From Pocillopora verrucosa (taxonomy: Eukaryota > Cnidaria > Anthozoa > Scleractinia > Pocilloporidae), in contig NC_089325.1 of NCBI RefSeq assembly GCF_036669915.1, positions 62,001-126,000 of the forward strand: a stretch of 64,000 nucleotides of DNA. The letters run 5' to 3'. Positions 1 through 64,000 of this stretch are shown here, piece by piece (positions within the stretch are counted from its first letter, which is position 1; every line of letters starts with the position of its first letter). The notes under the pieces were generated by a model. The model worked only from the letters and a program-made list of their open reading frames with translations. It was not told where the DNA came from and did not search any database. Both the position numbers and the translations under genes were made by a program.

Positions 1-3000
1 CTGACAAAAATGTTTTGTAAGAATAAAAACAGCAAAACAAATTACAGCAATTAGTCACGAAAACAGAGCAAAAAACTGAAGAAAAAAAATACAGCAACAA
101 CAATCATGAAAAAAGGAAAGATTAGTTAGGTGTTGAATTTGTTTGTCTAAGGCATGAAATTTCTGCTAAAAATAATGTCAACAAAAAGTCTCTGACTGTG
201 TTTGAGGCAACTGAGCTTGACCGTTCCAAGGTTTTCTAACAAAGGCAACCAGTAATGTAGGTTAGGGAAGTAACGTATGTTCATAACGAACAAAGTTCTG
301 TAAGTGTAGATAACAATGTAATTATTAAAGTGCACATTACTGCGAGGATCACTTTCATTTATGTCAATGTAATTATTGTGGAAGTTCTGTACCAAGGAAC
401 AGCTAATGAATGTTTGATGATTTTGGCACATCAGTGAACATGAGACATTAATTTGCATCACAATAAAAACATTTTATGATCATGGAATCCAAGAGTCCTT
501 TGAGGTTAGAAAGCAAATCTGTAATATGAGTACATTGGATTAATTGGCAATTTCCATTTAACATAATTGACTGCTGATTCACGAGAAAATCCATATTAAT
601 GTAGAGATTTACTAAAACTTAGTTTGAATAGCAAATTTCATGATCTTTAAGTTATTTTGAGAATTCCTAGGAATTCGCAGAAAACTGGGAATTCAGTTTG
701 CAAGGGCAATACCATGAAGCAGTGCAGCCACCAAAGAAAAAATATTTTGGAGAAAAAACAAGTTTGAGATATGAAAAATAGACAGGAATAATTGCAGAAA
801 AAACTGTTCCAAAATAACAAGACCTGCTAAAGATAATGGCACAACAATATAAAACTATGGATTCTGATAGAATCAAGAGTTGTTAAACAAAAAAGCACAA
901 GAATGCAAAACAATGGATGCTGCTACAAAACAAGAAGTACTTGAGAGACACAACAAAAATATCGTATTTGTAAGAATGAAACTGTAGATTTGTGTATTGA
1001 AGAGTTTAAGAAGAGAAAAATCAAGGAAGGCCCATATTGTATTTGTTGTATATGTAACAGAACAATGTATAAAAAATCTGTCTTAAAACTCAATACAACT
1101 AGTTACCCTTCTCATTTTTAATATACTATTGTCATTTGATGGAAAAGAGGGTATCTGTAAGACTTGTCACTCTAAAGTCAATCAAGGTAGTCTTCCATGT
1201 CAAGCAAGAGTAAACAACTTATATGTAGATAACATCCCAACAAACTGGAACAAATAATAGCTCAGTGCATTGTATTTGGAAAACAATTGTTAAGCCAAAA
1301 GGATAACAGAGGAAAATTAAAGGTTCTATATGTAATGTATCAGTAAATTGTAATCAAAAATGCAACATCTTGCCTTGTCCTTCAGAAATGTCCGGTATAA
1401 TTGTCATTGAGTTAAAAAGAAAACTTCATTTCAGAGGAGTACATGTTTATTTTGAAGCTGTTAGACCAGAGTTCATAATGTCAGCACTCAACTGGTTAAA
1501 AGCCACTAATCCTTTATACAAAGATATTCAAACTGATTGTTCAAACATTGGTGTAGAACTGACAAATATGACACAGGCTAATAATGATGACACCAACTTA
1601 CTAGCAAATACTGTTAATAATCATTTAGAGAGTACATTTGAAAATCTAGTTATTATGGGACAACCTTTTGATGCCTGTTTTCTTGAGAATTCAAAATTGA
1701 ACAGCTCTGTAGATGCTCCTTATAATAGATCAGAACTTCAAATTAAGAAGTAGAAGGCCCTTTTAATATACACAGGTCACCTGCTAGTGAGACATGTTTG
1801 CAGTTAGTTATTCCAGATTATCCCATTTTAACTGAGGAACATCAATCTGTTAACTCCAATGGTAGAGAAATCAGTACTACCATATAGCACCTGGTGAAAA
1901 CAAACACCCAGTGTCTGTAATGACTGAGAAACTATGTGAGGAGCTTGCATTTCCAGTATTATTTCCAAAAGGAAGATTTGGTCATACCACAGAACAACAA
2001 ATCAAATTGTCATCAGTTAGATACTTTAATGCCAGACTGCTACATCACTGTGGAAGATTTGCAACGGATCCAGAATATCTTTTCTTTGCTCATTTCATTA
2101 TCAAAGAGAAAAAAGTATCTGACGACATCAACATTGCCCTTAAGAAAGTTCATGGTATTATCATATTATCATTGTAATTAGCAGATAAATTATATTGTCA
2201 TATGAAAAAATATTAAAACTAGTTTAATTGTCTTTTTCCTCACTTCTTATATACAGAATGAACACACTTAGATAATTTCCATATGCCAGTGAAAATTTGC
2301 AATTACTGTAATAAGTAGACCCTTAATTTTTTGTTCATCTTCAACTGCTTCAAACTTAACTTAACTCTTATTCAAGGGCAAATGCAAATGTGGTTTTGAT
2401 TAGTGTGATTTCAATAAGCCTGGATACTGCTGATGAATCACATAAAAGTGATTAGATGCTAAATGCTTTGTCACCTTTTGTTTCTTTGCATGTTTTAGAG
2501 TGACTTTCATTTGCCCATGAAATAAAAAAATGACTATTTAGTATGTAATAGTTGATGAAGAACAAAAGAAAACAAAAGATTCACAGTACACCACCAAATA
2601 TTAATTACCCTATTCTTTCACAAAAAATGAAAAATCACTCTAAACATTAACAGTCAATTAGTTCTCATCAGGTTTAATTAAATCACTCTAACCGATAAAC
2701 CAAAATGTATTGACTAAAGTATGCTAGCCCTGTAACTCCAAATGGAAAAAAACAAATTGGAGGGTTATAGTACGAAATATGCTAAAGTATATTTCATAGG
2801 TTCATGAGAACCACTCTAAAAGCCCCATAAAATTAATAGTTCATCTGCTAATAGGCTTTGGTACTGACTTCTAGTTTTCTCTTGGCGATAAGAAAAATAA
2901 GTAATTGGTTTTCTTGCATGGGTTAAGTGTCATCACCCTAGCACTTGGGACTGTTTATAGTCAAAAGCTACATCAGCCTGAAATCCTTTGTCAACCAAGA

Positions 3001-3190
3001 AAAAGGAAACATAACAGGACACCCAATTTGGCAAATGACTCACCCCGCTAAAACCCCTTAACCCACGAAATAAAATTTAATCAAGTTAAAAGTTACAGGA
3101 TAAGCCAATAATTGCATAAAAACTTAGGCAAATGCGGACACAAAAACATTCCGACGGAAAGCCCGAGTGAATGCAAATATACGTTTCGTG
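1..3190 (+). mobile_element. Helitron-derived element, copy 1 (left end outside window)
   Basis: This stretch is nearly identical to 14877-16142 plus 21481-23130, so it is one of two copies of the same degenerate element. It carries broken reading frames that resemble the N-terminal half of cnidarian Helitron Rep/helicase polyproteins (see the pseudogene entry). No Rep catalytic motif and no Pif1 helicase are visible. The left end is cut by the window. The right end passes into a sequence (about 3195-3225, a variant of GGGGCGGAGTGGTAACT) that also lies upstream of TRIM-B and TRIM-C. It may therefore have been carried along in a larger duplication rather than having transposed on its own. The Helitron call rests on remembered family resemblance; the duplication is seen directly. 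Confidence 0.6.
972..2180 (+). pseudogene. Helitron polyprotein N-terminal region, broken
   Basis: Several frames joined by frameshifts and stops can be read. At 985-1230 there is a cysteine-rich segment (motifs CICCICNRTMY and GICKTCHSKVNQG). At 1370-1753 follows PCPSEMSGIIVIELKRKL and FEAVRPEFIMSALNWLKA, typical of the region before the Helitron_like_N domain. At 1911-2177 comes LCEELAFPVLFPKGRFGH and YFNARLLHHCGRFATDPEY, which resembles the start of the Helitron helicase-like N domain. Nothing follows downstream. The reading frame is open for 127 codons at most, so no functional protein is expected. The corresponding parts in copy 2 lie at 15840-16100 and 21481-22129. Confidence 0.6.
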
Positions 3191-3254
3191 TACTCTGTTT
3201 CTAGGGGCGGAGTGGTAACTATTTATCTTTTTTTTTGCTTTTGTTTGTTCTTTT

Positions 3255-3790
3255 TCTGAGGGTTATTTTTAATCTCTTCTATACCCTCTTGGGTAGTGTA
3301 GACCAGAGGGTTATTTTTAATCACTTCTATACCCTCTTGGGTAGTGTATACCTGAGGGTTATTTTTAATCCCTTCTATACCCTCTTAGGTAGTGAATACC
3401 TGAGGGTTTTTTTAATCTCTTCTATACCCTCTTGGGTAGTGTATACCTGAGGGTTATTTTTAATCACTTCTATACCCTCTTGGGTAGTGTATATCTGAGG
3501 GTTATTTTTAATCACTTCTATACCCTCTTGGGTAGTGTATACTTGAGGGTTTTTTAATCTCTTGCATACCCTCTTGGGTAGTGTATACCTGAGGATATTC
3601 TCAATCTCTCCTATACCCTCTCGGGTTGTGTATACCAGAGGGTTATTTTTAATCTCTTGCATACCCTCTTGGGTAGTGTATACCTGAGGGTTATTCTTAC
3701 ACTCTCCTATACCCTCTTGGGTAGTGTATACCTGAGGGTTATTTTTAATCTCTTCTATATCCTCTTGGGTAGCGTATACCTGAGGGTATA
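3255..3790. repeat. 48-bp tandem minisatellite, about 11 units
   Basis: The unit contains GGGTTATTTTTAATC and TACCCTCTTGGGTAGTGTAT and repeats every 48 bp with a few substitutions and small deletions. Because 48 is divisible by three, the minus strand stays open over 3375-3842 and would encode a 16-residue repeat containing NPQVYTTQEGI. The first half of the unit carries a short palindrome (TACCCTCTTGGGTA). The array begins immediately after the Helitron copy 1 flank; the equivalent position in copy 2 (about 23187) has a LINE instead. I regard it as non-coding. Confidence 0.9.
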
Positions 3791-3842
3791 ATAACCTTTT
3801 CTTATCCCTCCTAACTCGGCAATCGCGAAAGACGATATCCAT

Positions 3843-5279
3843 ACGAGTGAATTTGTTCCCAATGACCTAAAATACAATGATGTTTTAGACCAGCTTCTCC
3901 CCTGTTATAGTCGATTTTGACAAGACTGATGTCTTCGGAAAAGCTAAAAAATGCCGTTCCAAACTGAAACCTTCGCACATAGAAGATCATTGCCCCCGCA
4001 GGGTCACCTTAGTACTCCCCGTGTAATATAGAGGAAGACTGGAGAAGAGAGAATGTGGGTATTTTCGGTAGATCATAACCAGAAAAAATCTCGATTTGAT
4101 CGCTTGCACGGCCGCAAGGTATCAACGTTTTTTCCCGCAAACGGTCATGGGCTGCCAGTAAAAAGACACGCGTGCGAGGACTTTTAGGATCGGCGTCTTT
4201 GACACGAGATTTGTCCTAGTATAGAGGAAGACTGGAGAAGAGAGAATGTAGGCCCTCTTAAGGTATAATTTTGTGTCTAATAACTATATAATAATAAATT
4301 GTTCTTCAATGCTGTCTATAAATTGTTCTCCAATGCCACCTATAACATTCCAATGTTAAAACTCACCCAAGTCCCTACATTCTGCTTCTTCTTGATCGTG
4401 AAGAACAAACAAATCCTAAGTTAAACCACACAGCAAAAAAAAAAAACCCCAAGCACTTCGCAAAACTACATTTTGTACACTTGTAGTATTTTGAGATGCA
4501 AAATTACTAACACCAAAGTACCGAGCCGCAATTCCGTAACAGCATAACAGAGAAATTACACAACTGTAAACAACAAGCCCAACTCAAAAAAAAAAAAAGA
4601 AAATGGTACTGTAGGGCGGGGGCAGCTCTAGTGAGAACTATAACTAGTTATAAGAATAACTGCATTGTGCCGAAGCTTGAAGACCGAACAAGGAGACCAT
4701 CAGTTGGAAGCGATGTGTATTCTCTGGATTATCTAATCAACACAGTTTCTGGACTTTAAAAGTTAAAAACCATGACCTGTATAAAGAAGGGATTGTAGGA
4801 GTTAACCTTACGTAGGCTTAGGTCATCGATCATGGAGGTGAAATCAGCTTTACCGGTGCCGCTTTTTAAGCTATTTTTGAGTTTCTTCGTTTTACGTGTT
4901 TTAAATTGTTCCTGTTATATGTTTCTGTAACATTTGGTCAGGAATATTCGCGGACCTTGTGTTAACGATTTACTGTTGTCTTCTTTAAGACATGTATTGT
5001 CTCTACAGAGAAAATAAGCTTAGCGTCCCGCCCTTTAAGTTTTTTCGAATTAGACCCGTTAAGTTTGTATGAGACATTTCTCTGGACTCTTGTTTCTGGA
5101 AAATGAGTGAACAAAGTAGAGTTGCATCTTGAAAATGATTAGAATTGTAATCATCGGAAGTTGCGGTTTTTTCATTCGAGGGTAGCATAATTACATTTTT
5201 GAAGCGATTATGGGATGTCCTAGACTGTTTAGCGAACACCTCATGCCACCAAGAGGCGTCGAACCTTGGCTTGAATTAC
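3843..5279. other. Stretch without a recognisable gene; one 30-bp direct repeat
   Basis: No convincing coding exon is seen on either strand. A 30-bp sequence starting TATAGAGGAAGACTGGAG occurs at 4027-4056 and again at 4220-4249, 193 bp apart. An A-run lies at 4435-4446 and another near 4586. A 78-codon minus-strand frame at 5003-5239 has no recognisable motif. Confidence 0.6.
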
Positions 5280-5332
5280 TTATGCAAATTAGCTGGCTGC
5301 ACATTCAATGTGCAGCCAGCTAATTTGCATAA
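5280..5332. repeat. Perfect 53-bp palindrome (26-bp arms, 1-nt centre)
   Basis: The left arm at 5280-5305 contains GCAAATTAGCTGGCTGCACA and the right arm at 5307-5332 is its exact reverse complement around the C at 5306. It lies about 30 bp before the point where homology to the PPME1 3' flank (copies B and C) begins, so it marks a duplication breakpoint. It could form a cruciform or an RNA hairpin. The sister copies at 39798 and 49330 do not have it. Confidence 0.95.
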
Positions 5333-5361
5333 ATTTTTTTCCGACGCAAAGCTCGTCATGG

Positions 5362-6540
5362 CTAACTTTAACTTCCGACTAGAGGACGTGTTAGCGGAAA
5401 AAGACGGGAAAAAGCTTTTACAAGACTTTTTTGTATTTTAGCGTCAAAAGAGTCTGTTTCAAACCTCGCACGGGTTATTATGCAGTGATCTTGGGCAAGA
5501 AGGATTGTATAAAAGTGCCCCTCCCTAACCCAGTTTGCTTCGGTAGCTGCCATGCAAAGACTATATACCCACTCGATTTGCGTTCGCTGGTCTTTTAATC
5601 TCTACAGAAAGAGAACCTAACGTGTAAAGTCTTATTAACAGAGATTAAATGAACTTGGCAAAACTCTCTCCTGCTCGTATTGGTTTGACAACAAGAAGAA
5701 ATATGATCCATGACTAACACGCCGGCATAGGTCTGCAGAAGGAAAAGGTAACAAAATATCACATAGGAAACACTTTGTGCTTGAATTGTCTGTAAATATC
5801 TCCGGTATTCGATTCAATCTCCTCGGTTGAAATTTGTGTTCGCCTTGACGTCGGAGAGGTGCGCAAAAACTAACTTGAAAACTGAAGCATTAAATTTCTT
5901 TAGTTTCTACAATTTTTAGGTTTACACCGAAAGTGACACACAAAACTTTGATTGTTTAAGAAAGAGGAAAAAAATAGCATGAGAAAAATTGTTCCCACCT
6001 TTTCATAACGTCACTGAAACAACAACCCAATCACGACCAGAATATACCAACCCAAAAGAAGTTTAGTGCTATTTCTGTGTAGAAAGCTATCGACATTTAT
6101 GATCCTATCAGTATGTAGGATGCTTGCCACAACAAAACCCTATATGCTCAGATTGTAGATCATCCAAACGTGAAGTAGGATTCTAAAATTTGGATCCATG
6201 CAAAGATACTGCGACACTTACGGTTGTCGCAAATATAAGACATCTTTGTTTCGGTGATGGATTGGGAATCCTTTAGTTCATAAAACAATAAAAGGTTCCG
6301 AATAAATCGCCCAACAAAGACAGAGTGCGCGACAAGTATGACAAAAAACAAGTGCGGGAGTCGGTTCTATATCAATGCCTACCTCAGAAAGTTATCCTTT
6401 GTCACAGCGAGTTTCAGCCGCATTAGAAATGTCACTAAGACTTCTGCCACCTGCACAGATAAAGGACAAACCACAGTCGGAACACGGCAATAGTCACCTC
6501 AAGTAGCAGGTGTAAAGAAGATGTAACTTTGGGTTAAGGG
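5362..6540 (-). pseudogene. PPME1 3' fragment, copy A (exon 15 and downstream flank only)
   Basis: This segment is homologous to 49370-50690 and to 39830-40744 plus 42321-42430. It contains a preserved copy of PPME1 exon 15 at 6379-6450: a CAG acceptor, then a frame beginning VAEVLVTFLMRLKLAVT and ending in TAG, one residue different from the real exon (D for E near the end). None of exons 1-14 is present. At about 6541 the sequence jumps straight to the intron-10 region that carries the G-rich minisatellite. It is a dead fragment carried along in the segmental duplication that includes TRIM-A. Confidence 0.85.
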
Positions 6541-6714
6541 ATACTTATGATGGTTCTGTAATTTTTTGTAAACGTGGATATTTACAAAAGAATACTTTTT
6601 GGAGGAATGGGGGCCGGGATATTTGAATTCAAATAAGCTTGTGGGTTATTATAAGAGTTAGCACACTGAAATAGGAGGTTTTGAACAACATACGTATCAC
6701 CCTTAAATCTAGTA

Positions 6715-7075
6715 GGAAGAGGTAGAAAAGAAGAAAGGAGGGGTAAAAGGGAAGGGGGAGGGGTACGATGGAAGGGGGAAGGGATTAAAGGGAACTGGGG
6801 AGGGGTAAGAGGGAAGGGGGAAGGGACTAAAGGAACTGTGGAGGGGTAAGTGGGAAGGGAGATGGGGTAAAGGGGAACGAGGGAGGGGGTAAGAGGGAAG
6901 GGGGAGTGGTAAAGGGGAATGAGGGAGGGATAAGAGGGAAGGGGGAGGGGTGAAAGGGAACAGGGGAGGGGTACAGGGAAATGGGGGAGGGGTAAAAGGG
7001 AACAGGGGAGGGGTAAGAGGGAGGGGGGAGGAGGTAAGAGGGACCTGGAGAGAGGTAAAAGGGAAAAAGAAAGGG
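6715..7075. repeat. G-rich minisatellite (PPME1 intron 10 type), copy A
   Basis: Irregular 16-21 bp units of the type GGGGAGGGGTAAGAGGGAA run along the plus strand. The same array type occurs at 43995-44205 and inside the intact PPME1 intron 10 at 52640-53140. The plus strand is rich in runs of three to seven G, giving many possible G-quadruplexes. The Pro/Ser/Leu-rich reading frames on the minus strand here are by-products of the repeat. Confidence 0.9.
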
Positions 7076-7084
7076 TAATTGGAT

Positions 7085-7733
7085 GTCCAGAAAATTCAGT
7101 ATTAAAGATAACTTCAATAGAAACAGTCAACAAATAATTAGGCCTCCTTGCAGGCTACCCACTCTCCTTTGAAAATTCTCCTTTTGATTATTTGTGACAA
7201 AAATTGATTAAAGTTGTCGTGAGAACAGCTTAAAAAATTGGACCGTGAATTCTTGAATAAAACAGTTTTAATCACTCACACACAATGCAGGTACTCTAAC
7301 TGTTTAGTGTTTGAAGAGCGTGCTGCATACCAGTAAAAGTAAACAATTATATGCGGGCCTCTTTGAATGAGATCTATCAACACCGATGAGGAAAAAATCT
7401 TCAAGATTCTTCTTCCAAGATTGCACAATTTTACCTTAATTTCCACACCAAATCAAATACTATTTTATTTACTACTCTGAAAGATAATCACATACAGCTA
7501 ATAAATGGAGACAAACGCAAAGACGACGAAAGAAAAAAATGAATAAACTAAAACAAAATTAGGACAAAGTTATCTTTAAAATATTTACAAAGTCCAATTT
7601 CCATTCTTTCTTTTTCTTTTTGAGCCCGCGAGAAATATTTCAGCGGCTGTAAAAAAAGGGTCATACCTTACAACGAAACAAAGGCCACATTGAAAGAATC
7701 GCATCAGAATAACTGTTGAGCAATGTTCACTTT
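7085..7733 (-). other. TRIM-A 3' flank, conserved in all three TRIM units
   Basis: This stretch aligns with 26040-26678 and 44255-44899. It starts 30-50 bp beyond the minisatellite with a junction (AACAAATAATTAGG in A and B-type copies) and contains the likely 3' UTR of the TRIM gene. Short frames such as the one over 7585-7773 overlap the TRIM C-terminus out of frame and are not genes. Confidence 0.6.
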
Positions 7734-10004
7734 CTACTGCAAAACATGGACTACATGCTTTTTGCCATCGCAAACCAACAACTTATTATCTTCAAAAGCA
7801 GCGACAAACGAGGGACATTCAATTTCTTCAATATTGAACGAGTAAATAAATTTTCCATCAAAAGAAAACACTTGAAATCTGCGATTATTGCTGTTATCAC
7901 ATACGATCAGATTGTTAAACGCGTCAATAGTGAATTTTGTATAAAAAAAGAGTTTTCCTGCACAGAGTTCCTCCTCGCCAATGTCATACAGATAAAGTCC
8001 TTCGTTGTTGAACACGTTAATATAGTTAAATGAGACAAATGAAACAAAAAACTTGTCTTCATGATAAACAGCAAGAACCGGATTACTAAAACCGCGTGGT
8101 TCTTTGAAGGACTGTACTAATCCTGTACCGTCAGGGGAGAGGACTTTGACTGACTTGTCGCCCCAGTCACACACGATCATGTGACCATCATCTCTGACAG
8201 ATACGGAACGAGGATCAATCAAATGCTGACTAATGACTTTAATGAAGTCGCCATGTTCAGTAAACAAAAACATCTTACGCGGTTCCAAAAAATTTCTAAG
8301 AATGACAATGACTTCATCAGATGTTGTAAATTCCACCGAATGAGAAAACGTGAGTCTCTTACCATCAAGCCATTTGTCTCCTATTGTTCTCAGATATTTC
8401 CACTCACGATCAAACAAATAAACTCCGTTATGATCTGCTATGGCAATCTTTCCATTTCTTTTATTCACTGCAATGCTATCTGGTCTGTCAAACTGTCCCG
8501 GTCCTTTCCCATGTGATCCAATTGAATGAATAACTTTGTATTGATGACCAGTCACCTGAACTCTCCAGGGACTACCAGTCAGCGGTTGGCCATTCATCTT
8601 GACGCAAATGTCACGTAAGCCAACACTCTTTGGCTTGTAACGCACTACGTAGCTTCCATTCTTACAGTCATCAATTTTGGTTTCCTCTTCTCCTTTTTGA
8701 GAGCGGATTATCACGGTCAGTTGGTCTTGTTCATAATAACATTGACTTCCCTTTGAATCTCGCGTTGTTACTGTAAAGCTAGTTTCAGTGCCTGCTTCAG
8801 CCTCGATTAAACCTCTTCCTTCTGCCGATGACAGTGAAGGATCCGTGTTAGTCTCGAATACTTGACCCGGAACCAAGCCCCTAAGATTATTTATAGCTTC
8901 CACATTTACACAATAGACTACATGTTGAGGTGTGCATACTTCAATATCCTGTGTGGTTAAAAGTTCCTCGCATCGACCAAGCACAGCATGTCCTGCTTGC
9001 AGAATTTCAGGACCGATGCTTCGTTGTACGATATTTTCACCATATTCGACAGAACTCTTTAGCTGAGCCGCAAGTAACTGAACATTTCCTATTTTCGCTG
9101 CGTAATTCGTTTGTTGCGTGACTTTCATTTCTGCCAGCTTAGTTTTTACAGCCGTTTCATGTTCCTTCGCAACTCGAATAAGTTCTTGCACAACTTTCGT
9201 AACCTTCTCTTCAGCGGCGCAGATTTCTTCTTCGCTTTTATTCATGAGTTCAGTTTGCTCCGATATCTTTGACTCCACGATAACAAGTTTTTCCTTAACT
9301 CTGGCAAAGACTTGCGTCATCTGCATCTTTTGTTCTTCGGCAGCCTCCTGTAAGTCTACTAAAGTATGTCGATTATGACTTACTATACTACACTTGTGGC
9401 AAATACAAACGCTACAGTCTCGACAATAATAATCAAGGGGTTCATTCTCGTGATATTTCTTTGTACACATGGCGGGTCTGTGCATCAACTCCTCCACATC
9501 TTGCGCTTGCAAGTTTTCGATCAAAACATTGTGATGACCTCTCGTGGCCCTCAGGCGCTGATGAGCATCAAAACAATCCTTGCAAAGAAAGTTCTGGCAA
9601 ACAAAGCAGTAGCAAGTTGCCGTGTTGTTTTCTTCACAACTGCTGCATCTCTGAGCCTCTTGGCTGCCATCTCTCAAAGCAAGGAGATCCACCAATCGGT
9701 TGAGATGAAAAGATGTGGGAAGGCTGCCAAACGTGTCTCCTTCGGGGATCTGAAAGGAAGCTTGACAAACTGGACATTTGATCATCGTTTCTAACTTTCT
9801 CTTTGCATATCCTGCGTGCTTGTCGATACACTGCAGACAGAATGAGTGTAGACATGGCAGTGTCTTGGGATCTTTGACTGTTTCTAGACACAGCGGACAC
9901 TCGGCTTCCTTCTTGAGATTTGTAAACAGTTGTTGCACATCCATATCTAGCTGAATAAGTTGAGAGCTGGGTGCAGTTGACACATCACATTGCTTATCAT
10001 GCAT
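7734..10004 (-). CDS. TRIM-A: TRIM2/3/71-like RING E3 ubiquitin ligase with NHL repeats
   Basis: A single-exon reading frame of 756 codons from the first ATG (10002-10004). An alternative ATG at 9942-9944 (MDVQQLF) is the start shared by all three paralogs, so the true start may be there. Domains counted from an upstream GTG, subtract 10 for this start: RING C3HC4 at about 46-90 (CPLC, CLHSFCLQC, CPVC), B-box 1 at 130-169, B-box 2 at 190-223, a coiled coil at about 225-345, a filamin-type Ig domain at about 395-500 ending GSPWRVQV, then NHL blades to the C-terminus. Family knowledge: such proteins are cytoplasmic E3 ligases, and the NHL propeller binds RNA or protein. It is intact with no stops. 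A 5' non-coding exon cannot be excluded. TRIM-B and TRIM-C are close paralogs. Confidence 0.9.
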   Translation of the reverse strand: MHDKQCDVSTAPSSQLIQLDMDVQQLFTNLKKEAECPLCLETVKDPKTLPCLHSFCLQCIDKHAGYAKRKLETMIKCPVCQASFQIPEGDTFGSLPTSFHLNRLVDLLALRDGSQEAQRCSSCEENNTATCYCFVCQNFLCKDCFDAHQRLRATRGHHNVLIENLQAQDVEELMHRPAMCTKKYHENEPLDYYCRDCSVCICHKCSIVSHNRHTLVDLQEAAEEQKMQMTQVFARVKEKLVIVESKISEQTELMNKSEEEICAAEEKVTKVVQELIRVAKEHETAVKTKLAEMKVTQQTNYAAKIGNVQLLAAQLKSSVEYGENIVQRSIGPEILQAGHAVLGRCEELLTTQDIEVCTPQHVVYCVNVEAINNLRGLVPGQVFETNTDPSLSSAEGRGLIEAEAGTETSFTVTTRDSKGSQCYYEQDQLTVIIRSQKGEEETKIDDCKNGSYVVRYKPKSVGLRDICVKMNGQPLTGSPWRVQVTGHQYKVIHSIGSHGKGPGQFDRPDSIAVNKRNGKIAIADHNGVYLFDREWKYLRTIGDKWLDGKRLTFSHSVEFTTSDEVIVILRNFLEPRKMFLFTEHGDFIKVISQHLIDPRSVSVRDDGHMIVCDWGDKSVKVLSPDGTGLVQSFKEPRGFSNPVLAVYHEDKFFVSFVSFNYINVFNNEGLYLYDIGEEELCAGKLFFYTKFTIDAFNNLIVCDNSNNRRFQVFSFDGKFIYSFNIEEIECPSFVAAFEDNKLLVCDGKKHVVHVLQ

Positions 10005-10039
10005 AAAATGAGACTTAGCGGAGGGACCAGTCACCTAAT

Positions 10040-10640
10040 AAGCCCTCATCCTCTCCACCCTATTCAGATTTCCAAGTGTAACCTTTGAAGAGTTTCAATG
10101 TGTTATTACTCGGGTTCCGGCTTCGTTCTTCAATTTGTTCAGCTGCAAACAGCAATTAAATTCTTAACACGCATGCGCGAAGTTTTGAACACATGCTGAA
10201 AATGCATGCATAATATGCACACAGCGTTAGCGGTTGATCCACACTAAAGGATTTCGAGCGTTTTCGGAACGGGTCGGTCCGCGAACCTTGTGAGAGATCT
10301 CTTTACGAGTGAACCTTTCATCGAGAAACATGCTATATTAAATGAACCATCTAATGTCAATCGAGAGAAGCATGAACGCAAATCACATCGTGTTTGTAGA
10401 CGTGATCGTGAACCAAGCAGAATACCAATACGAAGTTTGAAAGGTAGGAACAAGAGAATTTGTATATGAACGTATTCTTTCATATATACCCATGTCATCT
10501 ACATTGTACTGTTATGTAAATGAAAAAAAAACTATTAAATAAAACGAATTTTTAGTTGAACTGTCGTGAAAGAATTCGTCAAAGTATAAGAAAGATTAAA
10601 TATCGTGCCAGTCGATATTTAACATTGTTTTCTTGTAACA
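10040..10640. other. TRIM-A upstream region, no recognised gene
   Basis: The first 70 bp match the TRIM-B and TRIM-C upstream flanks, and the similarity stops near 10110. A plus-strand open frame over about 10250-10470 includes DLFTSEPFIEKHAILNEP but shows no motif I recognise. The promoter of TRIM-A should lie in this interval. Confidence 0.4.
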
Positions 10641-10643
10641 AAC

Positions 10644-11310
10644 TGATATGTTCACGTGCAAGAGTGAGGCTCATGTAGCAAATTATTGCAACTATACTGA
10701 GATAGAGACATAGAAAAAAATCCTGGTCCTCCAATATATGTTGACCCTAGCAAAACAATAGCAGCTCTCTATAGTCAAGATAATGAGTTAGCCTTAGGAC
10801 AGAATGTAGGACAACAGTGTGTTGCAATGAGTTTGTGCTCTTTGCTTTTATTACAATATCACATAGGGGAGTCAGCTGACTGCGAATGATCCTGCGCAAA
10901 TAATAAATATAGGAATCTATCTTATTCAAGTTTGTCACAATTAACCAGACAGGCATTTATAATGCAGTCAGAATTACCAACAGCATTACATGTGTTTGAC
11001 ACTGATTATCAACTGGAATACAGTGAAAGCTACTCTGGTACTGTTCACCAAGAAACTACAGTAGAGGGAGATCAGTACTGTCCCTCTTTATGAAGAGCCT
11101 TTGAGTTGCACATATCTGAAAACTACACCTATTACATAATAACACTGAGGTGTATTGCTGTTACAACCTATTGTAATAGTAATGTGGGGTTCAAAATAGT
11201 TGATTCTTGTGATTTGTATGGTAGAGGGCAGCCTCAAGGTACAAGTCTTCTTCTCAAAGTACTGTCCCTTGATAGTTTTGTGCATTATTTTTCAGAGTAT
11301 ACTTAACAAT
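10644..11310 (+). pseudogene. Helitron-type polyprotein fragment with OTU-protease-like segment
   Basis: Conceptual translation with a few stops gives VDPSKTIAALYSQ, GQNVGQQCVAMSLCSLLLLQ, LSYSSLSQLTRQAFIMQSEL, and later YGRGQPQGTSLLLKVLSLDS. The pattern resembles the N-terminal OTU-like cysteine protease segment seen in cnidarian Helitron polyproteins, with the Cys in QQCVAMSL as the candidate nucleophile. This is a remembered resemblance. Stops near 10888 and 11093 break the frame. It could be the missing 5' part of the Helitron relic represented at 1-3190 and 14877-23180. Confidence 0.5.
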
Positions 11311-11964
11311 GATATATTTGAAGTGAGGAGTACAAATTGAGAATATTCAAAATAGAATGGTTTCTCAACACAGTGTGAATGAACCACAAACTTCAATCTA
11401 AGTTGCGCTGTAGCTCTATACTCTCTTTACTACTCTATGGTGAAACTGTGTAAATACTGGAATTACAACTCATCCTTACCCACCATTGGTGACAGTAGCA
11501 AAAAAATGTGTTATAAATCAAGTTTAGAACACAGCTAATCTTTCCAAGAACTGTAGATGTTTGTGGAACTGTAGTAAATTTAGATGATTTGTTTTAAACT
11601 GAAGGACTATTAACTGATTCACTTCAAAGTAAGTCAATTCTTGAGAATGATACAATGAATAACATTGAATGCACAGTTTTTGATATCGTCTTTCTCTTAT
11701 TGCATCAGTTGTACCTTTAAACCCACAAAAATAAAGGATTGAAATATATGCATTCCCTCATGCTTTATAATGAAAGAGACATGTCCCCTATTCAATACAC
11801 TAGAAACAGAAATGGAATGGCTTCACTTGTTGATGCCATTAGAAAAATACAAGAGAAATATGATTCTCAATTTGATATATGTTCATGGAAAGTGGTTGAC
11901 AGAAACAAAAGGGAAAAAAATTAATGAATAAACATAGACAAAAACACCCTTGCGAAATGGCTTT
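11311..11964. other. Gene-poor stretch beside the Helitron fragment
   Basis: A plus-strand frame over 11739-11924 (61 codons, includes YTRNRNGMASLVDAIRKIQ) is open but not recognised. It may be more of the same transposon polyprotein. Nothing else is supportable. Confidence 0.35.
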
Positions 11965-12250
11965 TGGAATTCCTAGGAATTCCTAGGATTTTCCTAGGAA
12001 TAAAGGTGTGAATTTTCATGGTAAATTCGGACTGGGAATTCCTATGAATTCCTAGGAATTCCCAACCATAACAACTCTGGTTCTAAAAACCTAGAAATTC
12101 CCAGAAATTCCGAGTTTATAGCCAACAGGACTTGGAATTCCTAGGAATTCCAACTCAGAGAACTAATGACTTTCCCTGAAAAGCTGTAAATCTAAAAAAC
12201 TCCTAGGAATTTCTGGGAATTTTTGGGAATTTTTAGGAATGTTTAAGAAT
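11965..12250. repeat. Palindromic GGAATTCCTAGGAATTCC repeat cluster
   Basis: Many imperfect copies of the self-complementary motif TCCTAGGAATTCC and its half GGAATTCC are scattered over about 290 bp. Single copies occur in the Helitron relics at about 661-676 and 15514-15529. The organisation recalls the palindromic arrays at the ends of the 16143-21455 transposon, but no terminal inverted repeat was found here. Confidence 0.7.
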
Positions 12251-12830
12251 TACTGGGAATTTTAGAGGCTAATGATATCAAATAAATACTTTAAATAAAA
12301 AAAACCCAGCTAAAATTCAAGTATTCAATGAAATTTATTTAAAAGCTTAATTAAGGCTTACATGTAAAATATTTTTGATTAATTATTAACATCAATGTGT
12401 GGTAATATTAGGATGGAATTTGATTTATTTTTCTTTTCTTGAAAACTTCATACAGATTAATCCTCAATTACAGCTATTCATATAAAATAGTCCTAATCAA
12501 TCATTAAATTTGGTTTGACACAAATTGTGAATAAAATCTGTTGATTCTTTTCCATAAAATACAATATCTTAAATTATATTTGAAAACCAAGCACTCTTGG
12601 GAGTGAAGGGGTTAATTACAGACAAATAAAATTGATTTTTGATTAAAATCTTGTTGTAACTGTAACAATAAATTAGAATGAAGTTATCCTAAACTGCAAA
12701 CTTAGCTGCTGTTTGTATTTTTTTCCTGGGCTCACAATGAGTTGGCCTTAAATGAGGTTGTCTACAAGAAGCTTGACCATTTTGTATCTGGATTCCATGA
12801 CATCTGAATTTGAAAAAAATATAATATATG

Positions 12831-12833
<3 letters not shown>
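12251..12833. other. AT-rich stretch, nothing recognised
   Basis: No open frame with recognisable features and no clear repeat. A fragment near 12595-12615 (CTTGGGAGTGAAGGGGTTAA) resembles one end of the intronic MITE family listed below. Confidence 0.3.

Positions 12834-12862
<29 letters not shown>
12834..12862. repeat. (TA)n microsatellite
   Basis: Uninterrupted TA dinucleotides of about 29 bp. It abuts the hammerhead-bearing unit. Confidence 0.95.
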
Positions 12863-12866
12863 ACTA

Positions 12867-12914
12867 ACTGCAAACAGTTAAATGTTTCGGCCCTCTGGGC
12901 CTCATCAGTGCAGT
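12867..12914 (-). ncRNA. Type I hammerhead ribozyme
   Basis: Read on the minus strand, every element of a hammerhead is present. Stem I 5' strand ACTGCA (12914-12909) is followed by core CTGATGA (12908-12902). Stem II is GGCCC-AGA-GGGCC, five base pairs (12901-12889). Core GAAA lies at 12888-12885. A short stem III of CA/TG plus the A-U pair encloses a six-base loop (12884-12874), and H17 is the U at 12873. The strand after the predicted cleavage point between 12873 and 12872 is TGCAGT (12872-12867), exactly complementary to the stem I 5' strand. The cleavage triplet is GUU, allowed under the NUH rule. Family knowledge: such short-stem-III hammerheads occur in Penelope-like elements and retrozymes of animals. 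Not tested for activity. Confidence 0.85.
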
Positions 12915-13117
12915 GCTGATGCTAGGATGGAGGTAAGACCATATAGCCACCCCAAGTGATCTCACATATGTGGGATCATCTAAGCCATGCCAGAGTGCTC
13001 AAACTAGAAAAACTAGCGAGCATGCATAATGCTAGCAGCAATGACTCATCCTAGTAGAGTGCTCAATTTGGACATGAAAGCAAAGCTTTGTATGCCAAAG
13101 AGCTATATCTAACTGCA
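12873..13117 (-). mobile_element. Retrozyme-like 245-nt hammerhead unit between TA microsatellites
   Basis: The post-cleavage sequence TGCAGTTAG occurs twice on the minus strand, beginning at 13117 and at 12872. The interval between the two predicted 5' ends is 245 nt and holds one hammerhead. This is the arrangement expected for one genomic monomer of a self-cleaving circular RNA retroelement. Both sides are TA microsatellites, which may be the insertion target. The unit has no open frame, so it would be non-autonomous. It could instead be the terminal part of a Penelope-like element, but no Penelope reverse transcriptase is seen nearby. Confidence 0.65.
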
Positions 13118-13118
13118 G

Positions 13119-13185
13119 TATATATATATATATATATATTAAATATATATAAATATATATAAATATATGTAAATATATATATTAA
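13119..13185. repeat. AT-rich microsatellite, (TA)n then TAAATATA units
   Basis: About 20 bp of pure TA followed by repeated ATATATAAAT units. It borders the hammerhead unit on its far side. Confidence 0.9.
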
Positions 13186-13622
13186 GCTCAGACCAGGCCT
13201 TTAAGATGGCTATATGGAAAAGGGCATTTATTGGATTCTCAAATTGAGAAATCTCTGTTATATTGAGTGACTTTTATATTGGAGTTAGTACATCTCTCCC
13301 ATAGATTTTACTAAAAGAGGGCTGAATACATTATTTTGTTTTTACCAAGGAGGGCTTCTTTATGTGATAAGGTTTGTTTAAAAACAGTTCCTATTATGAA
13401 TCTTGAATGTTCCCAAACGTGACTAAACGAATCTTGAAACCTTACTAATAGATTTATTTCATTGTAAAGCATAGGCTTAAGAAACTGCGGCATGCAAGTG
13501 ACCGATTCGATTCTCAGAATTATTCTGGTTTCAGTTGCGCCGAGCGACTTATGTACGCTTAATTCAACCCGTTACATTTATTCTTTTATAAGATTTTGAT
13601 CACGTAACGAATATCGCAATTT

Positions 13623-13880
13623 TTACTCACTACAAACTTTCAAAATCGTAGCTTTACAGATGGCCACTCGACCCTTGTTTGTATCAGTCAATATGTCAAC
13701 TGTTGTCCCTTCTTTTAACTCCACGGCGCCAACGACTTTCTTTTCTTTTACAACACTCACGCTGTTCTCGTTTTCCCATTGAACCACAATAAAAGCTATC
13801 TTTAGAAATGTTACATTAAGCAAAACAGTTGAGAAAAGAAACAACTTAACGCACGAGCAATCAACCGATGAAAAGTACAT
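13623..13880 (-). CDS. Possible single exon, Tudor/BEN-associated N-terminal-like
   Basis: An 85-codon frame. Its second half reads FIVVQWENENSVSVVKEKK and later VDILTDTNKGRVAICKATIL, ending at a plausible GTAAAA donor near 13622. The pattern of a short beta-rich module followed by a splice donor recalls the N-terminal module of BEN-domain proteins. I see no downstream exon and no BEN domain nearby. The start is uncertain, since the first 30 residues look like untranslated sequence. Treat it as hypothetical. Confidence 0.25.
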   Translation of the reverse strand: MYFSSVDCSCVKLFLFSTVLLNVTFLKIAFIVVQWENENSVSVVKEKKVVGAVELKEGTTVDILTDTNKGRVAICKATILKVCSE

Positions 13881-13889
13881 TCAAAGATA

Positions 13890-14876
13890 AGCGCCAAATG
13901 GAGTCTTCTTTGTTTCGGATCACGGGTATGATCACGTGGATCTTTTAGGACTTGTCATTGGCTAGCAAGATGAATCCGCTGGCTTGCCGATTGCAGACTT
14001 AAGAGAAGCGCACACCTTTATTCTGACCTCTCCGACCAGTCCTCTGCTTCTAGACGAAGGATACCTTGGTGATGTAAATGAAAAATGATGTGAGCTCACT
14101 CTATGTAGAAATAATCGACAAGAATCGATCGTACTAGAAATGCACGATTTGTGGCCGAAATTTGTTGAGGGAACAAAGACTCGAAGCTCACTTTAGTTGT
14201 GTTCATGGCAAAGGTGAGAAATAACACAAGCCAATCACAGTTTTGAATGCAACTACAAATCGTCTTTTACCCTCATATTTATAAAAGAAGGATACCACAT
14301 TAGGAAGTATAAGAGACACATAGATGATCCCAGTGTACCAGTACCTAAATCTACAAAGCTTGACCGTAGCAAGCGTTCAGCAACACGTTCCAACACCGCC
14401 ATCTCGATTCCTCAGTCAGTCTTTTCCACTGAACTTAAAGCAGTGGTGACAACAGAGTAGAGTGCGTCTTACAAAGGACTGTATGCATAATGAAGTATGG
14501 GGCTGTGCGGAAACTTTGCCGAAAAGAACATCAAGTAAACTTTAGAGCTGTTGTTATTGAAGTGTGACTTGCGCTTTTCATTTGTATATAAAGAAGAACT
14601 TGTATTTTGCACCAAAAATAAAAAGATGTGATATTTTTTGGGAGATCCAGTGATTGGGACATTTAAGAAATTAAGTTATGAAAGGAAACTTGGTTTGTTC
14701 TTCTCACTACTAACAAGTCTTGTTGACAAATATTTTCAGATCAGAGTTTCAAATAAAGTAAATTGAAGACGTCATTTAAAAGGTGTTCTTTCTCAAAGGG
14801 AACATTGACTACCTCTGTCTTGTCTGCATGCCAAATGTTTGCAAAGTGTGTGGATGATCCACAAGTATTGGAACTC
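13890..14876. other. Stretch without a confirmed gene
   Basis: A plus-strand frame ending in a stop at about 14460 includes PKSTKLDRSKRSATRSNTA and could be a terminal exon, but no acceptor or partner exon is convincing. A second open frame at 14763-14954 runs into Helitron copy 2. Confidence 0.3.
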
Positions 14877-16144
14877 TCACAAAAATGTTTTGTAAGAATA
14901 AAAACAGCTAAACAAATTACAGCAATTAGTCACGAAAACAGAGAAAAAAACTGAAGAAAAAAAAATACAGCAACAACAATCATGAAAAAAGGAAAGATTA
15001 ATTAGGTGTTGAATTTGTTTGTCTAAGGCATGAAATTTCTACTAAAAATAATGTCAACAAAAAGTCTCTGACTGTGTTTGAGGCAACTGAGCTTGACCGT
15101 TCCAAGGTTTTCTAACAAAGGCAACCAATAATGTAGGTTAGGGAAGAAAATATGTTCATAACGAACAAAGTTCTGCAAGTGTAGATAACAATGTAATTAT
15201 TAAAGTTCACATTACTGCGAGGATCAGTTTCATTCATGTCAATGTAATTATTGTGGAAGTTCTGTTTGATGATTTTGGCACATCAGTGAACATGAGACAT
15301 TAATTTGCATCACAATAAAAACATTTTATGATCATGGAATCCAAGAGTCCTTTGAGGTTAGAAAGCAAATCTGTGATTTGAGTACATTGGATTAATTGGC
15401 AATTTCCATTTAACATAATTGACTGCTGATTCGCGAGAAAATCCATATTAATGTAGAGATTTACTAAAACTTAGTTTGAATAGCAAATTTCATGATCTTT
15501 AAGTTATTTTGATAATTCCTAGGAATTCCCAGAAAACTGGGAATTCAGTTCGCAAGGGCAATATCATAAAGCAGTGCAGCCACCAAAGAAAAAAGATTTT
15601 GGAGAAAAAACAAGTTTGAGATATGAAAAATAGACAGGAATTGCAGAAAAAACTGTCCCAAAATAACAAGACCTGCTAAAGATAATGGCACAACAATATA
15701 AAACTATGGATTCTGATAGAATCAAGAGTTGTTAAACAAAAAAGCACAAGAATGCAAAACAATGGATGCTGCTACAAAACAAGAAGTACTTGAGAGACAC
15801 AACAAAAATATTGTATTTGTAAGAATGAAACTGTAGATTTGTGTATTGAAGAGTTTAAGAAGAGAAAAATCAAGGAAGGCCCATATTGTATTTGTTGTAT
15901 ATGTAACAGAACAATGTATAAAAAATCTGTCTTAAAACTCAATACAACTAGTTACCCTTCTCATTTTTAATATACTATTGTCATTTGATGGAAAAGAGGG
16001 TATCTGTAAGACTTGTCACTCTAAAGTCAATCAAGGTAGTCTTCCATGTCAAGCAAGAGTAAACAACTTATATGTAGATAACATCCCAACAAACTAGAAC
16101 AAATAATAGCTCAGTGCATTGTATTTGGAAAACAATTGTTAACC

Positions 16145-16760
16145 CAGGTGGAAATCTTATTAAGATCTTACTAAGATTCTTGTAAGTTTCTTACTAAGAT
16201 TCTTATTAAGATTCTTAATTAAGAATCTTGTAAGACCTTACAAGATCTTGTAAGATCTTGTCACAAGATTCTTACAAGAATCTTGTAAGATCTTACAAGA
16301 TCTTGTAAGAATCTTGTAAGATCTTACAAGATCTTGTAAGAATCTTGTAAGATCTTACAAGATCTTGTAAGAATCTTGTGGTAAGATCTTGCCAGATCTT
16401 GCAAGATTCTTGTAAGAATCTTGTGACAAGATCTTACAAGATTCTTGTAAGAATCTTGTGACAAGATCTTACCTGATCTTGTAAGATCTTACAAGATTCC
16501 TGTAAGAATCTTGTGACAAGATCTTACCAGATCCTATAAGATTCTTAACTAAGAGTCTTGATAAGTATCTTAGTAAGAAACTTACAAGAATCTTACAAGA
16601 TCTGGTAGGATTCCTGTGACAAGAATCTTAATTAAGTACCTTCACAAGTTTTCAAAAGAACTTGTTAAGATTCTAAACAATGTCTTAATGATCTCTAAAA
16701 GAACTTACAAGAACTTGTGAGATTTTCAAACAACTTACAAGAATTTTTGCAGAATCTGTA
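16145..16760. repeat. Left subterminal array of AAGATCTT/CAAGAATCTTG motifs
   Basis: Dozens of overlapping short palindromes built from AAGATCTT, AAGAATCTT and CTTACAAG. Almost every 10-15 bp window is self-complementary, so either strand could fold into serial hairpins. It fades out gradually toward the element interior. Confidence 0.9.
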
Positions 16761-17404
16761 AAAATTCTTAAATATCACATTTTTTTCAGACCATAGTAGG
16801 TAACTGATGGTTTATGCAATATGCAGTAACTGGATGATCGAGGAATGGAGATCACAACTAAGAAAGAATTTCTTCATCCAACATTTAAGCAAAATTTATT
16901 TCAAATTCTCAACACTGTGAAATTAATTACTAAAAAAGATCTTGATAAGAAATGTTAACTGGTAAACATGCACGATTTAAATGACAATTGTACAAGAAGA
17001 GTTCTTGTTCTTCCCTTCGGTGTGTTTTAAAAATCTAAAAAAACAATTGTTTTAATTGTTGGAGTCATTTGACAGTTTGATTTGAACTACCATAGTTATC
17101 CTTTCACAAAAAAGCCACAATAACTAAAGGCATGTCCCAGTTTTAAATTGTTCTTCGTTTGATTCAAACTGAAATAGTTTTTCTTTTTTTAGAGTAATTT
17201 AAGCATGAAAACAAAAAAAAAACAACAAAATTTTGTATTGCAGCAAACGTGTTCAAAAAATTAAAGCTCACTATCACTCATCTAAGTTGGCATTTTAGGC
17301 AATTTGACAGCTACTTGACAAGTAAATTTGCATATGTTTCAATTTTGTACAAATATCAACCAAGCCTTAGTTCATTCAGTCTACGGACTTGTCAACATTG
17401 CCCT

Positions 17405-19307
17405 CTACATTTTGAACTTTTCTCTTGGAATCCAAGCAATTTTTCTATTCAAGTAGAGCCTTATTTGAGACCACCTCTTATTCATTTGGGCATCACCAAA
17501 TTTCTGTTTTATGGCTCCTGTGGGAAGAAAAAAAGAAAATAGTAATTTGTATACAGGTACAAAATATACTAAAACCTTGAGAGCGTATTTTTTAAAATCC
17601 CTGCCAGAGAGGAGTAATAGGAGTTTGGTTTCATTGTACATCTAAAATGAAATGTAACATGTTAGGAGACAAGAATCAAGATTGGAAAAAAAACCCTCAG
17701 TGTTTAAATAATTAAGTATCATAATCTATTGTCTGCAGTAGAATTGTTGCTCTGACTTCAATTCCATCTTTCAGTAGCCTGACTTGTGAGGAGTACTTAC
17801 TAAGATAGAGGGGAGGAGCTTCTCAATGGTTCTCCTTGATCACCATCATGCCTCATCTGTATGCAAAGAAAAGGAGGTAGTGACTATCTTTAACAAGAAT
17901 TTATCATCTTTAAGAGCAAAATTTTTATGTACAAGTTCCCAGTTATGAATCTTGGCAATTTGCACTGCCCAACTCCAATCCAACAAACTTTGTTTACGCT
18001 TTGCACTGCTGAAACAGCTATTCCCAATTCCCACAAAAAGTTGATAAATGAAAAATTACCTTTTTACAATCAGAGGAGTTGCCACCCTTCTATCCCATTC
18101 TGTGCTTGTAGCATTAAGATGGGACTCAAAGTCTACTTTATTCAGGATACAATCATTTTTACAGGTGATCCTATCTCTCCAGTTCTCCTGTGAATATGAA
18201 TTAAAAAAATGTTTACATTTGTTGAGCAATCCCTCCACTGAATTAAGTTTCATTAACCTTTAGAACAAAGAAAATTGTGAGAAAGGGAAGCAAGGAATCA
18301 TAACTCAGCATTAAATGAAAACCAGAAAAAAAATACACACACATTCACAAAACAAAACAAATAAAAACTAAACAGAACCAAACAAAATACAAAAAATGTT
18401 GCATGGAATTAATACAGGTATTGAATGTATTAGAGTAAAATTAACAGGATAACAGTGCCAAAATTCTGCCTTAAGCCATCTAAGTCAATGAAGTCTTGAA
18501 GGAGGGGGGGGGGGGGAAATGAACTATCATGCACCAACATTGAGTATTTAGAGTTCTTACATCATCAGAAGAACTTCCCATTTTTTGGTAATTTTTGTTT
18601 GCTTTGGGAAGATTTCCACTACTGTGGACACGGCCGTGATAATCAAACCCAGTTTGGCTTTCATCATCATCCTCACCAGTGGAAACTTTTAAGTAGAACG
18701 TGGCAATTTATAATTATTTGGGAATAAAGGAATTCCATAATCGATTTCGCGTTGTTATTGCACCCTTCTAGTTTAACTTCTAGTGGTTATTAGTAAAGCC
18801 GAAGACAAATTAATTGTTTACTGTGAACCATTTCCATGCGAGACGACTGGAAGCTACGATGATTCTGCCTACAACACTTAAATCCAGAACAATCTGGATT
18901 AAAACTGACTTGAGAGAATTGCTACAAGTGCAGTAAGGTTAGCAGCCGCCGTTACGTGGTTTTGATGATGATAGCGTTACATCTCGTGTCAGTTTCCACT
19001 CAATTCTAAACAAAAACGCTTCCTGACGAAATCGAACCCTAACGAGATTTTATGATTTGCCTTGTATAAAAATACCGTGGCCTTGCAATTACATAAACTT
19101 ATCGTCACTTTTTTCGTCCATGCTGAAAGAATCTAAAAAGTGCGAGAAATAAGTCTATCGCATCACCTTCCAGATGTGTAATGTTGATAACGTGAACTTA
19201 ATGAATAAAAGTCAGTAGCACTTACCTTCGGGATGATTTGCCTTCATTTGCTTCATTACCAGTCGTGCACTAGTGGTTTTTTTAGAAATCTCCTCAAGAT
19301 ACTTAAA
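17405..19307 (-). CDS. Unrecognised multi-exon gene inside the 5.3-kb transposon (partial model)
   Basis: Phase-consistent exons on the minus strand: 19226-19307 (includes KKTTSARLVMKQMKANHPE), 18561-18685 (acidic, STGEDDDESQTGFDYHG), 18060-18187 (ENWRDRITCKNDCILNK, ends LIVKR), one starting at 18008 (AKRKQSLLDWSWAVQIAKIH), and a last exon 17405-17517 ending at a TAG stop (IKQKFGDAQMNKRWSQIRLY). Donors and acceptors follow GT-AG at each named boundary. The link between the exon from 18008 and the last exon is unresolved; a candidate small exon lies at about 17795-17852. The upstream start lies outside these exons. No transposase, BEN or zinc-finger motif can be asserted. The last exon vaguely recalls the end of a BEN domain. 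Confidence 0.4.
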
Positions 19308-19573
19308 CTACCAAGACCAATGTGTTCCTTGAGTTATAAAGCGAGTGTCGTGCACAATCATACGTGTGCTTTCTATGTGCTTAGATGTGTAAACTATTCA
19401 CCTGAGGCCCCTTCACGTGACAGAATAAAACAAGGATATCGCAACCTTGAATGTGTAATCGTAGTGTTCTTTCACAAGAAAAGCAAAACGCGATTTATCT
19501 CCTCTGGTGTGCTGTAAACTCATGTTACTTACCGACTGCGTCATTTTCTGTATTTTAAGCGACAGTAACATTA

Positions 19574-20276
19574 GTTATTTTGTAAAGAACTTGGCTTGTA
19601 AAATCCTAATTCTCGAGATCATTATTCTTCTTCAGGGCTTTAGACACAATTAAATTTCACAACGAGGTAGATAACACTCAACCAAAGTAAAATTTCTGTA
19701 AAACTTTGCCGAAACGAAATGGCGCGAGAACGGTTGACAACAACGGTCGAGTGAACAATTTGTAATTTTGCGCCGGCCGTAGCGGGAGACTGGGGAAAAC
19801 CTTAGTGAAAGTACAAAATGTCACGCAACTCTCGCAAGTATTTTGTAAGTAACTACCTATAAACTTTTTTAAAATACTTTTAATTTCTGCCATCTGACCG
19901 GTCTGCAAATTTCCGATGTTTATTTGTTATTATTTTGTAAAGAATTTGGTCGGTAAAATCCTAATTCTCAAAATCATTCTTCTTCTTTAGGGCTGTAAGG
20001 CACAGTTAAATTTCGCAACCAGGCAGATGACACTCGACCAATGTAGAATTTCTGTCAAACTTTGTCCGAAACGATATGATGCAAAAACAGTTAACAACAA
20101 CGATCAAGTGTACAATTTGCAATTCTGCGTATGCGCAGTGGCGTGGAATGCCTTGGTGAAAGTACAAATTTCATGCAACTTTCTTGAAAAATATTTTTAC
20201 AAGTAGCTAGCTATGAATTTTTTTTTAAATACATCTTTTCACTCTGCCATCTGGCTGGTCTGCATACTGCCATATT
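19574..20276. repeat. Two diverged tandem copies of a ~352-bp sequence
   Basis: 19574-19925 and 19926-20276 align along their whole length, both starting near TTATTTTGTAAAGAA and ending near TCTGCCATCTG. They lie upstream of the minus-strand gene of the transposon, so they may contain its promoter. Confidence 0.8.
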
Positions 20277-20739
20277 TTTTTTTCTGAACCATATCAGCGA
20301 AAGTCTCTTGCTTGTGGAATGTGGTGACATTATCTATGGGTGTCTTTATGTTCAAGGCAAAGATGGGAAGGTTTAATCCCTTTCTAGACACTCCCTATGA
20401 ACATGATTAGTGATTATTTAAACTAGCTGTTCAGTATATTTCATAATCAATCATCAAATGTAATCTGAAAAGTCTGTCCAAATTTAATCTGCTGATACCA
20501 TAATTCCAGTGGAACAATTACCTCTTTAGAAAGCAGCTGCATGTATATTGTGTTCTCGGGTCTGAAATTTGCACACCATACCATAGAAGCTTACTTGACG
20601 TTATGTGATCCCCTTTTGGACATGGCATTTTTCACATCATGTGTGAGAGGTTTTAAGCCTTATGCATCCCCATGCTCTCTTATGAACAGAACAGGATAAG
20701 CATTTCAAGTTACTCAAGAATGTACTGGAATAAACTTGA

Positions 20740-21440
20740 TAAAATCTTGTCAAGAACATTTAAATTCCTACTGATCTTAAAATTTTGATTCTTACAAAAC
20801 TCTTAGATGAACTTTAGATGAAATCCTGTCTAGAATCTTAATGATGTTACATTTACAGATCTTACTTCATTATTAAGATTCTTAAACAAACTTACCAAGA
20901 TCTTGTCAAGAAGCTTGTAAGATCTTCCTTTTCTTAAAGATTAGGATTCTTACAACTGAGATTCTTAAGTGAACTTTATATGATATTGTTAAGAACTTTC
21001 AAGATCTTAATGCCCATGTGTTGTAAAATTTTTTTTAGGATTCTTAAAAGATTCTTAAATAAACTTAATAAGATCTTGTTGAGAACCTTTCAAGATCTTA
21101 ACCCCTATTTCTTGTAAAATTTTGTGAGGATTCTTACAAGATTCTTAAATAAACTTAGTAAGATCTTGTTAAGAACCTTCCAAGATCTTAATCCCCATGT
21201 GTTGTAAAATTTTGTCAAGATTCTTACAAGATTCTTGTATAAACTTAATAAGATCTTTTAAGATCTTACAATGCTCAAACCTGGTTAAGATTTGTTCAAG
21301 AATTTGGCAAGATCTTATTAAGATTATTAATTCTTAATAAGATCTTAGTAAGATCTTCATCTTAATTGCCATCTTATAAGATTCTTACAAGATCTTCCAA
21401 GATCTTACAAGATCTTACAAGATCTTCCAAGATCTTAATA
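20740..21440. repeat. Right subterminal array of AAGATCTT motifs
   Basis: Mirror counterpart of 16145-16760. It includes three longer tandem units of about 115 bp near 20950-21260, each starting around a degraded form of AACTTAGTAAGATCTTGTTA. It ends in the terminal inverted repeat at 21429-21455. Confidence 0.85.
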
Positions 21441-23189
21441 AGATTTCCACCTGGGAAGCTAAAAAATTATTAAAACTGATTGTTCAAACATTGGTGTAGA
21501 ACTGACAAATATGACACAGGCTAATAATGATGACACCAACTTACTAATAATTACTGTTAATAATCATTTAGAGAGTACATTTGAAAATCTAGTTATTATG
21601 GGACAACCTTGTGATGCCCATTTTCTTGAGAATTCAAAATTGAACAGCTCTGTAGATGCTCCTTATAATAGATCAGAACTTCAAATTAAGAAGTAGAAGA
21701 CCCTTTTAATATACACAGGTCACCTGCTAGTGAGACATGTTTGCAGTCAGTTATTCCAGATTATCCCATTTTAACTGAGGAACATCAATCTGATAACTCC
21801 AATGGTAGAGAAATCAGTACTACCATATAGCACCTGGTGAAAACAAACACCCAGTGTCTGTAATGACTGAGAAACTATGTGAGGAGCTTGCATTTCCAGT
21901 ATTATTTCCAAAAGGAAGATTTGGTCATACCACAGAACAACAAATCAAATCTAATTGTTATCAGTTACTAGATACTTTAATGCCAGACTGCTACATCACA
22001 GTGGAAGATTTGCAACGGATCCAGAATATCTCTTCTTTGCTCATTTCATTATCAAAGAGAAAAAAAGTATCTGACAACATCAACATTGCCCTTAAGAAAG
22101 TTCATGGTATTATCATATTATCATTGTAATTAGTAGATAAATTATATTGTCATATGAAGAAATATTAAAACTAGTTTAATTGTCTTTTTCCTCACTTCTT
22201 ATATACAGAATGAACACACTTAGATAATTTTCATATGCCAGTGAAAATTTGCAATTACTGTAATAAGTAGACCCTGAATTTTTTGTTCATCATCAAACTT
22301 AACTTAACTCTTATTCAAGGGCAAATGCAAATGTGGTTTTGATTAGTGTGATTTCAATAAGCCTGGATACTGCTGATGAATCACATAAAAGTGATTAGAT
22401 GCTACATGCTTTGTCACCTTTTGTTTCTTTGCATGTTTTAGAGTGACTTTCATTTGCCCATGAAATAAAAAAATGACTATTTAGTATGTAACAGTTGATG
22501 AAGAACAAAAGAAAACAAAAGATTCACAGTACACCACTAAATATTAATTACCCTATTCTTTCACAAAAAATGAAAATCACTCTAAACATTAACAGTCAAT
22601 AAGTTCTCATCAGGTTTAATTAAATCGCTCTAACCAATAAACCAAAATGTATTGACTAAAGTATACTAGCCATGTAACTCCAAATGGAAAAAAAAAATTG
22701 GAGGGTAATTGTACAAAATATGCTAAAGTATATTTCATAGGTTCATGAGAACCACTCTACAAACCCTATACAATTAATAGTTCATCTGCTGATAGGCTTT
22801 GGTACTGACTTCTTGTTTTCTCTTGGCGATAAGAAAAATAAGTAATTGGTTTTCTTGCGTGGGTTAAGTGTCATCACCCTAGCACTTGGGACTGTTTATA
22901 GTCAAAAGCTACATCAGCCTGAAATCCTTTGTCAACCAAGAAAAAGGAAACATAACAGGACACCCAATTTGGCAAATGACTCACCCCGCAACAACGAAAT
23001 AAAATTTAATCAAGTTAAAAGTTACAGGATAAACCAATAATTGCATAAAAACTTAGGCAAATGCGGACACAAAAAACATTCCGACGGAAAGCCCGAGTGA
23101 ATGCAAATATACGTCTCGTGTACTCTGTTTCTATGGGCGGAGTGGTAACTATTTTTTTTTTTAGCTTTTGTTTGTTCTTTTTCTGTTTC

Positions 23190-24966
23190 TGAATTTGCAG
23201 TACCAAAGTTTTTATTTACAAATATATGCAGTCTGGCCAAAACCAAAAACGGAGTTCGAGCGGCAGTGGCGCTGGAAGCCGATGTGAATAATAAGGACAT
23301 TGATGTTTGTATTGTATCAGAGACGCATTTAAAACTAGAAATGCCGGATGCTATCGTCAACATTCCTGGCTATTCTATTTTCAGACGGGATAGATATTGA
23401 ACCTAAATCAATTGAGGAGCTAAACGACTACTTCGCCGATTTGTGCACTGATGACGCATATACGAAGCCTGTACCAGCTATTGTGGATAAGAGCTTAAAG
23501 CCCCTCAGATATCAGAAAGACACGTGTGGAATTGCTTACAACATTTAAAGAAAACCGCCATGGGACCAGATCTCATTCCCTTTTGGATTTGGAGGGATCA
23601 CGCTGAGATCTTCACAAGTGTCATTCATAAGATCTAGAATGTTTCCCTGAAAACTGGCAAGTGGCCCTCCTCGTGGAAAAGGGCCCACGTGACGCCCCTC
23701 CCTAAGATCGACATCCCTAAGGGTAAGCAGGACGTCAGAGGAATTAAGATCACGCCTGTAATTGCACGCGCGTTCAAGAAATCTGTGTATAACATCCATG
23801 CACGAGACATTGTCGAACAGCATCTGAGTTCAACACAGTTTGCTTATACGACAGGGGGGAGTTGCACTGATTCGCTCTTGAGCATGAAGCATACCATCTA
23901 CAGCTATTTAGACGAGCAAGACTGCAAAGCCGTCCGAGTATTTGCAATGGATTTTAGTAAAGCGTTTTACTGTGTCAATCATGAACTCCTGTCATCTAAG
24001 CTTAGGCAGTTGCCATTGAATCCTTTATTGTGAACTGGTATTTAAGCTTTCTCGAGAAACGCCAGCAGCGAGTAGTTTATAATGGTTTTGAGGGACAGTG
24101 GCGTGAGGTTAATAGGGGTACGACACAAGGTAGTGTCAGTGGGCCATATCTTTTTAACGTGTTTATTAATGACTTGGAGATCAATCTAGAAGGTCGCCCA
24201 GCCTTGTTTAAATATGCTGATGATTCTACAATTATCGTCCCTTTTTGGGGAAACGGCCAGTGTCGCACTGACTTGGTGGATCAGTTTCTTAGCTGGTCCA
24301 GCCGCAATCGCATGACATGCAATCCAACAAAATGCAAGGAGATTATTTTCCGTAAGAAAGGTTTCAGTCAGGACATTGCGCCAGTTAGTAATATGCTGCA
24401 GTACGCAGAGTTATCCATATTAGATGTTACCTTCCAACAAAATTGTAAATACAGTAGTCACGTGCGCGCGAAGGTAATTAAGGCGAACAAGTCATTATTC
24501 GTATTAGGATCTTAACGTAAGGAAGGAATGTCCCAGGAGGAAGTAGATCACCTTTTTAACGCAATAGTTTTACCAAATTTTTCTTACGCTCTGCCGATTT
24601 ATGGTGCCTTAGATTAATACAGAATTTTTTAGACCGGTGTATGAAAAAAAAGGTTATGTCCAAGAATGTAAATATCAGGGATTTGTTTGAGAAGGCGGAC
24701 AAGACCCTCTACAAAAAAAGATCGAATGACCCCGAATGCCCGTTCTTCCAGTTTTTACCTAAGGAAAAGAAAATGAGGTACAATCTTAGAAATACGTCAG
24801 TCTCTGTCCCTAGAATCTACACTGGCAGGTTTAAGAACGTTTTTAGTAACAGAATAATTTTCCGATATGATATGTAAATAGTTTTCTTTTTTAGTTTATA
24901 TTGTAACTTAGCTATGTGATTTTATCTTAAGAAATGAAGATTATTATTATTATTATTATTATTTTC
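23190..24966 (+). mobile_element. CR1/L2-like LINE, internally deleted
   Basis: The left part (23220-23400) encodes an endonuclease-domain piece (DVCIVSETHLK, VNIPGYSIFRR). It is fused by internal deletion to a reverse transcriptase region. The 3' end is a run of ATT units at 24940-24965, typical of CR1/L2-type elements. On the right the sequence returns to the TRIM-upstream-like flank, so the LINE sits in a relic of a duplicated unit. Confidence 0.75.
23689..24877 (+). pseudogene. LINE reverse transcriptase, broken
   Basis: Three frames follow one another: 23689-24033 (AMDFSKAFYCVNHELL, motif A with the usual FD changed to FY), 24030-24515 ([19 protein letters not shown], motif [11 protein letters not shown], motif C with YADD), and 24641-24877 (C-terminal part). 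A stop at 24031-24033 and another after 24512 break the enzyme. Confidence 0.85.
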
Positions 24967-25009
24967 CTTTTTAAATAAGAGTCAGACGGGACAAATGGAA
25001 CCTATGGTT

Positions 25010-25640
25010 CGTAGTGTTTTTAAATTTTAATTGTGAAGATAAAATGAACAACTGTAGTTAATTTGCACGTAAAGAAATTCAGTGAACTTTGCAAAAGTTT
25101 TCGAGTGGCATCAGCTAACCTCGATAATCTCGAGAAGGTATGCGTTATCTCGATAATTAGGACGGCATTACAATTTGGAGCTTCGTACCGCGAAATAAGA
25201 GAACGCAAATAAAAAAGGAAAAAAAATTAAAACGGAACACCCCCCCTCCCCCCATAAAAAAATAAAGTAAAAAAAACGAAGGGCTGGTTCCTAGTCCGCA
25301 GTTTCAATCCAGTGTGTCAAGTTTCTGATCTGATGTTGCATAGATGGAAAGGAGTTAAGACGATGCATAGAGCATTATTTTCAACTTGGATATGAAAACC
25401 AATTCATTCTCGCCTTGTTAATTAAGCAATTTACATGACATCGTCATGAGTTTAGCAACTCTAGAGCGCCGGACGACGGACATGCATCATTTGCGTTTTC
25501 TATTTTTCTTGGCGTTTTTAATTTTTATTGGCGTTTTCTATTTTTATCGGCGTTTTTCTGTTTTCATTTGCAGTTTCTTTGTATCATATCATCATCATCC
25601 TCCGTGTGAGTCTCTCATCAGCCCTCTAAACGACAAATAT
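25010..25640. other. Relic of a further TRIM-flank / PPME1 unit
   Basis: 25020-25200 is a diverged copy of the TRIM upstream flank at 29330-29500 and 47520-47700. About 400 bp on, 25592-25640 matches the start of PPME1 exon 11 and its acceptor (CTCTCATCAGCCCTCTAAAC). The intervening sequence, including a run of GGCGTTTT repeats at 25490-25560, is not recognised. The order matches the TRIM-then-PPME1 order of the intact units. Confidence 0.6.
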
Positions 25641-26678
25641 CCACACCGGCAATGAGTATCTAGTGTCAGAGTACAGTTTGATTGATTGTTGTTAATTTAA
25701 TTGTTGTTCAGTTAATTTATCACCACGGTATAACTAATGTAAATATCACAAGGAGATCTAGACAATGAGAATTCAGAGTTAAACAGGCAGTCTGCTTGAG
25801 GGGGAGGGGTAGGGGAACACGAGGGTTACTTAGCCGCCGCGATTAGTTTTAGTTTTATTCTGACGGGGTGAAGGGGAGGCGTAAATCAACGGGTCATTTA
25901 CAGTGAAGACACATCAATGCCGACCAGGATTCAGCCTGAGAGAAGAGCCTCCTCATTACAGTCTATTAGCGCGACGAGGCATGTGTTCACCTATTAGCGG
26001 GAAGATTCGAAACGCGAGGGCCGAAACGCAAATGATTAGGGCCTCTTTGCAGGCTACCCAGGAATGCTTTCCACTCCCCGTTGAAAATCCTCCTTTTTAT
26101 TATCTTTGACAAAAGTTGATTGTAGTTGTCGTGAGAACAGCTTAAAAAATAAGGCTTTGCATTCTTGAATAAAACAGTAGTAATCACTCACACACAATGC
26201 AGGTACTCTCACTGTTTAATCACAGGGAGAGCCGACGCAGCCTTGGGGTTAGTATTTGAAGAACGTGCTGCATACCAGTAAAAGCAACCAACTATATGCG
26301 GGCCCCTTTGAATGAGATCTATCAACACCGATGAGGAAAAAGTCTTCATATCCCCTCCTTCCAAGATTGCACACTTTTACACTAATTTTCACACCAAATC
26401 AAATACTATTTTATTTATTACTCTGAAAGATAATCACATACAACTAATAAATGAAGACAAACGCAGAGACGACGAAAGAAAAGATGAATAACCTAAAACA
26501 AAACTAAAACAAAGTTATCTTTAAAATATTTACAAAGTCCAATTTCCATACTTTCTTTTTCTTTTTGAGCCCGCGGGGAATATTTCAGCGGCTGTGAAAA
26601 AAGGGTCATAACTTACAACGAAACAAAGATCACATTGAAAGAATCGCATCAGAATAACTGTTGAGCAATGTTCACTTT
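25641..26678. other. Gene-less stretch and TRIM-B 3' flank
   Basis: 25641-26035 holds nothing recognisable; the G-rich minisatellite of the other units is absent here apart from a short GGGGGAGGGGTAGGGGAA at about 25800. From about 26036 the sequence matches the TRIM-A and TRIM-C 3' flanks. Confidence 0.5.
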
Positions 26679-28890
26679 CTACTGCAAAACATGGACTACA
26701 TGCTTTTTGCCATCGCAAACCAATAACTTATTATCTTCAAAAGCAGCGACAGAGGAGGGAGATTTAATTTCTTCAATGTTAAACGTGTAAACAAATTTTC
26801 CGTCCAAAGAAAACAAATGAAGTCTTTCATCCCTAGTATCGCACACGATTAGGTTGTTAAACGCGTCAATAGTAAATTCCAAAGAAATGACTTCTACATC
26901 ACAAGGTCCCCCATAGCCAATATCATACAGATAAAGTCCTTCGTTGTTGAACACTTTAACATATGTCTCATATGAGACAAAAAACTTGTCCTCGTGATAA
27001 ACAGCAGACGTCGGGGAATGAAAACTGTGTGGTCCTTTGAAGGACTGTACTAATTCTGTACCGTCAGGGGAGAGGACTTTGACTGAGTTGTCGGCCCAGT
27101 CACACACGATCATGTGACCATCATCTCTGACAGATACGGACCGAGGAAAACTCAAATGTTGACCGATGGCTTTAATAAACTTGCCCTGTTCAGTGAACAA
27201 GAACATCTTACTCGGTTTCATAAGTCCTCCATGAATGATGATGACTTCATCAGCTGTTGTAAATTCCACTGAAAGAGGAAAGTTGATTCTCTCAGCATCA
27301 AGCCCCTTGTCTCCTATTGTTCTCAGATATTTACATTCACGATCAAACAAATGAACTCTGTGATTATCACGATCTGCTATGGCAATCTTTCCATTTCTTT
27401 TATTCACTGCAATACTACGTGGTCTTTTAAACTGTCCCGGTCCTGTCCCACGTGATCCAAATAAATGAATAGCTTTGTATTGATGATCAGTCGCCTGAAC
27501 TCTCCAGGGACTACCAGTCAGCGGTTGGCCATTCACCTCAACAGAAATGTCACGTAAGCCAAAACTCTTTGGCTTGTAACGCACTACGTGGTTTCCATTC
27601 TTACAGTCATCAATTTTGGTTTCCTCCTCTTCTCCTTTTTGAGAGCGGACTATTACGGTCAGTTGGTCTTGTTCATCATAACATTGACTTCCCTTTGAAT
27701 CTCGCGTTGTTACTGTAAAGCTAGTTTCAGTGCCTGCTTCTGCCTTGGTTAAACCTCTTCCTTTTGCCGATGATTGTGAAGGATCCGTGTTAGTCTCGAA
27801 TACTTGACCCGGAACCAAGCCCCTAAGATTATTTATAGCTTCCACATTTACATAATAGACTACATGTTGAGGTGTACATACCTCAATATCTTGTGTGGTT
27901 AAAAGTTCCTCGCATCGACCAAGCACAGCATGTCCTGCTTGTGAGAATTTCAGGACCGATACTTCGTTGTACGATACCTTCGCCACATTCGACAGAACTC
28001 TTTAGCTGAGCAGCGAGCAACTGAACATTTCCTATTTCTGCTGCGTAATTCCTTTGTTGCTTGACTTTAATTTCTGCCAGCTTAGTTTTTACAGCCGTTT
28101 CATGTTCCTTCGCAATACGAATAATTTCTTGCACAGTTTTCGTAACCTTCCTTTCAGCGGCGCAGATTTCATCTTCGCCTTTTTTCATAAGTTCAGTTTG
28201 CTCCGATATCTTTGACTCCACGATAACAAGTTTTTCCTTAACTCTGGCAAAGACTTGCGTCATTTGCATCTTTTGTTCTTGGGCAGCCTCCTGTAAGTCT
28301 ACTAAAGTATGTCGATTATGACTTACTATACTGCACTTGTGGCAAATACAAACGCTACAGTCTTGACAATAATAATCAAGCAGTTCATTCTCGTGATATT
28401 TCTTTGTACACATGGCGGGTCTGTGCATCAATTCCTCCACATCTTGCGCTTGCAAATTATCGATCAAAACATTGCGATGACCTCTTGTGGCCTTCAGGCG
28501 TTGATGGGCATCAAAACAATCCTTGCAAAGAAAGTTCTGGCAAACAAAGCAGTAGCAAGTTGCCGTGTTGTTTTCTTCACAACTATTGCATCTCTGAGCC
28601 TCTTCGCTATCATCTCTTAGAGCGAGGAGATCCACCAATCGGTTGAGATGAAAAGATGTGGGAAGGCCGCCGCCAAACGTGTCTCCCTCAGGGATCTGAA
28701 AGCAAGCCTGACAAACTGGACATTTGATAGTCGCTTCTAACTTTCTTTTTGCATATCCTGCGTGTTTGTCGATACACCGCAGGCAGAACGAGTGTAGACA
28801 TGGCAATGTCTTGGGATCTTTGACTGTTTCTAGACACAGTGGACACTCGGCTTCCTTCTTGAGACTTGTAAAGAGCTGTTGAACATCCAT
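26679..28890 (-). pseudogene. TRIM-B: TRIM-NHL paralog with a single frameshift
   Basis: The 5' frame (ATG at 28888-28890, continuing to 27883) encodes RING, both B-boxes and the coiled coil. The 3' frame (26679 to about 27945) encodes the filamin-type domain and NHL blades. At about 27942 the gene has one extra base relative to TRIM-A and TRIM-C (GCTTGTGAG where they have GCTTGCAG on the plus strand), so the frame shifts just after GPEIL. Everything else is open, which suggests recent inactivation, or a truncated RING/B-box/coiled-coil protein ending soon after the shift. An in-frame TAG lies upstream of the conserved MDVQQLF start. Confidence 0.8.
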
Positions 28891-28929
28891 GTCTACCTGA
28901 ATAAGCTGAGAGCTGGGTGCGGTTGACAC

Positions 28930-29982
28930 GTCACATCGCTAATCATGTATAAACGAGACCTAGGGGAGGGATGAGTCGCCTAATGAGCCCTCATCCTCCC
29001 CACCCTATTCAGATTTGCAAGAGTAGCCTTAGTTTGATGTGTTTCAATGTGTTTTTTATTCTGTTTCTAGGGGTGGAGTGATTACTCTTTTTTTTTTAGT
29101 TTTTTTTTTTTGAGAAATGAAACCTATGGAATCATTTATTTTTAACGCACACTTGTCGGAATAAGTTTGTTTCAGCGCCTAAATAAGGAACGGTCATCAG
29201 CAAATTCTTGATTAAATGGCCCCGTTTGCCAACTTACACGTAGGCTGCGGGTGACAAAATTCGACCACACTCGTACAGGACAATTTCGCACGCATGACCG
29301 ACGATTCCATGCTAAAATTGTTTTATTATTTTAATTATGAAGATGAAATGAAGAACTGAATTCAGCTTCCACGCAAAGAAATTCAGTAAACTTTGCAAAC
29401 GTTTTCGAGTAGCATTACCTAACCTCGGTAATCTCCGAAGGCGTGCGTTATTTCGATAATTAAGATGGAGTTGCAATTTGCTGCTTTGTACGGCTAAATT
29501 CAGAAATATTACTCCCTTTTCTAATCACCTTTCTGCTTGAAAATTTCTGAATACTGCTGAAAATTTTCGTTTTAATCATTCCCGAGAGTGCAAAGGTTTA
29601 TAGGATTTTCTTATCCAGTTTAACTTTTCGAGAAGAGTGACTGACACATTAATTTGTTTGTAATGTTGCGTACAGAGTCTCCTTACTTTTGCTGGTTTTG
29701 CCTTTTTTTTCAGGAAACGTGTCACTAATCATAGCTGCTAAAAGCTCTTGCAAGTTTTGAATTACTAAACTCACTGTAGTTTTCTTTGCAGCTCCGTTGA
29801 ATTTTAACAGGGAATTCTGCAAGATGTGATGCTACTCAAATAGTCTCCTCCTGTAAGCTGATTTTTTTATTCATTTATTTTTCTATAAAAATTTAGGGTG
29901 TTAAATAAATTTTGCTGCATTTTTCTGAATGTATCTTTGATAAGGTGACAAGGGAGAAATATACATAGAGCCTATATAATGC
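28930..29982. other. TRIM-B upstream flank (duplicated at 47153-48198)
   Basis: No gene. The region aligns with the TRIM-C upstream flank over its whole length and so arose by the same duplication. A segment near 29050-29090 (GGGGTGGAGTGATTACTC) also occurs at 3200 and 23130. Confidence 0.7.
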
Positions 29983-29998
29983 AGGCGTGTATAATTAT

Positions 29999-30854
29999 CA
30001 GCAAAAAAGCTCAGTTACCTAATAACGCAAAGAAATTAAGGCAAAATTTTATCTTAACTGAGGAAAAGTCGAAACTTGCTTTCACCCACCCCCATAAAGT
30101 ATCCTTTGAAAGCCTTACAATACAAAATTTTAAATTCGATACTTTATACAAACAAGAAATTATTGCAAATTGGATATTGTGAGCATGATGGATGCACTTT
30201 CTGTGACAAAGAATCAGAAACATTACACCACCCTTTTTTCTTTTGCACTTACTCAAATATCTGTTGGAAACGAGTCGGAAATTATTATTTCACAATGACA
30301 AACCAAGTTATGGCTCTCAGCCTTCAAGATATCATTATAGGTATTAGAACATTGTCATGCCTATTACTAAATTATTTGATACTAATCGGAAAAATACACA
30401 TCTGGGATTGCAGAAGGACGCATGCGCATCCGAATACAGAAAGTTTCAAACTAAAATTGAAAATTAATTATCAAACAGGAAAAAAAATTGCCTCGAAAAA
30501 TAAAGACCTGGAAACTTTCAATAAGAATTGGATTAAAAACTTTCAATTCTAATCTTGGGTGTTTCTCCCCTTCACCTTCAGTTTTTTTTTTTGCACTAGT
30601 AATAATTACAATGATTGTATTAGTTTTCCCAATAGTAACTGTATTTAACTTCATTATAATAGTGAGACTGTACAGCAATTTAAATGTCTTATTATTGTTA
30701 ATATAATTAATATATTTTTAGAATAGTTTTAAGTGTTAATTTTGGTGAAAATGCTTACAACAGCAATTGCGCCAATCCTCCTTGTTTCTGTGTAGTAATT
30801 TTAACTATGTCTGTAATTTGTACTTAAAAAATGATATTAATAATAATAAAATAG
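29999..30854 (+). mobile_element. 5'-truncated LINE with 16-bp target site duplication (copy 1)
   Basis: Flanked by the direct repeat AGGCGTGTATAATTAT at 29983-29998 and 30855-30870. It ends in an AATAATAATAAAATAG tail. Its counterpart at 48214-49063 has the same flanking repeat, so the insertion happened before the duplication. Confidence 0.9.
30076..30552 (+). pseudogene. LINE reverse transcriptase C-terminal zinc-binding region
   Basis: A 158-codon open frame beginning inside the truncated LINE. It contains LQYKILNSILYTNKKLLQIG and DGCTFCDKESETLHHPFFFC, which match the CxxC...H/C pattern of the zinc-binding domain at the end of L1-type reverse transcriptases (zf-RVT). The polymerase domain is missing. 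The copy at 48291-48770 is frameshifted. Confidence 0.75.
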
Positions 30855-31542
30855 AGGCGTGTATAATTATAAAAGAATCCAATCAAGGGGTATGGGGGTT
30901 GGGCTATTAAGGCGGGGGTAAACCTGAAAAAATGCCCATTTTTCACTCATTTTTCACAGCTAGGACTTAATTCAAAACTTAGGCAAACTATATATCCCTG
31001 GAAAGCTTATGACTTGAAGATCATGAAAAAAAATATTTCAGACTCAACATGTCAATTGTAATAGGATACCACTCATTTAATTGAGCCACCTGCTGGGTTC
31101 TACCAGGGGTTACTTCAGAAAAGATAACTCCTTCTGGAATTAATGAAAAATAACGTTTTTAGTATCAATTCAAAGAAGACATGTTGCTTATTGTTATAAG
31201 CAGAGGGATTTCTAATATGTTGAAAACATTTTAAATGATGATCAATTAAATTTGACATGGAAAATCAGAGGGGTGTTTCACTTCATAACTTTAAGTACAT
31301 ACATCATATGGAAAATTGCTCTGCTTATAACACAAAACTTATCAAAAGGAACAAATGCTGAAAATTTCAGATCAATTGGATAAATTGTTGTCAAGATATC
31401 CTTTCTGGAAGACAAAATTATTGCGTAATGAGAAAATGGCCTTTAAACTTACAGATAGCAATCAAACTTAATTTTTACAATATGTAACCACTATAGTGGC
31501 CCAAGTGTCCATATTTTGTCCACAGGAGTATCTAAAAGTAAT

Positions 31543-32597
31543 TTAAAAACATCCTGGTTCATAAGTAACTCCTTCAGCTTCTCGAAGGGCTTCCTCTCGA
31601 CGAGTCCTCAGAAGTCGCTCCCCTTGACGCCGTCTCTTTTCCTTCTGCATAACCTGCAAATCGGACTTAGCCTATCTTTTACTGTCTTTTGCATGTGTTG
31701 CCACTCTTGTACAAACACCACCAGGGATACAAAGCCTCTCCATGATTTTTAGCCTACTAAAAGACTCGGCGGTTAATGTCATATGATTTCCCTAACTGGG
31801 TCACACCACTGGATGGTGGAAGTGGACTGGATTGCTCACAGGAACTACACTGAAGGGAAAACTGTAACCCCCACTCTTGCACTTTTATCTTCCTCAAGAG
31901 TTAAGGTGCCTAAAGACAAATCAAGTAAAAATTGTTAGATAAATCGGGCAATTTTGTTATAAGCAAAGTAAAGACCTCAAGTCAGAAATACACATTCTGT
32001 GATTTTTCCCCATAATTTTTTGTTTACAGTGTATATGCACAATACCTAAAAATCTTTCTCTTACCCAATCCAAGATTTAATAGATAAATCAGTGTATTTA
32101 GCAGGGAAAAACTGGAACTATGGGTCGATATGATATGGGAAATAAGTCATAATCGAGAACAGAGAAAGACAGAGATTTAAAAAAATTTCTCACCTTTCTC
32201 ACACACGTGTGCCTTTGAGACGGCCGTGGATAAATTTTTCTCATTTATTAATCTAAATCCCTCACTTTCCTCGGTATTGAAGGTATACTCTTCATCAGAG
32301 CTGTCTAAAAGAAGCGGCATATTTCATTTTCTTTCTGGAGGAACCAACGGTTTCTTTAGAGTCCGAGTCAGAGAGCTGATTTTCATCCAGCGAAGTGCTC
32401 GGAGTTGAGGCGGCGATTTCGTCAACATCGGGAGCTGTTTCTTCAGACTCTTGTTTTGTTTTCGCCTTCCAGAAAAACTTCTCTTTCTTTTCTTCCTGTA
32501 GACAGATCTACTTTTCTCTCCGACAATTTTCGATATACCTTTTCCTTTGATTATAACTTTTCCTTTGATTGCTCCGAGTACACCGAGTGTCACATTC
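31543..32597 (-). pseudogene. Transposase remnant of the TTAA element (N- and C-terminal pieces)
   Basis: Downstream piece 31543-31755: MERLCIPGGVCTRVATHAKD, one in-frame stop, then GERLLRTRREEALREAEGVT and a terminal stop. Upstream piece 32170-32597: an acidic region (APDVDEIAASTPSTSLDEN, DSSDEEYTFNTEESEGFRL), frameshifted. The catalytic middle is missing, with only about 400 non-coding bases in between. The MULE interrupts it at 32598, near its N-terminus. Confidence 0.5.
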
Positions 32598-32606
32598 GAC
32601 CAAAAC

Positions 32607-35603
32607 GGTCAGCATTAGATTCCATCCACCAAAACCACCTCGGTCGAGAGGGACTGAGATGGAATATTTAATGACTTGCAAAACATAACCGAAGATTCTC
32701 GGAAATCCGCAAGTGATGTAGCCGAACATCAAAAGCTGTAAATCCCATGATTCTTGAGGAACAAACAGAAACAGCATAGCGAGAATTTTAAGTCGCGAAC
32801 CATTGATGGTAGACATGCAGATAATTTAGGATACGTAAATTCTGTTGATGAGGCGCATAAACTTATTGCGGAATTTGAAACAGGATTGACGACGAAGTTT
32901 TCTTTCTTTAAAGCTGTCAAAGGTTTCGGGAACACATGTATATATTGATATAGCTCTTTAGCATTACAAAGCTTTGCTATCGCTATTGTGCATTCTCACT
33001 AGTTTATCTAGTTCAAGTCCTCTGGCATGGCTTGGATGATACCACAATTGTGGAATCATTCGGGTTAACTTAATGCTTACACCTCCTTCCTCGGACAGAA
33101 GTCACAAAATACTGCGGGAAGATGCATGAGATATTTAAGGAGCAAAAATTCGTTTTTTACTGGTGTGCCTTTCCTAATTTTGGGAAGGAAAGTGTTCAAT
33201 TGCCAGCACGGCATAGATAGAACAGCTGGAGAGAAAAGGAAACGAAAAGATGCAGAAGAAGTACTGTATATAATAATTTCTTTTTATCCTCAACCTTTGT
33301 GTTTCTGTCAACTATGGCTTGCTAATTCGAAAGGTCAAATACTTGAATGGGTCATATGACATTGATCTCAGAATACTTTTATGACAAACGTGATAACAGT
33401 TCAATCTTGGCTAAATTGAAGATGGTTTAGAAGTTAACAATTATAAGAACTTTTCACTAACATATGCTGCTGACAAAGGAGAAAATATATGCAATTCTGC
33501 ATTTTTTGCTTTCTATCAAGCAATCATATGTTTGCTACTTATCACGCTATGACACTTCCGTTTTGTCACATTCCAAAAAATAACTTGAGAAATACACTGT
33601 CACTCATCTTACACTGTTATATTTACCTATTACAGAAGGCTGGAAACAAAGATTTTGTTTTCAAGAAAATAAGATTTCTTGTCCAAGACACAAGGAAGTT
33701 TGACTGCAAAGCACAGATAAAAATGCAAGAAATTTTATTTTTTTCAGAGAACAAGGTAGTTCTACTTATGTATAAACAGAACAAATGCAATTTAATAAAT
33801 CAGATATGCGGCATGACTCCTTTTCTTCCATCCCCACCCAAAACAAGCAAACACACCTATAGAGGTTCCAGTCTGGTCTGCAAATGAAAAGGAGGAAGGT
33901 GATCACTGCAAAATTAAGCATTAGGGTTCTTATTTATAACATATTGATTATTGTATACTGATATCTAGAAATTAAGGTTGCAAGTAGCAGCCAGCTGAGT
34001 TATAGTTTGAGTTTTATCAAGTCCATTACTTTGTTAAATTTAGAGTAACCTTGTCTTGAGAGAGGAAAATTGAGGAGCTGTAATATACTTATCATCAATT
34101 AGGGACCACAAAGAAAAATTTATTTATAAAGACTTTTGAAGGAGAGGGGTAAGACTTGTGACAAGCTGGCAGACATATAGATAAACTTTACTGCTAAATG
34201 GGTTACAATACAAAGTGCTCAGTATTTGGATCAGCTATGGCTCAACTTAAACTTTGCTTTAGCTTCAAGTTTAATCCTTTGTGGTTTCCTTTCTCTGTGT
34301 TTATTTTTTACGTTATGTACACAGAAGAACACAAAAATGACGAGGAATGCTTTTGAATATTAAGAGGCTGGAATAAGCAAGAAACCAAAACTGAATTTTA
34401 AACAGTACAAAGTTAATTTGATCTTCCAATGTTATTTAATTTTAACCATTAATAGAATTTGCTATTTAAATTTATCCCCTCCATTTTTCTGGATATTGTG
34501 AGCAAAAACAAACAATTATCACAAAATGCATGGTATACAATGGTTTGATTCACCAATGTGGCAGAGGCCTTTCACTGTCGATCCATAAAAAGGGAAATAG
34601 TTTGTAAAATGTAAGACATTCTGCATCTTGAGTGTATACTTATTCATCCATGTGAAATTAAAGGTTACTTGAAATAAATGTGAAAGATTTATAGGATTTT
34701 CAGACCCCTGATAACAATTACTAATGTGCTGATTTGTTGTACTTAAAGGTTATGATTTTAGCGGAAATAGTGGAAGAAATTTCTGGACCTGGAATTTTGT
34801 TGCAAATGTCTGTTTAAATCAGTTTAAGTCAGTTAAAAACTCTCCTGTTTCAAGATTACATGATTACCACACCAGAACCTTTTGTATTCTTTATTGTGCA
34901 CCATGTTATGATTATGGTTTCAATAATAAAAGGTGCTGACTCAAGAACTTTGCAAAATATCTCTACATACAAAGAAATAGATTGTGGTTATGTACTCCAA
35001 ATAGCAGGTCACATCAGTCTTCTGTAAGGAAGTAGCAGAAATTGCTATGGTGGTTATGGTGGATGGAGAGAAACATCCATCAAAACCACTTTATTCTATG
35101 TGTTAAGAGTTATGATAATCATTATGAACGTTTGGTCGGTCAGCAATTGTGCACCATAAAAAATAATTAGCAAGAGCACTAACTGCTAATTAGTGGTATA
35201 AATCTTTTGTCTCCCTGAACATCTAACAGTGGCTATAGATAAAATTTAAAAAATATATTGTTGATGGTTTTGGTCAAAGTTTTGGTGGATGTTCCCTAAT
35301 GACATCCACCAAAACTACGTAACATCTGGGCACCTTTTAAATACGTGAAATATCTGCATAAAATTGCGTAAAATGTTTTATAATACTACAATCGAACAAT
35401 AAATTAATACTTACCATTTCTTGAGTAAAAAGTTTTGACGCAATTTCCCAAACAAATGATACACTTTAGGTCATCGGGATAAGTCGGCATGTTGTCGTAG
35501 CTTCGTAATTTTCATTTAGTATAACAAGTCATGAGTTGTCCATCATTCCATCTCAGTCCCTCTCGACCAAGGTGGTTTTGGTGGATGGAATCTAATGCTG
35601 ACC
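32607..35603 (+). mobile_element. Mutator-like (MULE) transposon nested in the TTAA element
   Basis: 59-bp terminal inverted repeats with one mismatch (32607-32665 and 35545-35603, outer end GGTCAGCATTAGATTCC). They are flanked by a perfect 9-bp direct repeat GACCAAAAC at 32598-32606 and 35604-35612. A 9-bp target duplication with long inverted repeats is the MULE signature. The coding remnant on the plus strand agrees. The right half (33900-35540) has no coding content that I can recognise. Confidence 0.85.
32754..33770 (+). pseudogene. MULE transposase N-terminal remnant
   Basis: Three separated pieces: 32784-32936 (TIDGRHADNLGYVNSVDEAH, FETGLTTKFSFFKAVKGFG), 33163-33260 (VPFLILGRKVFNCQHGIDR), and 33660-33765 (TRKFDCKAQIKMQEILFF). 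The spacing of C-x-H-G and later DCKAQI fits the FAR1/WRKY-GCM1-like zinc-binding module at the start of MULE transposases. The DDE catalytic core is absent. Gaps between pieces may be introns or deletions. Confidence 0.55.
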
Positions 35604-36230
35604 GACCAAAACTGCCTCTAAATCTATCCCATAATGGGTTTGACCCTAGAAAACCCTTCAGATAAGACTACATAAAGTATCTCTCGTTAAATCCTGCCCG
35701 TTTGGGAGCTTGGTTGCCAGAATAACACATCATAAACAACTGAAAAATCAAAAAATGCTCTTCTCGTTGCCATGGTAACCACACCATTAACCAGAGCGGG
35801 AATTTTGAAATCGCTCAAAAAGGCAAAAATAGTGAAAATAAGTAGAAAATTATTTTTCCACAGCGAAGTTGAATACCCAAAGCTGCAAATTCCGAGGAAA
35901 ACAAAAAACTCAGTTTTTGAGCAAATTTCAGGTTTACCCCCGCCTTAAGACGGAACTTGGCTTGTGGGAGAGGATTATACGTGAAGGAACATGACGAAAT
36001 AAATGTTGTGTTTTTTTCAAAAAAAAAGATTCTAAAGATGATATCTAGCTCTAATACCATGCATTGTGAGTTTGTTTATCTTGTTAATGAATTGATTTTT
36101 TTCATCAGTCCGATTAGATCTAATGCCACATTGTTCCCAAAATTTTAAGATCCGCACCACGGTGGTTCGTCGTTAGGTTTTTTCCTCCCGGAAGCGCGGG
36201 CGCGTGAATGTCTGCGGTAATTTAAAGCAA

Positions 36231-36946
36231 CATGGCGGCGAATTTAAGTGAAGTCGTGTTCGATTTAAGAGGCCAAACAGATTTTTCAGAGAGGGGAAAA
36301 AACATTTTGGAACGCAAGTGAACTGGAGCTGAAGTTTTCTTTTGAGCGGGAGTGGATAAAGGCGGTCAGGCAGGCAAAAAGACGACCAAACTATGGTATG
36401 GGGAAGATGAATAGCGGACTGGAAGAGGTTTGCGGCAACAAACTTGAGCTTTGTGGTCCACTGGTGGATGGCTACCTTTTAGAAATTGGAGAGCAGATTG
36501 CTTCGAAACTAAGTCGCTCAAAAGCAACATCATTGGTAGGCCCAGTTGTCATCTTATTTCCGTGGTAGATATTTCGTCGCATAACAGTTTTGTTCAGGGG
36601 CTATAGTGGAGAAGTGAAATTTAATGAAAGAAAATCAAAAATTACTTCGACACTATCTTGTATACAAGCAGTGGAGAAAGTATTTTCGCCGGCGAGATTC
36701 GAAGGCCAGGATGTTCTTAGAAAAGAACATTTCAGTCAACAACCGAAATCACAGGGAAAGCTATCGTCTGTTTACAGAGGCAGGTCAGCCGTTGTTGTAT
36801 CTAAAAACACTCCTTTTGTTGTTGAATACAACCTCAAAAGTCAGGAGACTATGGTGACATTTTATATTCAACGGTACACAACAGAGGATTGTGTTTTCGA
36901 CAAAAGCTTACAAAGCCTCATGAATAAACAAGGTAATATTAATTAA
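36231..36946 (+). pseudogene. Unrecognised plus-strand frame in the CACGG element
   Basis: An ATG at 36231 (MAANLSEVVFDLRGQTDF) lies one base out of frame with the following open stretch, which starts after an A-run at about 36297-36302 (NASELELKFSFEREWIKAV). That stretch meets one TAG near 36567 and continues to 36946 (VEKVFSPARFEGQDVL, QETMVTFYIQRYTTEDCVF). Two lesions in otherwise long open sequence suggest a decayed gene. No motif recognised. Confidence 0.4.
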
Positions 36947-37268
36947 TATTGTGAGGTTAGTGTTGATCAAAGAAACACGAGTTTGTAGCTTTTTTTTCAA
37001 ACATACATTAGTTACACGTCTGTGTCAACATGGTCTCAGGTTGAAATTTTCTAGACACTGTATTTCCAGTAAATATATTTAGCTTTCCATCTGGTGTGTA
37101 AAATATATTATTTTAAATTTTATTACAACTTCAATGATAAATAATCTTAGGTGACATTGCAGTTAAAATTTACCTGGTTAAAAAATAAACTTATGTAAAC
37201 TTTATAAATGGTAATAAAATATGATTATGGAGCTTTCTGGTGATACATTGACAGTGAAAAGTCTTATT

Positions 37269-39114
37269 CTATATAGTCTCACTTGCTAATGTACCCTCAA
37301 GGTGTCTCATAAGAACATCTTTGTTTCCACTAGTGCTTAATTGCCTACTTTGCAACTCCATTTTTAGGTCACTTACTTTCATATTTCTAGAGTTTAGATT
37401 ACGGCTATTTGTAACTGGACCAACAGGCTGTTTGCTGCATAAGTGAACACTTTTATGAGCCTCGTATGTTACAGTATCAGGAAATCTTTCATTACATACA
37501 GAGCATAGGACTGGTTTTAATGACGAAAGTACTTCAGGTATTAGTTGCTGTCCCTCTGCACACTGGACAGTCACCCTGGCATCTACACATACCTCATATA
37601 TATAATCATTTATTTCCTTTTCTCTTCCACAATTGCAAAAGTTGCTTGAATTTAGCTGAGAAGGAAGCCGAGACTTAAATGAGAAGTATAAGAACTTGGC
37701 ATTGGTTGATGTTCTGGCAAATAAAATGCTCTTACATAATTAGCTCTCATGACTTGCCACCATTTCCCTTTTTCAGTTGTTGTATCGGATCTGTTTGTCA
37801 AATCCAAGTCATTTTTAACCCCTGAATGTTTAGCCTCTTTTGCCTGTAATGATATTATACCATAACCCACTTTGTAAATTTCAGTTTAGTTGCATGATAT
37901 GGTATGGCATACCCTACTGTCCACACAGTTACATTAACATTAATTTGATTAACATGACCAATGTCAAGACTTCTCACAAAATTCCCCAACCGTTTGTCAG
38001 AAATAGCTATATTTTGGCACCCTTAAGTCCAAACCTAAACATTTTATGTTACGGGGTACCCATAGATCAGAGTTTGGATCAAAAACTGAAGACTGAGTTT
38101 TGCAGACAAGGGCATACTTTCTGCAAGACAGAAAGTTCTGGTACTTCATAAAAACAGCTTGTTTCAAAGCCTCATCCGAATTTTGATACCCTTTCATTGT
38201 CTTGTCAAACAGACCCTGGAGATATTTCCCTCGTTTAAGTCCAGAAATCAGTTTGTCAATGGTTTGATTGTCAGCAGTAGATGAAATATAACCCCAAGCC
38301 CCATATATTGACCCTTCTTTTCCCCCATGAATAAATTCTAATACATTTTTTGTCTCCTGTCTTCATCTGTACTTAGTGCTGGAATTGACATTTGTAATCA
38401 TATCATAAGTTGTACTGGCATTTTTTCTCCTAGCTACTGAAAAGCCTTTTTGTTCAAGCAGAGATTTAAATTTGTGATATTGCTCATTTAATTGTGTTAC
38501 TTTTTCCTCTTGTTGCTTTACTTGATCTTCCTTTTCTTCCACACTCTTTTGAAGGCTTTTTAGCTCTTCTTCTATTGCATCTTTCTGAGCAACAGAAGTT
38601 TGTATTTGTCCCTCTTAAAAAAAAACCAAAAAAAAACAAACAGAGAAATTAGATCTCAACATTTTTTGCAATCACATGTAAATAAAATACTAAGGAACAG
38701 AATGTTGTACATACATAACTTAATTTTCCGTTCGAACTTCAGAGTAGCATGGTGGTAAAAATGAAATCTTTTGCACGTTTCGAAAACACTCAAAGTTATA
38801 ATATTACCATATTCATCCAGCCGAGCCTTTTTGGCTTCAATGTCCTGTGTTAGCCTTTTGTTTTGTTCTTGTAACTCTCCTTTTCTTTTCAAAGCTACAT
38901 GTGAAGATGAACTCTTCCAGAATGCGTGAAAAGTTCTACTAAAACCACAGCGTCCTTGGTGAGAATTAGGGCTTATTGCATTTTCTGCGTTTTCGACGGC
39001 AAAGTGAGCAAGAGATTTAAGTTATTCAACATAACCACACAAACGCAAATTCGACGTTCAGAATTGCTTTGCTTACCTATCGTCCCGTTTATCCCCTGAA
39101 AAATTGCTGGCCAT
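37269..39114 (-). pseudogene. Transposon gene with coiled coil, C2H2 finger and C-terminal SAP domain, decayed
   Basis: Exon 1 at 39077-39114 (MASNFSGDKRDD) ends at a GTAAGC donor. Exon 2 starts near 38926 (TFHAFWKSSSSH, then coiled-coil LQEQNKRLTQDIEAKKARLD) and ends at a GGTAATAT donor near 38810. Exon 3 starts near 38615 (VAQKDAIEEELKSLQKSVEE), with a TGA in KYR*RQET, then TMKGYQNSDEALKQAVFMKY and SVFDPNSDLWVPRN. Later pieces: WWQVMRANYVRAFYLPEHQP near 37705-37765, then CSVCNERFPDTVTYEAHKSV (C2H2 finger) and KVSDLKMELQSRQLSTSGNK (SAP) at 37269-37574. Similar SAP-ended proteins recur in cnidarian genomes, from memory. Broken by at least one stop and frameshifts. Confidence 0.55.
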
Positions 39115-39797
39115 ACGAAGACTCTTCCTCGAATGGTATTTTCACTGCCGTAATTATACACAACGATCGGCGATCTGTAGAGAATCCAATTTGGCTGCCA
39201 GCAAGAAGCATCGAGCGCTCGATAAAATCGGGGTTTAAAATGTACAAATTTACGGTTTCCACGATTGAAAATACAAATAAACGGAGTCTACGTATAACGA
39301 TAAAGCTTTTTTATTTGTGATAGGTAGGATACAGCGAGAATAGAAAATTACCCAGGATGGATTTCCCCCTCACAACGCGCCAAATTCACATTCTTAAACG
39401 ATTTCACCTCGAAAACACAAGCCTAAGGGGGGGTCCCGAAAGCATAAAAATACTTTACTATGGGAAGAATATACCTACCCCTGAAAGTAACGATTTTGAC
39501 CTTTTTAGCTAGCGTTTAAACCAGGAATTTGTCTCAGAAAGGGACTGAGTAAAACTCGCTTTTCGTTACCAAACGGAAGCGTATGCAAGCTTTATTATTA
39601 GAAAGCCATAACTGGAATGTTGGGCAACTGTGTAAGATGCAAATGTATTCATATTGTTTATTGTATTGCCGAGCAGCGAATTTCAATATCTCCACCGCTA
39701 CTGAGCCATCGAACGCGAAAACAACAAAGACCTGTTGGATCACGTGACGACAGGGACACTATAGGAGGAAATCGCATAGCAACGAACCACCGTGCAC

Positions 39798-40744
39798 GCG
39801 TTGTGGACCTACTTTGCCCTGACTGGTGCAAGCTTTAACTTCCGACTAGAGGACGTTTTAGCGGAAAAAGAGGGGAAAAAAAGCTTTTACAAGACTTTTT
39901 TGTATTTTAGTGTCAAAATAGTCTGTTTCAAACCTCGCACGGGTTATTATGCAGTGATCTTGGGCAAGAAGGATTGTATCAAAGTGCCACTCCCTAACCC
40001 ACTGTATGCATCAGGTAACTATCATGTAAACTGAACGAATGCTGACTAAGAAAGAAGGGGATTGCATATTTTCATCCCATAAGAGGAGGAGTGACAATAC
40101 ACCTCCTAACGTAATGCTAAACTCCGATAGCTAAGTGGGAATAGTATACAAAATGGGAAGAGTTGGTTTCGATAACTGCCATACAAAGACTATATACCCA
40201 CTCGATTGGCGTTTGCTGGTCTTTTAATCTGTACAGAAAGATAACTTAACGTGTAAAGGCTTATTGACAGAGATTAAATGAACTTGGTAAAACTCTCTCC
40301 TGCTCGTATTGGTTTGACAAAAAGAAGAAATACGATCCACGACTAGCACGCCGGCATAGGTCTGCAGAAAGAAAAGGTAACAAGATATCATATCAGAAAT
40401 TCTTTGTGTTTGAATCGATTCAATCTCCTCGGTTAAAATTTGTGTTCGCCTTGACGTCAAAGAAGTGTGCAAAACTAACTTGAAAACTTGAGCATTAAAT
40501 TTCTTTACTTTCTACAATTTCAAGTTTACACCGAAAGTGACACACAAAACTTTGATTGTTTAAGAAAGAGGAAAAAAAACAGCATGAAAAAAATTGTTAC
40601 CACCTTTTCATAACGTCACTGAAGGCAACAATCCAATCACGACCAGAATATACAAACCCAAAAGAAGTTAAGTGCTATTTCTGTGTAGAAAGCTATCGAC
40701 ATTTGTGATCTTAGTAGGATGCTTGCCACAACAAAACCCTATAT
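39798..40744 (-). other. PPME1 downstream flank, copy B (no exon 15)
   Basis: Homologous to 49330-50270 and 5362-6141. It continues after the LINE at 42321-42430. A deletion then joins it to the equivalent of 51020, so exon 15 is missing in this copy. Confidence 0.8.
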
Positions 40745-42320
40745 ATTTAAAAAGATCTAGTCAAGAATTATCGTCCTATCTCTCTTACAAGTCTGCTTGT
40801 AAAGACCCTGGAAAGACTGATATACAATCGCATTTTTGGATTTATTGAATCAAATAATCTACTTAGTAGTCATCAGTATGGCTTTCGTCCTGGCTACTCC
40901 TGTACCTCTCAGTTGATACACCTTTTCCATGAATGGGCCAAAGCATTAGATAAACGCCTCTCTACCGATGTAATATTTCTGGACTTCGAAAAGGCCTTCG
41001 ACTCAGTTCCTCACGACTGTCTTCTACTCAAACTAGAACGCTTTGGCATTACCGGCTCTCTACTTTCCTGGCTATCCAATTTTCTCCAAGGTCGATCTCA
41101 ACGTGTTGTAATCGAGGGCTGCCAATCTGACTGGGCGCCTTTCACATTTGGTGTTCCACAGGGGAGCATTCTTGCCCCCTGTTATTTATCCTATACGTCA
41201 ATGACATCCCTGAATCTTTATCAAGTCCTGCAGAAATGTTTGCTGATGATATGTTAATCTATAATTACTGTCCTCCATCTCAAACGTCCATCACTGCCCA
41301 GGAGAGTCTAGATAAAGTCACTGATTGGTGTGGCTTGTGGCTTTTAGGAACAAATGCTGACAAATGCGAGTCCATGAAGTTCACCAGGGCTAGAACTCCC
41401 TCTTCGTGCAACTATACTATTAATAGCAAGCTACTTACCCAAGTACCTACACACAAACATCTTGGAGCGGTTCTTTCCAGTGATTTATCTTGGAAACCCC
41501 ACGTAATGTCTGTTGTTGCAAGATCGAACAGATTATTGGGCTTATTCAAGCGGACATTTGGGTCTCACTCTAAGGCTCTATTTACTGGTTATAGATCCAT
41601 GATCCGTCCAATACTCGAGTACGCTTGTCAAGCGTGGAATCCTCACCAAGCATATCGGATTGAAAAACTTGAATGCGTGCAAAGGAACGTTACAAGATGG
41701 ATCATTGGTAAAGACACTCCGTATGAAGACCGACTGGAATCCTTGAAACTAGCGACACTAGTTCAGCGCAGAGAGTTTCTTAGTTTGGTTCAGCTTTTTA
41801 AGTTCATTAAAGGACACTCTTCTGTAAACACTAATAATTATATATCCTTCAGTAACAGGCAATCAAGAAAAAGTCATCAGTTTAAACTATATAAACCATT
41901 TTGCCGTACAGACATCTTTAAGTACTCTTTTTGGCACAGGCATATCGACACATGGAACAGTTTACCGTCATCAGTAGTTGAACTTGACTCAATTAATGCT
42001 TTTAAGAAAGCTCTTAAATCAACATTTTTTAACTAGGCCTATAACTAAAAATTAAATTATTCTATGTATTATAAATTATTTTATTATAATTTTAAACAAA
42101 ATTTTTATCTTAGATATGTCTTCTTTATTTAGACTTTATATTTATATAGATATATGCCTGTATGTAAAATGTTTCAGTATGTATATGTATATTGCATGGT
42201 ATTAAATTTTTATATCTGGGGTATAGTTTACAATGAGGACTAAGTTTCTCCCTTCTATAACCCTTTTTTAATAATAATTTATTATATGTTATTATTTAAA
42301 TAAAGTTGTTATATATAAAC
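40745..42320 (+). mobile_element. 5'-truncated LINE inserted in PPME1 copy B
   Basis: The insertion interrupts CCCTATATGCTCAG, which is intact at 6139-6152 and 50266-50279. The element contains only the reverse transcriptase domain onward and an AT-rich 3' tail. The target duplication is short and ambiguous because of surrounding ATAT. Confidence 0.85.
40757..42036 (+). pseudogene. LINE reverse transcriptase (jockey/CR1-like), one frameshift
   Basis: Begins inside the palm (LVKNYRPISLTSLLVKTLER). It shows VIFLDFEKAFDSVPHDCLL (motif A), FGVPQGSILAP (motif B), then a frameshift near 41180-41236, then MFADDMLIY (motif C) and the thumb/connection region (YRSMIRPILEYACQAWNPH) to a natural stop at 42034-42036. 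Apart from the 5' truncation and the one frameshift it is intact, so it is young. Confidence 0.9.
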
Positions 42321-42486
42321 ATGCTCAGATGGTAGATCATCCAAACGTGAAGTAGGATACTAAAATTTGGATCCATGCAAAGATACTGCGACACTTACGG
42401 TTTTGACAAATATAAGACATCTTGTTTTCGGTGTTTTTTTTTCATTAATCGTTCTAAGCTGAGGATGAATTCGTTATTTCACTTAC

Positions 42487-43520
42487 TTTGTCCGGGGCAT
42501 CCTCGTGAACGCAATGACCGCAGCGTGGTAATACTTGCATCTGAAATTTACCTTTAAACGAATATCGCAGAGTTTCTATCATTAGAAAAATTTGTCATTC
42601 AAACAAGAAAATATTATATCACATAAACTAGGTCTCAACTAATCTGAGATATCATACCTTGCATTTGACCAATCGTCAGATCTTTGTCAAGACGATCCAC
42701 ACCTGTGTCGAAAATTCGATCTTTATAGTGTTAAGTGTCAAAACTACTTGCGTAGATCAAAGATATAGTTTCTGAAGCGTGCTAGGGAAATGGTTAAAAA
42801 TTAAACTGCCCGCGATTATATTCATCAAAGGTATGGAGCTTTTTAGTCACGTAAATCATCTAACATTCAACCAGAACAACAAAAACAATGAAAGCTTCAT
42901 CACCATCATCATTATCATCATCATCATCCTCACCTTCAATATCAAAGTAAAATAAACAAACAAACAAATAGGCACAAAAAAATGGAAATCCAGAAAATTA
43001 CGTTTGATTACCTGCCAATATGAGAAGCTTTGGAGCAGGACACGATAAGAACAAATTGGACATGCCTTTAGACCAGCTTTCAAAATTAAAAAAGATGTAA
43101 AATAAAAACGAATAAAACTGATAGACAAAAGGGAAATGCTGCCTGCTTTACTCACTAAATGGGAGGGGGCATACCTAGTTCCTCAGTTCACCCACAAGGG
43201 TGGAGACTATTGTTATCTTTTAGAGACTTCACCCCTGACACCTTCAGAGATGTAGAACAAGGGGAAACGAGACATGATCCTAACTTTTAAAATCCACAAT
43301 TCCAGGGCTATAGAAGCGTGAAAAAAGTTACCATGAATGGTAACGGTTTCTAAGGAGATGCATACTCGCAGGATTTTGTAGCCCTATCAAAGTATACGTC
43401 ACATTTCCAGCAAGTGTTTATATAGCGAGAAGTGCACGTCCAAGTAATCTTAGACTCACCTTCCCAAAACTGATCAGTCTTGGACAAGTCAATCCTCCAA
43501 GTAAATCTCTCATCAGCCCT
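42487..43520 (-). pseudogene. PPME1 exons 11-14, copy B
   Basis: Exon copies lie at 43460-43520 (11), 43012-43077 (12), 42658-42702 (13) and 42487-42551 (14), the same sizes as in the real gene. Exon 12 has lost its normal acceptor: AAG|GCTGG has become AAAGCTGG, moving the AG by one base and breaking the frame. There is also a Phe to Ser change two residues on. Exons 1-10 and 15 are absent. 43080-43459 is intron, and 43521-43990 is the intron-10 equivalent leading into the minisatellite. Confidence 0.9.
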
Positions 43521-43994
43521 CTAAACGACAGATACCCAAAAAATGAAAAAAGATTTGAAGTTAGTCCCTGCCGAAAAGCAGGGACTGCTGTGGTCTATCA
43601 TTTCAGTAAAACGTCTCATTAACAGCAGCTTAAAGGTGCTTTCAACATTTACATACGCAAAGCAGTACTCCTTACAGCTCCGTTGGTTCTGTCCAATGCG
43701 ATACTTTTTATAGTTTTCTCCAGTCAGACATTTTTTTATTAACAATTCTGTAACTCGATTTATCACTCTTTTTACAGTATTTGAATCATTTTTCTGTTTG
43801 ATAAATTGGTGAATGTGATCTAAATAAGGTGACACGAGAGAAAAACATTAAGAGCTTACACATTGTAAGCGTGGATATTTACAAAAGAATACTTTTTGGG
43901 GAAATGGGGGTCGGGGTATTTGAATGCAAATAGGCCTGTGGGTGATTATAAGAGCTAGCACACTGAAATAGGAGGTTTTTAACAACATAAGTAT

Positions 43995-44205
43995 CACCCT
44001 TAAATCTATTAGGAGGAGGTATAAAAGAAGAAAGGAGGGGTAAAGGGAAAGGGATAAGAGGGAAGGGGGAGGGGTGAAAGGAAACAGGGGAGGGGTAAAA
44101 GGAAATGGGGGAGGGGTAAAAGGGAACAGGGGAGGGGTAAGAGGGAAGGGGGAAGAGGTAAGAGGGACCTGGAGAGAGGTAAAAGGGAAAAAGAAAGGGT
44201 AATTG
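43995..44205. repeat. G-rich minisatellite, copy B
   Basis: Shortest of the three arrays (about 210 bp) with the same GGGGAGGGGTAAAAGGGAA-type units. It is followed after about 45 bp by the junction to the TRIM-C 3' flank. Confidence 0.9.
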
Positions 44206-44899
44206 GATGTTCAGAAAATTTAGGATTAAAGATAACTTCAATAGAAACAGTTAACAAATAATTAGGGCCTTCTTGCAGGCTACCCAGGAATGCTTTCCAC
44301 TCTCCGTTGAAAATTCTCCTTTTGATTATTTGTGACAAAAGATGATTAAAGTTGTCGTGAGAACAGCTTAAAAAATAGGACCGTGAATTCTTTAATAAAA
44401 CAGTTTTAATCACCCACACACAATGCAGGTACTCTAACTGTTTAGTCACAGGGAGAGCCGATACAGCCTTGGGGTTAGTGTTTGAAGAGCGTGCTGCATA
44501 CCAGTAAAAGTAACCAATTATATGCAGGTCTCTTTGAATGAGATCTATCAACACTGATGAGGAAAAAATCTTCAAGATTCTCCTTCCAAGATTACACACT
44601 TTTACACTAATTTTCACATTTTACATTATTTTATTTACTACTCTGAAGGATAATCACTTACAGCTAATAAATGGAGACAAACGCAAAGACGACGAAAGAA
44701 AAAATGAATAAACTAAAACAAAATTAGAACAAAGTTATCTTTAAAATATTCACAAAGTCCAATTTCCATTCTTTCTTTTTCTTTTTGAGCCCGCGAGAAA
44801 TATTTCAGCGGCTGTAAAAAAAAGGGTCATACCTTACAACGAAACAAAGGCCACATTGAAAGAATCGCATCAGAACAACTGTTGAGCAATGTTCACTTT

Positions 44900-47113
44900 C
44901 TACTGCAAAACATGGACTACGTGCTTTTCAACATCGCAAACCAACAACTTATTATCTTCAAAAGCAGCGACAAACGAGGGACATTTAATTTCTTCAATAT
45001 TGAATGAGTAAACAAATTTTCCATCTAAAGAAAACACTTGAAATCTGCGATTATTGTTCTTATCACACACGATCAGATTGTTAAACGCGTCAATCGTGAA
45101 TTTTTTAGAAAAAAAGAGTATTCCTGCACAGAGTTCCTCCTTGCTAATGTCATACAGATAAAGTCCTTCGTTGTTGAACACGTTAATATAGTTAAATGAG
45201 ACAAATGAAACAAAAAACTTGTCTTCATGATAAACAGCAAGAACCGGATTACTAAAACTGCGTGGTTCTTTGAAGGACTGTACTAATCCTGTACCGTCAG
45301 GGGAGAGGACTTTGACTGACTTGTCGCCCCAGTCACACACGATCATGTGACCATCATCTCTGACAGATACAGACAAAGGATTTATCAAATGCTGACTGAT
45401 GACTTTAATGAAGTCGCCATGTTCAGTAAACAATAACATCTTACACGGTTCCAAAATCTCTCCATGAATGACAATGACTTCATCAGATGTTGTAAATTCC
45501 ACCGAACGAGGAAACGTGATTCTCTTAGCATGAGACCCTTTGTCTCCTATTGTTCTCAGATATTTCCACTCACGATCAAACAAATAAACTCTGTTAAGAT
45601 CTGCTATGGCAATCTTTCCATTTCTTTTATTCACTGCAATACTACCTAGTCCTTCAAACTGTCCCGGTCCTGTCCCACGTGATCCAAATGAATGAATAAC
45701 TTTGTACTGATGACCAGTCGCCTGAACTCTCCAGGGACTACCAGTCAGCGGTTGGCCATTCACCTCAACACAAATGTCATGCAAGCCAACACTCTTTGGC
45801 TTGTAACGCGCTACGTAGGTTCCATTCTTACAGTCATCAATTTTGGTTTCCTCCTCTTCTCCTTTTTGAGAGCGGACTATTACGGTCAGTTGGTCTTGTT
45901 CATCATAACATTGACTTCCCTTTGAATCTCGCGTTGTTACTGTAAAGCTAGTTTCAGTGCCTGCTTCAGCCTCGATTAAACCTCTTCCTTCTGCCGATGC
46001 CTGTGAAGGATCCCTGTTCGTCTCGAATACTTGACCCGGAACCAAGCCTCTGACAGTATTCATAGCTTCCAAATTTACACAATAGACTACATGTTGAGGT
46101 TTACATACTTCAATATCCTGTGTGGTTAAAAGTTCCTCGCATCGACCAAGCACAGCATGTCCTGCTTGCAGAATTTCAGGACCGATGCTTCGTTGTACGA
46201 TATTTTCACCATATTCGACAGAACTCTTAAGCTGAGCCGCAAGTAACTGAACATTTCCTATTTCTGCTGCGTAATTCCTTTGTTGCGTGACTTTCATTTC
46301 TGCCAGCTTAGTTTTTACAGCCGTTTCATGTTCCTTCGCAACTCGAATAATTTCTTGCACAACTTTCGTGACCTTCTCTTCAGCGGCGCAGATTTCTTCT
46401 TCGCTTTTATTCATGAGTTCAGTTTGCTCCGATATCTTTGACTCCACGATAACAAGTTTTTCCTTAACTCTGGCAAAGACTTGCGTCATCTGCATCTTTT
46501 GTTCTTCGACAGCCTCCTGTAAGTCTACTAAAGAATGTCGATTATGACTCACTATACTGCACTTGTGGCAAATACAAACGCTACAGTCTTGACAATAATA
46601 ATCAAGCGGTTCATTCTCGTGATATTTCTTTGCACACATGGCGGGTCTGTGCATCAACTCCTCCACATCTTGCACTTGCAAATTATCGATCAAAACATTG
46701 CGATGACCTCTTGTGGCCTTCAGGCGCTGATGAGCGTCAAAACAATCCTTGCAAAGAAAGTTCTGGCAAACAAAGCAATAGCAAGTTGCCGTGTTGTTGT
46801 CTTCACAACTGCTGCATCTCTGAGTTTCTTCGCTGCCATCTCTCAGAGCAAGGAGATCCACCAATCGGTTGAGATGAAAAGATGTGGGAAGGCCGCCAAA
46901 CGAGTCTCCCTCAGGGATCTGAAAGCAAGCCTGACAAACTGGACATTTGATCGTCGTTTCTAACTTTCTTTTTGCATATCCTGCGTGTTTGTCGATACAC
47001 CGCAGGCAAAATGAGTGTAGACATGGCAGTGTCTTGGGATCTTTGACTGTTTCTAAACACAATGGACACTCGGCTTCCTTCTTGAGGCTTGTAAACAGCT
47101 GTTGAACATCCAT
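44900..47113 (-). CDS. TRIM-C: TRIM2/3/71-like RING E3 ubiquitin ligase with NHL repeats
   Basis: A single-exon frame of 737 codons from the ATG at 47111-47113 (MDVQQLF). Codons further upstream have no ATG, and a TAG closes the frame. RING at about 16-60 (CPLC, CLHSFCLRC, CPVC), B-box 1 at about 100-139, B-box 2 at about 160-193, then coiled coil, filamin-type Ig (ends GSPWRVQA) and NHL blades ending VHVLQ. All zinc ligands are present. Family role: ubiquitin ligase with NHL-mediated substrate or RNA binding. The N-terminal third is closest to TRIM-B and the rest closest to TRIM-A. Intact and probably expressed. Confidence 0.9.
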   Translation of the reverse strand: MDVQQLFTSLKKEAECPLCLETVKDPKTLPCLHSFCLRCIDKHAGYAKRKLETTIKCPVCQACFQIPEGDSFGGLPTSFHLNRLVDLLALRDGSEETQRCSSCEDNNTATCYCFVCQNFLCKDCFDAHQRLKATRGHRNVLIDNLQVQDVEELMHRPAMCAKKYHENEPLDYYCQDCSVCICHKCSIVSHNRHSLVDLQEAVEEQKMQMTQVFARVKEKLVIVESKISEQTELMNKSEEEICAAEEKVTKVVQEIIRVAKEHETAVKTKLAEMKVTQQRNYAAEIGNVQLLAAQLKSSVEYGENIVQRSIGPEILQAGHAVLGRCEELLTTQDIEVCKPQHVVYCVNLEAMNTVRGLVPGQVFETNRDPSQASAEGRGLIEAEAGTETSFTVTTRDSKGSQCYDEQDQLTVIVRSQKGEEEETKIDDCKNGTYVARYKPKSVGLHDICVEVNGQPLTGSPWRVQATGHQYKVIHSFGSRGTGPGQFEGLGSIAVNKRNGKIAIADLNRVYLFDREWKYLRTIGDKGSHAKRITFPRSVEFTTSDEVIVIHGEILEPCKMLLFTEHGDFIKVISQHLINPLSVSVRDDGHMIVCDWGDKSVKVLSPDGTGLVQSFKEPRSFSNPVLAVYHEDKFFVSFVSFNYINVFNNEGLYLYDISKEELCAGILFFSKKFTIDAFNNLIVCDKNNNRRFQVFSLDGKFVYSFNIEEIKCPSFVAAFEDNKLLVCDVEKHVVHVLQ

Positions 47114-47152
47114 ATCTAGCTGACTAAGTTGAGAACTGGGTGCGGTTGACAC

Positions 47153-48198
47153 GTCACATCGCTAATCATACATAAAGCGAGACCTAGGGGAGGGATCAGT
47201 CACCTAATGAGCCCTCACCCTCTCCACCCTAAGTGTAGCCTCTAAAGTGTTTCAATGTGTTTTTTATTCTGTTTCTAGGGGCGGAGTGATTACTCATTTT
47301 TTTAAAGTTTTTCTTTTTGAGAAATGAAAGCTATGGAATCATTTATTTTTAACGCACACTTGTCGGAATAAGTTTCTGTTTCGGCGCCTAAATGAGGAAC
47401 AGTCATCGTCAACTTCTTGGTTAAATGGCCCCGTTTGCCAACTTACACGTACGGCTGCAGGTGACAAAATTCGACCACACTAGTACAGGACAATTTCGCA
47501 CGCATGACCGACGATTCCATGCTAAAAGTGTTTTATTATTTTAATTATGAAGATGAAGTGAAGAACTGAATTCAGTTTCCACGCAAAGAAATTCAATGAA
47601 CTTTGCAAACGTTTTCGATTGGCATTACCTTACCTCGGTAATCTCCGAAGGTGTGCTTTATCTCCATAATTAAGATGGAGTTGCAATTTGCTGCTTTGTA
47701 CAGCTAAATGCAGAAATATTACTCCCTTTTCTAATCACCTTTCTGCTTGTAAATTTCTGAATACTGCTGAGAATTTTCGTTTTGATCATTCCCGTGAGTG
47801 CAAAGGTTTAAAGGATTTTCCTATCCAGTTTAACTTTTCGAGAAGAGTGACTGACACATTGATTTGTTTGTAATGTTGCGTACAGAGTCTCCTTACTTTT
47901 TCTGGTTTTGCCTTTTTCAGGAAACGTGTCACTAATCATAGCTGCTAAAAGCTCTTGCAAGTTTTAAATTACTGAACTCACTGTAGTTTTCTTATCAGCT
48001 CCGTTCAATTTTAGCAGGGAATTCTGCAAGACGTGATGCTACTCAAATAGTCCCCTCCTGTAAGATAATTTTTTTGATTCATTTACTTTCTCCATAATAT
48101 TTGAAAATTTAGGGTGTTTAATAAATTTTGCTGCATTTTTCTGAATGTGTCTTTGATAAGGTGAAAAGGAGAAATATACATAGAGCCTATATATTGCT
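47153..48198. other. TRIM-C upstream flank (duplicate of 28930-29982)
   Basis: No gene seen. It aligns over its length with the TRIM-B upstream flank and should contain the TRIM-C promoter. Confidence 0.7.
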
Positions 48199-48213
48199 GG
48201 CGTGTATAATTAT

Positions 48214-49063
48214 CAGCAAAAAAGCTCAGTTACCTAATAACGCAAAGAAATGAAGGCAAAATTTTATCTTAACTGAGGAAGAGTCGAAACTTGCTTTCAC
48301 CCTTCCCCATAAAGTGTCCTTTGAGAGCCTTTCAATACAAAATTCTAAATTTGATACTTTATACAAACAAGAAATTATTGCAAATTGGATATTGTGAGCA
48401 TGATGGATGCACTTTCTGTGACAAAGAATCAGGAACATTACACCACCCTTTTTTCTTTTTCCCTCACTCAAATATCTGTTGGAAACGAGTCGGAAATTAT
48501 TATTTCACAATAACAAACCAAGTTATGGCTCTCAGCCTTCAAGATATCATTATAGGTATTACAACATTGTCATGCCTTTTACTAAATTATTTGATACTAA
48601 TCGAAAAAATACATATCTGAGATTGCAGAAGGACGCATGCGCATCCGAATACAGAAAGTTTCAAACTAAAAGTGAAAATTTATTTTCAAACAGAAAAAAA
48701 CATTGCCTCAACAAATAAAGACCTGGAAACTTTCTATAAGAATTGGATTAAAAACTTTCCACTCTAATCTTGGGTGTTTCTCTCTTTCACCTTTTTTTTT
48801 TTTTTGCATTAGTAATAATTACAATGATTGTATTAGTTTTCCCAAAAGTAACTGTATTTAACTTCATTATAATAGTGAGGGTGTGCAGTAACTTAAAAGT
48901 CTTATTATTGTTAATATAGTCAATATTTTTTAGAAAAGTTGTAATGTTAATTTTGGTGAAAATGCTTACAACAGCAATTGAGCCAATCCTCGTTTCTGTG
49001 TAGTAACTTTAACTATGTCTGTAATTTGTACTTAAATAATGATAATGAATAATAATGAAATAG
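48214..49063 (+). mobile_element. 5'-truncated LINE (copy 2 of the one at 29999)
   Basis: Flanked by GGCGTGTATAATTAT at 48199-48213 and AGGCGTGTATAATTAT at 49064-49079. The coding remnant (LQIGYCEHDGCTFCDKESGT) is shifted out of frame after about 48620. Confidence 0.9.
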
Positions 49064-49079
49064 AGGCGTGTATAATTAT

Positions 49080-50500
49080 AACAGAATACAATTAAGGGGT
49101 ATGGGGGTTGGGCTATTAAGACAGAATTTGGCTTGTGGGAGAGGATTATATGTGAAGGAACATGACGAAATAAATGTTCTGGTTTTTTTTTTCAGAAAAA
49201 AAATCTAAAGATGATATCCAGATATGATACCATGCATTGTGAGTTTGTTTATCTTGTTAATGAATCAATTTTTTCATCGTTCCGATTAGATCTAATGCCA
49301 CATTGCTCCCCAAATTTTAGGATCCGCACGCGTTGCGGACCTACTTTGCCCTGACTGGTGCAAACTTTCACTTCCGACTAAAGGACGTTTAAGCGGAAAA
49401 AGAGGGGAAAAAAAGCTTTACAAGACTTTTTTGTATTTTAGCGTCAAAATAGTCTGTTTCAAACCTCGCACTGGTTATTATGCAGTGATCTTGGACAAGA
49501 AGGATTGTATAAAAGTGCCACTCCCTAACCCCCTGTATGCATCAAGAAAATGTCGTGTAAACTGAATGAATGCTGACTATGAAAGAAGGGGAATGCATAT
49601 TTTCATCCCATAAGAGGAGGAGTGACATTACACCTCGTAACGTAATGCTAAGCTCCGATAGCTAAGTGGGAATAGTATACAAAATGGGAAGAGTTGGTTT
49701 CGATAGCTACCATACAAAGACTATATACCCACTCGATTGGCGTTTGCTGGTCTTTTAATCTGTACAGAAAGAGAACCTAACGTGTAAAGGCTTATTAACA
49801 GAGATTAAATGAACTTGGCAAAACTCTCTCCTGCTCGTACTGGTTTGACAACAAGAATAAATACGATCCACGACTAGCACGCCGGCATAGGTCTGCAGAA
49901 GGAAAAGGTAACAAAATATCACATCAGAAATTCTTTGTGCTTGAATCTATTCAATCTCCTCGGTTAAAATTTGTGTTTGCCTTGACGTCAACGAAGTGTG
50001 CAAAACTAACTTGAAAACTTGAGCATTAAATTTCTTTACTTTCTACAATTTTAAGTTTACACTGAAAGTGACACACAAAACTTTGATTGTTTAAGAAAGA
50101 GGAAAAAAACAGCATGAGAAAAATTGTTCCCACCTTTTCATAACGTCACTGAAAGAACAACCCAATCACGACCAGAATATACAAACCCAAAAGAAGTTAA
50201 GTGTTATTTCTGTGTAGAAAGCTATGGACATTTGTGATCTTAGTAGGATGCTTGCCACAACAAAACCCTATATGCTCAGATGGTAGATCATCCAAACGTG
50301 AAGTAGGATTCTAAAATTTGGATCCATGCAAAGATACTGCGACACTTATGGTTGTCACAAATATAAGACATCTTTGTTTCGGTGATGGATTGGGAATCCT
50401 TTAGTTCATAAAACAATAAAAGGTTCCGAATAAATCGCCCAATAAAGACAGAGTGCGCGACGAATATGACAAAAAACAAGTGCGGGAGTCAGTTCTATAT
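49080..50500. other. Spacer between LINE and PPME1, with two transposon empty sites
   Basis: Contains PPME1 downstream sequence and the undisturbed integration sites of the TTAA transposon (49116-49119) and of the CACGG transposon (49327-49329). The uninterrupted LINE site is at 50266-50279. No independent gene is seen; minus-strand frames at 50288-50618 are 3' UTR or shadows of exon 15. Confidence 0.7.
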
Positions 50501-50506
50501 CAATAC

Positions 50507-53500
50507 CTACCTCAGAAAGTTCTCCTTTGTCACAGCGAGTTTCAGCCGCATTAGAAATGTCACTAAGACTTCTGCAACCTGCACACATAAAGGACAAACC
50601 ACAGTCGGAACACGGCAATAGTCACCTCAAGTAGCAGGTGTAAATAAGATGTAACCTTGGGCTAAGGGATACTTATGATGGTACTGTAATTTTTTTCAGA
50701 ATCGGTCTCTTTACCGTGAATCATGTTTTTCACGTTTTTTAGAATTGAAAATTTCAGAACATTCGCAATTTCCCAACTTTATTCCACTCATACCACAAAA
50801 ATACGTCAGGAAAAAGTGAGGTTTGATTGTTACTAAATGTGAGAAATTTTAAATTGCTCTGAGGAGATGATGCAGCCGTTCACAACAAGGCATGGAAAAC
50901 CTTGGTAAGCTCATTAGAATTTTTTAATTTTTTACTACCATTGTTATCATTATCATTCAGTATTATTTTTGTATTTATCATTATTGTTATTATAATTTAA
51001 TTATTACTCTTTTTTACATTTATCGTTCTAAGCTGAGGGTGGATTCTTTGCTTCACTTACTTTGTCCGGGGCATCCTCGTGAACGCAATGACCGCAGCGT
51101 GGTAATACTTGCATCTGAAATTTACCTTCAAACGAATATTTCAGAGTTTCCATCCTTAGAAAAAATTGTCATTCAAACAAGAAAATATTATATCACATAA
51201 ACTAGGTCTCAACTAATCTGAGACATCATACCTTGCATTTGACCAATCGTCAGATCTTTGTCAAGACGATCCACACCTGTGTCGAAAATTCGATCTTTAT
51301 ATTGTTAAGTGTCAAAACTACTTGCGCAGATCAAAGATATAGTTTCTGAAGAGCGCAAGGGAAATGGTTAAAAAATTAAATTGTCCGCGACTATATTCGT
51401 CAAAGGCATGGAGCTTTTTAGTCACGTAAATCATCTAACATTCAACCAGAACAACAAAAACAATGAAAGCCTCATCATCATCATTATCATTATCATCATC
51501 CTCACCTTCAATATCAAAGTAAAATAAACAAACAAACAAACAAACAGGCACAAAAAAATTGAAATCCAGAAAATTACATTTGATTACCTGCCAAGATGAG
51601 AAGCTTTGGAACAGGACACGATAAGAACAAATTGGACATGCCTTTAAACCAGCCTTCAAAATTAAAGAGATAGAAAATAAAAACAAATAAAACTGATAGA
51701 CAAAAGGGAAATATATACACCTGCTTTACTCACGAAACGGGAGGGGGGGGGGGCATACTTAGTTCCTCAGTTCACCCACAAGGGTGGAGGCTCTTGTTAT
51801 TTGTTAGAGACTTCATTCCTTCAGAGATGTAGAACAAGGGGAAACGAGACATGATCCCAACTTTTAAAATCCACAATTCCAGGGCTATAGAAGCGTGAAA
51901 AAAAGTTACCATGAATGACAACGGTTTCTAAGGAGATGCACACTCGCAGGATTTTGTAGCCCTATCAAAGTACACGTCACATTTCCATCAGTGTTCACAT
52001 GGCGAGAAGTGCACGTCTGAGTAATCTTAGACTCACCTTCCCAAAACTGATCAGTCTTAGACAAGTCAATCCTCCAAGTAAATCTCTCATCAGCCCTCTA
52101 AACGACAAATACCCAAACAATGGAAAAAGATTTGAAGTTAGTGCCTTGCGTGGAACTCTGGAAGTATGGTGGGCGCTGATCATTTTGACTCGCGCTACAG
52201 ACTTCATCGAGAAGCAGGGACTGCTCTAGTCTATCATTTCTGTAAAACGTCTCACTAACGGCAGCATAAAAGTGCTTTCAACATTTACACACGCAAAGCA
52301 GTTCTCCTTGTAGCTCCGTTGGTTCTGCCCAATGTGTAGCAAGATGCGATGCTTTTTAGATAGTTTTCTCCAGTCAGACATTTTTTTACCAACAATTCTG
52401 TAACTCGATTTATCCTCTTTTTACAGTATTTGAATCATTTTTCTGTTTGATTAACTGATGAATGTGATATAGATAAGGTGACAAGAAATAAAAAGATTAC
52501 GAACTTACAAATTGTAAGCGTGAATATTATATTTTTGGGTGTATGAGGGTCGGGATATTTGAATGCAAATAGGCCTGTGGGTGATTATAAGAGCTAGCAC
52601 ACTGAAATAAGATATTTATTAACAACATACGTAACCCCCCTAAATAGGAAGAGGTAAAAAGGAAGAAATTAGGGGAAAAAGGGAACGGGGGAGGGGTAAG
52701 AGAGAAGGGGGAAGGGATTAAAGGGAACTGGGGAGGGGTGAGTGGGAAGGGAGATGGGGTAAAGGGGAACGAGGGAGGGGTAAGAGGGAAGGGAAGAGAG
52801 AAGGGGGAGTGGTAAAAGGGGAATAGGGGAGGGATGAGAGGGAAGGAGGAGGGGTAAAAGGGAAGAGGGAAGGGATTAAAGGGAACTGGGGAGGGGTAAG
52901 AGGGAAGGGGGAAGGGATTAAAGGGAACTGGGGAGGGATAAGTGGGAAGGGAGATGGGGTGAAGGGGAACGAGGAAGAGGTAAGAGGGAAGGGGGAGTGG
53001 TAAAAGGGGTATAGGGGAGGGATGTGAGGGAAGGGGGAGGGGTAAAAGGGAAAAGGGGAGGGATAAAAAGGAGTGGGAAAGGGGTAAGAGGGAAGGGGGA
53101 AGGGGTAAGAGGGAACTGGAGAGAGGTAAAAGGGAACAAGAAAGTTGTAATTGGATGTCCAGAAAATTTAGAATTAAAGATAACTTCAATAGAAACAGGG
53201 CACTGCTGCTGCTTACCTTCTGCCCTGTATCCACCTGACTAGTCCCTGCATGCACCACAGTCGAAGCCTTTGTATTGACTGTTTCTTCAGATTCTTCACT
53301 AATTGTATCACAGGCATGTGACAGTGGGGGAGAAGTTGGACACTCACTATTTACTTTATCTTCACTGTCACCACTACATCTGTTGGTTTCAAACACAATT
53401 TTAATCGTACTTGAATGTAAATATAACAGTAGACTTAATCAACCAAAACAACAGATATTACAAGCATTAATCTCTTTGTCAAAAGCTTTCCACCACTGAC

Positions 53501-56500
53501 TCAGACGAGAAGAAATTAAATTCACCTGACTAACTGTCCAGCCATGGATATACGCGCTGATTCCACATTGTGGACCTGGCCACTTCGTATGCTGCAATTG
53601 AAAAAACATGAAGGTCGCATCATATAACATTTGGTCACCATTGGCTATACCCCTTGAAAATGTAAACTCAAGTAATTTTCGCTTAGAATTTAGCCTTGGA
53701 AGAATTAAACAAAAGAAATCCCATTGAGGTTGAGGGATGATAAATAAATTTATTCTGTTTTATTCTCCCTAGCCTCTGAGTCATGTTAGAATTTTAAGAT
53801 ATCAAAAATGGCAGATTGGCCTCTGTCATTTGGATTGTGAAAACTGAAGGAAAATGAAGGAAATCTTGTTTTAGACTGGTCCTTCATCCCATTTCAGAAT
53901 ACCTCCATTCTATTCCTTCTTCCAGTGATTGAAACGAAGATGGTCTACTTCTCAGGAAAGACTGCATAGCAGACAATGCTTCCATCGCTGTCCCTATATG
54001 TATATAAACAAACAAATTTCTCCATAAATCCAGAGCTTTTTCTCAATAATACCTACATGCCTATTCAGTTACTGCCTGGATACAGTTTCTTGCTGAAAAG
54101 TATTTAGCTCTCATTGAAAATTGTTAACCTTACTTAATTGTAACACAACTGACTAGTGACTTCTTGCACCCCACTTGTTCATACCAAACTGGTGTAAACA
54201 GATGTAAATTGGAAATTAAACTAGGATTAAATTGGTCTTCTTTCACCACAGTCTTTAATTAGTCTAGAAAACTCATGTCATCCACCCAACCAAACAGATG
54301 AAAATTACATTTTGACATTGTGAGGTAGTTTTCCTGTTTTACCTCTGGTTGTCATTGGCTACTTCTGATATTTTCCTTCAATCAGATCAGCAATTGTGAT
54401 CACTCTGGTTTTACTTTTAAGTACTACATTCATTTAAATGCACTCCATGTACTTTATTTATTAGTCTCTCTCACTCACCTTCCACTACATCAATAACAGC
54501 TAGTCCAGCTAAAGAGGTACTCAACAGTTTTTGAACTCCAACATGAACAGCAATGGCCCCACCCATGCTGAAAACAAGAAATTACTATCACTAACCCTTT
54601 AACTCCCATGAGTGACCGAGACAGAATTTCTCCTTGCAATATCTATACAATATCAACCAGATAAGTATAAAGGGAATAAAGAAAAATATCAATTTGGGGA
54701 TAATTAGTTGATCCAATACTAAATTCTCTGAACTAACATTATAAGAATTGTATCATTGACAGTAAGAAGAATGACAAGTTTGATCTGGGAGTTCAAGGGT
54801 TAAGCCCTTGTGATCAACATAAACACATCTTGTTACTATTAAACCCCACACATTTTAAAACATTGGCTTAGATAAACTGCGCTTTTCTTTGTACATATTG
54901 CTACAGTGTATACACACTCTTATTAATGCATTAAGGACAAATCAAAATAAAAGGATGTAGACAGTTTGTTTACCCCTGCTGTCTCTGCTTAAGCTGTTAT
55001 TTTCTCCCAGTTACTCTACAGAATATTACCTACAGCATAACAATAACGTTAGGAGTTTTTTAAACTCTACATCATCTTATTTTCAGATACATCCACTTAA
55101 TGACACCATGGTGAAAATTTATAAAAAAAAACTTAAGGATATCATGCAGGTGATAATTTAATGGTCTGGAGCCCACATCTACCTTAACCAATTTGCTCCA
55201 GACACTTCATAATACAATATAAATGCATTTTACCTGTGTCCAACCAGAAGTATGGATGGAGGGGAATCTCCATAGATAGCCTGTACAACATTTCCAACAT
55301 CTCTGTGAGTGATAAACAAACAGTTTTTATTGAAGTATGACATTATAAAATATGTTCAGTAGTAAGACATGTATGCTATTTGCCATGTTACATATACACT
55401 AGCCTCCATTTTGTGCAAAAATATGTTTGGATATTAGTGAGCAGATGCTCCATGTTCCAAGAGGCCAGCAATTTTCTGAGGGCAATGCTTAAGGGAAACT
55501 GTGAGTTTCAAGGAACCAATTATGTCAAAGGATGTTGATGTATCAGCAATTACAATTTTTGAATACCTGTAACTCAATTTCACATTGTCTCTGATAAACA
55601 GGTAACTACGTACTCATTTTATTAAATAAATAATATTGGGCCCTGAGTGCAAGTTTGGGGAAACTGACACAAAATTTTTCATCTCCTATACACTGATCTA
55701 TTACATTCAACCAATTTTTTAAAATTACTCTCATGCAGACATCCAGTAGAGCACTTGCAGGGTGACACCTGACTGAGTAATTACTCCCTTACTCAAAGGT
55801 ATCTAATGTAACAAATACATCTAGTGTGAAAGATCATTTGTCAGGTAAAACTTACTTTGATAAGGTATCTGCTGACAAATCAGAGTCATCTTCTGTGGAT
55901 GTGTCACCTTTAAAAGAAGCAATTTTCATGTATTTCAAAACTACAGCTGCACAAACATTGTCACTCAAAACATGTCCAGTAAAGCTAAGTACACAAGTGT
56001 GGACACTATATAACTAAACACTTAAGAAACAAGTGTCTAAATTTGTAGGTTATTACGGTGGTAGACAGGAAGGGCATTTGTATGGATTTTCTTTCCACTG
56101 GGAAATGAGCATTCAATAGGACTGTCAATTATGTTATTTTTTTCTGTGATATCTACAAGCAAATCTTGTGTATTTGGCCCTTTTCACCCAAACATCAGCA
56201 TGCACATTCTCCACACTCTACTCCCATTTCCCAAGATGCTGACATGGAGAATTGGTTAAAAATCAAGAGCTTCAGTCTTTAAATGACAATCATTTCCTAT
56301 TTCTCTTGACCTCAATGTGTGATTCAGGAGTGATGTTGTAAGAAGAAATTAGATGTTCGTCATTTTGAGGGATCAAACGGTTATAGGTTTGTTAAGAATC
56401 ATACACTTACCATGGCCTCTGAGATCTAATGCTAGAACTTGACAGTGACATATTCTTATGATTGATTTCTAAAAAAGATGAAAACTCTCTTAGTATTATC

Positions 56501-58759
56501 ACTTGATAGCTCTTTTTTGTTGTTTTAAAGGCTTAAAAGACCATCACTTTTCAAATCCAGCATCCTTCTCTGGATTAACTTTTCATAAAGAGCTCCCAAA
56601 AGTCTATTTCAATTAGCATGGACTGGAGAAAACATCTTCAAAACTTCAAAAAAAAAAATGGCCAGACTGGTCAGGAAGTTTGCAGTCAATCACAGAGGAC
56701 AACTTTCAACACTAAGGCATTGATTTGCTTAAATCATTAGAGTGCACAATAGAATTATAAAACAAAGCTTGCACTATTGGATTTGGGTATCTGAATTTTC
56801 TAACTATGTTATAAAGTGTTGTGACAAATACTTACAGTAAAGACAGCCCATGATAAAGCAGAATGCCCTCCACCATGAAGTAACAATAGTACTGGGCCAG
56901 AATTACCAGCCTGGTAAACTCGAAATCTCTATTGCACAAGATGCCAGGCAATAAGTCAAGGAGATCCTTCTATTCTTTCCATTCCTCATCATGGCCTCTT
57001 AAACTTAACCCTTTAATTCCAAGTAGTGATTAAAATGAAACTTCTCCCAATAATATCTATACATTATTAAGCAAACAGGTAATGAGAATATTCAAGCTGA
57101 TCAGGTAGAAACAGCTATCTTGATCTAGCACCAAGTTCTCATTACTAATTTAGGAAATGTGTCGCAGCTAGAGGGGAGAATTAACAGTCAGATCTTGGGA
57201 GTTAAAGGGTTAACCCCTAAGAGTGACTAACATCCAATTTCTCCTTAAAGTATCTCCATAGAATCAAATATTAAGGTCATATGAATCGATGAAATTATCT
57301 AACTAAGTAAAGAAGTTCTTCTCTTTGTCAGTAACTTAGGAAATGCATGAAGAACAGTATGGACAATATACATACTGATGATTAAGGGAGTAAAAAGATA
57401 AAAGAGACATGTACATATCCTATTGCCAAGGCACTGGCATTAAGCTTCAAAAGTCTGAAGCCGGACATGGCATTGTAACTGTAAGGAGAATGTTCCTGTC
57501 TATTTTTTTAGTTTTTTTTTTTAGTTTTTTTTAGTTGGTTTTTTTTTCATGGTTAAGCATGCTATTCTGGTGGTCTTAGTCAAACTTTATCTGAAATATA
57601 AATACCTATCTGAAATAAATCAATTAAATAATTTCTTTGTCACATGAAGATAGCAAAAGTTTTTCACCCTCTATAATTGTACCAAGAATAACAAGCTTAC
57701 TTCACTCAAACAGAACCCCTCATGCCCTAACTATGAGCGGTTGTCACTGCCAAAAATACAGGCAAAATTAATGGTTTGTAATAAACAGAAATGTTCTAAT
57801 TGTATTAACCATTTTTTCCTTGAATATTTCATTTCACCATAGGTGACTTGTCCATTTGTATTTTAAATAAATCTCTTGAGATAAGATAAACTGTTCTCCA
57901 AAAGACAAGTAGACCATTTCTATTTATTACAAATGATTTATTATGCCTATATTGTTGGCGGTGACAGCCGCCCATACCTAACATTAATATCTGTATTCTT
58001 TGCACTTTCCTCTTAACATTTCCTAAGGACGACAAGGAGACTTTTAAAATTAGGGGCTTCTTGAATTGGTTACCATTTCTATTATTCTCGTGACCTTTTT
58101 ACATTTGATTCAAGGGTACTGAAAAGGAAAGGAGAAATTATACAAATGTTGAAGTCATTCACTGATAGGGGTTAAAGAGTGAATCAACAAAAGGGAATGC
58201 ATTTTCCAGTAGTAACGACCACAGCTTATGACATTCAACGTCAACATGCTGGCCGTTGCATGAAGTAATCACAATTGCATAAAATGTTTCGAAAAATACA
58301 ACTGTAGCATGCACAAGAAGTAAGGTCAAATGAATTAACATGACTTTTGTACTAAAATAACTTTTAAACAATCACAGCACTCGTAATTAACGTGGGTATG
58401 GAATTTAGAGGGATCTCCCCTTCTCTCATTACAGAAGCACTCAGTGGAACAAAAGATACGTTTTTATCATTGACACAAACATCTCTCGAACTATCGAAGT
58501 AATCTTCCCAAGACAACGGTGTGTAATCACGCTTTCGTCGCAGTCCTCCCGTGGTTCTGTTTGTGCGATCAAAAGATCTCAGTCCATAACAACAGCTACA
58601 TAAAGTTTTTTACAAACCACCTACATAAAGTTCTTTACAAACCACCTACATATCAATTCAGTGTCTTAATTCTTACCCGTAAGATTTCCCAGGTCGTTTC
58701 GGGGCAGGAGGTAAACCAACGTATTTGCTCTTTAAAGCCTCTTTCCTCAGTTCCGACAT
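50507..58759 (-). CDS. PPME1: Protein phosphatase methylesterase 1, complete 15-exon gene
   Basis: Exons: 58677-58759, 58460-58556, 56836-56928, 56411-56468, 55856-55907, 55234-55302, 54479-54567, 53903-53993, 53526-53591, 53217-53379, 52037-52097, 51588-51653, 51232-51276, 51061-51125, 50507-50578. All junctions are GT-AG, phases agree, and the total is 1170 nt (389 residues; human about 386). Landmarks: RRKRDYTPLSWEDYF, LLLLHGGGHSALSW, LALDLRGHG, GHSMGGAIAVH with nucleophile Ser151, VIDVVEG (acid Asp177), an acidic/Ser-Thr-rich insert in exon 10, VDRLDKDLTIGQMQG, and LPRCGHCVHED with His357. The enzyme removes the C-terminal methyl ester from the PP2A catalytic subunit and keeps PP2A inactive. 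The C-terminus (FLMRLKLAVTKENFLR) is shorter and more basic than in vertebrates. Intron 10 carries the G-rich minisatellite. Confidence 0.95.
52640..53140. repeat. G-rich minisatellite inside PPME1 intron 10
   Basis: About 500 bp of GGGGAGGGGTAAGAGGGAAG-type units, the longest of the three arrays. It lies 80-570 bp inside the intron from exon 10. Similarity to the TRIM-A and TRIM-C units ends at about 53199, 18 bp before exon 10. Confidence 0.9.
54592..54802 (+). mobile_element. MITE-like repeat, family 1, in PPME1 intron
   Basis: About 210 bp with imperfect inverted ends: AACCCTTTAACTCCCATGA on the left and GGGAGTTCAAGGGTTAA on the right. The internal text GACAGAATTTCTCCTT recurs at 61720 and, in variant form, elsewhere in the window. 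Confidence 0.75.
57005..57212 (+). mobile_element. MITE-like repeat, family 1, in PPME1 intron 2
   Basis: Ends TTAACCCTTTAATTCC and GGGAGTTAAAGGGTTAA. The interior is diverged from the 54592 copy but collinear with it. Confidence 0.7.
57205..57395 (+). mobile_element. MITE-like repeat, family 2, abutting family 1
   Basis: Starts GTTAACCCCTAAGAGTGACT and shares with 62900-63098 the interior TAAAGAAGTTCTT and AGGAAATGCATGAA-type segments. It overlaps the right end of the neighbouring family 1 copy. Confidence 0.6.
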
Positions 58760-59117
58760 TTTGGATTTTTTTCCCGATATTTTTATCGCAGGCTCATATT
58801 TTGCTCGCGTGGGGTTTGCCTCCACACATTTGTCATACAGTCACGGTCACGCAGGGTCAGGTAGTCAGTCACACAATCGCTAAACCCTGAGATATGTACA
58901 TCTTCTTCTTCTGTTTTTTTTTTTTTTTTTTTTTTTAATCCTAACTTCTATTTATCGTATGATTTTAACTGTAATTAATATTTTTTAACAATAATAAGCA
59001 TGCTTCAATCAAACTCAAGTTGTAAAATTTTTGCCCCCTTGTCGCATCACCAGCCTCCAGGAAAATGAGCCCGCGCTCCTCTCTCAAGAGGATCGAAGAA
59101 GGTGTTAGACTACGGTG
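58760..59117. promoter_or_regulatory. Bidirectional promoter region, PPME1 / arylsulfatase
   Basis: The two start codons face away from each other with 358 bp between them. A 24-base T run lies at 58914-58937. No TATA box at a convincing distance is seen for either gene. Shared or overlapping promoter elements are an inference from spacing. Confidence 0.55.
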
Positions 59118-62100
59118 ATGTTTTTGTTCAATAACGTTGCATTTACTGCGACGGTCGTCTCCATCATCTCTTGTTGTATTTTCTGGACACAAGCTCTAGC
59201 TTCACAGCCTCACATATTGCTACTATTGGTCGATGATTTGGGATGGAGCGATGTTGGATATCACGGTTCGCAAATAAAGACTCCTAATGTAGACAGACTT
59301 GCTCGTGAAGGAGTTATCCTTGAGAATTACTATGTCCAACAATACTGTACACCAACTAGAGGATCTCTCATGACAGGCCGGTATCCAATACACACCGGTG
59401 CGCATGTTTTACTAGTTTTCTTCCTTAAGACTCACGAAAAACATGTTTTGGCCGGCCTTTAGGGGGTAACTTTTCAGTATCTCAACAGCTAATATCATGC
59501 TAGGGTTAATTTTGGGTTAGGGGAGGGGTAGGTGCGTAGTTGCTGAGAAACTTTCATTGATCCAACTTTTGTGACCTTAGAGGAACTTCTGTACCAAGTT
59601 GTCCTGCAGCCACTGCTAGGAACCCGAGATGCTATGTTCATTCAATTTCTAGTGGGGAGGGTAAGGGTAACTTTAAAGTGGGGACAAGTAAATTAAACTT
59701 TACTGAAACTTAATCAACATTATTGAATCAAGTGAACAAGCTAATCATATCAGTGTCAGAGAAATGGATTGTAGAAGACCAAGCTCAGTTTGTATACATG
59801 TGGGATGAAGATTGCTGTCAACTGGATCATGTGGGGACAAAGGAGACTTAGAGGTCCATGCCACTCCCCCTCCACCCATCTTTCCCATCTCAACTTTTCA
59901 GGGGGGGCATGTTGAAGAAAAGGATTTTTTGGCAAAGTTTAATGTGATGAGTGGAAGACTGGTTTCAGAATTTCCTTAAAGTGATTACAGCCCAGTCATT
60001 TGCAATTCCTGCATTATCTGTTTATAGACTTCTCCATTTTGATTTACCCTGGAGATCCCTTTTTTTCCTGTTCCCATGTTTGTGGCAAAATTTTACAGTT
60101 TGAAAAACAAAGTTAACTTGAAATCTTTAACCTTCCATTTTAAATCCAGGACATATTCCTTATAAGCTAGTTTCTTCAAACAGTATTGAAGCAAAGTTTA
60201 ACCAAAAAAATTCAAATGAAGAATTACTGACAGCTGTTTCTTTACATTTTCAGGCCTACAACATCGAGCAATTCTTAGTTTAACCCCTTTTGGACTTCCT
60301 CTAGAATTCTCCATTCTACCAGAGAAGTTAAAAGAAGTAGGTAGGTTGAGTATCTAAATTATGTTACTTTTAATCCTTTAACTCCCAAGATCTGATTTCT
60401 AATTCCCCCTCCAGCTGCTGCACATTTCCTTTGAAATTAGTTACAAGAATTTGGTGTAACTGTACTTGTAGATCAAGATAGCAACATCTGCCTGAAAACT
60501 TTTAATATTATCATTACCTGTTTACAAGATAATGTATAGATATTATAGGGAGAAATTACATGTTATCACTTCTCAGAGTTAATAGGCAAAGGCTTCCAAA
60601 TTGGCTTGTAGTATGAACCAACTTTAATGTACATAAAAACCCAAAACCACTCACAAAGTCATCAAAACTCAAAATGTACACAACTTAGAATACATAGGTG
60701 GATGTGAATTTGTATTTGAGTTCAAGTTGAAGCTAGAATTATTCCAAAGAAAAAAAAGTGTAACAAAGACTACAGTAACTATATTTTTCTCCACTATGAC
60801 CAAAACACTAAAAAATGGTCCAAAACACAAAACCAGAAAATATAAATGCCCCCCATTTCAAGGAATTTGTATGCTTACTTATTATAATTACTATAGCTGT
60901 TGTAAAATAGAAACATTATTTTACCATTAAGAGCTCAAGGTTTTGGTAACCTGATTCCTAATTATAAAACCAAGATTGATATATAAAAGTAAAATTAAAG
61001 AGCTATATAAATGAATAAAAATAACTATTTATTAATAAACAACCATGTATTTATAAACTAAAATTATGCAGATTCTAAGTCTGCAGCATGTCACTTAGAG
61101 AGTTCTTTGCACAAAGTATTTTAATTGCACAGAGTATTTTAATTGTGGTATACAAGAATAGCACTGACAAATTTGCCAGAGAAATTCTCTAGTGCAAGCA
61201 TATTCAAGTTGCAAGGCTAAATCGTCACAAGCATTGAACACATTTATGTACATGCACAAATATTTTTTACCTGAGCAGGAAGTATTGAAATTTTGTCTCC
61301 ATGCTTTCACTTAAATCAATGAATTATGTAGTACTCAAGAATTTCCAAGATTCCATCAAAATCCCTCAGTAGTGCCCTTACAAGCTTCTTTATTATGTAA
61401 TAAAAGTATCAATCAGTTCATACTGATCTCTGCTTCAAAAAGCTAATTAGATTGAGGTTGGATAATTAAGTAACTTTTGGTAATGGTCAGGGATGTGTTT
61501 CAATCTGACAATTTTAGAGGGAAAAACAGATAAAATGCTTGGTAGAGTGCAAGCTCCTGGCTCCAAAAGGAAAAAAATATATATTTTAAAGATGCTACAT
61601 GCAACATACCTGGGTTAATTTTCACTAAATTTAAAGGTCTGGAAGGCTGACCTAAAGGAAAGGTTGATTGTTGGTTAAAAAAAAAAATTTTAATACTTTA
61701 ATTCCCATGAGTGACCAAGACAGAATTTCTCCTTACAATATCAATACAATATCAAGTAGACCAGTGATGAGAATCATAGGAAAGAAAATATTATTTAGGG
61801 GATTAATAGTTGATCCAGTACCAAATTCTCCAAACTAACATTACAACAACTATATGGCAGAAAGTGAGGAGAATTACAAATGAGATCGTGGGAGTTAAAG
61901 GTAAAAGCGATAAGTAAGAAAATACCCCATTATGGCTCTGGCTATACCTCAGTTGACCCCTGATTACTCAATTCTCCATTTTATAAATTCATTTCAACAT
62001 ATTATGTTGCCATCATTTTCTCCATTTTAACAAATTACTTTCCACCTTAATTCTATACTAATTATTTTCATGAATTCATTTCATTTTATTATGTTGCCAT

Positions 62101-63963
62101 TTTCAGGTTACAAAACACATCTTGTTGGAAAATGGCATTTAGGTCACTATACATCTGTGAGTACTCCAACACACAGAGGCTTTGATTCCTTCTTTGGATT
62201 CTACAACTATGGACACGACCACTTCAACCACACCCATGATGGCTTTTTAGACCTCTTTGAGGGTGAAAAAGTTGCCAGAGGGTACAAAGGACAATACACT
62301 TCCCACCTTTATGTGCAGGTGATTTGGAATAAGAGTACTGTCTTAGTAAATTAATGCTGGCACATAGTTTGTCTTCTTTTCACCAGTTAAGCCCTTTAGC
62401 TCACTTTGAAGGAATCAGGTGAGGGACTGGACACTGAGTCATATGTGTGTGACAGGTAGTGCAAGAAATCCCATTATGTTCTCAGCTATTTCTGGAATTT
62501 AAAACCATATGAAAGAAAGCTGAATGGCTTTTTGGTCTAGAGTTTAAGTTTTTTCTCCCTGAATCAAATCTCAACATTTTGTGTAGGAAGTCGAGAGAAT
62601 TGTTGAAGAGCATAATTCTTCCAAGCCGTTGTTCTTATATATGGCATTTGAGAATGTCCACGACCCAATTCAGGCACCTGAAAAATACCTGAACAAATAC
62701 AGCTTCATCAAAGATAGGGATAGGAGAACTTATGCGGCCATGATGGATGTGGTGGATGAAGCCATTGGAAATATAACAAAGGCATTTAGAGAGAAAGGGT
62801 GAGGGCTTTTTTTTTATCGCTACCTACTGACAACTTTTGTGGTTTGGTTTGGGAAATATTGAAACATTGCTGTATAATGAGATCGTCCTGAGTAACTATT
62901 TGACCTCTAAGAATGATTAGCATCTAATTTCTCTATATCCCTTGTATTAAAGAGAATAAAGGAAATGAACACCAACTAAAGAAGTTCTTGATTGTCAAAC
63001 AAATTCTCCCTGTTAGCACCTTGACCCACCTTAGGAAATGTATGGAAAACAGTATGGAGAATATATATACTGATGTTTGGGTGGAAAGGGTTAATATTAT
63101 GTTGATAAATATCAAGAAAATAGATGCAAATATTTAATCATGCACAATCAACTGGGAGATAAAGGAGTATTTACATGTTTTATTACTCTACTTGGTCTGT
63201 TTTCCTTGTTGTTGTTGTTTACATCATCTTCATTGTGATTTTTCAATGTGGACTAATGTCGGCACCCAGAGACTAAAACTAAAAATCATAGGTTCATATG
63301 AAATTTTTCATGTTTCTCTTCATCTTTGGAGATCCCTAGGAAAATACTTGGGAGAGAGAAAACCTCAACAGCGGTCTCTGTTCAGTGCAGACATCCATCA
63401 GATAAACTTTCGCATTGAATTAAAACCGTCATTGTGTGCTCCCCTGGGTCTTTGAGGACATGGCCTCTTTTGTGATTTCACTCCCCCCCCCCACAACACG
63501 TTGTGTCAGAAAGACGCTCCCATTTGGGAAGAGGCTTTGCGTGAAAACCCAAAGAACAAATGCAAGGTATTAAAACTGGGTGAGATGGGGAAATTTAATG
63601 CCACTGAGAAGTTACATCTTTTTTTCAGAAGGTCATTTGGTTTGGGATGGTCTGGAAGGGATATCTTTGTTAAATAGGCGCCATCATCCTCATATTGATC
63701 CTAATTACTGTTAGTTACTGCTCTTTTTATTGACTCCTCTAGGTTGTGGAATGATACTCTTGTGATCTTTAGCTCGGACAACGGTGGAGACCCTTTCTAC
63801 CGCGGCTTCAACTACCCCCTGCGTGGATACAAGAAGACGTTGTGGGAGGGTGGCGTGAAAGCGTGCGGTTTTGTTCATGGTCAGATGCTAAAACGGAAGG
63901 GGGTGATCTCACGTGATCTCATTCACGTAACTGATTGGTATCCGACTCTTGTTAACCTAGCAG
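59118..63963 (+). CDS. Arylsulfatase B-like sulfatase, 5' part (continues past window edge)
   Basis: Exons 59118-59397, 60254-60340, 62107-62318, 62587-62798 and 63743-63963, all GT-AG and in phase, give 337 codons so far. The 3' exons lie outside the window. The start is the ATG at 59118. Residues 1-28 are a hydrophobic signal peptide (ends TQALAS). Metal ligands are in [12 protein letters not shown]. The sulfatase signature [13 protein letters not shown] has Cys77, the residue converted to formylglycine. [11 protein letters not shown] and [20 protein letters not shown] follow the ARSB/ARSI/ARSJ pattern. Expected role: lysosomal or secreted hydrolysis of sulfate esters on glycosaminoglycans. 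It is intact as far as seen. Assignment to ARSB versus ARSI/J is not possible from this part. Confidence 0.92.
60372..60590 (-). mobile_element. MITE-like repeat, family 1, reverse orientation, in sulfatase intron
   Basis: Begins CCTTTAACTCCCAAGATCTG and ends near GGGAGAAATTACATG plus TTAATAGG. It is the reverse orientation of the family at 54592 and 61692. Confidence 0.65.
61692..61905 (+). mobile_element. MITE-like repeat, family 1, in sulfatase intron
   Basis: Starts ACTTTAATTCCCATGAGTGA and ends GATCGTGGGAGTTAAAGGTA. Closest in the window to the 54592 copy. Confidence 0.75.
62900..63098 (+). mobile_element. MITE-like repeat, family 2, in sulfatase intron 4
   Basis: Begins TGACCTCTAAGAATGATTAG and ends GGTGGAAAGGGTTAA, similar to 57205-57395. 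Confidence 0.6.
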
Positions 63964-64000
63964 GTACTACAGACATAGTTATTTCCGTTTTCTTGAACTG

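Follow-up and report, generated by a model that had tools for sequence, protein, structure and literature searches.

According to our analysis, the locus described here very probably represents the insertion of one solo unit of a non-LTR retrozyme of the metazoan type. It lies in the window, i.e., the whole 64-kb stretch of Pocillopora verrucosa DNA that was analysed, in which the letters and stems of a hammerhead ribozyme, matching ends spaced 245 nt apart, a recurring unit body and flanking TA tracts are seen directly. The unit most likely fits a known class, the self-cutting circular RNAs known from corals and other animals. By itself, the solo insertion is one more case of this known class of animal retroelements and is largely expected.

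The hammerhead ribozyme

12867-12914, minus strand: type I hammerhead ribozyme, from one strand of stem I to the other, by core reading and descriptor (Rfam HH9 score below gathering)
12873/12872, minus strand: predicted cleavage site GUU^UGCAGU, read from the hammerhead core

Read on the minus strand from 12914 to 12867, the ribozyme is ACUGCA-CUGAUGA-GGCCC-AGA-GGGCC-GAAA-CA-UUUAAC-UGUU^UGCAGU. Stems I to III were assigned, and the cut was placed after the GUU triplet, according to the usual hammerhead numbering. Stem I comprises 6 bp between ACTGCA (12914-12909) and TGCAGT (12872-12867), and the CTGATGA core box occupies 12908-12902. Stem II comprises 5 bp (GGCCC/GGGCC, 12901-12897 and 12893-12889) with only AGA as hammerhead loop 2 between its arms, the GAAA core box lies at 12888-12885, and stem III comprises 3 bp (ACA/TGT; A-U, C-G, A-U) closed by the six-base loop TTTAAC. 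The core bases are intact and all 14 Watson-Crick stem pairs are present. This bears out the sequence-only reading, which had claimed that the conserved core bases are in place on the minus strand, that stems I and II are perfect and that a short stem III carries a six-base loop.

A descriptor was written post hoc and required shorter stems than those observed (Watson-Crick pairs: at least 4 in stem I, at least 3 in stem II and at least 2 in stem III). On both strands of the window it matched once, at 12914-12867, and found no other hammerhead there; 150 dinucleotide-preserving shuffles of this 64-kb sequence yielded 0 matches.

The covariance search with the Rfam hammerhead models that the sequence-only reading had proposed as a check went against it, none of the models matching the ribozyme at gathering score. 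The clan's best hammerhead model here, RF02275 (Hammerhead_HH9), aligned over its full model length with 20.7 bits (E 0.038 with 1.4 kb searched), short of the gathering score of 52, so that the ribozyme is a non-member by the Rfam rule. A relaxed Rfam search of the whole window returned 32 matches with E of at most 2, and a hammerhead was absent among them. Three short stretches around the ribozyme had fold z-scores of -1.8, -1.5 and -2.3, with 11/200, 18/200 and 7/200 shuffles folding as well, respectively. A ribozyme-like fold was the best one in one of these three stretches, the other two preferring a different fold. In our judgement, the complete core, the perfect stems and the matching unit ends count for more than these weak Rfam and fold scores.

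The 245-nt unit

12873-13117, minus strand: 245-nt unit, from the predicted cut to the upstream copy of TGCAGTTAG (end repeat spacing)
13109-13117, minus strand: upstream copy of TGCAGTTAG, the monomer 5' end (exact repeat)
12864-12872, minus strand: downstream copy of TGCAGTTAG, the overhang beyond the cut (exact repeat)

The nine bases after the predicted cut had been claimed to recur 245 nt upstream, and this is what is found, the two copies at 13117-13109 and 12872-12864 starting exactly 245 nt apart. The unit has a G+C content of 45% and contains no stop-to-stop frame of at least 70 aa, a coding region thus being absent at that cut-off. Direct repeats in 12700-13300 consist of the TA tracts and short repeats; the unit ends share 9 nt, and there is no LTR. 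Within the unit, AGAGTGCTCAA occurs twice, 64 nt apart (12992-13002 and 13056-13066), and this pair is possibly a partial internal duplication.

The RNA of the unit is predicted to pair strongly with itself. Its circular fold has an energy of -78.3 kcal/mol, compared with -63.8 +/- 4.9 (sd) for 300 shuffles, two of which were as low, and of 160 plus-strand stretches of 245 nt drawn from the window, 3 fold as low as the unit circle. In the opposite polarity, the unit folds at -75.9 kcal/mol, which is almost equal, and the stability of the fold is therefore no pointer to the ribozyme strand.

Metazoan non-LTR retrozymes have been described as units of ~170-400 nt with type I hammerheads, a G+C content below 50% and no LTR, which occur in tandem and are expressed as circular RNA (PMC7229834). 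The complete type I core is likewise found in our unit, and its length and G+C content fall within the published ranges (170-400 nt, below 50%). For the coral Acropora millepora, the same source names two main retrozyme monomers of around 225 and 245 bp. Compared by this published description, the unit resembles them in its type I hammerhead, 245-nt length, G+C content below 50%, absence of a coding region and predicted stable self-paired circle. The arrangement differs: the Acropora millepora retrozymes are in tandem, canonical coral units being given as dimers up to 62-mers (PMC7229834), whereas our locus holds one unit.

Recurrence of the unit body

32947-33091, plus strand: diverged second copy of the unit body, without ribozyme (blastn and local alignment)

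The unit body is a repeat, though its second copy is without the ribozyme and does not have both ends in common with the unit. This copy, which is partial, is the one further genomic copy of the unit seen within the 64-kb window, and it sits ~20 kb from the unit on the opposite strand. A blastn search of the unit against the window aligned 107 nt at 76% (E 1e-16) and 35 nt at 91% (E 1.7e-7). The two copies were compared by local alignment; a MAFFT alignment put the first part of the second copy wrongly. According to the local alignment, the second copy covers monomer positions 9-194 minus stretches of 39 and 3 nt, and the absent 39-nt stretch contains the AGAGTGCTCAA occurrence at 13056-13066. 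A 20-nt indel is described in PMC7229834, in contrast to the two stretches absent here. The second copy starts at GATATAGC after TATATATT, which is also TA-rich, and its ends differ from those of the 245-nt unit.

The possibility of a decayed ribozyme in the second copy found no support: aligned to the ribozyme, the 60 nt that follow this copy downstream have a score of 14, a value reached by 621 of 1000 random window stretches. A profile of both copies detected no third copy in the window above the inclusion threshold; its strong E-value for the second copy is circular, because that copy is part of the profile. Short matches to the unit end at 1795-1810 and 21738-21753 lie in two similar segments of the window, in which the descriptor finds no hammerhead, and were discarded as chance.

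Exact patterns of the unit body had 0 matches in viral_contigs (two patterns) and 0 in genome_contigs (viral and prokaryote records), an absence that says little because the scanned collections are viral and prokaryotic. The ribozyme core pattern with the same stem II was matched by 19 stretches of viral contigs. With E allowed up to 1, the unit aligned to just one of these 19, along 29 nt of core; the stretches were taken to share the motif without being kin. Among the contigs found by this pattern, one from IMG/VR (L007) carries two matches to the hammerhead-core pattern in the same orientation, 1039 nt apart (696-723 and 1735-1762).

Flanking TA tracts and probable insertion site

12819-12862, no strand: TA microsatellite, one flank of the unit (repeat scan)
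13119-13182, no strand: TA microsatellite, other flank of the unit (repeat scan)
12823-12843, plus strand: candidate target-site duplication AATATATGTAAATATATATAT, copy 1 (identical to 13162-13182 over 21 nt)
13162-13182, plus strand: candidate target-site duplication AATATATGTAAATATATATAT, copy 2 (21-nt exact match, same orientation)

The position of the unit between two TA microsatellites, as claimed from the sequence alone, was confirmed, and these tracts hold the only pure TA runs of at least 10 nt in the window (12834-12862, 13119-13139 and 13173-13182, all flanking the unit). Beyond 12800-13200, 265 bases of the window fall in TATATA or ATATAT. Both window copies of the unit reach TA-rich DNA within 8 nt of the edge near the monomer 5' end. 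The 21-nt match is uncertain as a target-site duplication because AATATATGTAAATATATATAT is of low complexity, and the TA tracts could instead represent later growth after insertion. Hammerhead repeats of Nematostella vectensis have 15-bp target-site duplications (PMC4918200). By this description they resemble our locus in the animal type I hammerhead and the long target-site duplication, but the candidate here is 21 nt of low-complexity TA and uncertain.

For a Penelope-like element, the published account reports a protein that preferentially cut AT-rich DNA, insertion in vitro that did not require hammerhead cleavage, and reverse transcription that began at a site non-homologous to the cut DNA (PMC11167929). 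If the unit was moved by such an element, the last point is at odds with simple TA priming. The location of the unit junctions in TA repeats is relevant to the question of which reverse transcriptase moves such units.

Origin of the locus

The sequence-only reading had interpreted the locus as the footprint of one monomer of a circular RNA. This interpretation gains from the hammerhead, the unit, the second copy of the body and the match in size, and it loses in one respect, as a one-unit locus could not itself release a 245-nt monomer. One hammerhead and one unit are present, and a tandem of two or more units was not found at the locus. From this layout, a transcript through the locus could be cut only once, at 12873/12872, and since the upstream edge at 13117 has no preceding ribozyme, the 245-nt monomer could not be released. 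With one ribozyme and one unit, the locus is therefore filed by descent, as a solo retrozyme-derived insertion, and not as a circle-producing locus; it is more plausibly derived from a circular RNA than a source of one. The active ribozyme fold is predicted to be less stable than an alternative one (see below), so that the copy at this locus may cut poorly.

We posit that a retrozyme circle would be copied about once round by the reverse transcriptase of another element, for which a Penelope-like element, as named in PMC7229834, is a candidate source. The copied DNA would then enter at an AT-rich nick, here in a TA microsatellite. Transcription, cleavage, circularization, reverse transcription from the circle and tandem copies elsewhere would all be parts of this history. 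Instead of about one lap of reverse transcription round the circle, the unit might alternatively derive from a piece of a longer precursor. Counted against the retrozyme origin are the missing gathering score in Rfam, the single unit, and the second copy with its other ends and without ribozyme.

We regard it as unlikely that the hammerhead is part of a fragment of a Penelope-like element (pseudo-LTR), in which case the 245-nt unit would belong to that element and not to a retrozyme. Penelope-like elements do bear hammerhead motifs and occur in tandem or partial tandem arrangement, according to a review of the field (PMC7761336) and PMC11167929, and their hammerheads are like ours in the link to mobile elements and in the AT-rich cleavage sites (PMC11167929, PMC7761336). 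However, they are described as atypical minimal variants (PMC7229834, PMC7761336), whereas the stems found here are longer, with 6, 5 and 3 bp. Moreover, none of the eight stop-to-stop frames of at least 70 aa at 10.2-14.5 kb matched Pfam at E 0.01, a scan that misses short or broken frames, and a reverse transcriptase with GIY-YIG was not found beside the unit among them.

A further alternative is a repeat that is non-mobile or dead, for example a satellite monomer or SINE-like unit, whose leftover ribozyme is inactive today. While the solo unit, the diverged second copy without ribozyme, the alternative fold favoured over the ribozyme and the weak Rfam score are all in line with such a remnant, neither the conserved core nor any of the 14 stem pairs has been lost. 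This favours a recent or selected copy, and we consider a dead repeat quite improbable. A chance resemblance to a hammerhead, with which the Rfam matches under threshold and the only modestly better folding of the short stretches relative to shuffles would agree, is hardly credible, considering that 0 of 150 shuffles matched at thresholds looser than the observed stems and that the unit ends are repeated at 245 nt.

Other features of the window

Judged by their translations, three similar TRIM-type genes lie on the minus strand of the window at 7734-10034, 26679-28929 and 44900-47152, the middle one being split into two overlapping frames. Six frames of the window were taken for a Pfam domain scan; RING, B-box, filamin and NHL matches were obtained for the first TRIM-type gene and one frame of the middle gene. 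Minisatellites of AGGGGTAAAAGGGAA occur near two of the TRIM-type genes (6737-7065 and 44050-44189), and a third is located at 52671-53137. Fragments with RVT_1 (reverse transcriptase) and zf-RVT (RT-associated zinc-binding domain) matches are present on the plus strand at 24030-24515 and 30076-30552. Together, the domain matches of the scanned frames point to an animal genome.

A palindromic tandem array of AAGATCTTACAAG-type units extends over 16153-16603, and units resembling them are present at 20959-21263 and at 21371-21445. Rfam returned many microRNA-like matches at 16.2-16.6 kb, which fall within the palindromic array and are probably spurious. Two near-identical segments are found at ~1700-1890 and ~21640-21840, the former preceded by a frame with a DUF6570 match (1370-1753). 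The pair may stem from duplication of a mobile element or of part of a gene.

A predicted end-closing helix

12874-12883, minus strand: predicted end-closing helix, 3' arm, pairing with 13116-13107 in the released monomer
13107-13116, minus strand: predicted end-closing helix, 5' arm (fold of the released monomer)

The less expected feature of the unit is its end-closing helix. The ends of the released monomer are predicted, from this one sequence, to form a helix of 9-10 bp whose UU|UG loop contains the cut site. The ten pairs have probabilities of 0.86-1.0 in the linear fold, and in the circular fold nine of these pairs reach 0.86-0.999; the cut site is the centre of the palindrome UAACUGUU^UGCAGUUA. 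In the monomer folds, stem I of the ribozyme has a probability of 0.0 as printed, and stem II remains formed. In 300,000 trials with the ribozyme letters of both ends fixed and all other letters randomised, an end helix of at least 10 bp arose in 0.4% and one of at least 9 bp in 1.1%, a statistic that was framed after the helix had been seen.

Imposing the ribozyme fold raised the predicted energy from -78.3 to -69.4 kcal/mol in the circle, from -93.5 to -85.4 kcal/mol in the read-through transcript and from -85.3 to -76.0 kcal/mol in the transcript from 13117 to 12864. The penalty for the active ribozyme amounts to 8.1-9.3 kcal/mol in the longer transcripts and the circle and to 4.1-5.2 kcal/mol in the shorter transcripts (starts 12930 to 13050); the shortest one (start 12910), a stretch without all of stem I, was left out of this range. 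Tertiary contacts favour the ribozyme and are absent from these fold energies.

We posit that the end helix would hide the ribozyme and might also offer the two ends to a tRNA ligase. A wider and more doubtful proposal, which we put forward only tentatively, is that the unit is a two-state RNA, combining an end-zipping switch that would aid ligation and shut off the ribozyme with an AUAUA motif that would choose the TA insertion site. In the precursor, UGCAGU would pair with ACUGCA and the ribozyme would cut. After both cuts, UGCAGU would change its partner and the monomer ends would zip, with the broken ends in the UU|UG loop. The zipped ends would go to the tRNA ligase, and the ribozyme would stay off in the closed circle. 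Pairing between TA repeats and AUAUA (monomer positions 10-14) could then determine the insertion site.

Most metazoan circles are described as leaving the ribozyme free, for which some block beyond self-pairing must exist (PMC7229834). In contrast, the circle of our unit is predicted to mask its ribozyme, and the block would here lie in the RNA itself. The end helix could be likened to an engineered ligation stem: guide RNAs that bear such a stem and are cut by ribozymes are reported to be closed by RTCB (PMC11994451). Should other units also have the end helix, it would suggest what stops the ribozyme from reopening the circle, a question left open in the account of PMC7229834, and it would bear on why tRNA ligase closes such RNAs far better than the ribozyme itself.
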